Shown here: one piece after another, positions 1 through 42,489 of the stretch
Layout of the letters: each line of letters starts with the position of its first letter
Position numbering within the stretch: the first letter of the stretch is position 1
Source of the DNA: a bacterium
GTDB lineage: Bacteria > Joyebacterota > Joyebacteria > Joyebacterales > Joyebacteraceae
NCBI GenBank assembly: GCA_025774245.1
Contig: JALGWI010000020.1
Location: 1-42,489, forward strand
Length of the DNA stretch: 42,489 nucleotides
Reading direction: 5' to 3'
Made by a program: the position numbers and the translations under genes
Notes under the pieces: model-generated
What the model was told of the DNA's origin: nothing
Database searches by the model: none
Seen by the model: the letters and a program-made list of their open reading frames with translations, nothing else

Positions 1-110
1 CGGCGGAGGAGTCCGAGCACGAGCTCGAGGGTCTGGTCCATGGCCCCCGTCCACATGGGGGCCTCGATCAGGTGGAGGACGTCCAGGCGATCGTTGCGGC
101 GATCGCTCAC
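1..110 (-). CDS. Glycosyltransferase, probable GT4 type (5' fragment)
   Basis: This is the first 36 codons of a gene that runs off the left edge. It starts at a GTG whose last two bases overlap the TGA of the GT9 gene (GTGA, 4 bp overlap), so the two are translationally coupled. The visible N-terminus reads as a polar start followed by DVLHLIEAPMWTGAMDQ and then a leucine-rich helix. This resembles the first beta strand, glycine-containing loop and helix of GT4-fold (GT-B) glycosyltransferases. Location next to GT9 suggests surface glycan or LPS core assembly. The family call rests on a short stretch only. Confidence 0.6.
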   Translation of the reverse strand, partial: MSDRRNDRLDVLHLIEAPMWTGAMDQTLELVLGLLR

Positions 111-1201
111 CCGTCGGCTCTCCTTCCGACCTCCGCGGACGCGACGGGCTCCATGCGGAGGAGCCCCGTGATCTTCTCGAGGACGACGTCGACCGGCAGG
201 GTCGTCAGGCAGGCGTTGTCTTCCCTCTCGCACGTGTGCTTGTCGCACGGACGGCACTCAAGGTCCTCGACGTACACGCCGACCGACCCGGTACCTGCCG
301 GTTGCCACCTGGCCGGAGGCGTCGGGCCGTGGATGGCGACGCACGGAGTGTCGACGGCGGCGGCGATGTGCATCGGACCTGTGTTGTTCGTGACGGCGCC
401 GTCCGATTCCGCAAGGAGCGCCGCCAGGATCCGGACGTTCTTGGGGGCGAAGGTCGGGGGCTCGGGTCGGCCGCGCTCCTTCCACCAGGCGGCGACCGCC
501 TCGGCGAGGGCTTCTTCCTTCGGGCCGACGAGGTAGAACGGCGTCGCTCCGAATCCGTCCGCGAGTCTGGCGCCGAGCTCGGCGAACCGCTCGGTGGGCC
601 ACTGTCGGTTCTCGTGGCTCGCTCCCGGGTGGAGGGCGACGAGCGGACGACGGTCGCCGAGCCCGCCCAGGAGTTCGCGCGCCTCCGCGATCTCCTCGTC
701 CGTGAGGTGCATCTCGGTCTCGCGCCCGTCGTCGGCGATCCCGACGGCGGAGACAACCTTGAGGTGCTCGTCGGCCCGGTACGCGTCCGGGTCGCGCGGC
801 GCCTTGTGCGTGAGAAGGAACCCGCGCCCCTCGGTCGTGAGGCCGGCACGAACGGGAACGGCGCCCCATGCAACGATGAGCGCGCTCCTGAACGACGTGT
901 GGAGGATGAACGCGGCGTCGAACCGCTTGGCTCGGATCCACGCGGAGAGCCGCATGACGCCGGCGAACCCGGCGGCCTCCTTCTCCGAGATCGGGAGGAG
1001 CCGGTCGACGGCGGGATTGTCGATCAGGACGGGCGCCGACCTGGGGCGCGCCATCACCGTGATCCTCGCCTCGGGGTAGGCCTTGCGGAGGGCGCGGAGG
1101 GCGGGCGTGACGACGAGGAGCTCGCCGATCTGGCCCCTCTCGATCACGAGGAGTTCCGGCTTCTCCGGAAGCTCCGCCTTCCGCCGGCGGCGCTTCGCCA
1201 T
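107..1201 (-). CDS. GT9 family glycosyltransferase (ADP-heptose:LPS heptosyltransferase-like)
   Basis: 364 aa, the usual size for WaaC/WaaF/RfaF-type GT9 enzymes, which transfer heptose or a related sugar from a nucleotide donor to LPS core or another surface glycan at the inner face of the cytoplasmic membrane. After a basic N-terminus (MAKRRRRK) comes the first Rossmann strand and glycine loop (LLVIERGQIGELLVVTPALR). Midway is HPGASHENRQWP, the family's donor-site motif, and near the C-terminus is TNNTGPMHIAAAVDTP, the signature GPMHIA region. A Cys-containing segment (CRPCDKHTC) near residue 320 is common in this family. The start has GGGAGG 5 nt upstream. It lies 113 bp after valS and overlaps the next glycosyltransferase. 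The acceptor sugar cannot be told. Confidence 0.9.
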   Translation of the reverse strand: MAKRRRRKAELPEKPELLVIERGQIGELLVVTPALRALRKAYPEARITVMARPRSAPVLIDNPAVDRLLPISEKEAAGFAGVMRLSAWIRAKRFDAAFILHTSFRSALIVAWGAVPVRAGLTTEGRGFLLTHKAPRDPDAYRADEHLKVVSAVGIADDGRETEMHLTDEEIAEARELLGGLGDRRPLVALHPGASHENRQWPTERFAELGARLADGFGATPFYLVGPKEEALAEAVAAWWKERGRPEPPTFAPKNVRILAALLAESDGAVTNNTGPMHIAAAVDTPCVAIHGPTPPARWQPAGTGSVGVYVEDLECRPCDKHTCEREDNACLTTLPVDVVLEKITGLLRMEPVASAEVGRRADG

Positions 1202-1223
1202 GGGACGCCTCCCTGAACGCGTG

Positions 1224-1312
1224 GCGCGACGTCGCTCGCGCGATGGTGCTCGTGTGACGGTGCTCGCGCGCTGCTACACGTGCGGTGCCGCCGCGCGATG
1301 TCGCTCGCGCGA
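1224..1312. repeat. Two near-identical 20-bp direct repeats, each self-complementary
   Basis: GCGCGAcGTCGCTCGCGCGA at 1224-1243 and GCGCGAtGTCGCTCGCGCGA at 1293-1312 differ by one base. Each contains the inverted arms GCGCGA/TCGCGC and can form a small hairpin. The second starts 3 nt beyond the valS stop codon on the minus strand, and both lie in the valS-GT9 gap. They could be RNA-processing or termination structures, or a small repeat family. No U-tract follows. Confidence 0.6.
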
Positions 1313-1314
1313 CT

Positions 1315-3798
1315 CTACTCCACGATGAGCTCGGCCGCCACCCTGATCGCGGCGACGTCGGTCTCGACGAACTCGTCGCCGGCCTCGGTCACGTGCACGA
1401 CCGACTGCGCGTTCGAGACGTCGCGAAGCTCGGAAGTGAAGGGTTCGATCTTCGTCCACGTGTCGTCGTCGCACGCGACGCGGAGCGTTCCGACCGGTGT
1501 CGCCACGGAGACCTTGTGTGTCGACTTGACCTTGCGCATGCCCTCGATCACGGCCAGCGCGAGATCGCCCGCCTCGAGCGCCACGGCGTCGGTCCACTCG
1601 GCCGGAGGCTCAGGCCAGGAAGAGACGTGGATCGACTCGACGCCCTCGCGCTCGGCGAAGTAGAGCGAGTGGATCTCCTCCGTGACGTGGGGCACGACCG
1701 GCGCGAGCATCTTGAGGACGCCCAGGAGCGACTGGTAGAGCGCGTACTGAGCGCCACGGCGCGAAGCCTCGTCGTATCCCTCGTCGCCGTAGAGACGCTT
1801 CTTCGCGATCTCGATGTAGTTGTCGCAGAGGCAGTGCCAGAAGAACGGCTCGACCACCTCGACCGCGCCGTGGTACTCGCACTCCTCGAAGCTCCTCGTC
1901 GCGCGCCCGGCGGCGTTTGCGAACCTTGCCAGGAGCCACCGGTCGATGAGCGCGAGCTCCCTCGGCGCGTCGGGATCGTAGTCCTCGAGTCGCATGATCG
2001 CGAACTTGGACGCGTTCCAGAGCTTCACGACGAGCCTCTTCCCCGCGTCGAAGCCCTCCTCGGCGACGATCGTGTCGGTCCCGAGCCGGTTCGAGCAGGC
2101 CCAGTAGCGCGTCGCGTCGGCCGACTGCTCCTCGATGATCTCGCTCGGAGCGTGCGAGATGGGTCCCTTCGACTTCGAGATCTTCGCGCGGTCGGGATGG
2201 AGCCCGTGGCCCGAGATCATCGCCGTCCGCCACGGGATCTTGCCCTCGTTCAGGACGCCCTTGACGATCGTGTAGTACGCCCACGTCCGGATGATGTCGT
2301 GCGCCTGCGGCCGGAGGTCCATGAGGAACTCCGAGCCCTTCTCCGCGTCCGCCTTCTTGAACCGCTCGAGCTTCGAGTCGGGCTCGCGCCAGCGGATGTT
2401 CAGGAACGGGGTGCACGACGACGTCATCCACGTGTCCATGATGTCGCGCTCGGGCTCGAGGTCGAACGCGCCGCACTTCGGACAGCTGTCGACCGGCGGC
2501 GACGTGACGGTCGGGTCGACCGGCAGCATCTCGTCGGTAGCGAGCACGACCTCGCCGCACGCCTTGCAGCTCCAGAGCGGAAACGGCACGCCGTAGTAGC
2601 GCTGCCGCGACACGCACCAGTCCCACTTCAGGTTTTCGACCCAGTTCCTGAACCGGATCTCCATGTAGTTCGGATACCAGTCGACCTTGCCGCCGGCCTC
2701 GATGATCTCGTCCTTGATGTCGAGCACGCGGATGAACCACTGGGAGGCGACCGAGAACTCGATCTCGGTCCCGCAGCGCTCGTGGACGTTGACCGTGTGG
2801 CTGATCGGCTCCTCCCCCTTGAGGAGCCCGCCCGACTTGAGGTCTTCGACCATCCTCCCGCGCGCCTCCTTGAGCCCGAGCCCCTCGTACCCGGGCGCGA
2901 GTTCGTTCATCCTGCCCGTCTCGTCGAAGACGATCCGCGTATCGAGGCCGTGCTCCTGCCACCAGGCGATGTCGGTCGTGTCGCCGAAGGTGCAGCACAT
3001 GACGAGGCCCGTCCCCTTCTCCGGATCGGCCTTCTCGTCGAGGAGGATCGGCACCTCGTGGTCGAAGAGCGGCACCGTGGCCTTCTTTCCGATGATCCCC
3101 TTGTAGCGTTCGTCCGAGGGGTGCGCGAACATAGCGACGCACGCCGGCAGGAGCTCCGGGCGCGTCGTCGAGATGATGAGGTCCTTGCCGTCGAGGCGGA
3201 AGGCGACGTCGTAGAAGACCGACCCGTGCTCGGCGTCCTCGACCTCGGCCTGCGCGATGGCCGTGTGGCACTCCGGGCACCAGAGCGTCGGCGCCTCCTT
3301 GCGGTAGACCCTCCCCTTCTCGAAGAGGTCGAGGAACGACCGCTGCGAGATCCGCTGAGACGTGGGATCGATCGTCGAGTAGTTCTCGTCCCAGTCGACC
3401 GAGAGGCCGAGGCTCCGCCAGAACACCTTGAACTCGTCCTCGTAGCGCTGCGTCAGCTCGAGGCACATCCGGACGAACGCTTCCCTGCCGACGTCGGTCG
3501 CCTTGACCCCCTTCTCCTTCTCGACCAGCCTCTCGCTCGGGAGGCCGTTGTCGTCGAAGCCGAACGGGTAGTAGACGTTCATCCCCCGCATCCGCCAGAA
3601 CCGCGCGATGACCTCGGCCTGCACGTAGCTGAAAACGTGGCCGATGTGGATGGCGCCCGAGACCGTCGGCGGCGGCGTGTCGATCGAGTAGATCGGCCGG
3701 TCGGGGAACCGGTCGAACCGGTAGATCCCCGCTTCCTCCCACGCCTTCTGCCAGCGGGGCTCGGCCTCCTTGGGCTTGTAGCGCTTCGGCAGTTTCAT
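1315..3798 (-). CDS. valS: Valine--tRNA ligase, archaeal-type short form
   Basis: 827 aa class Ia synthetase that charges tRNA-Val with valine in the cytoplasm. The HIGH motif is HIGH at residues 51-54, preceded by TPPPTVSGAI, and the KMSKS loop is KISKS at about 539-543. A Cys-pair zinc-ribbon-like segment (CKAC ... CPKC) sits in the middle. The protein lacks the long C-terminal coiled-coil arm of the E. coli/Bacillus type, and phrases such as FDDNGLPSERLVEKEKG resemble the archaeal/rickettsial ValRS group. I chose the ATG at 3798 (GAGGGAC just upstream). An in-frame extension to 3897 would run through the T-box terminator and is not credible. Expression is predicted to be controlled by the T-box leader at 3878-4178. 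An 886-codon opposite-strand open frame here is a GC-bias shadow. Confidence 0.96.
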   Translation of the reverse strand: MKLPKRYKPKEAEPRWQKAWEEAGIYRFDRFPDRPIYSIDTPPPTVSGAIHIGHVFSYVQAEVIARFWRMRGMNVYYPFGFDDNGLPSERLVEKEKGVKATDVGREAFVRMCLELTQRYEDEFKVFWRSLGLSVDWDENYSTIDPTSQRISQRSFLDLFEKGRVYRKEAPTLWCPECHTAIAQAEVEDAEHGSVFYDVAFRLDGKDLIISTTRPELLPACVAMFAHPSDERYKGIIGKKATVPLFDHEVPILLDEKADPEKGTGLVMCCTFGDTTDIAWWQEHGLDTRIVFDETGRMNELAPGYEGLGLKEARGRMVEDLKSGGLLKGEEPISHTVNVHERCGTEIEFSVASQWFIRVLDIKDEIIEAGGKVDWYPNYMEIRFRNWVENLKWDWCVSRQRYYGVPFPLWSCKACGEVVLATDEMLPVDPTVTSPPVDSCPKCGAFDLEPERDIMDTWMTSSCTPFLNIRWREPDSKLERFKKADAEKGSEFLMDLRPQAHDIIRTWAYYTIVKGVLNEGKIPWRTAMISGHGLHPDRAKISKSKGPISHAPSEIIEEQSADATRYWACSNRLGTDTIVAEEGFDAGKRLVVKLWNASKFAIMRLEDYDPDAPRELALIDRWLLARFANAAGRATRSFEECEYHGAVEVVEPFFWHCLCDNYIEIAKKRLYGDEGYDEASRRGAQYALYQSLLGVLKMLAPVVPHVTEEIHSLYFAEREGVESIHVSSWPEPPAEWTDAVALEAGDLALAVIEGMRKVKSTHKVSVATPVGTLRVACDDDTWTKIEPFTSELRDVSNAQSVVHVTEAGDEFVETDVAAIRVAAELIVE

Positions 3799-3877
3799 GT
3801 TCGTCCCTCTTTGGTCGATCCGTGTGCTCGTGACGGAACTCGGGCCGGCGGCTCCGTCCGCCGCGGCCCATGCAATG

Positions 3878-3916
3878 AAAAGGTCCTCCCGTTCCACGTC
3901 AGGAACGAGAGGACCT
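3878..3916 (-). terminator. T-box-regulated intrinsic terminator of the valS leader
   Basis: On the minus strand a 15-nt arm (3916 to 3902) pairs with 3895 to 3881 with one internal mismatch around a 6-nt loop, and is followed by a U run (TTTTC). This is a textbook Rho-independent terminator. Its 5' arm (AGGUCCU) overlaps the segment that pairs with AGGA upstream of the T-box sequence in the antiterminator, so the two structures are mutually exclusive. Confidence 0.88.
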
Positions 3917-4178
3917 CAAAGGTTACTCCCGCGGTACCATCCTGATTCCCGGGGACGCGCGCGGGGAAGTTCCCCGTCGCGACCCGGACGCTCGATGGGG
4001 CTGTGACGGGCCCACCCGTCCCGGCCTACGCGGGACGCGTCACGCGTCCGTTCGACCGGGCGGCTCCGGAGCGACCTTCGGCCGGCGCTCTCCCAGGGCT
4101 CTCTCAGCCACGGAACCCCTCTCTTCGGGGAGGCACCTCCGACCTACTCCTCTCCTTCGCAGCCTTTCACCGCTCTTC
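3878..4178 (-). promoter_or_regulatory. T-box riboswitch, tRNA-Val responsive (valS leader)
   Basis: The minus-strand leader has the hallmark T-box sequence AGGAUGGUACCGCGGGAG at 3926-3943. The UGGU in its bulge would pair with the ACCA end of uncharged tRNA-Val. Upstream, stem I shows the AGUA element at 4145-4148 and, on the 3' side, GAA followed by GGUC and CUCCGGAGCCG. The AGUA/GAA pair is the usual loop-E motif flanking the specifier. The specifier is read as GUC (4073-4075), a valine codon, matching the downstream ValRS gene. An intrinsic terminator follows at 3878-3916. Uncharged tRNA-Val binding would favour the antiterminator and read-through. The 5' boundary is an estimate, since the transcription start was not resolved. 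Confidence 0.93.
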
Positions 4179-4188
4179 TATTGTCGAA

Positions 4189-4214
4189 CCGGGACCGCCC
4201 AGGAGGGGTCCCGG
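4189..4214 (-). terminator. Possible terminator after groL
   Basis: An 8-bp perfect stem CCGGGACC/GGTCCCGG with a 10-nt loop lies 6 nt past the groL stop codon. Only TT follows the stem, so termination would be weak or factor-dependent. It separates groL from the valS T-box leader. Confidence 0.5.
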
Positions 4215-4219
4215 GTGCG

Positions 4220-5970
<1,751 letters not shown>

Positions 5971-6032
5971 CCGGAAACAACGCCTCCCACGGGCGTTTGA
6001 TGCCGCAGCCAGACGTTGGTCGCCCCCTAACG

Positions 6033-6067
6033 GCGGACCCCCCGTGACCATGCCACGGGGGGCCCGC
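6033..6067 (-). terminator. GC-rich terminator-like hairpin after the 6.1-7.2 kb secreted protein gene
   Basis: The stem CCCCCCGTG/CACGGGGGG extends through one mismatch to CGG/CCG, with a 7-nt loop. It begins 30 nt after the stop codon. No U-tract is seen, so it may act as a pause or RNA-stability structure. The rest of the 230-bp gap to groL holds the groL promoter. Confidence 0.5.
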
Positions 6068-6096
6068 AAACGGGCGTCCAGCACTCGGCCAGCTAC

Positions 6097-7173
6097 CTAT
6101 CGATAGAGGCCCTTGAGGGTCGACCACGTCGTGTTCGTGGCGTTCTCCGGGGCTCCCGATGGGATGATCTCCGCCTCTCCCTCGTTGTTGTCGGGGTTCG
6201 TTTCGACGAGGCAGGGCTCATCACGCGATCCCGCGTTGATGAGAACCTGCACGAGCTGCTGGCCGTCGAACGGGATGGCGTTCGTGAGCGCCTGTCTGAG
6301 ACGGTACCGGCAGGCGCAGCGTGGACCGTAGTCCTGGATGGTCCAGCTCACGCACGTGCCTGACACGGTCGTGCCGTTGACGGTACGGTCTTCGCACGTC
6401 CCGTGGCAGCCGCCTTCCGGGTTGTCGAAGTAGCACGACTGCCAGGGGAAGTTCTCGACGATCCACGGAACGTCCGTCACGTAGATCCCGTCGATAAACA
6501 CGTCGACGTCCCCGCCGATACCGTACTCGTCCCCGAAGACGTAGGCGTCGATCGTGGCGTAGACGTAGAAGTACATCCCGTCCCACTCGACCTCGACAGT
6601 ATCGATGGCGTAGTCGAAGCACGGGGTCGGCAGCAGGATGTACGCGCCGTCGCGTCCCGGCCCCGTCACAACAACATCGTCGATGGGTATGAGCTCTCCC
6701 GGCGCCCCGTAGGCGCGGGCCTCGATCACGAGCCCGGTGTGTCCGTCGGTGACCGTCCACGAGTGCTCGACGATGTCCCACCCGATGCCGGAACTGTAGT
6801 CGGAGTTGCCGCCGGCGGACCCGTGGTGCGCGTTGACGTCCTCGGGATCGTCGTTCCAGTGGCCCCAGATCCGGGCCGACGGCGACCCCCCGGGGGTGTC
6901 GTCGTAACACCAGAACGAGGCCGTCACGACGTCACCGTCGCTGAGGTCCTTGATCCAGGCGAGGAAGACCTGCGGCGTTCCGGACGGAAGACTCTCCCCG
7001 ATCTCGAGCGCGCACGTGCCGCTGAACACCTCGGTCCGGCCGATCTGCCAGATGGGGTCACCGTACGTCCCCAACGGTACCTGGCACGATTCCCAACTGT
7101 AGGAAGACGTCTCCCCGAGAGCGATGACCGCGCAGAGGCAGATCACCGCGACTGCCACACCAATCCTCAGCAT
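6097..7173 (-). CDS. Secreted jelly-roll/CARDB-like protein with W-x-T-L-K-G-L-Y-R C-terminal tail
   Basis: 358 aa. Residues 1-20 are a clear Sec signal peptide (MLRIGVAVAVICLCAVIALG). Residues 25-170 have the repeating beta pattern and ending IDDVVVTG typical of carbohydrate-binding or MAM-like jelly rolls. Residues 185-340 look like a CARDB-type beta sandwich: long strands, several cysteines (CHGTCED, CACRYR) and NPDNNEGEAEI near the end. The last residues, TTWSTLKGLYR, closely match the tail of the unrelated secreted protein at 19822-20532. That suggests a C-terminal sorting or anchoring signal. The ATG has AAAGGAGGAGG just upstream. The gene stands alone between tamA and groL. I do not recognise a catalytic site, so a structural or adhesive role is inference. 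Confidence 0.8.
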   Translation of the reverse strand: MLRIGVAVAVICLCAVIALGETSSYSWESCQVPLGTYGDPIWQIGRTEVFSGTCALEIGESLPSGTPQVFLAWIKDLSDGDVVTASFWCYDDTPGGSPSARIWGHWNDDPEDVNAHHGSAGGNSDYSSGIGWDIVEHSWTVTDGHTGLVIEARAYGAPGELIPIDDVVVTGPGRDGAYILLPTPCFDYAIDTVEVEWDGMYFYVYATIDAYVFGDEYGIGGDVDVFIDGIYVTDVPWIVENFPWQSCYFDNPEGGCHGTCEDRTVNGTTVSGTCVSWTIQDYGPRCACRYRLRQALTNAIPFDGQQLVQVLINAGSRDEPCLVETNPDNNEGEAEIIPSGAPENATNTTWSTLKGLYR

Positions 7174-7297
7174 GGTTGCCTCCTCCTTTTCGGGTGGACG
7201 CAGCCACCCGGCTGCTGGTACCGCTATCAGACCTACCGGAGTGTATCATAGTAGACAGGAACTCGCAAGACTAAGTACTGCCATCGGAGGCAATACC

Positions 7298-7315
7298 TGA
7301 CTGTGCGGTCAGTCA
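7298..7315. terminator. Small hairpin between tamA and the secreted protein gene
   Basis: TGACTG/CAGTCA is a 6-bp perfect stem with a 6-nt loop, about 50 nt past the tamA stop. It is weak as a terminator. The remainder of the 7174-7365 gap shows only a TATGAT box (minus strand, 7246-7251) without a convincing -35 element. Confidence 0.3.
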
Positions 7316-7365
7316 CTTCGCTGTGCAGTCTGATGCGGTGGTGGGATGCGTGCGAAGAAGAGGGA

Positions 7366-9195
7366 TCAGAACTCCTGCCCGATCCCGAAGTAGAACTGCC
7401 AGGAGCCGTCGTTGTTGATCGGGTAGGCGACGTCGATGCGGATCGCGCCGATCCGGGTCAGGTAGCGGATGCCGGGGCCGGCGCCCACAGCGAGCTTCGA
7501 GAGATCGATCGTCGAGAGCTCCTCGTAGACCTGTCCGGCGTCCACGAAGACGACGAGCTGCCAGTTCCCGATCCCGCGAAACCGGATCTCGCCCTGGAGC
7601 TCGATCAGAGCGTTTCCGCCGGTCGGCGTCCCCGCGATGTCGACGGGGCCGAGCGAGTTTCTCGGGTAGCCGCGGACCGAGCCGTCCCCGCCGGCGAAGA
7701 AACGCTCGTTCACGGGGATCCCGCCCATCTCCTCCCACGGCCTGATCCACGCGAACCTCGTGAGGAGTGCTCCGAGCCTGCCGCCCCGGATGTCCCGGTA
7801 GCCTCGCCATTCGAGATTGGGCCGCATGAAGTCGTTCGTGCCGCCCAGGAGCGACGTCGCGAAGTCGACCCGAACCCGCGCGAACATGCCACGCTTGGCG
7901 TTCAGGATGTCGTCGCGCGTATCGTGCGTGCCGCCGACAAGGATACTAGACGTGTAGTTCGTCCCCACTTCGTGCTCGACATCATGCGACTCGTAGACGA
8001 CCGTCCGCTTGTACTCCAGTCCGGTGTCGAGTGTGAGCGTCTTCCTGAACTCCCTCGAGAAGATGACCGTGCCGCCCGTCGTTTCCCCAAGGTACGACAC
8101 CTCGTCGTCCCACGAGTAGCCGGCGAGGAGGCTCGCGGTCACCCTGTTGCCGAGGAACCAGGGGTCCGTCGCCAGGCCGTCGATCGATCGCCTGATCTTG
8201 CTGTACGTCCAATTGAGGCTCAGACGCAGTCCCTGGCCCTGGACGTTCCGGTTCGCGATCTCCCCGCCGACTGTGAGGCCGTCGATCGTGGCGTAGCCGA
8301 TGCGAACGTCGTAGTACCCGCTCGACCGCTCCCGGACGCGCACCATGAGACGCCGGAGGTCCTTCCCGCTGTCCTCGGGGGCCGGCTCCATCCAGACGGC
8401 GTTGAAGAGCCCGCTGCCGTAGATGGCGGCCTGGGACTCCCCGATCCTGACGGGGTCGAACGGGTCGCCTGGCTCGACGGTGAGCTCGCGTTCGACCACG
8501 TACCGCCTCGTCTTCTCCAGTCCGACGATCCGGATCTCGCTGATGGAGGCGGTGTCCCCCTCGACGATCTCGTACCGGATGCTCGCCGTCTTCGCCTCGT
8601 TGTCCCGCGAGATGTTCTGGGACGCGGTGGCATCGAGGTAGGATCCGCGGGCGTACGTCTGAAGGACGGCCCGGCCGTCGGAGGTGAGGTCGTCCGAAAC
8701 GAGGGGGCGCCCCGCACGAAGGACGGTCGCCTCGAGGAGCTCCTCATCCGAGATCTTCTCGTTCCCCTCGAACGTGATCGCCGAGACCGACCAGCGGCCA
8801 CCCTCGAAGACGCCGATCAGGATCTCGATCTCGAGACCGTCCTCGGAGAGCGCGAGGTCCTCCACGGCCACCTCCGCCTCGAAGAACCCCTGGCTCATGT
8901 AGTAGCGCTCGAGGTTCTCGAGGTCGCGGTCGAGGGTCTTCTCGTTGAAGTGCCGGATGCCGAAGAGCGTGCTCTCCTGTGTCTCCATGTAGAGGAGAAG
9001 CTCGTCGGATCCGAACGTCTCGTTGCCGACGAAGTGGATCTTCGTGACGATCTCGCCCAGGCGCGCGACGTTCTCGATGCGCCGCCCCTTCACCCAGGGC
9101 GGCGTCGCCGCCACGGCAGCGCCGCTGAAGCATACGAGGGCCGCCACGACGATCCCGGCGCGGAGCGCGCGAACGAGCGCGCGGCGGGCGGGCAC
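7366..9195 (-). CDS. tamA: Omp85 family outer membrane protein, TamA/BamA-like
   Basis: About 609 aa. From GTG 9195 the N-terminus is a good signal peptide (ARRALVRALRAGIVVAALVC, cleavage after SGAAVA). Residues about 35-270 contain POTRA-type repeats: VTKIHFVGNETFGSDELL, VSAITFEGNEKISDEELL and ISEIRIVGLEKTRRYVVERE. Residues 280-609 are an Omp85 16-strand barrel carrying the conserved loop-6 motif in GGDGSVRGYPRNSLGP, ending in the aromatic IGQEF. It would insert in the outer membrane and work with TamB in envelope biogenesis. The gene starts 10 bp after the tamB stop codon. An alternative ATG at 9243 would overlap tamB and spoil the signal peptide. BamA rather than TamA is possible from sequence alone; the neighbour decides. 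Confidence 0.88.
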   Translation of the reverse strand: MPARRALVRALRAGIVVAALVCFSGAAVAATPPWVKGRRIENVARLGEIVTKIHFVGNETFGSDELLLYMETQESTLFGIRHFNEKTLDRDLENLERYYMSQGFFEAEVAVEDLALSEDGLEIEILIGVFEGGRWSVSAITFEGNEKISDEELLEATVLRAGRPLVSDDLTSDGRAVLQTYARGSYLDATASQNISRDNEAKTASIRYEIVEGDTASISEIRIVGLEKTRRYVVERELTVEPGDPFDPVRIGESQAAIYGSGLFNAVWMEPAPEDSGKDLRRLMVRVRERSSGYYDVRIGYATIDGLTVGGEIANRNVQGQGLRLSLNWTYSKIRRSIDGLATDPWFLGNRVTASLLAGYSWDDEVSYLGETTGGTVIFSREFRKTLTLDTGLEYKRTVVYESHDVEHEVGTNYTSSILVGGTHDTRDDILNAKRGMFARVRVDFATSLLGGTNDFMRPNLEWRGYRDIRGGRLGALLTRFAWIRPWEEMGGIPVNERFFAGGDGSVRGYPRNSLGPVDIAGTPTGGNALIELQGEIRFRGIGNWQLVVFVDAGQVYEELSTIDLSKLAVGAGPGIRYLTRIGAIRIDVAYPINNDGSWQFYFGIGQEF

Positions 9196-9205
9196 GCCCG
9201 GCCCG

Positions 9206-12200
9206 CTACTTGAATGGAACGCGCAGACTGAGATTGACACCATGATTCCCGGTGGGGTCGGCCACCGTGCCGACCCAGATGTAGTTGTGCAGCCTGACAG
9301 AGAACTCGATCTTGCCCATCTCGGCCTTCCCGACCTCCATCGTGTAGTCGATGCGGAAGTCCTCACCGAACCTCTTCCCGACGGTGAGGTCGGTGTTCGT
9401 GAGGTCGCCGTCGGAGTCCGTGCTCTCCTCGAAGCGGACGGTGTCGAGGTTGAGCGCCCGCTCGAGTGTTGACTCAGCCACGCCGTAGACGCTGTTCGTG
9501 AAGGCCCGCCGCGCCACGTCGGTGAACGCGTCGGCCGAGGACCCGCCGAGCGTCCCCCCTTCGACGAGCGCACCGAACGTGTCGCCGAACGTGAGGAGAG
9601 AGATGATGTCCGGCGACGTCAGCTCGGGGAAGCTTTCGAGCTTCGGTACCGCCTCGTCGGTGAATCCCTTGTACTCGATCGACACGCTGTACCGCACCTG
9701 CTCCCGGTCTTCCGCGTCGGTGGTTCCGAAGAGGTCGACGTACGGGTCGCGCCGTCTCGGGTCGACGAATCCCACGCTCAGGCGCTCGAGCTCGAACTCG
9801 TGATCGAAGTAGGTGAAGCTCCCGCGGTCGGCGTAGATGGTGCCAGAGAGCTCCGGTCTCTGGAGCGTCCCTCCGGCGTGGATGTCGCCCTTGACCTCCA
9901 TCTTGGCGACGTTGCTGTCCACGTTGATCTTGTCCTCGATGGTGACGGTGAAATCGATGCCGACGTTGGCCCGGGGGTCGTCGGCCTCCTCCAGGGCGAT
10001 CCGGATCGGTCGCCGCTTCATCATGTCGCCCAGACCGAACGAGTACGTGACGTCCATCCGCTCGACCGTCACGGTGCCCTCGATCTGAGATCGCGCGGCG
10101 GACCCGGCCCAGGAGACGTTCCCCCCGAACACACCGTCGAACATGCGGTGAATCGCCAGGCGGGGCGAGTCGAGGGAGACCTGGAGCTGGAAGACGGTCT
10201 CCTCCGACGTCGCGCCAAGCTGGGCGAATCCTGTCGCCGAGACACCTCCGCTCCCCATCCGGGCCGAGGCGCGCTCCAGCGCGACGACGTGATCGGCGAG
10301 ATTGACATCGAGCTCGATGTCGCGGACCGCCTGCGACAGGTCGAAGCCCTCGAGCCGACCGCCCGTGAGCGTCGCTCTGCCCTCGACGTCCGGGAGGGAG
10401 GCCGGCCCCGTGACGGAGAGATCGACCTCGAGCTTGCCGCGCAGGCGAGTGATGTCGGACGGGAGCGGCCCGAGATCGTCGAGGCGGAACCCGTCGGAGA
10501 CGATCCTGAGGTCGAGCTCTGGGGATTCCTCCTCGTCGCTGCCGGCGCGGGTCGTGCGCTCGGCGGCCGGCGCGCCTGCGTCGGTCGCGGCATCCGTGCC
10601 GGTCGCGGCATCAGAGTCGCCCGGCGTCAGCCCCGGGAACGTGATCGTCCCGCTCGCCGCGATCGTCCCGTCGCCTCCGGCCAGCTCCGTCTTCCCGAGG
10701 TGCAGGACGCCGTCGGCGATGCTCCCGCTCCCCTCGAGGCGGTCGAGCCCCACGCCGTAGATGAGGGGCTTCTCGAAGGCCCAGGCGAACTCGGCCCTCG
10801 GGTCGGTGAAGTCCCCGGAGAGGGTCGCCGACAGATCGAGCATGCCCGAGAGCGCCGGGCCGAGTCCACGCGCGAACGAGCGCACGAGGTGGCCGGTGTC
10901 GACGTCCTCGGCCGTGATGGTGATGTCCGACCCGACGTCCCCGCCGACGACGCCCGCGACGCGGATACGACCGCCGTCGGGATCCCCGAGCACGCGCCGT
11001 TTGAGAACGTCGATGGCGAGCGTGTCGACCTCGATCTCTCCGCTCGCGAGGTCGAAGTTCATGGGCGCTCCGAGGGTGAACTCGACCCGGTCGAACACGA
11101 TCTTGAGCTTGTCGAAGCCGCCTCGCCCGTTCACCGAGGCCAGCGAGTCGGTCCGGCCGACGAGGAGCCCGGAGCCGTTGGCCACGATCGTCTTCCTGCC
11201 CCTCACGTTAGGCATGAACTCCGAGCCCATGTCGAGCACGAGATTATCGCACGCGAAGGAGATGCCGAACTCGCGCTCCGGGTCGAGCGAGAGAAACGAC
11301 AGCGAGTCGGCTTGGATCGGGATGGAGCCGTACGCCACGATGCTGCCGGAGGTCGGGCCGGTGCCGTCCACGGTGAACGTGAGGTCGGAGCGGTCGCTCT
11401 CGGCCTCAAGCGTGAACGAGTTGAACTCGAGGCCCCTGACGGAGAGCTGCCGCACGTCGACGTCGGCCTCGAAGACCGGGTCGTCGACGTTGCCGCGGAG
11501 GCTGAACCGCCCGTCGACCACCCCGCGGGGCGTGACCGGGAAGGCTTCGGGCGCGAGGGCGGCCACCGCCTCGAGGTCGAGCGCTTCGAGGCGCGCGACG
11601 ATGTCGACCGTCTCCTCGAAGTCGAAGCCGCCCGCGACGGTGAACGACCCCATCGACCCATCGAGCGCGACCTCCGAGACATGCACCGAGTCGGGCGCGA
11701 CGTCCACGACGAACGGCGCCTCGAGCTCCATCTGCTGTCCCCGGGCGTGGACGAGGAGATCGGTGACGAGCCCCTCGACGGAGTACGCGCCGCCGATCTC
11801 CCCCTCGAGCGTCGCGCGCGCGTTCACCGACCCGGACAGCTCGAGGAACTCGCGGAGCGAGTCGCTCACGACCCTCGCAAGCTCGAAATCGACCACGTCG
11901 GCCGTGAGCTGGTAGCGCTCGGTCTCCTCGAGCGTGGCTCTTCCGCGAACCGCCCCGTGGAACGCCCGGAGCGTCGCCGCGTAGTTGCCACGACTCCCCA
12001 CGACGTCGGCGAAGAGGGGGCCCATCTTGAGATCGCCGTACCGGAGATCGAGGAACGACGCGTAGGCGGAGAGCGAGTCGGTTCCCACCGCGAAGCTCAC
12101 GACGACGACGCCCGAGCCGGCGAGATCGGGCAGGTCGAGGACCGCTCCCGGGACGGAGAGGTCCATCGCCGTCAGGTAGACGTCCAGCTCGTGGATGCCG

Positions 12201-13543
12201 TCCTCAGCGAGCGGCGCGCTCGCCTCGACCAGCGTGGCGCAGCACGTGCCCTCGATGGAGAGCAGCCCCTCCTCCGCCTCTCCCGTGAGGTCGACATTCC
12301 CGAGCGATGTGTCGCCTATGGAGAGGCCGCCGATCGAGGCCTCGATCTCGCCGGTGAGGTCGACGACGGAGGCGCTCTCGGAGCCGAGAAGAACGCGGGC
12401 GTCCACGACGCCCGCGAGGCCGGGTCCCTCCTCGAGCATCGTCGCCTCGAAGCGCGCCAGGTCGAGCCCCTCGATCCGCGCGCGGGCCGTGAACCCGGCG
12501 TCGGCTTCGCCGGCGGGGAACTCGTAGACCCCGGACGCCTCGACGGCCGCCCCGAGCACGGCGGCCGAGAGCGACTCGATCTCGAGCGCGTCGAGGTCGC
12601 CCGCGAGCATCGCCGCGAGATCCTCGACGTCGATCCCGACGGCGTCGATCGAGCCGGCGCGGACCTCGCCCCGGTACGCGAGCGCGTCGACCGGTCCCGC
12701 AAGGCTGCCGGACACCTGGAGGTCACCGGAGAGATCCTCGATGCCCGCGAGCGCGGCGGCAGCGGTGAGATCGAGCGAGGCGTTCGCGCGCGCGTCCAGC
12801 CGGGGCGGGGCGTCCTCGGCCGCGGGGAGGACGAGCTCGCCGTCGCCCTCGATCTCCCCCACGTTCGTCCGGACCATGAGCGACGTCGCGGCGAAGCGCT
12901 CCCCGTCGCCCTCGAGCGCGGCGGAGAGGTCTCCGAGGAGCGGGGCGACGAGGCTCCCGTGGTCGACGCGGATCGACCCCGTGACTGCGCCCTCGAAGTC
13001 ATCGGGCCCGCCGGTCGCCTCGAGATCGAGGCCCGTCACGTCGATCGAGGTACCGGTCGCGCTGTCGGCGAAGACGACGTGCCAGTTCGAGAGCTCGACG
13101 GCCGCGTCGATCGTCCAGGGCTCGCCCGGCTCGTCCTCGTCGGTCGTGTCCGGGTCGGCGCCGAGAGCCGACCAGCCGACGAACTTGCCGTCGCGCCCCC
13201 GCACGATCAGAAGCTCCGCGTCCTCGACGCGGAGCGTGGGAACATCGAGCCTCCTCCCCAGGAGTTCCAGGAGGCTGTAGTGCATCTCGATCTTGCTGGC
13301 GGTGAAGACGGGCGAGCCGTCGGGAGCAGCGAGCGTGAGATCATCGAGCGTGGCGTTCCAGAGGAGGTTCCCGCGAAGCGCCCCGATCGCGAGATCGAGG
13401 CCGGTCGCGTCCGAGGCGGCATCCTCGACCAACCCGGAGGCGAGGCCCCAACCGACGGGCGTGGCGACGAGGACGAACACGAGCGCCGCCAGAAGGCCGA
13501 CAATGCCGACCGCTATGATAGTGACGCGAAGACCGGTTCTCAA
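9206..13543 (-). CDS. tamB: TamB/YtfN-like translocation and assembly module protein (AsmA-like)
   Basis: 1445 aa, the giant size expected for TamB, a periplasm-spanning beta-taco protein anchored in the inner membrane and implicated in lipid transport and outer-membrane protein assembly. Residues 1-30 form one signal-anchor helix (TIIAVGIVGLLAALVFVLVA). Most of the rest is repetitive beta structure (AsmA/DUF490-like, e.g. DGSPVFTASKIEMHYSLLEL). The last 300 residues hold the TamB C-terminal domain, including LSGTIYADRGSFTYFDHEF and PELTSPDIISLLTFGDTF. An acidic/Ala-rich, Glu/Asp-rich linker lies around residues 975-1020. It begins at TTG 13543, with GGGAGG 8 nt upstream. That ribosome site can be sequestered by the leader (13547-13593). 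tamA follows after 10 bp. Confidence 0.92.
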   Translation of the reverse strand: MRTGLRVTIIAVGIVGLLAALVFVLVATPVGWGLASGLVEDAASDATGLDLAIGALRGNLLWNATLDDLTLAAPDGSPVFTASKIEMHYSLLELLGRRLDVPTLRVEDAELLIVRGRDGKFVGWSALGADPDTTDEDEPGEPWTIDAAVELSNWHVVFADSATGTSIDVTGLDLEATGGPDDFEGAVTGSIRVDHGSLVAPLLGDLSAALEGDGERFAATSLMVRTNVGEIEGDGELVLPAAEDAPPRLDARANASLDLTAAAALAGIEDLSGDLQVSGSLAGPVDALAYRGEVRAGSIDAVGIDVEDLAAMLAGDLDALEIESLSAAVLGAAVEASGVYEFPAGEADAGFTARARIEGLDLARFEATMLEEGPGLAGVVDARVLLGSESASVVDLTGEIEASIGGLSIGDTSLGNVDLTGEAEEGLLSIEGTCCATLVEASAPLAEDGIHELDVYLTAMDLSVPGAVLDLPDLAGSGVVVVSFAVGTDSLSAYASFLDLRYGDLKMGPLFADVVGSRGNYAATLRAFHGAVRGRATLEETERYQLTADVVDFELARVVSDSLREFLELSGSVNARATLEGEIGGAYSVEGLVTDLLVHARGQQMELEAPFVVDVAPDSVHVSEVALDGSMGSFTVAGGFDFEETVDIVARLEALDLEAVAALAPEAFPVTPRGVVDGRFSLRGNVDDPVFEADVDVRQLSVRGLEFNSFTLEAESDRSDLTFTVDGTGPTSGSIVAYGSIPIQADSLSFLSLDPEREFGISFACDNLVLDMGSEFMPNVRGRKTIVANGSGLLVGRTDSLASVNGRGGFDKLKIVFDRVEFTLGAPMNFDLASGEIEVDTLAIDVLKRRVLGDPDGGRIRVAGVVGGDVGSDITITAEDVDTGHLVRSFARGLGPALSGMLDLSATLSGDFTDPRAEFAWAFEKPLIYGVGLDRLEGSGSIADGVLHLGKTELAGGDGTIAASGTITFPGLTPGDSDAATGTDAATDAGAPAAERTTRAGSDEEESPELDLRIVSDGFRLDDLGPLPSDITRLRGKLEVDLSVTGPASLPDVEGRATLTGGRLEGFDLSQAVRDIELDVNLADHVVALERASARMGSGGVSATGFAQLGATSEETVFQLQVSLDSPRLAIHRMFDGVFGGNVSWAGSAARSQIEGTVTVERMDVTYSFGLGDMMKRRPIRIALEEADDPRANVGIDFTVTIEDKINVDSNVAKMEVKGDIHAGGTLQRPELSGTIYADRGSFTYFDHEFELERLSVGFVDPRRRDPYVDLFGTTDAEDREQVRYSVSIEYKGFTDEAVPKLESFPELTSPDIISLLTFGDTFGALVEGGTLGGSSADAFTDVARRAFTNSVYGVAESTLERALNLDTVRFEESTDSDGDLTNTDLTVGKRFGEDFRIDYTMEVGKAEMGKIEFSVRLHNYIWVGTVADPTGNHGVNLSLRVPFK

Positions 13544-13546
13544 ATC

Positions 13547-13626
13547 GGAAGCCTCCCACCTGGCATCCCGAGTCTACCAAGAGGGAGGCTTCCCTCCAAG
13601 AGCGCCTGTCGGCCCGTCGGCAGGCG
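13547..13626 (-). promoter_or_regulatory. tamB leader with Shine-Dalgarno-sequestering inverted repeat
   Basis: In the minus-strand RNA, GGAAGCCTCCC (13593 to 13583) is perfectly complementary over 11 nt to GGGAGGCTTCC (13557 to 13547), which contains the whole tamB ribosome site. The upstream arm can instead fold on itself, GAGGG/CCCTC within 13581-13596. The two folds are mutually exclusive. Further upstream, 13603-13626 forms a strong hairpin (CGCCTG...CAGGCG, 10 pairs counting two wobbles) that may end the GH57 transcript. Confidence 0.6.
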
Positions 13627-13678
13627 TCCGCGGCCCTTTCCGGGCGCGCCGTCCTGCCTCAAGGCGTGCCGGCTCGTC

Positions 13679-15712
13679 TCAGGACGCGTCGTCCTCGGCG
13701 CCGTTCGCGCTCGCGGGCTTCTTCCTGACGAGGACGGTGTGGGTTCCGATCTGCTCGGGCTCGCCCTCCCGGTGGAAGGTGAACTCCACGCCCCACGTCT
13801 TCTCGTCGAACGGCCCGAGCCTCACGGCGTACCCGGCGAGGAGGGCCATGACGTCGCCCGCCGGTTCCAGCCGACGCTCACGGAAGGTCTTGCACCGGTC
13901 GGTGCTCCACCGAACGGTGCCGGGGCGATCGGTCACGATGCGGAGCACGTGTCCCGGCTGCATCTCGCGCGGCTGCTCCTCCTCGGTCCACACGACTTGC
14001 TGGCGGATGATCGGCTCGTCGAGGACGTCGGGAGGGGTGTCGCCGAGGTAGCGGTAGATGTCCTTCACCCGCTCGCGGAAGAGCCAGTCGAACATCCAAT
14101 CTCCCCCGACCGGCAGGACGAAGTCGTCGCCGAGCCACCAGAACCAGTCGCTGCCCTCCGCGATGTAGAGCGACTCGAACGCGTCGGGGTGGCTCTCGGC
14201 CGTCGCCCCGGCGTCCGCGAGGTGCCGCCGCGCTTCGCCGAGGAGCTCCCACGCGCGGTTCTCCTCGGGCGAGCCGATCCAGATGTTGAGGTCGTTGCCG
14301 TGGGGCGATCCCATCTCGTCGATCCAGCTCGCGCAGAAGAGGGGGTGCACCTCGTGCTGCTCCTCCACGGGGTGCGGTTTGATGCCGCGGTCGACGTTCC
14401 CGTCGATGAACTCGGAGAACGTCGTCGTCACGAGCTCCGGGTCGTCCTCGAGCCGGCGGTAGAGCCCCCGGAGGAACGCGCGTCCGCCGTTGCGGTACGA
14501 CCCCCAGCAGTTCTCTCCGTCGAGGATGATCGAGATGACCCGCTCGCTCGGGTGCTCGACCCTCCTGGCGAACCCGTCACGAATCCACCCCACGTACTCC
14601 TCCGCCGCGCGGTCGTAGTCGGCGTAGCCCTGCATGCTGAAGCCGATGTCGTCCGAGAGCCGCGTGTGGCGGAAGAAGACGCTCACCTGGCGCCCCGGCT
14701 TCCCGGCGAGATAGGGCCGGAGGAGGACCTCCGGGTCCTCGGTCTCGTAGCCGTGCTCGCCCGACTTCTCGAGGACGCCGCGGTCGGTCGCCATCCACCG
14801 GAGCCCGGCGTCGACGACGAGGTCGACCATGTGCTCACCGACGGAACCCTCGGAGGGCCACATCCCGGCGGGAGGAGCGCCGAAACGGTTCGTGTAGAAC
14901 TCGACGGCCCGCTCGATCTGCGCCTTCGCGTCTTCGGGCCAGTGGAAGCGCGGCGGGAGCGTGCTCCCGGCGGCGTCGATCGTCGCGAGGTTCGAGTCGG
15001 CGAGGATCGGGAGGATCGGATGGTAGAACGGCGTGACCGAGATCTCGAGCTGGCCCCTCGCCGCGAGCCGCTTGTGGATCGGCACGACGTTCTTCATGAG
15101 CTTGACGTGGTCGCCGATGACCGCCGCGATCTCGTCGTCGTCGAAGCCCTTCCCCTTCCTGAAGAACTCGCCCACGCTCACGCGATCGCCGTCGGGCAGC
15201 TCGACGGGGTCGCGACGCGCCTCGGGCGGGAACCAGGCGAGGTTGAACCACATCTTGAGGTCGGTGATGTCCCCGTCGGTGAAGGGAACGCCGGCCAGGC
15301 GCTTCTCCAGGAGCTCGGCGTAGCGCGGGTGGATCCTGATCTCGTTCTCCCAGTCCGCGTCGAAGAACCGACCGATGATGAACTCCTTCTCGAGCGGTAT
15401 CAGGTCGGACGCGGGGGTCAGGGAGAGCTCCATCCAGAGGTCGGTCGCGCCGCGCTCGACGTAGTCCTCGAGCTGGGCGAGAAGCGAGGGAACCAGGTTG
15501 ATCGTGAGGTGGACGTTCGGGAACTCCTCGAGGAGCGCGGCCATTGGGTAGTAGTCGCGAACGGCGTGGAGCCGCACCCACGGCAGCAGGTAGGAGCCTT
15601 CCGGTTCCTCATCGAGGCTCGTACGATAGAACGGCTGGTGCTGGTGCCAGAGGATGGCGACGCAGAGCTTCTCGTCGGTGCGCTTGACGGTACGCTTCTT
15701 CCCGACCGTCAC
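13679..15712 (-). CDS. Glycoside hydrolase family 57 protein (alpha-amylase/glucanotransferase-like)
   Basis: About 677 aa. GH57 enzymes hydrolyse or rearrange alpha-1,4/1,6 glucans by a retaining mechanism. Family region 1 is HQHQP at residues 23-27. The nucleophile is expected to be the Glu of GMWPSEGSVGE (about 287), and the acid/base the Asp of ILDGENCWGS (about 397). Residues 560-677 form a C-terminal domain of beta character. There is no signal peptide, so it acts in the cytoplasm. The GTG start overlaps the stop of the branching enzyme gene by 4 bp (GTGA), showing tight coupling in a glycogen-type operon with the DUF4912 gene. Exact specificity (amylase, 4-alpha-glucanotransferase or pullulanase) cannot be settled from the sequence. 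Confidence 0.88.
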   Translation of the reverse strand: MTVGKKRTVKRTDEKLCVAILWHQHQPFYRTSLDEEPEGSYLLPWVRLHAVRDYYPMAALLEEFPNVHLTINLVPSLLAQLEDYVERGATDLWMELSLTPASDLIPLEKEFIIGRFFDADWENEIRIHPRYAELLEKRLAGVPFTDGDITDLKMWFNLAWFPPEARRDPVELPDGDRVSVGEFFRKGKGFDDDEIAAVIGDHVKLMKNVVPIHKRLAARGQLEISVTPFYHPILPILADSNLATIDAAGSTLPPRFHWPEDAKAQIERAVEFYTNRFGAPPAGMWPSEGSVGEHMVDLVVDAGLRWMATDRGVLEKSGEHGYETEDPEVLLRPYLAGKPGRQVSVFFRHTRLSDDIGFSMQGYADYDRAAEEYVGWIRDGFARRVEHPSERVISIILDGENCWGSYRNGGRAFLRGLYRRLEDDPELVTTTFSEFIDGNVDRGIKPHPVEEQHEVHPLFCASWIDEMGSPHGNDLNIWIGSPEENRAWELLGEARRHLADAGATAESHPDAFESLYIAEGSDWFWWLGDDFVLPVGGDWMFDWLFRERVKDIYRYLGDTPPDVLDEPIIRQQVVWTEEEQPREMQPGHVLRIVTDRPGTVRWSTDRCKTFRERRLEPAGDVMALLAGYAVRLGPFDEKTWGVEFTFHREGEPEQIGTHTVLVRKKPASANGAEDDAS

Positions 15713-17337
15713 GAACGCTCTCCCGGCTCCGTGCCGGGCGGAGCCGGCGGCTCGTTCATCGCGTAGACGCCGTAGTCGATCTCCGGGAAGATCCGGTCGC
15801 GCCACTCGATCTCGGCCAGGCGCTTCTCGTCGACGCTGTTGTTCTTGATGTCCTCGTAGAGCTTCATGAATCTCGCGACGTGGTCTCTGGTTCTCTTGAA
15901 CGCGTACTCGGCCATCGTGCCCGTCTTCATGATGAAGGCCCAATCGCTCGCCTGCGCGAGCAGAAGCTCACGGGCCGCCTGGTTCAGCGCCCTCTTCCTG
16001 AGGCCGTCGGCGCCGGGATAGGTCGAGGCGAGCTCGGTCATCCGCCTGGCGGCCCTGTGGAGGTGCGAGTAGACGTAGTCGTTCGAGGCGTTCAGCCACA
16101 CCTCGCTGTACCCCTTGTAGCCCCAGCTCGAGTGGTGGGGGTCCGACGTCTGGAACGGTCCCTGGCTCGTCAGGTAGTCCGCCGGCGTCGTCGTGCGGAT
16201 CGGCCCCCGGGTCGCGTCGATCTTCCTCAGGAGCGCCTCGAGCCACATCGGGCCTTCGAACCACCAGTGCCCGAAGAGCTCCGCGTCGTACGGCGCCACG
16301 ATGATCGGCTTTCGCCCGAGAACGCCCTCGAGGTGCTCGGCCTGCCGCTCGCGATTGAACATGAAGTTCGCGGCGTGCTCGTCCGCCTTCTGTCGAGCCA
16401 CCGCCGGATCGTAGAGCTCCTTCTCGTCGGTCTTGCCGGTGATGCGGTAGTACTTGAGCCCGAGCATCTTGCGGAAGCCGTCCGCGCCGAGGTACGGCTT
16501 CACGTAGTCGTAGTCGAGCTCGTACGCGTAGTCGCGATAGAAGTCCCTGTACCAGTGGTCCCCGGGGTACCCCTCCTCGGCGCTCCACACCTGCTTCGAC
16601 GACTCGAGGTCTCGCGCGAAGACCGCCACGCCCGAGGGCGTGACGATCGGCGCAAACGTCCCGTACTTCGGGCGCGGCGAAGAGTGGAGCACGCCGTGGC
16701 TGTCGACGAACGTGTACCGGATGCCCGCCTCGGCGAGGTACCGGTCGATGCCCGGGAAGTACCCGCACTCCGGGAGCCAGATGCCCTGCGGGTCGCGCCC
16801 GAGCGCGATGCGGTGGTGCTCGACAGCGATCGCGAGCTGCGCGCGGACCGACGCCGGGAGGTGTTGCATCAGGGGCAGATAGCCGTGCGTCGCCGCGCAC
16901 GTCGTGATGTCGAGCTTCCCCGCGTCGCGGAACGCGCGGAAGGCCTGGACGAGGTCGAGCCCGTACTCCTCGGTGAAGACGCGCTGGCAATCCGAGAAGA
17001 GCTCGTGGTACATCTCCGCTAGGGCCTTGAGGCGAGGCTTCTTGCGACAGCGGTCGATCTCCTTCTCGGTGAGCTCGACGAGCCCCGAGATGTGCTTCAC
17101 GTACCGCTCCTGGAGGAGCGGGTCCTGCAGCATCGTGATGAGAGGAGGCGACAGCGAGAGCGTCAGCCGGAAGTCGACGCGGTCGTCGGTGAGCCGCTGG
17201 AAGACGCGGATGAGCGGAATGTAGGTCTCGGTGACGGCTTCGAAGAACCAGTCCTCTTCGAGGAAGCTCCGGTACTCGGGGTGCCTGACGTACGGCAGGT
17301 GTGCGTGAAGGACGAGGCTCAGATAGCCCGTTTCCAT
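15709..17337 (-). CDS. GH57 1,4-alpha-glucan branching enzyme (DUF1957 type)
   Basis: 542 aa, close to the characterised GH57 branching enzymes of Thermus and Thermococcus. Region 1 reads HAHLPYVRHPEY at the extreme N-terminus, diagnostic of this subgroup. The nucleophile region WLPECGY places Glu at about 190, and PYDAELFGHWWFEGP places the acid/base Asp at about 351. Both match the expected spacing. The C-terminal helical DUF1957-like domain spans about 430-530. The enzyme would introduce alpha-1,6 branches in a cytoplasmic storage glucan. ATG 17337 has AGGGAC upstream. It follows the DUF4912 gene by 63 bp and overlaps the next GH57 gene. Confidence 0.92.
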   Translation of the reverse strand: METGYLSLVLHAHLPYVRHPEYRSFLEEDWFFEAVTETYIPLIRVFQRLTDDRVDFRLTLSLSPPLITMLQDPLLQERYVKHISGLVELTEKEIDRCRKKPRLKALAEMYHELFSDCQRVFTEEYGLDLVQAFRAFRDAGKLDITTCAATHGYLPLMQHLPASVRAQLAIAVEHHRIALGRDPQGIWLPECGYFPGIDRYLAEAGIRYTFVDSHGVLHSSPRPKYGTFAPIVTPSGVAVFARDLESSKQVWSAEEGYPGDHWYRDFYRDYAYELDYDYVKPYLGADGFRKMLGLKYYRITGKTDEKELYDPAVARQKADEHAANFMFNRERQAEHLEGVLGRKPIIVAPYDAELFGHWWFEGPMWLEALLRKIDATRGPIRTTTPADYLTSQGPFQTSDPHHSSWGYKGYSEVWLNASNDYVYSHLHRAARRMTELASTYPGADGLRKRALNQAARELLLAQASDWAFIMKTGTMAEYAFKRTRDHVARFMKLYEDIKNNSVDEKRLAEIEWRDRIFPEIDYGVYAMNEPPAPPGTEPGERS

Positions 17338-17400
17338 GGCCGTCCCTGTAGCTGTCTGGGTGTCAGTACTGCCGGTAGGATGTGAGGCCGGACCCGGATG

Positions 17401-18438
17401 CTAACGCCCCCACCCCCCCGATCCCCATCCTCCAGAACCGGAGCTGGGTCCGAGCTCGGTATGCGCATAGAACTCGCCAAGGGCCTCGAGCGTGACCCAC
17501 TCCTCGTCGACGACTTCGGACGGTCCGACGGGGGGAAGCGAGATCATGTTCGATCGCGCGATGACGATGAAGGACCCGTCCGGCGCGATGAGACCGAGAT
17601 CCACACAGTAATCGCGCTCGACGCGCATGACGTTGATGTACCAGTTCCTCGCCCCGGGTGCGACGTCGATGTCGTGGAAGCTCGCCGCGTGCTCGGGGTC
17701 GGTCCCGGTCACGTCGTAGACCCGGAGCACGAGTCTGCTCTTCGCGAGGGCGTCGTCGCCCAGCCGGGCCCTGAGCTCCGCGTTCAGGTTCGGGGCGAAC
17801 TCCCAGTACGCAAAGAGCCAGTAGGGGTCGCGCACCATAAGCGTGATCGCGCTCTCGCCGTACGACTCGGGGAACTCGAACCCCTCGTCGAGCTCGGCCG
17901 ATTCCTGCACGCCGAGATAGTATTTGCTCGCCTTGACGCGTTGCTCGCAGCGGGCGCGGTAGAGCGAGAAGGCGCGCGCCGTCCGTGGGGACAGGGCCTC
18001 CCACCGCTCGTCCGCACCGGCCTTCTCCCGAGCGCTCCTCGCCCTCTTGGGACGCGGGCGGGCCACCGCGGCCTTCCGGGGCGCAGTCTTCGGCGCGGCG
18101 GCACCGGCGGGCTTCTTCAGCGCGCGGGTCCGCGGAGAGACGACCTTCGCTGCACGGGGCTTCTTCGCCGGCTTCGCGGCGGGCTTTGCGGGAGCCTTGG
18201 CCTTGATCCTGGGCTTCGCCTTAGCCCGCGGCTTCGCGGCGGCCTTGGCCTTGGGCCTGGCCGTGAGCTTGGCCTTGGCCATTGCCTTGGATTTGGCCTT
18301 CGACGGCGGCTTCGCCTGTGCCGCCAGCACGTCGACCAGCTCGGTCTTCTTGAGCTTCGCGCAGCCGGTGAGCCCCGAGGCCTGCGCAAGGGCCCTCAGT
18401 TGCGCCACCGTCTTCTCGTTCAGCTCCTTCTTCTTCAC
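17401..18438 (-). CDS. DUF4912 protein with Rho-N/SAP-like N-terminus and Lys/Ala/Pro-rich linker
   Basis: 345 aa in three parts. Residues 1-40 (KKKELNEKTVAQLRALAQAS and onward) resemble the small helical Rho_N/SAP-like fold. Residues 42-165 are a low-complexity Ala/Lys/Pro tract in histone-like style. Residues 175-325 are a DUF4912 domain, with the conserved VRDPYWLFAYWEF and the downstream RNWYINV. The tail is Gly/Trp-rich (GSGGWGSGGWGR). DUF4912 genes are often neighbours of GH57 and glycogen enzymes; its beta-sandwich is thought to bind carbohydrate or protein, but its role is not established. GTG 18438 was chosen because GAGGGCGA precedes it and the longer frame has no domain content. 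It is the first gene after the promoter at 18553-18581. Confidence 0.85.
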   Translation of the reverse strand: MKKKELNEKTVAQLRALAQASGLTGCAKLKKTELVDVLAAQAKPPSKAKSKAMAKAKLTARPKAKAAAKPRAKAKPRIKAKAPAKPAAKPAKKPRAAKVVSPRTRALKKPAGAAAPKTAPRKAAVARPRPKRARSAREKAGADERWEALSPRTARAFSLYRARCEQRVKASKYYLGVQESAELDEGFEFPESYGESAITLMVRDPYWLFAYWEFAPNLNAELRARLGDDALAKSRLVLRVYDVTGTDPEHAASFHDIDVAPGARNWYINVMRVERDYCVDLGLIAPDGSFIVIARSNMISLPPVGPSEVVDEEWVTLEALGEFYAHTELGPSSGSGGWGSGGWGR

Positions 18439-18552
18439 TCGCCCTCTTCTCCGCTCGCTCGGCACAGTCGCAAGCCACACACGAATACTGCCCTGTCGCG
18501 GCCGATGTCGCCGGTGACCGGCCGCCCGTGGCAATCTGGCATGAGCGGGTTC

Positions 18553-18581
18553 AGTATGTTCCGGGGGAACACGGTTGTCAA
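18553..18581 (-). promoter_or_regulatory. Predicted sigma70 promoter of the DUF4912-GH57 operon
   Basis: On the minus strand, a perfect -35 TTGACA (18581-18576), a 17-bp spacer and a CATACT -10 (18558-18553). The leader to the GTG start is about 108 nt. Confidence 0.68.
18557..18571. promoter_or_regulatory. Palindrome in the promoter spacer (candidate operator)
   Basis: TGTTCC-GGG-GGAACA is a perfect 6+6 inverted repeat placed between the -35 and -10 boxes. A related palindrome, CGTTCC-G-GGAACG, lies at 18619-18631, about 60 bp upstream of it in the direction of transcription. Paired GTTCC...GGAAC half-sites around a promoter suggest a dimeric repressor or activator site. Confidence 0.5.
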
Positions 18582-18618
18582 CATCCTACTCCCCTTCTGA
18601 TGCGTTTCTGACCCGAAT

Positions 18619-18631
18619 CGTTCCGGGAACG
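18619..18631. promoter_or_regulatory. Second GTTCC/GGAAC palindrome
   Basis: CGTTCC-G-GGAACG shares the GTTCC/GGAAC arms of the palindrome at 18557-18571. It lies just past the 3' end of the radical SAM gene and upstream of the -35 box of the DUF4912 operon. Confidence 0.45.
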
Positions 18632-18643
18632 AACCCGCCCGAC

Positions 18644-19618
18644 TCAGGGGGCGGGCTCAGGGTCGGGGTCGATCTCCGTCCCGGCGAAGCGGGGCAGATC
18701 GCCCGGGAACTCCTGGACCCACCCGTTATCGAGCCCGGCGCGCTCGAGTGCCGCCAGGGCCCTCTGCCACTCTCCGTAGTTGATCCTCCGTTCAGTCCCG
18801 CGGCACTCCCCCGCCTTCCAGGCCGGGTAGTACTGAGCCATCAGGCTCACGAACGTGTCCGGACCCAGCGTCCCCGCCACGAACCCGAGGGCATCCCGCG
18901 TGCCCGCGATCTCGTTCGGCAGCACCAGGTGCCGAACGATGAGACCCCGCGCCGCGATCCCCCCGTCGTCGGTCACGAGGCCGCCGACCTGCCTTTTCAT
19001 CTCCAGGAGCGCCTCGCGGTTGACCTCGACGTACCCGGGGGCGTCGGAGTACTCGAGGGCGGCGGCGTCCGACGCGTAGCGGATGTCTGCGAGATAGACG
19101 TCGACCACGCCGTCCAGGAGCTCGAGCGCAACGGGCGACTCGTAGCCAGAGGTGTTCCACACGATCGGTAACGCGACGCCTTCCCGGTGCGCGAGGAGGA
19201 GCGCCTCGAGGACCGCGGGAAGGTACTGGGTGGCCGAGACGAGGTTGAGGTTGTGGCAACCGGCTCGCGCGAGGCCGACCATCATCGCGGCCAGCTCGCC
19301 GGGAGTCCGGTCGGCGCCCTCGCGGAGCTGGCTCCACCGCCAGTTCTGGCAGTAGACGCAGGCCATCGTGCAGTGGCTGAAGAGGATGACGCCCGATCCC
19401 CCCGTCCCGGAGATCGGCGGTTCCTCCCCCGGGTGGGACATGTGCCGGTAGATCCGGGGCAGGACGCCGGCCCCGCAGTACCCCCGTTCCCCGGCGATCC
19501 GGTCCACGCGGCACTCCCTGGGACAGAGCGTGCAGGATCGGAGGAGCCCGCGGGCCACCTCGATCCGGCCCTCGAGTTCTCCGCTCTCGACCAGGGCTCT
19601 CAGGCCCGGGGACGTCAT
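18644..19618 (-). CDS. Radical SAM protein, PflX/COG1313-like
   Basis: 324 aa. The radical SAM iron-sulfur motif is HCTMACVYC, with Cys 83, 87 and 90 binding the 4Fe-4S cluster that cleaves S-adenosylmethionine. An additional N-terminal Cys set, CTLCPREC at 29-36 and YCGAG at 48, is typical of the COG1313 (PflX) group, which resembles pyruvate formate-lyase activases but whose substrates are mostly unknown. ATG 19618 is preceded by GGAGGG; the longer open frame upstream lacks homology-like content. No glycyl radical enzyme lies nearby, so an activase role is doubtful. It stands alone, divergent from the small secreted protein gene. Confidence 0.85.
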   Translation of the reverse strand: MTSPGLRALVESGELEGRIEVARGLLRSCTLCPRECRVDRIAGERGYCGAGVLPRIYRHMSHPGEEPPISGTGGSGVILFSHCTMACVYCQNWRWSQLREGADRTPGELAAMMVGLARAGCHNLNLVSATQYLPAVLEALLLAHREGVALPIVWNTSGYESPVALELLDGVVDVYLADIRYASDAAALEYSDAPGYVEVNREALLEMKRQVGGLVTDDGGIAARGLIVRHLVLPNEIAGTRDALGFVAGTLGPDTFVSLMAQYYPAWKAGECRGTERRINYGEWQRALAALERAGLDNGWVQEFPGDLPRFAGTEIDPDPEPAP

Positions 19619-19722
19619 GGATTCCCTCCTGCGACCGGGCGGCATGGAGGCTCCGGCCCCGTCACACACCCACGAGGCTCGAAAAGGAACGATTCCTGCA
19701 CTTGGGATGACGCACTCACGGA

Positions 19723-19751
19723 GAGATACCACCGAGCCCCGGCGAAGTCAA
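19723..19751 (-). promoter_or_regulatory. Possible promoter of the radical SAM gene
   Basis: On the minus strand TTGACT, a 17-bp spacer and TATCTC. The -35 box is good (5/6) and the -10 is poor. Just downstream an inverted repeat AGGAA-CGA-TTCCT (19685-19697) could be an operator. Confidence 0.4.
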
Positions 19752-19821
19752 CGAGGTCCGCCGGGAACCGCTCTCCCCGTGTTTACTGGACATATTTCAA
19801 AGATTGCGAGGAGGGACACGC

Positions 19822-20532
19822 ATGGTCACGAAGGCTATCGTTGCACTCGCCGTGCTCCTCATGGCCGCCGTCCCGGCCGGCGCGAGGGTTGCTGAGACGC
19901 AGCCGCTCTCGAGCAAGGCGGTCCATCTGACCGTCGACGACTGGAGGGACGCGGACAACCTCTGCACCGCCGGCAACACCGGTTACTACTGGACCGTCGG
20001 CGACTGGTTCACGGGGAACGAGTCGTACAGGATCTACTGCGATCCCGGGGACTGCGCCAGCTGTCCCGAAGGCTGGTCCCCCAGAAGTGTGACCATCTAC
20101 CTCTACTGGGACGTCGAGAACACGTGCGCCCTGAGCGTGAGCGCTTCGATCGAGCTCATCGACAACACCGACCCGGAGTGCCCGATGCCGGGGCCGACGG
20201 TCTGCCAGTCGGAGCCGTCGACGGTCGGACCGTTCAGCCCCGCCGGGCTGTGGGCGGTCACCATCCCGCTCCCCGACACCTGCTCGTCGCTCGAGGATCC
20301 GTTCTTCGCGGCGCTCCACTTCCATGACACTTGCGCGAGCCTTCCCGTGCTCATCACCGACACCGGCCCCTGCGACGCGTGCGAGTCGTGGAACAACTGG
20401 GGCGCCGGATGGAGGCAGCTCTGCGAGTACGGGTTCCCGGGGAACCTGAGCCTCCACGCGACGATCGAGTGCGAGGGTGGCACGCCGGTCGAGGATGCGT
20501 CCTGGGGAACGATCAAAGGCAAGTACAGATAA
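19822..20532 (+). CDS. Small Cys-rich secreted protein with W-G-T-I-K-G-K-Y-R C-terminal tail
   Basis: 236 aa of unknown family. Residues 1-22 are a Sec signal peptide (KAIVALAVLLMAAVPAGA). The body is rich in aromatic residues and cysteines, in pairs such as CDPGDCASCPEG, CPMPGPTVC and CDACESWNNWG, suggesting several disulfides in a beta-rich fold. It ends in ASWGTIKGKYR directly before the stop, sharing W-x-T-[IL]-K-G-x-Y-R with the secreted protein at 6097-7173 although the rest of the two proteins is unalike. ATG 19822 has GAGGAGGG upstream; an in-frame TTG at 19804 is less likely. The gene is flanked by strong hairpins downstream and is a single-gene unit. I assign no function. Confidence 0.8.
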   Translation: MVTKAIVALAVLLMAAVPAGARVAETQPLSSKAVHLTVDDWRDADNLCTAGNTGYYWTVGDWFTGNESYRIYCDPGDCASCPEGWSPRSVTIYLYWDVENTCALSVSASIELIDNTDPECPMPGPTVCQSEPSTVGPFSPAGLWAVTIPLPDTCSSLEDPFFAALHFHDTCASLPVLITDTGPCDACESWNNWGAGWRQLCEYGFPGNLSLHATIECEGGTPVEDASWGTIKGKYR

Positions 20533-20603
20533 CGGCCGGTCGCGAGCCGCCGGCTTTGCCGCCGGAGGCCGCTCTGCATCCCCCCCTTGCAGCCGGTCGG
20601 GAG

Positions 20604-20637
20604 AAGAAGGCAGGTCGCTCATGCGATCTGCCTTCTT
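20604..20637. terminator. Bidirectional terminator hairpin
   Basis: AAGAAGGCAG and CTGCCTTCTT form a perfect 10-bp outer stem that continues through one mismatch to TCGC/GCGA around a TCAT loop. It lies between the convergent small secreted protein gene and the HExxH protein gene, and a T-rich stretch follows on the plus strand. Confidence 0.75.
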
Positions 20638-20655
20638 CCATTTGGCCCCGGGGAA

Positions 20656-20677
20656 TCCGGCGCTCTCACTCGCCGGA
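20656..20677. terminator. Second hairpin in the convergent gap
   Basis: TCCGGCG/CGCCGGA is a 7-bp perfect stem with an 8-nt loop, 19 bp beyond the main terminator. It is probably a back-up terminator for the minus-strand gene. Confidence 0.5.
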
Positions 20678-20720
20678 GACTCCGGAACCCGTATTCGCAA
20701 TTGCCTGCCGGATTCGTGCG

Positions 20721-22190
20721 CTACCGGTGGAGCACGACCGTGGTCTTGCCGTCGCCGACCATGATCGCGCCGGACTGGGCCACGACGCGGACCCCCGCCC
20801 CTTCGATCTCGAACGGACGATCGAGCTGGTGGATGCCGCCCGTGAGCTCGAGCGGCTCGCCCTCCACGGTGACAGTGAGGCCTCCCTCGGGAGCCTCGAG
20901 GAGGAGCTGGCTGAAGTCGAACTCATCCTCGCCGACGACCGCCGCCACGGGCCGACCGACCAGCTCGATGCGCGTTCCGCCGGAGTACTCGATCTTGAGC
21001 ACCCTCTTGTGGACAGTGCGGTGCGCGTCGACCGTCTCCACGTTCTCGGGGTCGTAGCTGACGCTCACGCTCGCGAGCATGCGAACGTTGAAGATGAGGA
21101 GAGGCTTCTCGGTCCCGGCCACCGACTCGAAGAGCTTCTCCGGCGCGCTCTTCGTCCTGTCGATGAACTCGGCTCTGTCGACGAGACGTTCCTCGAGCCC
21201 GTAGCGCTCCAGGAGCCCCTTCGTTCGGATCGTCTTCCTCCGGGTGAGATCGAAGAGGACCTCGAAGGGATCGACGCACCGCTCGGCGACCTCCTCCCGC
21301 CATTCGGGGTGGTACCTGTCGAGGATCAGGCAGACGCAGGCGCCCGACCACATAAAGCGCTCGCCCCGGTACCAGTCGAGATCGACCTTCTCCGGATAGC
21401 AGTGCTCGAGCCCGCCCGGGGTGCCGAGCTCGTCCCGGAGGCGCTCCCCGGCCTCGCCCCGGAGGTAGGCAGCCCCAATCTCCCGACACCGCTCACCGAT
21501 GTACGCCGGAAGGCCGTCGAGGAACTCGCGCTGCCGCTCGTATGAGACGAACTGCCTCCCCATGCCGAGGCGCCGGACCGACCGGACGCTCACGAACTCG
21601 ATCACCCTCTTCTCGAGGGAGTCGGCCGGGGCCGCCAGCGCGCGCCTGAGAAGGTCGCACTCGACGTCGACGAGAGCGAGATTCCTGGCGTCCGACGGGT
21701 ACGAGATCATGAGATCGATGGTCTCGCCGAGCTCGGGGCAGTGGTCGAGCTCGTGTGCCCGGAAGGCGCCGACGAAGACGGCGGGCACGGCTTCCCTGGA
21801 CACCTGATCGACGTGAGCGAAGGCGGTCGGCTCGTCCCGCACGGTGCCGGACGCGGGCTCCACGTCGTCCGAGCCGAGCGGTCCGCTGTAGACCGTCGTG
21901 CTGTGCGGAAGGCGCTCGTCGAGCTTCGAGAACGAAGAGGGCGGGTCGGGATGGTGAAGGAGGTAGCAGCGGTCGGAGTCGACCGTTACGGCCAGGGGAG
22001 TCTCCGAAATGTCCCAGTCGGGCCAGACCGCTTCCGAGAGTTCCCTGAGTTCGAGGGCCATCTCGGCGTCGGCCAGAACCTCGAGGACGTCGTCGCCGGG
22101 CGGCGTTGCGCCGACGGCGGCGGGAAGGAGGAGGAGCGCCGCCGTCGCGACGGCGATCCACCGACCGGTGCTCACGTGCAGCCGTTTCAT
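20721..22190 (-). CDS. Secreted protein with HExxH motif, putative metallopeptidase
   Basis: 489 aa. Residues 1-28 are a signal peptide (basic MKRLHVSTGR, then AVATAALLLLPAAVGA). The notable motif is HELDH at residues 146-150, a match to the zincin HExxH consensus, in a helix-like context (VGAFRAHELDHCPEL). About 20-30 residues further on comes NLALVDVECDLL, then a segment with FVSYERQREFLDGLPAYIGE. The order HExxH, (E)NxAL...E, YE...GLxxY recalls an uncharacterised family of predicted bacterial secreted peptidases. Residues 400-489 are beta-rich. Start ATG 22190 was chosen by the signal peptide; the ribosome site (GGGGGTGG) is modest. A promoter lies at 22237-22265, divergent from the M1 peptidase gene. 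Confidence 0.7.
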   Translation of the reverse strand: MKRLHVSTGRWIAVATAALLLLPAAVGATPPGDDVLEVLADAEMALELRELSEAVWPDWDISETPLAVTVDSDRCYLLHHPDPPSSFSKLDERLPHSTTVYSGPLGSDDVEPASGTVRDEPTAFAHVDQVSREAVPAVFVGAFRAHELDHCPELGETIDLMISYPSDARNLALVDVECDLLRRALAAPADSLEKRVIEFVSVRSVRRLGMGRQFVSYERQREFLDGLPAYIGERCREIGAAYLRGEAGERLRDELGTPGGLEHCYPEKVDLDWYRGERFMWSGACVCLILDRYHPEWREEVAERCVDPFEVLFDLTRRKTIRTKGLLERYGLEERLVDRAEFIDRTKSAPEKLFESVAGTEKPLLIFNVRMLASVSVSYDPENVETVDAHRTVHKRVLKIEYSGGTRIELVGRPVAAVVGEDEFDFSQLLLEAPEGGLTVTVEGEPLELTGGIHQLDRPFEIEGAGVRVVAQSGAIMVGDGKTTVVLHR

Positions 22191-22236
22191 CGCTGGCCAC
22201 CCCCGATCCGGAGCGAGCCGAGCGGGGCACGTCGTC

Positions 22237-22265
22237 ATTCTACGTCGGTTCCGGCACCGTGACAA
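22237..22265 (-). promoter_or_regulatory. Predicted sigma70 promoter of the HExxH protein gene
   Basis: TTGTCA (22265-22260), a 17-bp spacer and TAGAAT (22242-22237) on the minus strand, each 5/6 to consensus. It is back-to-back with the promoter at 22286-22314. Confidence 0.68.
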
Positions 22266-22285
22266 GGGCGAGTCCCCAGCCTTCC

Positions 22286-22314
22286 TTGACTGCGCGCTGA
22301 TTCTGCGGTATAAT
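22286..22314 (+). promoter_or_regulatory. Predicted sigma70 promoter of the M1 peptidase gene
   Basis: TTGACT, a 17-bp spacer and a perfect TATAAT. This is the best match to the consensus promoter in the window. The start site should be near 22321, giving a leader of about 70 nt. Confidence 0.8.
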
Positions 22315-22392
22315 AGACTGTAGGTACTAAATCGAACAGCCACTGAAACTCCGCCTCCGGCCGTCAAGAGCCGGTGGGTGAGGGAGGTAACG

Positions 22393-24411
22393 ATGTTCGG
22401 AACCACCAGGTTCGGCCCGGTTCTCGCCGTGGCCGTGCTCGCACTGATCGTCGGGTCGGCGGCCCTCGCCGGGGCGTCCCGTGTCGAGGATGTGCCTGGA
22501 AACGGGAGTGACTCCCACAGGATCCTGTGGGAACCGAAGCAGAGGGCTTTCGAGCGTTTGCAGCAGGCGATGGCTCTTCCACCGGACGCCGACCGTGCGT
22601 CTCAGGACGATTTCGACGTCACCTTCTACGACATCGACATTTCCATCTCTCCCTCGTCCGAGACGATCAGCGGGGTGGTGACGATGCGGGCGACGAGCGT
22701 CGTCGACGGGCTCGCGACCGTCATCCTCAATCTGTATGACAACATGACGGTCACCTCGGTTACAGGAAATCCGTCGCCCCTCTCCTACACGCACGCCGAC
22801 AACAAGGTCACGGTGACCCTCGACCCCGCGCTCGACACGGGCGAAAGTTTCGAGGTGACGGTCGAGTACAACGGCTCGCCGGCAGGATACGCCTTCAGAT
22901 TCAACTATCACAGTGGAACGGCGATCGCCTCGACACTCTCGGAGCCCGACGGCTCGCGCGAGTGGTGGCCGTGCAAGGACACGCCGGCCGACAAGGCCGA
23001 CTCCGCGCGGATCGCCTTCACGGTGCCCGACGACTTCTTCGCCGCTTCTGAGGGAACGCTCATGTCGACGACCGACAACGGGGACGGCACGATCACGTAC
23101 CGGTGGTACGAGTCGTATCCGATCACGACCTACCTCGTCTCGGTCGCCGCCACGAACTACGTCTCCTTCACCGACTACTACCACTGCGGCCGCGCCGACT
23201 CGATGCCGATCACGAACTTCGTCTACCCCGAGGACCTCGAGGACGCGCTCATCGACCTCGACATCACCGCCGACGCCATCGGTTACCTCGCCTCGATCTA
23301 CGGTGAGTATCCGTTCCTCGCCGAGAAGTACGGGCACGCCGAGTTCCCGTGGGGCGGCGCGATGGAGCATCAGACCTGCACGAGCTACGGCGCGATCCTC
23401 TTCACCGGAACCCACTACTACGACTGGGTGCTCATCCACGAGCTGGCGCACCAGTGGTGGGGCGACTGGGTCACCTGCCACACCTGGGACGACATCTGGC
23501 TCAACGAGGGCTTCGCGACCTACTCGGAGATGCTCTGGTTCGAGCACCTCTACGGGTTCGAGTACTACAAGGACCGCATGCTGGACTACGACAACGGGCC
23601 TTACGAGGGACCCATCTACGACCCGCTGCAGACGTTCAGCTCGGTGGTCTACTCGAAGGGCGCGTGGGCGCTCCATATGCTGCGCCACGTCCTCGGCGGC
23701 CGCGAGGAGTTCCTCGACGTTCTCGAGACCTACAGCGCGGCGCACGCTTACGGGACCGCTACGACCGCCGAGTTCCAGGAGGCCGCGGAGGCGATCTACG
23801 GCTCTTCGCTCGACTGGTTCTTCCTCCCGTGGATCTACGGTGAGAACCGGCCCTCGTACGAGTACGCGTGGGTCGCGAGCGACGCCGGCGACCACTGGAA
23901 CGTCATGCTCCACGTCGATCAGGTGCAGGACGACGCCGGGCTCTTCACGATGCCAATCGACATCCGGCTCCTGACGACCGGGGGCGACACGACGATCGTC
24001 GTCTGGAACGACCAGTGGAGCCAGGACTTCTTCCTGACCGTCGACGCGCAGCCGATCGATCTCCTGTTCGACCCAGACGACTGGATTCTGAAGTACCTCG
24101 GTGAGGGCACCGGGATCGCCGATCCCGAGGCCGTGGCGGCGCTCTCGCTCGCCGCCGCAACGAACCCGTTCGCGGTGAGCACGCGGCTCGTCTACAGCCT
24201 GCCCTCCGCGGGTCGTGTCCGGCTCGCCGTCTACGACATCGCCGGCCGGCTGGTGAACGATCTGGTCGATCGTGACGCGCCCGCCGGCGCGCACGAGGTC
24301 GTGTGGAACGGGACGGGGTCGCGAGGTGCTGCGGTCGCGAGCGGGATCTACTTCGCGCGACTGACCACGGAAGAGGGCGCAGCGTCGCAGAAGCTCCTGT
24401 ACATGCGATAG
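22393..24411 (+). CDS. Secreted M1 family aminopeptidase with FlgD-like C-terminal sorting domain
   Basis: 672 aa. A signal peptide covers residues 1-27. An N-terminal beta domain (75-250) precedes the thermolysin-like catalytic domain. The substrate-binding GAMEN-type motif is GGAMEHQTC. Zinc ligands are HELAH at 349-353 and Glu 372 in LNEGFATYSEM, the exact HExxH-18-E spacing of the M1 (gluzincin) family. Residues about 580-672 form a FlgD-Ig-like domain (LVYSLPSAGRVRLAVYDIAG ... SGIYFARL) ending in KLLYMR. This is the type of C-terminal domain carried by exported proteins of FCB-group bacteria. It is predicted to digest peptides outside the cell or on its surface. ATG 22393 has GGGAGGT 5 nt upstream. 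It is a single-gene unit with its own promoter and terminator. Confidence 0.94.
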   Translation: MFGTTRFGPVLAVAVLALIVGSAALAGASRVEDVPGNGSDSHRILWEPKQRAFERLQQAMALPPDADRASQDDFDVTFYDIDISISPSSETISGVVTMRATSVVDGLATVILNLYDNMTVTSVTGNPSPLSYTHADNKVTVTLDPALDTGESFEVTVEYNGSPAGYAFRFNYHSGTAIASTLSEPDGSREWWPCKDTPADKADSARIAFTVPDDFFAASEGTLMSTTDNGDGTITYRWYESYPITTYLVSVAATNYVSFTDYYHCGRADSMPITNFVYPEDLEDALIDLDITADAIGYLASIYGEYPFLAEKYGHAEFPWGGAMEHQTCTSYGAILFTGTHYYDWVLIHELAHQWWGDWVTCHTWDDIWLNEGFATYSEMLWFEHLYGFEYYKDRMLDYDNGPYEGPIYDPLQTFSSVVYSKGAWALHMLRHVLGGREEFLDVLETYSAAHAYGTATTAEFQEAAEAIYGSSLDWFFLPWIYGENRPSYEYAWVASDAGDHWNVMLHVDQVQDDAGLFTMPIDIRLLTTGGDTTIVVWNDQWSQDFFLTVDAQPIDLLFDPDDWILKYLGEGTGIADPEAVAALSLAAATNPFAVSTRLVYSLPSAGRVRLAVYDIAGRLVNDLVDRDAPAGAHEVVWNGTGSRGAAVASGIYFARLTTEEGAASQKLLYMR

Positions 24412-24459
24412 ACGCGCCGGACGCGAGCGATGACGCCGGCGCACAGGTTCGAAAGCGGA

Positions 24460-24493
24460 AATCGGGGAATCCCGCCAGCGGGATTCCCCGATT
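24460..24493. terminator. Strong bidirectional terminator
   Basis: AATCGGGGAATCCCGC pairs perfectly with GCGGGATTCCCCGATT, a 16-bp inverted repeat whose inner pairs open to form the loop. It is followed by CGCGTTTC on the plus strand and TTCCGC on the minus strand. It separates the convergent M1 peptidase and aspartyl-protease-like genes. Confidence 0.85.
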
Positions 24494-24520
24494 CGCGTTT
24501 CAGAGAGCCCGCGGCGCCCG

Positions 24521-26371
24521 CTAGAACAGGTCCTTGAGCTTGAGCTTGAGCGTCTTCGACTTGCCGTCACGGAGGACCTCCACCCGGTACTCCGTACCCA
24601 CCTCTTCCCTCAGAAGCTCGCGGATGGCGATGATCCCGTCGAAGTACCCGACGTCGATGCCGTTCCACGACCGGAGTACGTCGCCCACGCGGAACCCCGC
24701 CCTGTCGGCCGGCGTCCCGGCTGCCGCGTGGAGAACTTCGTACTCGCCGTCCTGCACCCAGAACTGAAGCCCGCTTCTGTCTACCGGGAAGGCGCGATCG
24801 AAGTCGTCCCCGGGCTCGACGATCATCCGCTGCCTCTCGTAGTCCAGGTACAGGACGAAGTGCCTGAAGACCGTGTTGCCGAGGTTCCCCGTGATGTCGC
24901 TCGCCCCGAAGGCGCCGACCGTCTCTTCCCAGGGAATCGATATCCGCGGGTCGCTGAGGACGAACCCGGCCAGTTCGATCGTTTCGAATTGCGAGTACCG
25001 GCGGTTCATGCGGCCGCCGGCGCCGAACCCCACGGCCTCGATCGCGGGCTTCTCGAAGAGTCCGTGCTCCACGGCGTAGGGGTAGTGGAACGAGTTGCCG
25101 CCGGCGCCGAGATCGACCGACCACAGCCCCCCGTGCTCCCCGTCGACCGCGACCGGGACCGTGAAGGTCCCGCCCCGAAGCGGGGCGTCGAGGATCACCC
25201 CGTCACCCTCGTACTCGAACGACGCCGGATCGTAGAAGACGAGCATCTCGTTCGCGTAGTCGACCTTCGCCACGAACCGCGAGAGGAAGTCGTACCCGAG
25301 GATCCCGCCGATCTCCATCTCGCTCGTCTGACGGAAGAGCGAGTTGATGTCGAGCACCGCGACGGTCTGCTGCTCGAAACGGATCTCGCCCACGCGGTAG
25401 GGCGGAAGCTCGGTGAACGACACCTCGACGACGTTCCCGGCGCCGCTGCCCTTGAGGTTCCCATGCGTCTCGAGTCCCAGCTGCTCGGCGTAGGCCTCGT
25501 CGAGCACTGTCATGCTCGCGCCCGTATCGAGCACCCAGAGCGTCTCGTCGCCGTCGATGGCGACGTTCACGAAGAGGTGTCTCTCGATGAACTCGAAGGG
25601 AACGTCGACGGAGCTGCCGCCGTCGACGAACTCGAAGTCCCTGACGTCCTCCCCCGGCGGCTCGAAGAGGGCGGGGTCGATGTCGATCCCGGCCTCGTAG
25701 TTCGTGAGCTCGAGGACCTGCACCTGGCCGATCGGGAGGTGTTCCATGTAGTGCCGAAACGCCCGAGGGATCCCGCCCACGTCCCGGTAGTCGGAGAACC
25801 GCGTGTGCATCTCGCCATCGCTCGTGGCGTCGACCATCTTCTCGACGAGAAACGTCTCGGTGTTGAAGAACTCGATGCTGTGGTTGTTGTCGATCGTGTT
25901 CGTGGTCTTGAGGACGTAGCACTCGACGTCCCCGACAAGCTCGATCCCCTCGAAGGTCACGTCGAAGACGGCCGAATCGGGATCGCGATGTTCGTACGCG
26001 CGCTTGAGCATCGAGACCTCTCGCGCCTTGACCGCGGTCTCGTCGCGGATGATCTGGAGCTTCCCGTTCTGGTCGACGCTCCACGCGAACTCTCCGTTGT
26101 CACCCTCGGTCTGCTTGAAGATCTCGAGATCGAGCTCCATCCGGCTCCGGTCGGGCGGGACGCCCCAGTATTTCATCGTCCCCTCGAGGCCGGCGACCGT
26201 GAACGTCCCGTCGAAGTAGACGGAGGTCTCGGCCTTGAGACGATCGAGTCCGCCCAGCGCCTCGTGGTGCCTCTCGAGGATCTCGTACTGATCGGTCAGG
26301 CCGGCCGCCTGCGCGTACCCGGCGGCGAGCGCCAGTGCCAGCACCGCCATCGCAACGAAACGTGCCCTCAT
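24521..26371 (-). CDS. Secreted retropepsin-like aspartyl protease with two lobes and a PDZ domain
   Basis: About 616 aa. A signal peptide spans residues 1-22. Residues 25-240 resemble the LolA-like N-terminal domain found in such proteins. Lobe 1 has LDTGAS with Asp 282 and the second hallmark GILGYDFLSRF. Lobe 2 has VDLGAGGNS with Asp 420, where the usual Thr is Leu, and GNLGNTVFRHF. Residues about 525-616 form a PDZ domain (AGTPADRAGFRVGDVLRSWN). Aspartyl proteases need two catalytic Asp residues; here both could come from one chain, one of them in a degenerate motif. ATG 26371 sits 9 nt after AGGAG; a GTG at 26377 is the alternative. It is likely periplasmic or extracellular. Confidence 0.85.
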   Translation of the reverse strand: MRARFVAMAVLALALAAGYAQAAGLTDQYEILERHHEALGGLDRLKAETSVYFDGTFTVAGLEGTMKYWGVPPDRSRMELDLEIFKQTEGDNGEFAWSVDQNGKLQIIRDETAVKAREVSMLKRAYEHRDPDSAVFDVTFEGIELVGDVECYVLKTTNTIDNNHSIEFFNTETFLVEKMVDATSDGEMHTRFSDYRDVGGIPRAFRHYMEHLPIGQVQVLELTNYEAGIDIDPALFEPPGEDVRDFEFVDGGSSVDVPFEFIERHLFVNVAIDGDETLWVLDTGASMTVLDEAYAEQLGLETHGNLKGSGAGNVVEVSFTELPPYRVGEIRFEQQTVAVLDINSLFRQTSEMEIGGILGYDFLSRFVAKVDYANEMLVFYDPASFEYEGDGVILDAPLRGGTFTVPVAVDGEHGGLWSVDLGAGGNSFHYPYAVEHGLFEKPAIEAVGFGAGGRMNRRYSQFETIELAGFVLSDPRISIPWEETVGAFGASDITGNLGNTVFRHFVLYLDYERQRMIVEPGDDFDRAFPVDRSGLQFWVQDGEYEVLHAAAGTPADRAGFRVGDVLRSWNGIDVGYFDGIIAIRELLREEVGTEYRVEVLRDGKSKTLKLKLKDLF

Positions 26372-26422
26372 CCTCACGGTCTCCTTCCCTTCCCGGCGGC
26401 GTGCCCGCCGTCCCTCTGATCG

Positions 26423-26518
26423 CCCGCCCCGCCCTCACGTCCGGGGCGGGAGTGAGTCGGGCCGCTCCCGAGGAGCGGCCCGCTCGGTCCGCAGGGGGGT
26501 GCCGACTCCGGTGTCGGC
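26423..26518 (-). terminator. Three consecutive hairpins after the RsbU-like gene
   Basis: On the minus strand after the RsbU-like stop come GCCGAC/GTCGGC (26501-26518), then a perfect 10-bp GGGCCGCTCC/GGAGCGGCCC with a 3-nt loop (26459-26481), then CCCGCCCCG/CGGGGCGGG (26423-26450). None has a U-tract. Together they probably end the operon and shield its mRNA, and they fill most of the gap to the aspartyl-protease-like gene. Confidence 0.6.
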
Positions 26519-27867
26519 TAGGTTACCCGGATCCGGTTCCGCGTCTGAGCCTCGGCGGGCCCTCGCAGGGCACCCGTATCGGGCGCACCTCGCGCGGCAG
26601 AGGACCCGCCTTTGGCTTCTTGCGACGAATCCGGATCCACGTAGGAACCATCCTCCGGCTCCTCGCCACTGGCGATCTTCACGACGACCATCGTGAGATC
26701 GTCCGACTGGGAGGCGCCGGCCGCGAAGTCCTTGATGCTCGTGTAGACGTATTCTTCGATCTCTCTCGCCGAGGCGTGACGGTGCTCCATCAGGAGCCTC
26801 TCGAGGCGCTCCTCGCCGAACATCTCGTCGTCGCCGTTCGTCGCCTCGGTTATTCCGTCCGTGTAGAGCACGAGGTCGTCGCCGGGAGCGAGCCTCGTGT
26901 GCCCCTCCTCGTACAGCACGCCCGGCATGACCCCGATGACGAGGCCACCCTCCATCAGTTGATCGCACGTCCCGTCGCGCCGCATGATCCAGGGCGGGTT
27001 GTGACCGGCGTTGACGTACGTCAGGTCGCCCGTCTTCGTGTCGAGCACGCAGTAGAAGAACGTGATGAAGACGCTGTCCTCGGTGTAGCCGTGGACGAGC
27101 CTGTTCACGCGCTCGATCAGCGTGCCGGACGGCACGCCGCTCTCCGAGAGCGCGCGGACCGCCGCCTGGACGTTCGCCATGAGGATGGCGGCCGGCGTTC
27201 CCTTCCCCGAGACGTCCCCGATGGTGATCGCGAGCCGGCCGTCGCCGATGTCGATCACGTCGTAGCAGTCGCCGCCGACGTGACGGGCCGGCACGGTGAA
27301 CGCGAAGATGTCGAGCCCGTCGATCTTCGGGAAGCTCTTCGGGAGAAGCTCCATCTGGATGTCCCTGGCGACAGTCATCTCGTGCTCGAGACGGCCTCGC
27401 TCCGTCGCCTCGTGCTCGATCTGCTTCCGCATCTGCTCGTAGGTGTAGGTGACGAGGCCGACCACGAGCGCGAGCACGCCGTTGACCGTCACGACCATGA
27501 ACGCGAGCCTCATCTGGTAGAAGACGACGATCGGGTTCACCAGGATCGCGAGCGCGCTTCCGAGCACGCCGCCGGCGATGAGGGTGACGACGGCCATCGG
27601 AACCCGGACGTACGCGGGGAAGCCGCTGTACCTCGGCAGGACGAATCTCGCCACGAGCACGGCCGCGAACCCGACGACGTTCGCGAAGACGATGCTCATC
27701 GCGATGAGCGAGCCGGCCGAGACCGTGGCTCCCTCAGCGAAGAAGCCGATCGCGGTTCCGATCCCGAGCCCCGCCAGGCTGTTCGCCAGGGCCCAGAGCG
27801 CCACCGCGCGCGCCTCGAGCCGCCGGGGCTTCTCTCGTGCTGTGCCGCCTACTGCCCTTCCTGCCAT
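26518..27867 (-). CDS. Membrane-anchored RsbU/SpoIIE-type PP2C serine phosphatase
   Basis: 449 aa. Residues 25-150 form four hydrophobic helices with a conserved polar core (WALANSLAG, FANVVGFAA, ARFVLPRY, VNPIVVFYQ). A short coiled coil follows at 150-180 (EQMRKQIEHEATERGRLEHE), then MTVARDIQMELLPKSFP, the RsbU-type linker. The PP2C_SpoIIE domain (190-405) has the metal-binding motifs GGDCYDV, GDVSGKGTPAA, DGITEATN and QSDDLTMVV. These phosphatases dephosphorylate an anti-sigma-factor antagonist in partner-switching cascades, but no antagonist or anti-sigma gene is adjacent. The C-terminal 45 residues are low complexity. The gene starts 4 bp after the bactofilin-like gene, so the two are co-transcribed. 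Its membrane module is the same as that in the histidine kinase at 30230-31438. Confidence 0.9.
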   Translation of the reverse strand: MAGRAVGGTAREKPRRLEARAVALWALANSLAGLGIGTAIGFFAEGATVSAGSLIAMSIVFANVVGFAAVLVARFVLPRYSGFPAYVRVPMAVVTLIAGGVLGSALAILVNPIVVFYQMRLAFMVVTVNGVLALVVGLVTYTYEQMRKQIEHEATERGRLEHEMTVARDIQMELLPKSFPKIDGLDIFAFTVPARHVGGDCYDVIDIGDGRLAITIGDVSGKGTPAAILMANVQAAVRALSESGVPSGTLIERVNRLVHGYTEDSVFITFFYCVLDTKTGDLTYVNAGHNPPWIMRRDGTCDQLMEGGLVIGVMPGVLYEEGHTRLAPGDDLVLYTDGITEATNGDDEMFGEERLERLLMEHRHASAREIEEYVYTSIKDFAAGASQSDDLTMVVVKIASGEEPEDGSYVDPDSSQEAKGGSSAARGAPDTGALRGPAEAQTRNRIRVT

Positions 27868-27871
27868 CTCG

Positions 27872-29272
27872 TCAGACTCCCGCGGGTGGCGGTGGTGGAA
27901 TCGGCGCCGCAGGTGCGGCGGGTGAACCGGGGAACGTGCTCGGCAGCGCTCCCTCCGGGGCCGGCGGCGGCTCGAACGCCGTGTCGAGCCTGGTCTCCTT
28001 GCGCTGGAGGAGCGCGCCGAGCCCGAAGAAGATGATGACGATCCCGATCAGGGTGCCGGCGATCGGAATCGCCGTCACGAGGTAGATCGGAACGAGGCCG
28101 AGGAGCAGTGACGGAATCGGCGACACGTCGGTCCTCCCGCTCCTCTGGAGTATCAGGTTGCCGAGCCAGATCGCCGCGTAGAACTTCGCGATGTAGAGGG
28201 CGATCAGGTACGACATGAGCACCACGAACATGAGAGGGATCGTGATGATCATGACGAGGAGGATCAAGAGCACGATCGGGACGCAGATGAAGGCGATGAA
28301 CCCGATCCCGACGCTCTTGAGCGGCTTCTTCCTGATCGTCTCCGCGGTCTGGCGCGCGTGGTCCTTCGTGAACGCCACGATGAGCGTTCCGGCAATGAGC
28401 GCGGCGATGAAGCCGAGGATGTGGATCCCGGCCTCGACCGCCCGCGTCAGGTGGAACTCGGGCTTCTCCTTCTCGACCTTCCGGAAGAACTGGACCTCAC
28501 CGGCGACGATGCCGGGCGGAATGTCGATCTCGTCCGGACCCTCGTAGTGGAGGTCGCCTCCGAAGCGAGCGTTCGGACCGATGTCGATCCCGCCGTCGGT
28601 CGTCACCTCCGCGTTGCCGGCAATGCTGCCGTCGATGTTGAGGACGCCCGTGATGATCTTCGCCGCGCCGCCGACACTACCGTTCACGTCAGCCACGCCA
28701 CAAGCGACGAGAAGGTCTCCCTCGATGGACGCCTCTTCGTCGAAGTGCAGGGTCGCGCACGCCGCGACGACGTTTCCGCGAACCGTTCCGTCGATGTAGA
28801 GGTTCTTGCAGGCGACCCGAAGATCGTCGCCGATCTCACCCTCGATCCGGATGGTCTCGGCGAACAGGTTGAGATCTTCGGTCACCGTCCCGGAGATCCT
28901 CCCCTCCTGCACGAAGGCGAGGATGTCGCCGTCGAGCGTACCCTCGATCTTCAGGTTGCCCGCGAAGAGGTAGAGGTCGCGGACCTGCGTCTCTCCCTCA
29001 GGGAGGATGTAGCGGTTCTGCTGCGAGAAGAGGAGATTCCCGCCGCTCTCCCAGCACCGCTCGCACGTCTCCTCATCCTGGGGACAGCACGCCGTGCTGT
29101 CGCCCCCCGCAGCGGGCACCGCGTTGGCGGCGGGCGGCACGAGCAGCACGAGGAGCGCCGTGACGATGGCGAAGAGGCTCAGCGCCAGGACCCGTCCCTC
29201 GGTCTTGATATTCTGTTCATGATGTGGGCTGATCACAGCCTCGCAGACTGGTGCTCTCGCGGCCGCCTTCAT
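27872..29272 (-). CDS. Bactofilin-like beta-helix membrane protein
   Basis: 466 aa. A long signal peptide (residues 1-51, hydrophobic core VLALSLFAIVTALLVLLV) is followed by a Cys-rich stretch (TACCPQDEETCERC). Residues 75-245 are regularly spaced short strands such as LKIEGTLDGDILAF, IRIEGEIGDDLRVA and LNIDGSIAGNAEV, with the IxGxxxGD rhythm of the bactofilin right-handed beta helix, which here would face the periplasm. Residues 285-430 contain about five membrane helices, and the tail is Pro-rich. This differs from cytoplasmic polymerising bactofilins; a scaffold or envelope-sensing role is inference. ATG 29272 follows AAGGAGGGAAGGAAG. It is the first gene of a two-gene unit with the RsbU-like phosphatase, behind the promoter at 29338-29366. 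Confidence 0.82.
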   Translation of the reverse strand: MKAAARAPVCEAVISPHHEQNIKTEGRVLALSLFAIVTALLVLLVPPAANAVPAAGGDSTACCPQDEETCERCWESGGNLLFSQQNRYILPEGETQVRDLYLFAGNLKIEGTLDGDILAFVQEGRISGTVTEDLNLFAETIRIEGEIGDDLRVACKNLYIDGTVRGNVVAACATLHFDEEASIEGDLLVACGVADVNGSVGGAAKIITGVLNIDGSIAGNAEVTTDGGIDIGPNARFGGDLHYEGPDEIDIPPGIVAGEVQFFRKVEKEKPEFHLTRAVEAGIHILGFIAALIAGTLIVAFTKDHARQTAETIRKKPLKSVGIGFIAFICVPIVLLILLVMIITIPLMFVVLMSYLIALYIAKFYAAIWLGNLILQRSGRTDVSPIPSLLLGLVPIYLVTAIPIAGTLIGIVIIFFGLGALLQRKETRLDTAFEPPPAPEGALPSTFPGSPAAPAAPIPPPPPAGV

Positions 29273-29337
29273 CTTCCTTCCCTCCTTATGACTGCTCTAC
29301 CCCCGAGCAAGTTGCACATTCGTGGTCCCACGGTGCA

Positions 29338-29366
29338 ATTATGGGGTCTCGAGGGCCCTCCTTCAA
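29338..29366 (-). promoter_or_regulatory. Predicted promoter of the bactofilin-RsbU unit, with palindromic spacer
   Basis: TTGAAG (29366-29361), a 17-bp spacer and CATAAT (29343-29338) on the minus strand. The spacer contains the perfect 10-bp palindrome GAGGGCCCTC (29351-29360), a possible operator. The 205-bp gap otherwise contains only small imperfect hairpins. Confidence 0.55.
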
Positions 29367-29477
29367 AGGAAGCCCCGTGAAACGGCCATTCAATAGGGTC
29401 AGATGCACTGACCGGGGGGTGAGATGCGGGCGGCGGGACAGGCGGAATCCGCTTCCCGCGGGCTCTCGGCGGACCTT

Positions 29478-30233
29478 CTACCATGGGAAGATTTCCCGGA
29501 GGGTCTTCGCCCGGGCCCGGGAGAGGACGAGCTCCGTGTGCTCGGCGTCGGCGACCACGACCTTGTACTTCCCGCTGAACCACGGGACGATCTCGACGAC
29601 GTGGTTCAGGTTGACGATGCTCGAGCGGTGGGTGCGGAAGAAGACGGTCGGATCGAGCCTAGTCTCCAGCTCCGCCATCGTCATGTTGACGAGGTAGCGG
29701 GCGTCCTTCGTGTGGACGAAGACCAGCTCGTCGCTGACGCCGATCCAGACGATGTCCTTGACGTCGACGAGGACGATCCGCTTGCCCTTCTGGACCGGCA
29801 GCCGGTCGACGCCCTTCGACCGCACGAGGCCGGCCAGCCGTTCGATCTGCCGGTCGAGCTCCGGTCCCCCGGCCGCGAGCTTCCTCGCCCGCTCGATCGC
29901 CTCGGAGAGTCGCTCGGCCTCGATCGGCTTCAGGAGGTAGTCGATCGAGTTCACCTCGAACGCCTTGATGGCGTACTCGTCGTAGGCGGTGGCGAAGATG
30001 ACGAGGGGCGGGTCGTCGAGCGCCTCGACGACCTCGAGCCCGTTCATCCCGGGCATCTGGATGTCGAGAATCACGACGTCGGGTGAGAGTTCCCGGATCC
30101 TCTCGACGGCCTCGAGTCCGTTCGCCGCCTCGCCCACGCACTCGACGTCGTCCAGCCGCCCCAGAAGCTCGTTGATCCGCCTCCGTGCCAGCTCCTCGTC
30201 GTCGGCGATGACGATCCTGATCTTCGTGCTCAT
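29478..30233 (-). CDS. LytTR-family response regulator
   Basis: 251 aa. Residues 1-120 are a receiver domain with the acidic pair in IADDEE, phospho-acceptor Asp 57 in VVILDIQMPG, Thr in FATAYDEYA and Lys in YLLKPIEAE. Residues 145-251 form a LytTR DNA-binding domain (LPVQKGKRIVLVDVKDIVWI, then FFRTHRSSIVNLNHV). The ATG overlaps the stop of the kinase gene (ATGA), so regulator and kinase are coupled and form a cognate pair. LytTR regulators commonly control cell-envelope, autolysin or exopolysaccharide genes. Target sites cannot be deduced here. It is the last gene of the ampD-dacB-kinase-regulator group. Confidence 0.94.
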   Translation of the reverse strand: MSTKIRIVIADDEELARRRINELLGRLDDVECVGEAANGLEAVERIRELSPDVVILDIQMPGMNGLEVVEALDDPPLVIFATAYDEYAIKAFEVNSIDYLLKPIEAERLSEAIERARKLAAGGPELDRQIERLAGLVRSKGVDRLPVQKGKRIVLVDVKDIVWIGVSDELVFVHTKDARYLVNMTMAELETRLDPTVFFRTHRSSIVNLNHVVEIVPWFSGKYKVVVADAEHTELVLSRARAKTLREIFPW

Positions 30234-31438
30234 CGCGGGCCCCCCGGCTGTCCCTTCTCCAGAGGAATGACGATCGTGACCTTCGTCCCCCGTCCCTGCT
30301 CGCTCTCGAACCTGAACCACTCGCCGTCGCCGAACCTCGTGCTGAGGCGGTCGCGCACGTTCCGGAGGCCGTAGCCCCTCGCGAGCATGTCGTCCTGCTC
30401 GTTCGCGTCGACGCCGGTGCCGTCGTCCTCGACGACGATCCTGAGCGAGCCGTCGGCCACGTCCGCATCGATCCGGATGCGCCCGCCCTCGATCTGCGGG
30501 GAGATGCCGTGCCTCACCGCATTCTCCACCACGGGCTGGAGGATCAGCGGCGGCACCGCGACCTCGCGAGCCCCGTCAGCGATCGACTGCTCGACGACGA
30601 GCCGATCGCCGAACCGGGCGCGCTCGACGTCGAGGTACGCGTCGACGAGCTCGAGCTCCTTGCCGAACGGCACGCTCTCCTTCTCGGACGCCAGGAGCGT
30701 CCCCCGGAAGATGCCGGCGAGCCTCTCGAGCGTCCGGTGCGCGGCGTCGGGGTCGATCGAGATCAGGGCGGAGATCGAGTTCAGGGCATTGAAGAGGAAG
30801 TGTGGGTTGATCTGCGCCTTCAGCGCCTTGAGCTCGGACCGCGCGGCGAGCTCGCGAAGCCGCTCCTCGCGGACGCGCGTCTCCGCGATCGCGCGGTAGC
30901 TCGCTTCGATCTGATCGCGCAGCCTCTCGTAGTTGTAGACGATGAGACCGACGATGACGGCGACGACGCTGCTCACGATGATGAGGAAGAGGACCAGTCG
31001 CCCCTGGTAGAAGACCATGACGGGATTGAAGAAGATGACGAGCGCCGTCCCGAAAGCGCCGCCCGCGAGGAGCGTGATGACGGCGAGCGGGAACCTGACG
31101 CCCTTGGGAAGGGTCCCGTAGCGCGGCAGGATGAACCGCGCCGAGAGCCCCGCCGCGAAGCCGATCGCGTTGGCGAAGATGATCCCCATCGGAACGAACC
31201 TCGCGAACGCGCCCGGCTCTTCCGAGAAGATCGCGACGGCGACTCCGACGAGCCCGCCGGCGAGGGAGTTCGACAGCGCCCAGCCGCCGAGGTCCTTCGC
31301 GGTCGTGCGAAACTGCTCCGCGGGGGACGTCGGGCGGCTCCCGGGACCGGCGTCCGGGGGACCCTTCGGCGCGGTGCCGGTCGGCGGGGTGCCCCCCGGC
31401 GGGTCGGTACCTGCGTCGCGCGTTGGCCTGGCCTCCAT
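30230..31438 (-). CDS. LytS/YehU-type sensor histidine kinase
   Basis: 402 aa. After a Pro/Gly-rich N-terminus (1-45), residues 53-180 make four membrane helices that are near-identical in pattern to those of the RsbU-like phosphatase (FANAIGFAA, ARFILPRY, FFNPVMVFYQGRL). The kinase core is the His_kinase (PF06580) type: LKALKAQINPHFLFNALNS with phospho-acceptor His about 213. An ATPase domain follows, with N box VVENAVRHG and G boxes in VVEDDGTGVD and GYGLRNVRDRL. It autophosphorylates at the inner membrane and passes phosphate to the LytTR regulator encoded immediately downstream. ATG 31438 lies 2 bp after the dacB stop and has GGGGAG upstream. Confidence 0.93.
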   Translation of the reverse strand: MEARPTRDAGTDPPGGTPPTGTAPKGPPDAGPGSRPTSPAEQFRTTAKDLGGWALSNSLAGGLVGVAVAIFSEEPGAFARFVPMGIIFANAIGFAAGLSARFILPRYGTLPKGVRFPLAVITLLAGGAFGTALVIFFNPVMVFYQGRLVLFLIIVSSVVAVIVGLIVYNYERLRDQIEASYRAIAETRVREERLRELAARSELKALKAQINPHFLFNALNSISALISIDPDAAHRTLERLAGIFRGTLLASEKESVPFGKELELVDAYLDVERARFGDRLVVEQSIADGAREVAVPPLILQPVVENAVRHGISPQIEGGRIRIDADVADGSLRIVVEDDGTGVDANEQDDMLARGYGLRNVRDRLSTRFGDGEWFRFESEQGRGTKVTIVIPLEKGQPGGPR

Positions 31439-31440
31439 GG

Positions 31441-33078
31441 CTACTCCCCCGGCGCCGCGCTCACGATCGATGTGAGGATGGCGTGTTCCATGTCGCGCAC
31501 CTTCCAGGCCTCGCACCTGAAGTCGTTGACGATGATCGAGAAGAGGATGTCTTCACCGGCGAGCGTCCTCACGATGCCGGCGATCGCCGTGACCCCGTCC
31601 AGGAGGCCGGTCTTCGCCCGCACGGCGCCCTCGAGCCCGGCGTACCCCATGCGGTCCTCGAGCGTCCCGTCGGTCCCGCTCACCGAGAGCGACGCGGCGT
31701 ACTCGTGGGACGTCTCGAAATCGTCGAGCGTCCTGCGGATGACCCGCACGATCGTCCGCGGCGAGAGCCTGTTCTCGCGGGAGAAGCCGGATCCGTCGAA
31801 GACGCGGTACGAGCCGCTCGCGGCGCCGGCGGTCGAGAGAAACCGTCCGAGCACAAGCTGCCCCGAGTCCGTCGTCCCCGGTGGACCCTCCATCTCGGCC
31901 CCCAATGTTTTGACCAGCTGTTCGGCGACGAAGTTGTTGCTGAACTTGTTGAGGTCGCGAACGACGAGTGAGAGAGGCTTCGACCTGTGGGTGAAGAGGA
32001 GAGCCGTACCCGAGGGCACCGGGCCCGTCCGCACGATTCCTTCCACCGCGACGCCCGCCACGGCGAGGAACTCCTTCATCACGGTTCCGAAGTACAGGAC
32101 CGGGTCCTCGAGATTACGGTAGACGACCGTCCGTCTCGACCCCGCCGGGATCCTGCCCGACACGGTGACGACGTTTCTCCCCGACGCGTAGGTGCGGACG
32201 ACGCTCAGGGTCGAGCTGCGCCTCGAGGATCCGGTCGTCGCCTCGTTCCGCACATCGACGAAGCTCGTCCCAGGCGCGAGGGCGACCCGCGGCTGGCTCC
32301 CCTCCCCCGACCCCGGGTAGACGTGCACCGCGACCGAACTGAAGTTCAGGGCGAGGGCGCCGGTCCGGGCGTGGTAGGCGCGCTGACCGTTGGCGACGTC
32401 ATCGGACGTTGCGGCGACGGAATCGAAGAACGATGCGTCGAGCACGATGTCGCCCGTGATCCGTTCGATCCCGCGGAGCCGGAACTCCTCGACGATCTTC
32501 CAGAGTTCCTCGGAGACGATCGATGGGTCGCCCGAGCCCAGCACGTACACGTTCCCACCGAGGAAGGCTCCGTCGATCGCGCCGTCGGTCGAGAACTCCG
32601 TCCGGAACCGGTAGTTCGGGCCGAGGATCGAGAGCGCGGCCGCTCCCGTCACCACCTTCATGTTCGACGCCGGCGTCATCGCGGTGCCAGCGTTCCGCGC
32701 GAAGAGGACCTCTCCCGTCACGAGCGATTCGACGAGGATCCCCACCCTGGCCCCGGACAGATCCCGTTTCGCGAGGAACGAGTCGATGACCCAGGAGAGC
32801 TCCTCGAGGCGGTACGGGCCGGCCGCCTCGGCATCACCGGCATCGGCCGGGGCATCCGGATCGACCGTCGCTTCCGCTTCGGGCGCGCTCTCTTCTCCGC
32901 CCCACGCCTCGACGGTCTTCGAGATCTCGGAGGCCGTCCCGTCCTCGGGGTCCGTGTCGCCCGCTCGGGCCGCCTCGCCGCCGAACCCGATGGCAAGGAG
33001 CACGCTCAGTGCGAGGGCGAGCCCCGGTGACAGGAGCCACCCCGGAAGAGATCGCGGGCTTCGCGTTGTTCGTGTCAT
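31441..33078 (-). CDS. dacB: D-alanyl-D-alanine carboxypeptidase/endopeptidase, PBP4 family (S13)
   Basis: 545 aa. The signal peptide covers about 1-38 (WLLSPGLALALSVLLAIGFG). An acidic linker (40-88) precedes the S13 peptidase domain. Active-site motifs are SxxK at Ser138-Lys141 (PASNMK), SxN in KFSNNFVAEQ, and KTG in RAKTGLLDGV. Enzymes of this family remove the terminal D-Ala and cut cross-links in periplasmic peptidoglycan. ATG 33078 overlaps the ampD stop (ATGA), and the kinase gene follows after 2 bp. So a murein hydrolase, a murein amidase and a two-component system are one translational unit. Confidence 0.94.
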   Translation of the reverse strand: MTRTTRSPRSLPGWLLSPGLALALSVLLAIGFGGEAARAGDTDPEDGTASEISKTVEAWGGEESAPEAEATVDPDAPADAGDAEAAGPYRLEELSWVIDSFLAKRDLSGARVGILVESLVTGEVLFARNAGTAMTPASNMKVVTGAAALSILGPNYRFRTEFSTDGAIDGAFLGGNVYVLGSGDPSIVSEELWKIVEEFRLRGIERITGDIVLDASFFDSVAATSDDVANGQRAYHARTGALALNFSSVAVHVYPGSGEGSQPRVALAPGTSFVDVRNEATTGSSRRSSTLSVVRTYASGRNVVTVSGRIPAGSRRTVVYRNLEDPVLYFGTVMKEFLAVAGVAVEGIVRTGPVPSGTALLFTHRSKPLSLVVRDLNKFSNNFVAEQLVKTLGAEMEGPPGTTDSGQLVLGRFLSTAGAASGSYRVFDGSGFSRENRLSPRTIVRVIRRTLDDFETSHEYAASLSVSGTDGTLEDRMGYAGLEGAVRAKTGLLDGVTAIAGIVRTLAGEDILFSIIVNDFRCEAWKVRDMEHAILTSIVSAAPGE

Positions 33079-33635
33079 GCGGTTCTCACCCCCGGGCCAC
33101 CGGGGCGCTCGATCGCCGCGGCGACCATGCGCCGGAAACGGTCCATGTCGACCGCCGCTCCGGGACACTCCTTGCGCCGGATCATGTAACCCTCCTCCGC
33201 CATGACGCCGGTTCCCTCAAGCTCCCGGTGGCCGAAGACGCGGTCGACGGAGAGCCCAAACTCGAGAACCAGGGCCCCGATGAGATCCGCCGCCGCCGCG
33301 AGCTGCTCGTCGGGCGGGGCGTCGTCGCAGGCCTCGTACGCCATGCAGACTCCGATGGCCCGATCGTTCCACGGGCCGACGTGCCACGACCGCACGTCGT
33401 GCGGAAGGCACCGGTAGAGAAGCCCGTCGGGCTCGACGAAGTAGGCGTACGCGATCGTCGGACAGCCGTCGGGCGAGATGTGGTTCGCGCCGGTGTGGTA
33501 GCGCGCCGTCTCCCAGACGTTCCAGTCGGGCATGGCCGTACAGTGGAGCACGACCGTATCGATCCCGCCGACGTCCCTCGCCTCAGGATCCCTGCTCCAG
33601 GGTAGAACCTCGGAGATGTCGTGAAGCCAGCGCAT
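33075..33635 (-). CDS. ampD: AmpD/PGRP-like N-acetylmuramoyl-L-alanine amidase (Amidase_2)
   Basis: 186 aa with no signal peptide, so probably cytoplasmic like AmpD. Zinc ligands are read as His31 (VLHCTAM), the His of FGHRELEGTG, and the Cys of KECPGAAVDM; Cys in the third position is the PGRP/T7-lysozyme variant rather than the Asp of enterobacterial AmpD. It would split the stem peptide from anhydro-muropeptides imported from the periplasm and feed NagZ and AnmK encoded about 3-6 kb upstream on the same strand. ATG 33635 has GGAGGC upstream. It overlaps dacB by 4 bp. A role on other amide substrates cannot be excluded. Confidence 0.88.
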   Translation of the reverse strand: MRWLHDISEVLPWSRDPEARDVGGIDTVVLHCTAMPDWNVWETARYHTGANHISPDGCPTIAYAYFVEPDGLLYRCLPHDVRSWHVGPWNDRAIGVCMAYEACDDAPPDEQLAAAADLIGALVLEFGLSVDRVFGHRELEGTGVMAEEGYMIRRKECPGAAVDMDRFRRMVAAAIERPGGPGVRTA

Positions 33636-33678
33636 CGCGCGCCTCCGCTTCCGTCAGGACCATTCGCCAGGGCACCCG

Positions 33679-34350
33679 CTAGGGCCACTCGTTCAGGAGC
33701 TCCGGCAGCTTGCGGAAGCTCCCGAGGAGCCTGTGGGCTCCCGCGAGTTCGCCCTCCGTCCCGAATCCCCACGTGCACCCGATCGCCCACGTCCCGGTCC
33801 TGAGCGCCGCCTCGACGTCGGAGTCACGGTCGCCGACCATGGCGGCGCGGGTCGGGAGCACGTCCAGCGCCGCGAGGATCCTCTCGATCAGCTCGCCCTT
33901 GTGGCTCGTCCCTTCCTCGCCGGCGCACCGGACGTCGGCGAAGTAGCGGCGGATGTCGAAGCAGTCGAGGATGTGGTTCATGTAGCCCGAGCCCGCGTTC
34001 GTCGCGATCGCGAGCCGGTAGCCGTCGGAGTTGAGTTCCCCGAGCACGTCGACGGCCCCAGGGAAAAGCGATCCCAGGCCTCGATCGACGAGCTCGCGCT
34101 CCCAGTGCCAGATGAGGCCGTCCATCTCGTCGTGGTAGGCCGGAGGCAGCTCAGGGAAGACCTTCGTCGTGAACTCCTCGCGGGTCGATCCGACCCCTCC
34201 GAGGATCCTCTCGTCCGAAGGAACCTCGACACCGATGTCGTGGCGTTCGTTCAGTTCGCGCACCGCCCGCTCGACGGCGCCGAGCGTCGTCGCGGTCGAC
34301 GAGTAGAGCGTGCCGTCGAGATCGAGGATGACGAGGTCGAGGTTCCGCAA
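33679..34350 (-). CDS. HAD family hydrolase, phosphoglycolate phosphatase-like
   Basis: About 223 aa. Motif I is VILDLDGTLY near the N-terminus, motif II is the Thr of LAIATNAG, the conserved Lys is in TSHKGELIERI, and motif IV is VGDRDSDVEAA. This is the complete HAD phosphatase set with a helical C1 cap, as in Gph/PGMB-type enzymes. TTG 34350 was chosen because GGGAG lies 7 nt upstream and motif I follows directly; a GTG at 34434 would add 28 residues of low-complexity sequence. Substrate unknown, possibly a sugar phosphate, given the neighbouring PfkB kinase 83 bp upstream. Confidence 0.85.
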   Translation of the reverse strand: MRNLDLVILDLDGTLYSSTATTLGAVERAVRELNERHDIGVEVPSDERILGGVGSTREEFTTKVFPELPPAYHDEMDGLIWHWERELVDRGLGSLFPGAVDVLGELNSDGYRLAIATNAGSGYMNHILDCFDIRRYFADVRCAGEEGTSHKGELIERILAALDVLPTRAAMVGDRDSDVEAALRTGTWAIGCTWGFGTEGELAGAHRLLGSFRKLPELLNEWP

Positions 34351-34433
34351 GGGCTGTCTCCCGCGCCGCGCAGTGACGTCAGAGCGTCCGCTCCGCCCAG
34401 CGCCCCGGTGGCGTCGGGCGCGGCCAGTATACA

Positions 34434-35375
34434 CTAGAGCCTGCCGACCCCGCTCATGAGTTCGAAGACCTCGTCGATCGACCGAACGCCGCCCCGTGCG
34501 CCCATCTTCGTGCAGTTCAGCGCGGCGACCGCGTTCGAGAACGAGAGTGTCCGCTCGACCGACCAGTCCTGGAGGAGACCGTAGACGAAGGCGCCGTGGA
34601 AGAAGTCGCCGGCGCCGGTGGTGTCGACGGCGTCGACGGCGTACCCGGGTGATTCCACGATCGATCCGTCCCGCGCCATCGCGATCGCGCCGTCCTCTCC
34701 GAGCGTCATTGCGACGAACGAGGGGCCGTCCTGAAGCAACTCCCGGAGCGCCTCGCGCGGGTCGTCTACACCTGTGAAGAGCTTCGGGAAGCGCGACGAC
34801 GCGATGAGGAAGTCCGTGTTCCGGACGAGCTCCTCCGTCCCCTCCTTCACCGTCTCGGCGTCGAGCACGACGGGGACACCGCGGTACCGGGCGATCGCAG
34901 CCGCCCTCGCGGCCGCCCGCGCGTCGTGGCCGTCGACGAGGAGGATCCTGCCGACCGCGACCTTCTCGGGCGTGATCTCTGCAGGGTCGGTCGCGATCTC
35001 CTTCGGCCGGTGCCAGAGGATCGTCCGCTCGCCGTCGCGCGCGTCGACGATGATGAGCGCGAGCTGGTTCGTAACGCCGGGCACCGCCGGGACGTCGCTC
35101 ACGTCGACGCCTTCCTCGCGGATGCTCGCGAGCGAGAACGCGCCGATCTCGTCGCCCCCGACCTTTCCGACGTACTTCGCCCGGAGGCCGAGACGCGCCG
35201 CCAGGACCATCGCGCTCGCGGCCTGGCCGCCGCCGGCCCGCTCGAACGTTTCTATCGGCGTCTTGGAACCGAACTCGGGATGTGCGGGAACGACGCAGAG
35301 ATGGTCGACGGCGTTCAGACCGAATCCGACGACGTCGAACTCAGCCTGCCCGGGGATGTCGATCTCGAATCGCAT
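34434..35375 (-). CDS. PfkB family carbohydrate kinase
   Basis: 313 aa, ribokinase fold. The N-terminal signature region is FERAGGGQAASAMVLAARLG, and the C-terminal PfkB signature is DAVDTTGAGDFFHGAFVYG with the catalytic Asp in GAGD. The enzyme phosphorylates a sugar or nucleoside with ATP in the cytoplasm. The actual substrate cannot be identified; its position among MurNAc/GlcNAc recycling genes hints at an amino sugar or related metabolite. ATG 35375 is preceded by GGGAGGC. Confidence 0.9.
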   Translation of the reverse strand: MRFEIDIPGQAEFDVVGFGLNAVDHLCVVPAHPEFGSKTPIETFERAGGGQAASAMVLAARLGLRAKYVGKVGGDEIGAFSLASIREEGVDVSDVPAVPGVTNQLALIIVDARDGERTILWHRPKEIATDPAEITPEKVAVGRILLVDGHDARAAARAAAIARYRGVPVVLDAETVKEGTEELVRNTDFLIASSRFPKLFTGVDDPREALRELLQDGPSFVAMTLGEDGAIAMARDGSIVESPGYAVDAVDTTGAGDFFHGAFVYGLLQDWSVERTLSFSNAVAALNCTKMGARGGVRSIDEVFELMSGVGRL

Positions 35376-35475
35376 GGAGTGCCTCCCGCTCCGTCCGGGG
35401 ACCTCCGCCGGCGCGCGGCGAGCCGCGCCGGGCGCTCCCGCTCCCGTGCCGCGGCTGGCTGCCGCCCAGTGTACC

Positions 35476-36861
35476 CTACACGACGCGGTCCTTCCAGCGC
35501 CCCCGCCGGAACCAGACGTACGTCAGGATCACCTCGATGACGGAGACTATCAGGAACGTGTACCACACGCCGACTTCCGTGCTCCCGAGCACGTGGATCA
35601 CGAACAGGATGAGCGGGATCTGGATCGCCCACTCGATGATGCCGGTGATCACGGTCGGCGGCCACGTGTTTCCGGACCCGAAGAACGACGCGCCGAGGAC
35701 GATGTGCATCGCGATCAGAACCTGCGCGACGGCCATGAGCCTGAGGAGGGGCACGCCCGTCGCCAGGACCTCCGGGTCGTCGGTGAAGAGACCCAGGATC
35801 TGGCGAGTGAAGCTGAGCTCGATGACGGCGAGGAGGCCGCAGAGCACGAGGACGAGGAGCGTCGCCTTGACGACCGCCTCCTCCGCCCGGTCCTTCTTGC
35901 CCGCCCCGAGGTTCTGCCCGACGATCGCGCTCGCTCCGAGGTTGAGACCGACGCCGAAGAGGATGCCGAGTTCCATGATCCGCATGGAGAACCCGAACGC
36001 CGCGACGACGGTGGTACCGAAGGAGGCGACGAGGGTCGTCACGAGCCAGTGGGCGACGCTCCGGAGGAGTCCGCTCAGCCCTGCCGGTATGCCGATCTTG
36101 AGGATCTGAAGCATCAGGTCGAAGTCGGGTTTGAACCTCCCCCACAGCGGAACCCTGAGGTTCGTCTTGCCGGACGCGAGGACGACGAGCCCGACGGCGA
36201 CGGCGATCGCGGCCGACAGAATGGTCGCGAGCGCGGCCCCGGCGATCCCCATGTCGAGGCCGAAGATGAAGAGCGGATCGAGACCGACGTTGAGGCCGGT
36301 CGAGAGAAGCATGATGTACATCGCCTTCGGGGCGTCGCCGATCCCTCTCAAGGCCGTGTAGATCGTGTACGAGGAGAAGATGAACGGCAGGCCCCAGAAG
36401 TAGATGTTCGCGTACGTGATCGCGTAGCCCTGCACGTCGGGCGCCGCGTTCATGACCTCGAGCACCTTCGGGACGACGAGGAGTCCGATCGCCGTCATGA
36501 CGACGGCCATGCTGAACTTGAGGAGGAGGGTCTGGCGGATGACGTCCCGCGTCGCATCGTACTTCTTCTCGCCGAACCGGCGCGAGACGAGCGCGACCGA
36601 GCCCGTGCCGACGATCTGGTTCGTGGAGCCCAGGACCCACGCGATCGCGCCGAAGAGGGTGACGGCCGCGACCTGCGCCGACCCGAGTCTCCCCACCCAG
36701 AAGATGTCGGTCAGGGCGTAGATCGTCATCGCCCCGAATCCGATCATCGATGGCACGCCCATGTAGAGCACGTTCTTGAGGACGCTCCCCTCGGTGATGT
36801 CGACCTTGGGGCGGACCTCTTCGTACTCCTGTTCGTCGCGCTCGATCTCGAACTCTTCCAC
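35476..36861 (-). CDS. MATE family efflux/flippase-type transporter
   Basis: 461 aa with twelve predicted membrane helices in two similar halves, typical of MATE (NorM/DinF) transporters. After an acidic cytoplasmic N-terminus (MEEFEIERDEQEYEEV) come GVPSMIGFGAMTIYALTDIFWVG and, in the second half, KIGIPAGLSGLLRSVAHWLV and NLGASAIVGQNLGAG, the conserved MATE blocks. They usually export cationic drugs in exchange for Na+ or H+, but MOP-superfamily members can also move lipid-linked sugars. Location in a wall-recycling block makes a muropeptide-related role possible but unproven. GTG start 36861 with GAGG upstream; 95 bp after nagZ. Confidence 0.92.
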   Translation of the reverse strand: MEEFEIERDEQEYEEVRPKVDITEGSVLKNVLYMGVPSMIGFGAMTIYALTDIFWVGRLGSAQVAAVTLFGAIAWVLGSTNQIVGTGSVALVSRRFGEKKYDATRDVIRQTLLLKFSMAVVMTAIGLLVVPKVLEVMNAAPDVQGYAITYANIYFWGLPFIFSSYTIYTALRGIGDAPKAMYIMLLSTGLNVGLDPLFIFGLDMGIAGAALATILSAAIAVAVGLVVLASGKTNLRVPLWGRFKPDFDLMLQILKIGIPAGLSGLLRSVAHWLVTTLVASFGTTVVAAFGFSMRIMELGILFGVGLNLGASAIVGQNLGAGKKDRAEEAVVKATLLVLVLCGLLAVIELSFTRQILGLFTDDPEVLATGVPLLRLMAVAQVLIAMHIVLGASFFGSGNTWPPTVITGIIEWAIQIPLILFVIHVLGSTEVGVWYTFLIVSVIEVILTYVWFRRGRWKDRVV

Positions 36862-36956
36862 GGCGGGTCCTCGTGTGACACGGCACGACGTCGACAGACG
36901 CCGTGCCCTCTATTCGGCGCATTGGTCCTATAGCTTAGCGGGAGTGAGCAGGAAAC

Positions 36957-38615
36957 TCAACCGCGCGTGAGGCCGTGTCCGATTTCGTAGAAGGGAGGTA
37001 CGGGGACGGGAAGGCGACCACGGATGGGATTCTTCCCCAGGAGGGCCTCGACCGCCGCTACCTGCATCGGCGGCGAGCCGTCGTAGCAGCAGAGAAGCGA
37101 TCGGACCTCGGGCAGGTGCGCCGCGATCTGGGGTCCGGTGAACGCGAAGACGATCGCCTTCGGGGGCGCCGCGACGAGCCGCCGGACGATCCCGAGCACT
37201 CGCTCGTCGGGTCCCGACCGTCCCCTCCACGCGGCGATCTCGTCGAAGACCGAGACGACGCAGCATTCCTTCCGCGACGCCTCCTCAACCATGCGGTCGA
37301 TCTCGCCGTCCGGCATGCTGCCGTCGGCGACGGTGATCGCAGCGCCGGGCAGCCGCTCGCAGAGCTCCGAGCGAAGCCAGAGGAGGTTCGTCGGACGCTC
37401 GGCGTCGACGACCGCGAAGAACGCGGCCCGGTCGGCGGAGTAGTGCCCCGGGTCGCACGCGACGTGGTTGTCGTCGTCCCGCACGAGCGTGATCGCCTGC
37501 CTCGCGATCCCGATCGCCGCCTCGTCGTGACGCGGGTTCTTCCACGCCCTCGCGCGCGGCTCCGGCAGCGCCGCGTCCCTCGACCCGGCGGCGACCGCCG
37601 CGTCGACCTCCTTCGCCTCCGCCGGCCCCGGATGCGACTCGATCCACGAGAGGAGGGCGTCGATCCTCGCGACCGACAGGTCGATGCGCGCCTCCGTGAC
37701 CCGCCCGTCCTTCACCGCGCGCTCGAGCGCGTCGATCGTCCCCGCAACGTCGTCGGGCATGAGGAGGACGTCGCAACCTGCTTCGAGGGCGCGGACGGCC
37801 GCCTCCGAAGAGTCGACCTCTCCCTTCACACCACCCATCACGAGAGCGTCGGTGACGAGGATCCCCTCGAACCCGAGGTCGTCCCGGAGAATCCCGGTCA
37901 TGATCTCGGGCGAGAGCGTGGCCGGCGTCTCGTTCCCCGTGAGGTTCGGATAGGCGACATGCGCCGTCATCACGGCGGGAACGCCCTCGTCGACGGCGGC
38001 GCGGAACGGGACGAGCTCGCGACGCGCGATGGTCGCGCCGTCGGCCTTCACGGTCGGCAGCTCGATGTGCGAGTCGATCGCGGTGTCGCCGTGGCCGGGG
38101 AAGTGCTTGGCCGTCGCCGCGCAGCCGCCGAGGCGGCATCCACGGATGAACGAGGTCGTGAACGAGGAGACCTTGGCCGGGTCGCCTCCGAAGGCCCGGA
38201 CGCCGATGATGGGATTCGCCGGTTCGGACATGACGTCAGCGACCGGAGAGAAGACGAGGTTGATGCCGACGGCGCTCGCCTCGACGGCGGTGACCCACCC
38301 TTGCGCGAAGGCCAGGTCGGGGACGCCCGTCGCGCCCACGGCCATCTGCGAGGGCAGCACGGTCCCACCCTCGAGCTGCTGGCCCAGGCCGCGCTCGAGA
38401 TCGGACGAGACGAGGAGTGGATGTTCGCAGGCTTCCGCGAGCTCGCGGTTCATCTCGGCGACCGAGTCGACGTTCCCGCCGAAGATCGTGTAGCCGCCGA
38501 CGCCGAGCCCCGTCACTTCGTCCCGGAGCCGCCGGTACTGCTCGGCGGTCTCGTCTCCCGCCCGGTCGGAGTACGCGCTCGAGACGAGTCTGGCAACCTT
38601 CTTCCTGATGTCCAC
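36957..38615 (-). CDS. nagZ: GH3 beta-N-acetylhexosaminidase NagZ, two-domain form
   Basis: 552 aa. The NagZ signature KHFPGHGDTAIDSHIELP carries the His of the catalytic Asp-His acid/base pair, and the nucleophile Asp is in GILVTDALVMGGV. It removes GlcNAc from GlcNAc-anhMurNAc or GlcNAc-MurNAc. The length exceeds the 340-residue single-domain enterobacterial enzyme; residues 360-552 look like a GH3 C-terminal alpha/beta domain, as in Bacillus-type NagZ. No signal peptide is seen, so it acts in the cytoplasm with AmpD and AnmK. GTG 38615 has AAGGAG 5 nt upstream. It lies 69 bp after anmK. Confidence 0.94.
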   Translation of the reverse strand: MDIRKKVARLVSSAYSDRAGDETAEQYRRLRDEVTGLGVGGYTIFGGNVDSVAEMNRELAEACEHPLLVSSDLERGLGQQLEGGTVLPSQMAVGATGVPDLAFAQGWVTAVEASAVGINLVFSPVADVMSEPANPIIGVRAFGGDPAKVSSFTTSFIRGCRLGGCAATAKHFPGHGDTAIDSHIELPTVKADGATIARRELVPFRAAVDEGVPAVMTAHVAYPNLTGNETPATLSPEIMTGILRDDLGFEGILVTDALVMGGVKGEVDSSEAAVRALEAGCDVLLMPDDVAGTIDALERAVKDGRVTEARIDLSVARIDALLSWIESHPGPAEAKEVDAAVAAGSRDAALPEPRARAWKNPRHDEAAIGIARQAITLVRDDDNHVACDPGHYSADRAAFFAVVDAERPTNLLWLRSELCERLPGAAITVADGSMPDGEIDRMVEEASRKECCVVSVFDEIAAWRGRSGPDERVLGIVRRLVAAPPKAIVFAFTGPQIAAHLPEVRSLLCCYDGSPPMQVAAVEALLGKNPIRGRLPVPVPPFYEIGHGLTRG

Positions 38616-38684
38616 GCGGTCTCCTTCGCCGCCGTCGCCGGGGAGCCCCGGGCGGCCCGCGGGTGGCCCGGCGGCCGACCCGCG

Positions 38685-39905
38685 TCAGAGCCCCGGACAG
38701 ATCTTCCCGAGGACGACCGGTGCGCTCGCTCCGGTCACCGCCGGGAGATTCCCCGGGAGACCGCCCAGCGTCTCGTTCGCGAGGATCGCGAAACCGACCG
38801 CTTCCTTCGCGTCGGGGTCCATCCCGTGCTCCTCAAGGCTCTCGACGGGAATCGGGACGAAGATCTTCGTAAGCTCCGACATCATCGCACGGTTCCGGAC
38901 ACCTCCCCCGCTCACGATGACGCGGCCGACCCCAGGGCTCGACGGCAGGAACGCGCGGGCTCCCGCGATCGCCCGCGCCGTGACGGCTGCCGCGGTCGCG
39001 AGAAGATCGTCGACCTCGCGGCTGTTCAGATCCACGATGTGCCGCCCCGGAAACGTCCAGTCCGTGAGCTGCCGCGCCGCGTCGGCACCGAAGAGTTCCT
39101 TCCCCGTCGACTTCGGCGGCGGCTCACCGAAGTACGGACGCGAGAGGAAGCGAACGACGGCCTCGTCGGCCACCGTGCCCCGGAGCGCTCCCGCGCCGTC
39201 CTCGTCGTACGACCGCTCGCCTCCCGAGGCGACCCGGACGATCTCGTCGACGAGGGTGTTTCCCGGGCCGGTGTCGAATGCGACGACATCCTCGAGCGCC
39301 TCGACGACGTACGTGACGTTCGCGATCCCTCCGATGTTGACGAGAAGCCGCGCCTCGCCGGGCTCTCGAAAGAGCAGCCAGTCGACGAGCGGAATGAGGG
39401 GCGCCCCGGAGCCGCCGGCCGCGACGTCGGCCGTGCGGAAGTCGGCGACGGTGACGACACCGAGCCTCCGCGCGATCACGTCGGGCTCGCCGATCTGGAG
39501 CGTCGCGCCGGTGCGGTCGCTGCCGTCACGTGGCGGCGGGTCGTGCCAGATCGTCTGGCCGTGGGAGCCCACGAGATCGACGTCCGAGGGCGATAGCCCT
39601 GCCTCGTCGATGATGCCGAGCGCCGCGTCCGCGAAGGCCTCTCCGAGGTCGACGTTGAGCCGCGCGATCTCGGGAGTCGCGGCGCCTGGGGCGGCGGCGA
39701 TCCGACCGCGGAGAGTGGGTTCGAACGGGAAGCACCCGAAGCGGACAAGCTCGGTGGACAGACCAGACCCGAATCCCGTCACGCGCACGAGCGCCGCGTC
39801 GATGCCGTCGTACGAGGTTCCCGACGAGAGCCCGACGACCAGTCGCTCCGGTCGTGTTGCGATCGCCGACAGCCGCTCGACGAGGTTTCCGCGATCCTGT
39901 GGCAT
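38685..39905 (-). CDS. anmK: Anhydro-N-acetylmuramic acid kinase
   Basis: 406 aa, ASKHA fold. Diagnostic blocks are VVGLSSGTSYDGIDAALV at the N-terminus (phosphate 1), GSHGQTIWHDPP, LVNIGGIANVTYV, AFDTGPGNTLVDEIV and RVIVSGGGVRNRAMM. The enzyme opens 1,6-anhydro-MurNAc and phosphorylates it to MurNAc-6-P, the MurQ substrate. ATG 39905 follows GGAGATCTC; a longer in-frame extension through the upstream gene is an artefact. Its gene lies between the asparaginase-like gene (35 bp) and nagZ (69 bp). Confidence 0.95.
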   Translation of the reverse strand: MPQDRGNLVERLSAIATRPERLVVGLSSGTSYDGIDAALVRVTGFGSGLSTELVRFGCFPFEPTLRGRIAAAPGAATPEIARLNVDLGEAFADAALGIIDEAGLSPSDVDLVGSHGQTIWHDPPPRDGSDRTGATLQIGEPDVIARRLGVVTVADFRTADVAAGGSGAPLIPLVDWLLFREPGEARLLVNIGGIANVTYVVEALEDVVAFDTGPGNTLVDEIVRVASGGERSYDEDGAGALRGTVADEAVVRFLSRPYFGEPPPKSTGKELFGADAARQLTDWTFPGRHIVDLNSREVDDLLATAAAVTARAIAGARAFLPSSPGVGRVIVSGGGVRNRAMMSELTKIFVPIPVESLEEHGMDPDAKEAVGFAILANETLGGLPGNLPAVTGASAPVVLGKICPGL

Positions 39906-39940
39906 GAGATCTCCGCGCAGGCCGTCAGGCCTCCGAGTCG

Positions 39941-40879
39941 CTAGGCCTTTCCCTTCTTTTTGCGTCGCACGCCGTCCCCGGTCGACAGGAACGTCTCGAG
40001 CTCGCCGTCCCGAACGGAGGCCCAGCTCATCGCCTCGGTCGTGAACCCGCGCGCGATCGCGCCGTTCTCCTCGATCGCGACGAGTCCGAAGCGGATCTCG
40101 TTTATCCTCGCGTACTCGAGCACGGTCTCGATTCCCTCGCGCGCGCCGACGTTGGCGATGGCGTCGACCGCCGCCTTCGCGAGGACGTGCTTCATGATGG
40201 GCTCCCCGTGCCCGGTCGCGGAGACGCCGCCGTTCGCGTTCGCGTAGGTCCCGGCGCCGATCACCGCCACGTCCCCGAGTCGCCCCGGCAGCTGCAGCAC
40301 GGGCCCGCCGGTCGAGGTGCCGGCGGCCACGTGGCCTTCGTCGTCGATGGCGACCGCGCCGACCGTACCCGTGTCGATATCGAAGTCGGCCGCGAGGTCC
40401 TTGAGCCTCGGCAGGAACTTCACGTCCTCGCCGGCGCGGAGCTTCGCCAGGGCCTTCTCGTAGAGCTCCTTCCGCGCTTCGCTGGCCAGATCGCGCGACT
40501 CGAGGCCCATCCTGCGCGCGAAGTCGTCGGCGCCCTCCCCCACGAGCAGCACGTGGTCGGTCCGCTCCATCACGAGGCGCGCCGCCTTGATCGGGTTTGC
40601 CGCGGCCTTGAGCGCCCCCACGGCGCCGCACGAGAGATCGTCGAGCATGACCGAGGCGTCGGTCTCGATCTCCCCGGCGAGGTTCGGGGACGAACCGTAC
40701 CCCGACTGGAAGATCGGGAAATCCTCCATGACGACGATGGCGGCCTCGATGGCGTCGAGCGCGCTTCCTCCGGACTCGATGATCGCCCACCCGGCGTTCG
40801 CCGCGTCCTTGAGCCCGCGCTCGTGCTCCTCACCGGGGTCGTACGCCCCGGCACCGCCGTGGACGATGATCGCAGCCAA
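39941..40879 (-). CDS. Isoaspartyl peptidase/plant-type L-asparaginase (Ntn hydrolase)
   Basis: 312 aa precursor. Typical family blocks are IIVHGGAGAYDPG at the N-terminus, the cleavage site DTGTVGAVAID with Thr172 expected to be the new N-terminal nucleophile after autoproteolysis, and the downstream GVSATGHGE. The enzyme hydrolyses beta-aspartyl dipeptides and/or asparagine. It is inserted between murQ and anmK, so it may process cell-wall-derived or damaged isoaspartyl peptides; that link is inference. Start TTG 40879 lies 2 nt after the murQ stop, with GGA as a weak ribosome site, suggesting translational reinitiation. The tail is basic (RRKKKGKA). Confidence 0.92.
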   Translation of the reverse strand: MAAIIVHGGAGAYDPGEEHERGLKDAANAGWAIIESGGSALDAIEAAIVVMEDFPIFQSGYGSSPNLAGEIETDASVMLDDLSCGAVGALKAAANPIKAARLVMERTDHVLLVGEGADDFARRMGLESRDLASEARKELYEKALAKLRAGEDVKFLPRLKDLAADFDIDTGTVGAVAIDDEGHVAAGTSTGGPVLQLPGRLGDVAVIGAGTYANANGGVSATGHGEPIMKHVLAKAAVDAIANVGAREGIETVLEYARINEIRFGLVAIEENGAIARGFTTEAMSWASVRDGELETFLSTGDGVRRKKKGKA

Positions 40880-40881
40880 GT

Positions 40882-41838
40882 CTATCCGTTCCCCTTCCGT
40901 TCGAGCGCCCTTCGGACGAACCCGCCGGCTCCTTCGAGGAGGGCCTTCGACTCGTCGGCGGAGAGCCCGGTCTTCTGCATGACGATCGCCGTCTTGACCG
41001 ACCCGCCGGCCGCCGCGATGACCTCCGCCGCGCCTTCATAGTCGATGCCGGTCGTCTCCATGAGGATCCGGCAGGCGCGGTCGCGGAGCTTGTCGCACGT
41101 CGCGGTGAGATCGACCATGAGGTTCTCATACGTCTTCCCGAGGAGAACGCAGGCCGACGTCGTGATCGAGTTCAGGACGAGCTTCGTCGCCGTCCCCGCT
41201 TTCATCCTGGTCGAGCCCGTCACGACCTCGGGACCGACGAGCGGCCTGATGGTGACGTCGGCGGCGACGGTGTCCTCGCGATCGGGAACGCAGCAGAGGA
41301 AGACGGTCGCCGCTCCCGCGCTTCTGGCCTCCTCGAGCGCGCCGAACACGTACGGCGTGACCCCGCTCGTCGCGATGCCGACGACGACGTCGTCGGGCCC
41401 CACGTTCCTCTCGCGGAGATCGCGCGCGCCGTCCTCCCGGAGATCCTCGGCCCCCTCCTTCGCCCGGACGAGCGCACCGTGGCCTCCGGCGATCATGCCC
41501 TGGACCATCTCGGGATCGGTCCCGAAGGTCGGCGGGCACTCCGCGGCGTCGAGGACGCCGAGCCTCCCGCTCGTGCCGGCGCCGACGTAGACGAGCCGGC
41601 CTCCCCGGCGGAAGCGCTCGTGCACGATCTCGGCGGCGGCGGCGATTCTCTCCCGCTCACGCGCGACCGCCTCGGCAATCGTCCGATCCTCGGAGTTGAT
41701 GAGATCGACGAGCTCGAGCGCCGACATCGTGTCGATCTCGCGCGACCTCGGGTTTCGTTTCTCGGTCAGGAGCGAGCCCATGCGCGACATGTCGCGCCCG
41801 GGCGGACGGAACCCGCTGTCGTCGGGACGATCAGACAT
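40882..41838 (-). CDS. murQ: N-acetylmuramic acid 6-phosphate etherase
   Basis: 318 aa. The SIS-domain signature RLVYVGAGTSGRLGVLDAAECP and the MurQ-specific GSTRMKAGTATKLVLN are clear. It cleaves the D-lactyl ether of MurNAc-6-P to yield GlcNAc-6-P and D-lactate in the cytoplasm, the last special step of anhydro-muropeptide recycling. ATG 41838 overlaps the upstream membrane-protein gene by 8 bp, with GGAGGG upstream. With nagZ, anmK and ampD on the same strand, the route is complete within 9 kb. Confidence 0.96.
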   Translation of the reverse strand: MSDRPDDSGFRPPGRDMSRMGSLLTEKRNPRSREIDTMSALELVDLINSEDRTIAEAVARERERIAAAAEIVHERFRRGGRLVYVGAGTSGRLGVLDAAECPPTFGTDPEMVQGMIAGGHGALVRAKEGAEDLREDGARDLRERNVGPDDVVVGIATSGVTPYVFGALEEARSAGAATVFLCCVPDREDTVAADVTIRPLVGPEVVTGSTRMKAGTATKLVLNSITTSACVLLGKTYENLMVDLTATCDKLRDRACRILMETTGIDYEGAAEVIAAAGGSVKTAIVMQKTGLSADESKALLEGAGGFVRRALERKGNG

Positions 41839-42489
41839 CGGGGCCCTCCGGGGTCTCGGGCGGCTCCGGAGCGGCCGGAGGTTCGGGGAAGCGCTCCGGC
41901 TCGGCCGCGGGGGCCGCGGGCTCGACCGGAGGCACCGATTCGCTCGGAGCCGCGGACGGGACCGGCGCGACCGGTGCGGTCCACGCGGGAGCGGGACCGA
42001 CGGGCAGCGGAGCAGCGGCCGGCGTCAGCGCCCTGAGCTCCGAATACGTCAGCGTCCAGAGCGAGAACATGTAGGTCCCGAAGGCGCCGGTCGTGACCGC
42101 GAGGATCGCGATCCCCACCGGTATGCCGAGGACGAGGCCCATCACGAGATTGGCGAGCCCGATGAGCACGAAGGGCACGGCCGCGATGAGGAGAACCACC
42201 ATCAGGGACAGGCCGAAGACCAGGCTGGACAGGAGCGAGATGAGCCAGACGACCATCGACTTCCAGAAGTGTGTCTTCGTGAGCTCCCATCCCGTGCCGA
42301 GGGCGGCGGCGAAACCCTCTCCCTCGATGACGTACGCCCGCTCGGCGTAGGTGATGGTGAACGCGAGGAGGAACGCGAACGCGAGATACGGCAGGAGCAG
42401 GATGGAACCGATGACGATCGCGATCGCGATCCCCGGTGCGCCGGCCGCCAGGGGGAGCACGACGACGAGGACACAGACGAGCGTCACCG
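41831..42489 (-). CDS. Membrane protein with Pro/Ala-rich C-terminal tail (3' part only)
   Basis: The visible 218 residues are the C-terminal part of a gene that begins beyond the right edge. Four or five long hydrophobic segments are present (e.g. IAIAIVIGSILLLPYLAF and FGLSLMVVLLIAAVPF), with a short amphipathic stretch AYVIEGEGFAAALGTGWELT between them. This pattern resembles integral membrane domains of the glycerophosphodiester-phosphodiesterase-associated/DUF family. The last 65 residues are Pro/Ala/Glu-rich and probably disordered. It overlaps murQ by 8 bp. Function unknown. Confidence 0.7.
   Translation of the reverse strand, partial: VTLVCVLVVVLPLAAGAPGIAIAIVIGSILLLPYLAFAFLLAFTITYAERAYVIEGEGFAAALGTGWELTKTHFWKSMVVWLISLLSSLVFGLSLMVVLLIAAVPFVLIGLANLVMGLVLGIPVGIAILAVTTGAFGTYMFSLWTLTYSELRALTPAAAPLPVGPAPAWTAPVAPVPSAAPSESVPPVEPAAPAAEPERFPEPPAAPEPPETPEGPDV

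Follow-up and report, generated by a model that had tools for sequence, protein, structure and literature searches.

The closest described systems are the C-terminal domains (CTDs) of T9SS substrates, of which types A and B have been described together with the PorV and PorP/SprF shuttles (PMC12618676). For HBP35, secretion is reported to need no more of the CTD than its last 22 residues, with the lysines of motif E being essential (PMC10202324). CTD proteins were called restricted to Bacteroidota in a 2023 review (PMC10202324). The window analyzed here is a 42,489-nucleotide stretch of DNA from a genome (G000; 3.23 Mb in 128 contigs) of the phylum Joyebacterota, hereafter the home phylum. It includes the genes for two exported proteins, named P0001 and P0002, that share a short C-terminal tail (Table 1). 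The initial annotation of the window had claimed that both end in a tail of the form W-x-T-[IL]-K-G-x-Y-R just before the stop codon, that both possess Sec signal peptides, that their bodies cannot be aligned, and that the differing codons exclude a recent DNA copy. These four claims held: the coordinates and ends were confirmed, both N-termini are of the Sec type, no match was found between the bodies, and codons vary freely among tail copies.

Table 1. Tail-bearing proteins and CTD-bearing aminopeptidase of the window, and a pair of β-helix paralogues from locus L062.
Feature	Coordinates	Strand	Basis	Description
P0001, tail-bearing exported protein, 358 aa	6097..7173	minus	translation	signal peptide, N-terminal β-rich domain (~24-185), second domain, C-terminal tail; ends NTTWSTLKGLYR-stop
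P0001 tail	6097..6147	minus	pattern match	last 16 residues ENATNTTWSTLKGLYR + stop
P0001 tail core	6097-6126	minus	pattern match	WSTLKGLYR + stop
P0002, tail-bearing exported protein, 236 aa	19822..20532	plus	translation	signal peptide, β-rich body, C-terminal tail; ends EDASWGTIKGKYR-stop
P0002 tail	20482..20532	plus	pattern match	last 16 residues TPVEDASWGTIKGKYR + stop
P0002 tail core	20503-20532	plus	pattern match	WGTIKGKYR + stop
M1-family aminopeptidase with terminal T9SS type A-like (FlgD_ig) domain	22378..24411	plus	Pfam PF01433, PF13860	..SGIYFARLTTEEGAASQKLLYMR
β-helix paralogue with tail	L062:8191-9360			G000; final 19 residues include the tail
β-helix paralogue with FlgD_ig CTD (~109 aa)	L062:6453-7862			G000

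P0001 matched nothing in Pfam or NCBIfam; its N-terminal domain is common to other tail proteins, and those homologues likewise finish with the tail. The tail is the sole part of P0002 that matches other proteins of the sample, and no relative of this protein was found among solved structures. The structure models of both proteins have low confidence overall, and the tail belongs to their least reliable regions: that of P0001 has a low pLDDT and is drawn as a short helix, and the last block of the P0002 model has a pLDDT of 23. The FlgD_ig end of the aminopeptidase, found in the same window, would represent the large signal that the short tail appears to replace in other proteins, as inferred from the comparisons described below. 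On the minus strand (6097-13543) a BamA-type Omp85 gene and a TamB gene immediately precede P0001, an arrangement whose bearing on the tail is not established.

The strict coded pattern followed by a stop codon was found 46 times in G000 and a slightly looser version 64 times; without the stop requirement the looser pattern gave 69 matches. The reversed-pattern control gave none in any of these searches, and therefore chance is excluded as the source of the matches. A stop codon directly follows 64 of the 69 coded occurrences (93%), while among the remaining five, two proteins end 2 and 8 residues later (YRNK-stop and YRRTDRPAHN-stop) and one copy is truly internal. Among 935 called proteins 158 motifs were exactly terminal, 4 were within 8 residues of the end and 1 was internal. 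The sole truly internal copy (SWGEIKGMYRDGVPQEK) is located at residue 118 of the 417 of L057:12972-14225 (contig C112 of G000) and is an apparent insertion relative to homologues; the tail present in its homologues is missing from the C-terminus of this protein.

A logo of 158 unique tails gave the consensus [ST]-P-V-E-x-x-[ST]-W-G-x-I-K-[A/G/S]-[L/M/I]-[Y/F]-R, with the core [ST]-W-G-x-[ILV]-K-[AGS]-x-[YF]-R-stop. The P-V-E stretch is mainly restricted to the home phylum; most tails of Krumholzibacteriota and Eisenbacteria retain [ST]-W-G-x-[ILV]-K-[S/A/G/T]-x-[Y/F]-R, preceded by different residues. The T at position 3 and the G at position 6, included in the motif of the initial annotation, failed as general features and are peculiar to the P0001/P0002 pair, and the terminal R, taken there as fixed, held only in part: it is usual, but proteins ending in YRNK, YQIRR, YASE and YH occur. 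The invariance of W and K among members found by pattern is due in part to the search pattern, which requires both; the two residues are also present in tail genes from loci picked for other reasons. In one lipoprotein-type family (L041:7677-9778 and L038:8676-10222) the tail is intact, degenerate or lost among paralogues, with the variants SWSWGKLKAAFR, TSVGRIKSRYLE, TWGVLRGDYRS and SSLSELKSSQR. No Pfam or NCBIfam model searched matched the tail. Neither the motif nor a T9SS in these phyla was found in the literature searched, which given its open-access scope is weak evidence of novelty.

The tail is borne by at least 56 unrelated body families, including β-helices and lamin-tail, CBM20, PKD and choice-of-anchor V domains. 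Among the 159 tail proteins that were intact at the 5′ end, a home-made scorer identified a Sec signal peptide in 124 and a lipobox-like sequence in 14 more, for a total of 138. In the G000 sample a signal peptide was scored in 84% of the tail genes vs about 40% of other genes. A TM-like segment within the last 45 residues was found in only 1% of 198 tails. Lipoprotein-type carriers include L041:8329-8958 and others in L095 and L098. It should be taken into account that these gene-level counts were drawn from sequence stretches, mostly picked around tail genes, and not from whole genomes. An Eisenbacteria genome harbors nine tandem tail genes of ~230-260 amino acids each (L214:4202-12127, contig C94 of G138).

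The initial annotation had proposed that the tail is a sorting, processing or anchoring signal, which would find support in a motif exactly at the C-terminus of many signal-peptide proteins and would be refuted by a motif that is part of a conserved globular domain. The former came out in favor, and the latter was not borne out, considering the at least 56 body families and the low pLDDT of the tail in both low-confidence models. The proposal is thus supported as regards a C-terminal signal, while sorting, processing and anchoring themselves remain inferences. That the tail is such a signal is nearly certain, and the claim of a sorting tail is about as secure as an inference from sequence alone permits. 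Two other explanations can be considered at this point. The tail could have no sorting role and merely form the end of a globular domain, or else be a DNA repeat that has spread; the shared sequence alone and the one internal copy speak for it, and the unrelated bodies, the freely differing codons and the low model confidence of the tail leave it practically ruled out. It could also be a tag for periplasmic quality control or degradation, an idea supported only by its shortness, terminal position and probable exposure. A degron would not be expected to be strictly conserved across at least 56 families, many of them in tandem arrays, or to be swapped for a secretion domain in homologues (see below); we regard this explanation as very improbable.

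All 20 genomes of the home phylum, which represent one family and eight genera, include the tail in 19 to 66 copies, with no more than one control match each. Several of these genomes are MAGs deposited as Candidatus Eisenbacteria, as shown by identical contig coordinates. When about 85,000 species genomes were scanned with the tail in a single codon version, 36 stretches were identified in 24 genomes, the labels of which include Eisenbacteria, Krumholzibacteriota/Krumholzibacteriia and Gemmatimonadota/Gemmatimonadetes; all 24 harbor 4 to 55 tail copies, with no control matches. The codon version used favors GC-rich genomes, and therefore absence elsewhere has not been demonstrated. The tail was also found in 59 of 80 Krumholzibacteriota genomes and in 36 of 47 Eisenbacteria genomes, again with no control matches in either group.

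Comparison of homologous proteins revealed that the tail and the T9SS CTD replace each other. In the part of G000 that was sampled, 17 of 53 non-tail secreted proteins possess FlgD_ig, which is absent from all 43 tail proteins. A short protein, L053:8375-8836, includes a FlgD-like segment before an extended tail, as judged by eye, and the exclusion may be incomplete. The two β-helix paralogues of L062 are neighbors, divergently transcribed and 38% identical up to the sequence GAHGGGC/GARGVGC, after which one continues into the tail and the other into the CTD. The choice-of-anchor V proteins of G000 (L045:9134-9739 and 9784-10389) finish in the tail, and their Krumholzibacteriota homologues have full type A CTDs (e.g. 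..NFPNPFNPRT..SGTYFYRLQAGSVDQTRSMVLVR-stop) wherever the right-frame end was read. In all, three body families contain both endings, the third of them with 17 tail and 31 CTD members linked via shared domains; L118:467-1759 and L111:5052-5609 were classed as tail variants and not as CTD proteins. The CTDs of these genomes finish in [KR][ML][VT][LV][LVM][RK]-stop. Tail genes were weakly enriched beside CTD genes (18% vs 7-9%, p = 0.01 to 0.07), an enrichment not seen in other samples. Since tail and CTD swap at the same junction in homologues, a link between the tail and the T9SS is supported; the swap is equally compatible with alternative fates and with an equivalent signal.

As for the machinery itself, SprA was found in 19 of 20 home-phylum genomes, 77 of 80 Krumholzibacteriota genomes and all 24 genomes identified by the scan, and in none of 14 controls. 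PorU scored above its curated cut-off in 15 of the 20 home-phylum genomes, all of which have the PorV family (7 to 12 members each), and the genes for PorU, PorV and an M6-like T9SS protein are co-located. SprA is nearly universal in Krumholzibacteriota, Eisenbacteria and the home phylum despite the reported restriction of CTD proteins to Bacteroidota. The presence of SprA was rejected as a discriminating profile, as it is nearly universal in tail-poor and tail-free genomes too, Krumholzibacteriota being the example. Because nearly all genomes possess SprA, whether tail-rich or tail-free, the co-occurrence possibly reflects shared ancestry, and it supports the T9SS link but cannot decide it. 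The PorV/PorQ family is much expanded in the home phylum (e.g. G000:C15:86370-88397 and members on C30, C24 and C53), and its syntenic subfamilies adjoin different CTD proteins there.

One member of this family, the PorV/PorQ-family paralogue L041:10836-11747 (NF033709, 213 bits with a cut-off of 90), is a candidate partner. Paralogues of this type are encoded divergently beside tail genes in five of eight regions (G000, G002, G005, G010 and G016); in three genomes of genus g5 the nearest tail gene is ~5 kb away and does not adjoin the paralogue. No tail gene was near the other PorV subfamilies in any of 13 regions, nor near three PorU-PorV loci, and several of these regions have CTD genes beside PorV instead. 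No PorV-like gene was present in 19 regions of Krumholzibacteriota and Eisenbacteria picked around tails, some of which had poor or missing gene calls. The PorV neighborhood of tail genes is one conserved locus of the home phylum, and the tail genes found there are partly of the lipoprotein type, unusual for T9SS cargo. The initial annotation had also anticipated co-distribution with one membrane enzyme or secretion gene; partners are suggested, the T9SS translocon and one PorV-family paralogue, but remain unproven.

Another conserved cluster, present in most home-phylum genera, includes a C25 peptidase with propeptide and FlgD_ig together with one to five tail genes. It was found at L139:2284-14897 as well as in L137, L140-L142, L145, L146, L153, L154 and L156, and comprises small tail-bearing secreted proteins, an UshA-like multihaem cytochrome protein, the gingipain-like C25 peptidase, and glycolate-oxidase-like FAD and CCG proteins. 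The tail could in this light be mainly a processing tag, at which a C25 peptidase, either PorU or the gingipain-like paralogue, would cleave the protein and attach it to a surface sugar, in the way that PorU processes CTDs. This clustering and the presence of PorU proper favor such a role. Against it, the cytochrome/UshA-like and glycolate-oxidase-like genes of the cluster make an incidental link possible, the paralogue scores below the PorU cut-off (269 vs 420 bits) and might itself be a protease cargo, and no strong match to it was found in G000. A processing tag is unlikely as the main function, although it is compatible with the explanation that we favor and both could hold. The C25/PorU-like cluster as a dedicated tail enzyme was rejected on account of redox genes of no obvious relation and the lack of a strong match in G000.

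The position of the tail, its spread, the export signals of its carriers, its replacement of the CTD in homologues and the presence of SprA, PorU and PorV are shown. The explanation that we favor, by a modest margin and with T9SS dependence and secretion both inferred, is that the tail serves as a C-terminal sorting signal, short and linear, that acts via the T9SS in place of the CTD. Sec would export the tail protein to the periplasm by means of the signal peptide seen in the sequence; the tail would then be recognized as an alternative to the Ig-like CTD of T9SS substrates, and the protein would cross the outer membrane through SprA, with a PorV/PorQ-family barrel collecting it. The role of motif E, the last motif of a type A CTD, would be fulfilled without the Ig carrier by the invariant Lys, the hydrophobic residues and the terminal Arg of the tail. 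The proposal leaves undecided whether the tail is later cleaved or retained as an anchor.

It is also possible that the tail sorts or anchors proteins by a pathway other than the T9SS, such that CTD homologues use the T9SS and tail homologues go elsewhere, e.g. docked to an outer-membrane barrel or to a matrix. The swap data suit different destinations as well as one, the lipoprotein-type carriers and the adjoining PorV/PorQ-like barrel suit the docking of proteins that have already reached the outer membrane, and no tail enzyme has been identified. On the other hand, tails were found only in T9SS-bearing lineages, the CTD is replaced at the same junction, which points to the same machinery, and the candidate partner belongs to a T9SS barrel family. 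A bolder version of the T9SS explanation, slightly more likely to prove wrong than right, is that the tail defines an undescribed class of T9SS signal, in which a linear stretch of 9-16 residues, handled by a PorV/PorQ-family shuttle of its own, replaces a 100-residue CTD on a large share of the surface proteins in three or more candidate phyla other than Bacteroidota. If the T9SS explanation is true, export in some lineages would require just a short linear peptide. This would help to identify the portion of the large CTD that serves as the signal, would make it possible to infer the surface proteins of several uncultured phyla from sequence, and would provide a tag of nine residues for use in surface display. 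Even without the T9SS, the tail would be a phylum-spanning C-terminal sorting signal absent from the public family models searched.

With respect to known systems, the tail resembles those of PEP-CTERM/exosortase, MYXO-CTERM, GlyGly-CTERM/rhombosortase and LPXTG/sortase in that a short C-terminal homology recurs among unrelated secreted proteins, with choice-of-anchor V bodies in common. Unlike them, it has no transmembrane helix and its motif is at the very end and not before a membrane anchor; exosortase, rhombosortase, myxosortase and sortase tails were ruled out for lack of a TM segment and because no CTERM model matches the tail. The PorV/PorQ-family barrel gene that adjoins tail genes in the home phylum is a possible parallel to the PorP/SprF shuttles of type B CTDs (TIGR04131, PF13585). 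The tail differs from type B signals, which span 100-235 residues (PMC12618676), and only one paralogue adjoins the tail genes, with no such neighbor in the other phyla that were read. Type A CTDs (TIGR04183, PF18962; FlgD_ig PF13860) are Ig-like domains of ~70-100 amino acids, while the tail has ~9-16 residues, an invariant Trp and no Ig-like domain, and the type A models matched none of 43 tail proteins. As it is the case for type A CTDs, the tail is C-terminal, is found on diverse Sec-exported bodies, begins at the same junction in homologues, and has a conserved basic residue followed by hydrophobic residues and a terminal basic residue. Of the analogies drawn in the initial annotation, that with PEP-CTERM fails because of the near absence of TM-like segments at the C-terminus, and T9SS tails fit better.
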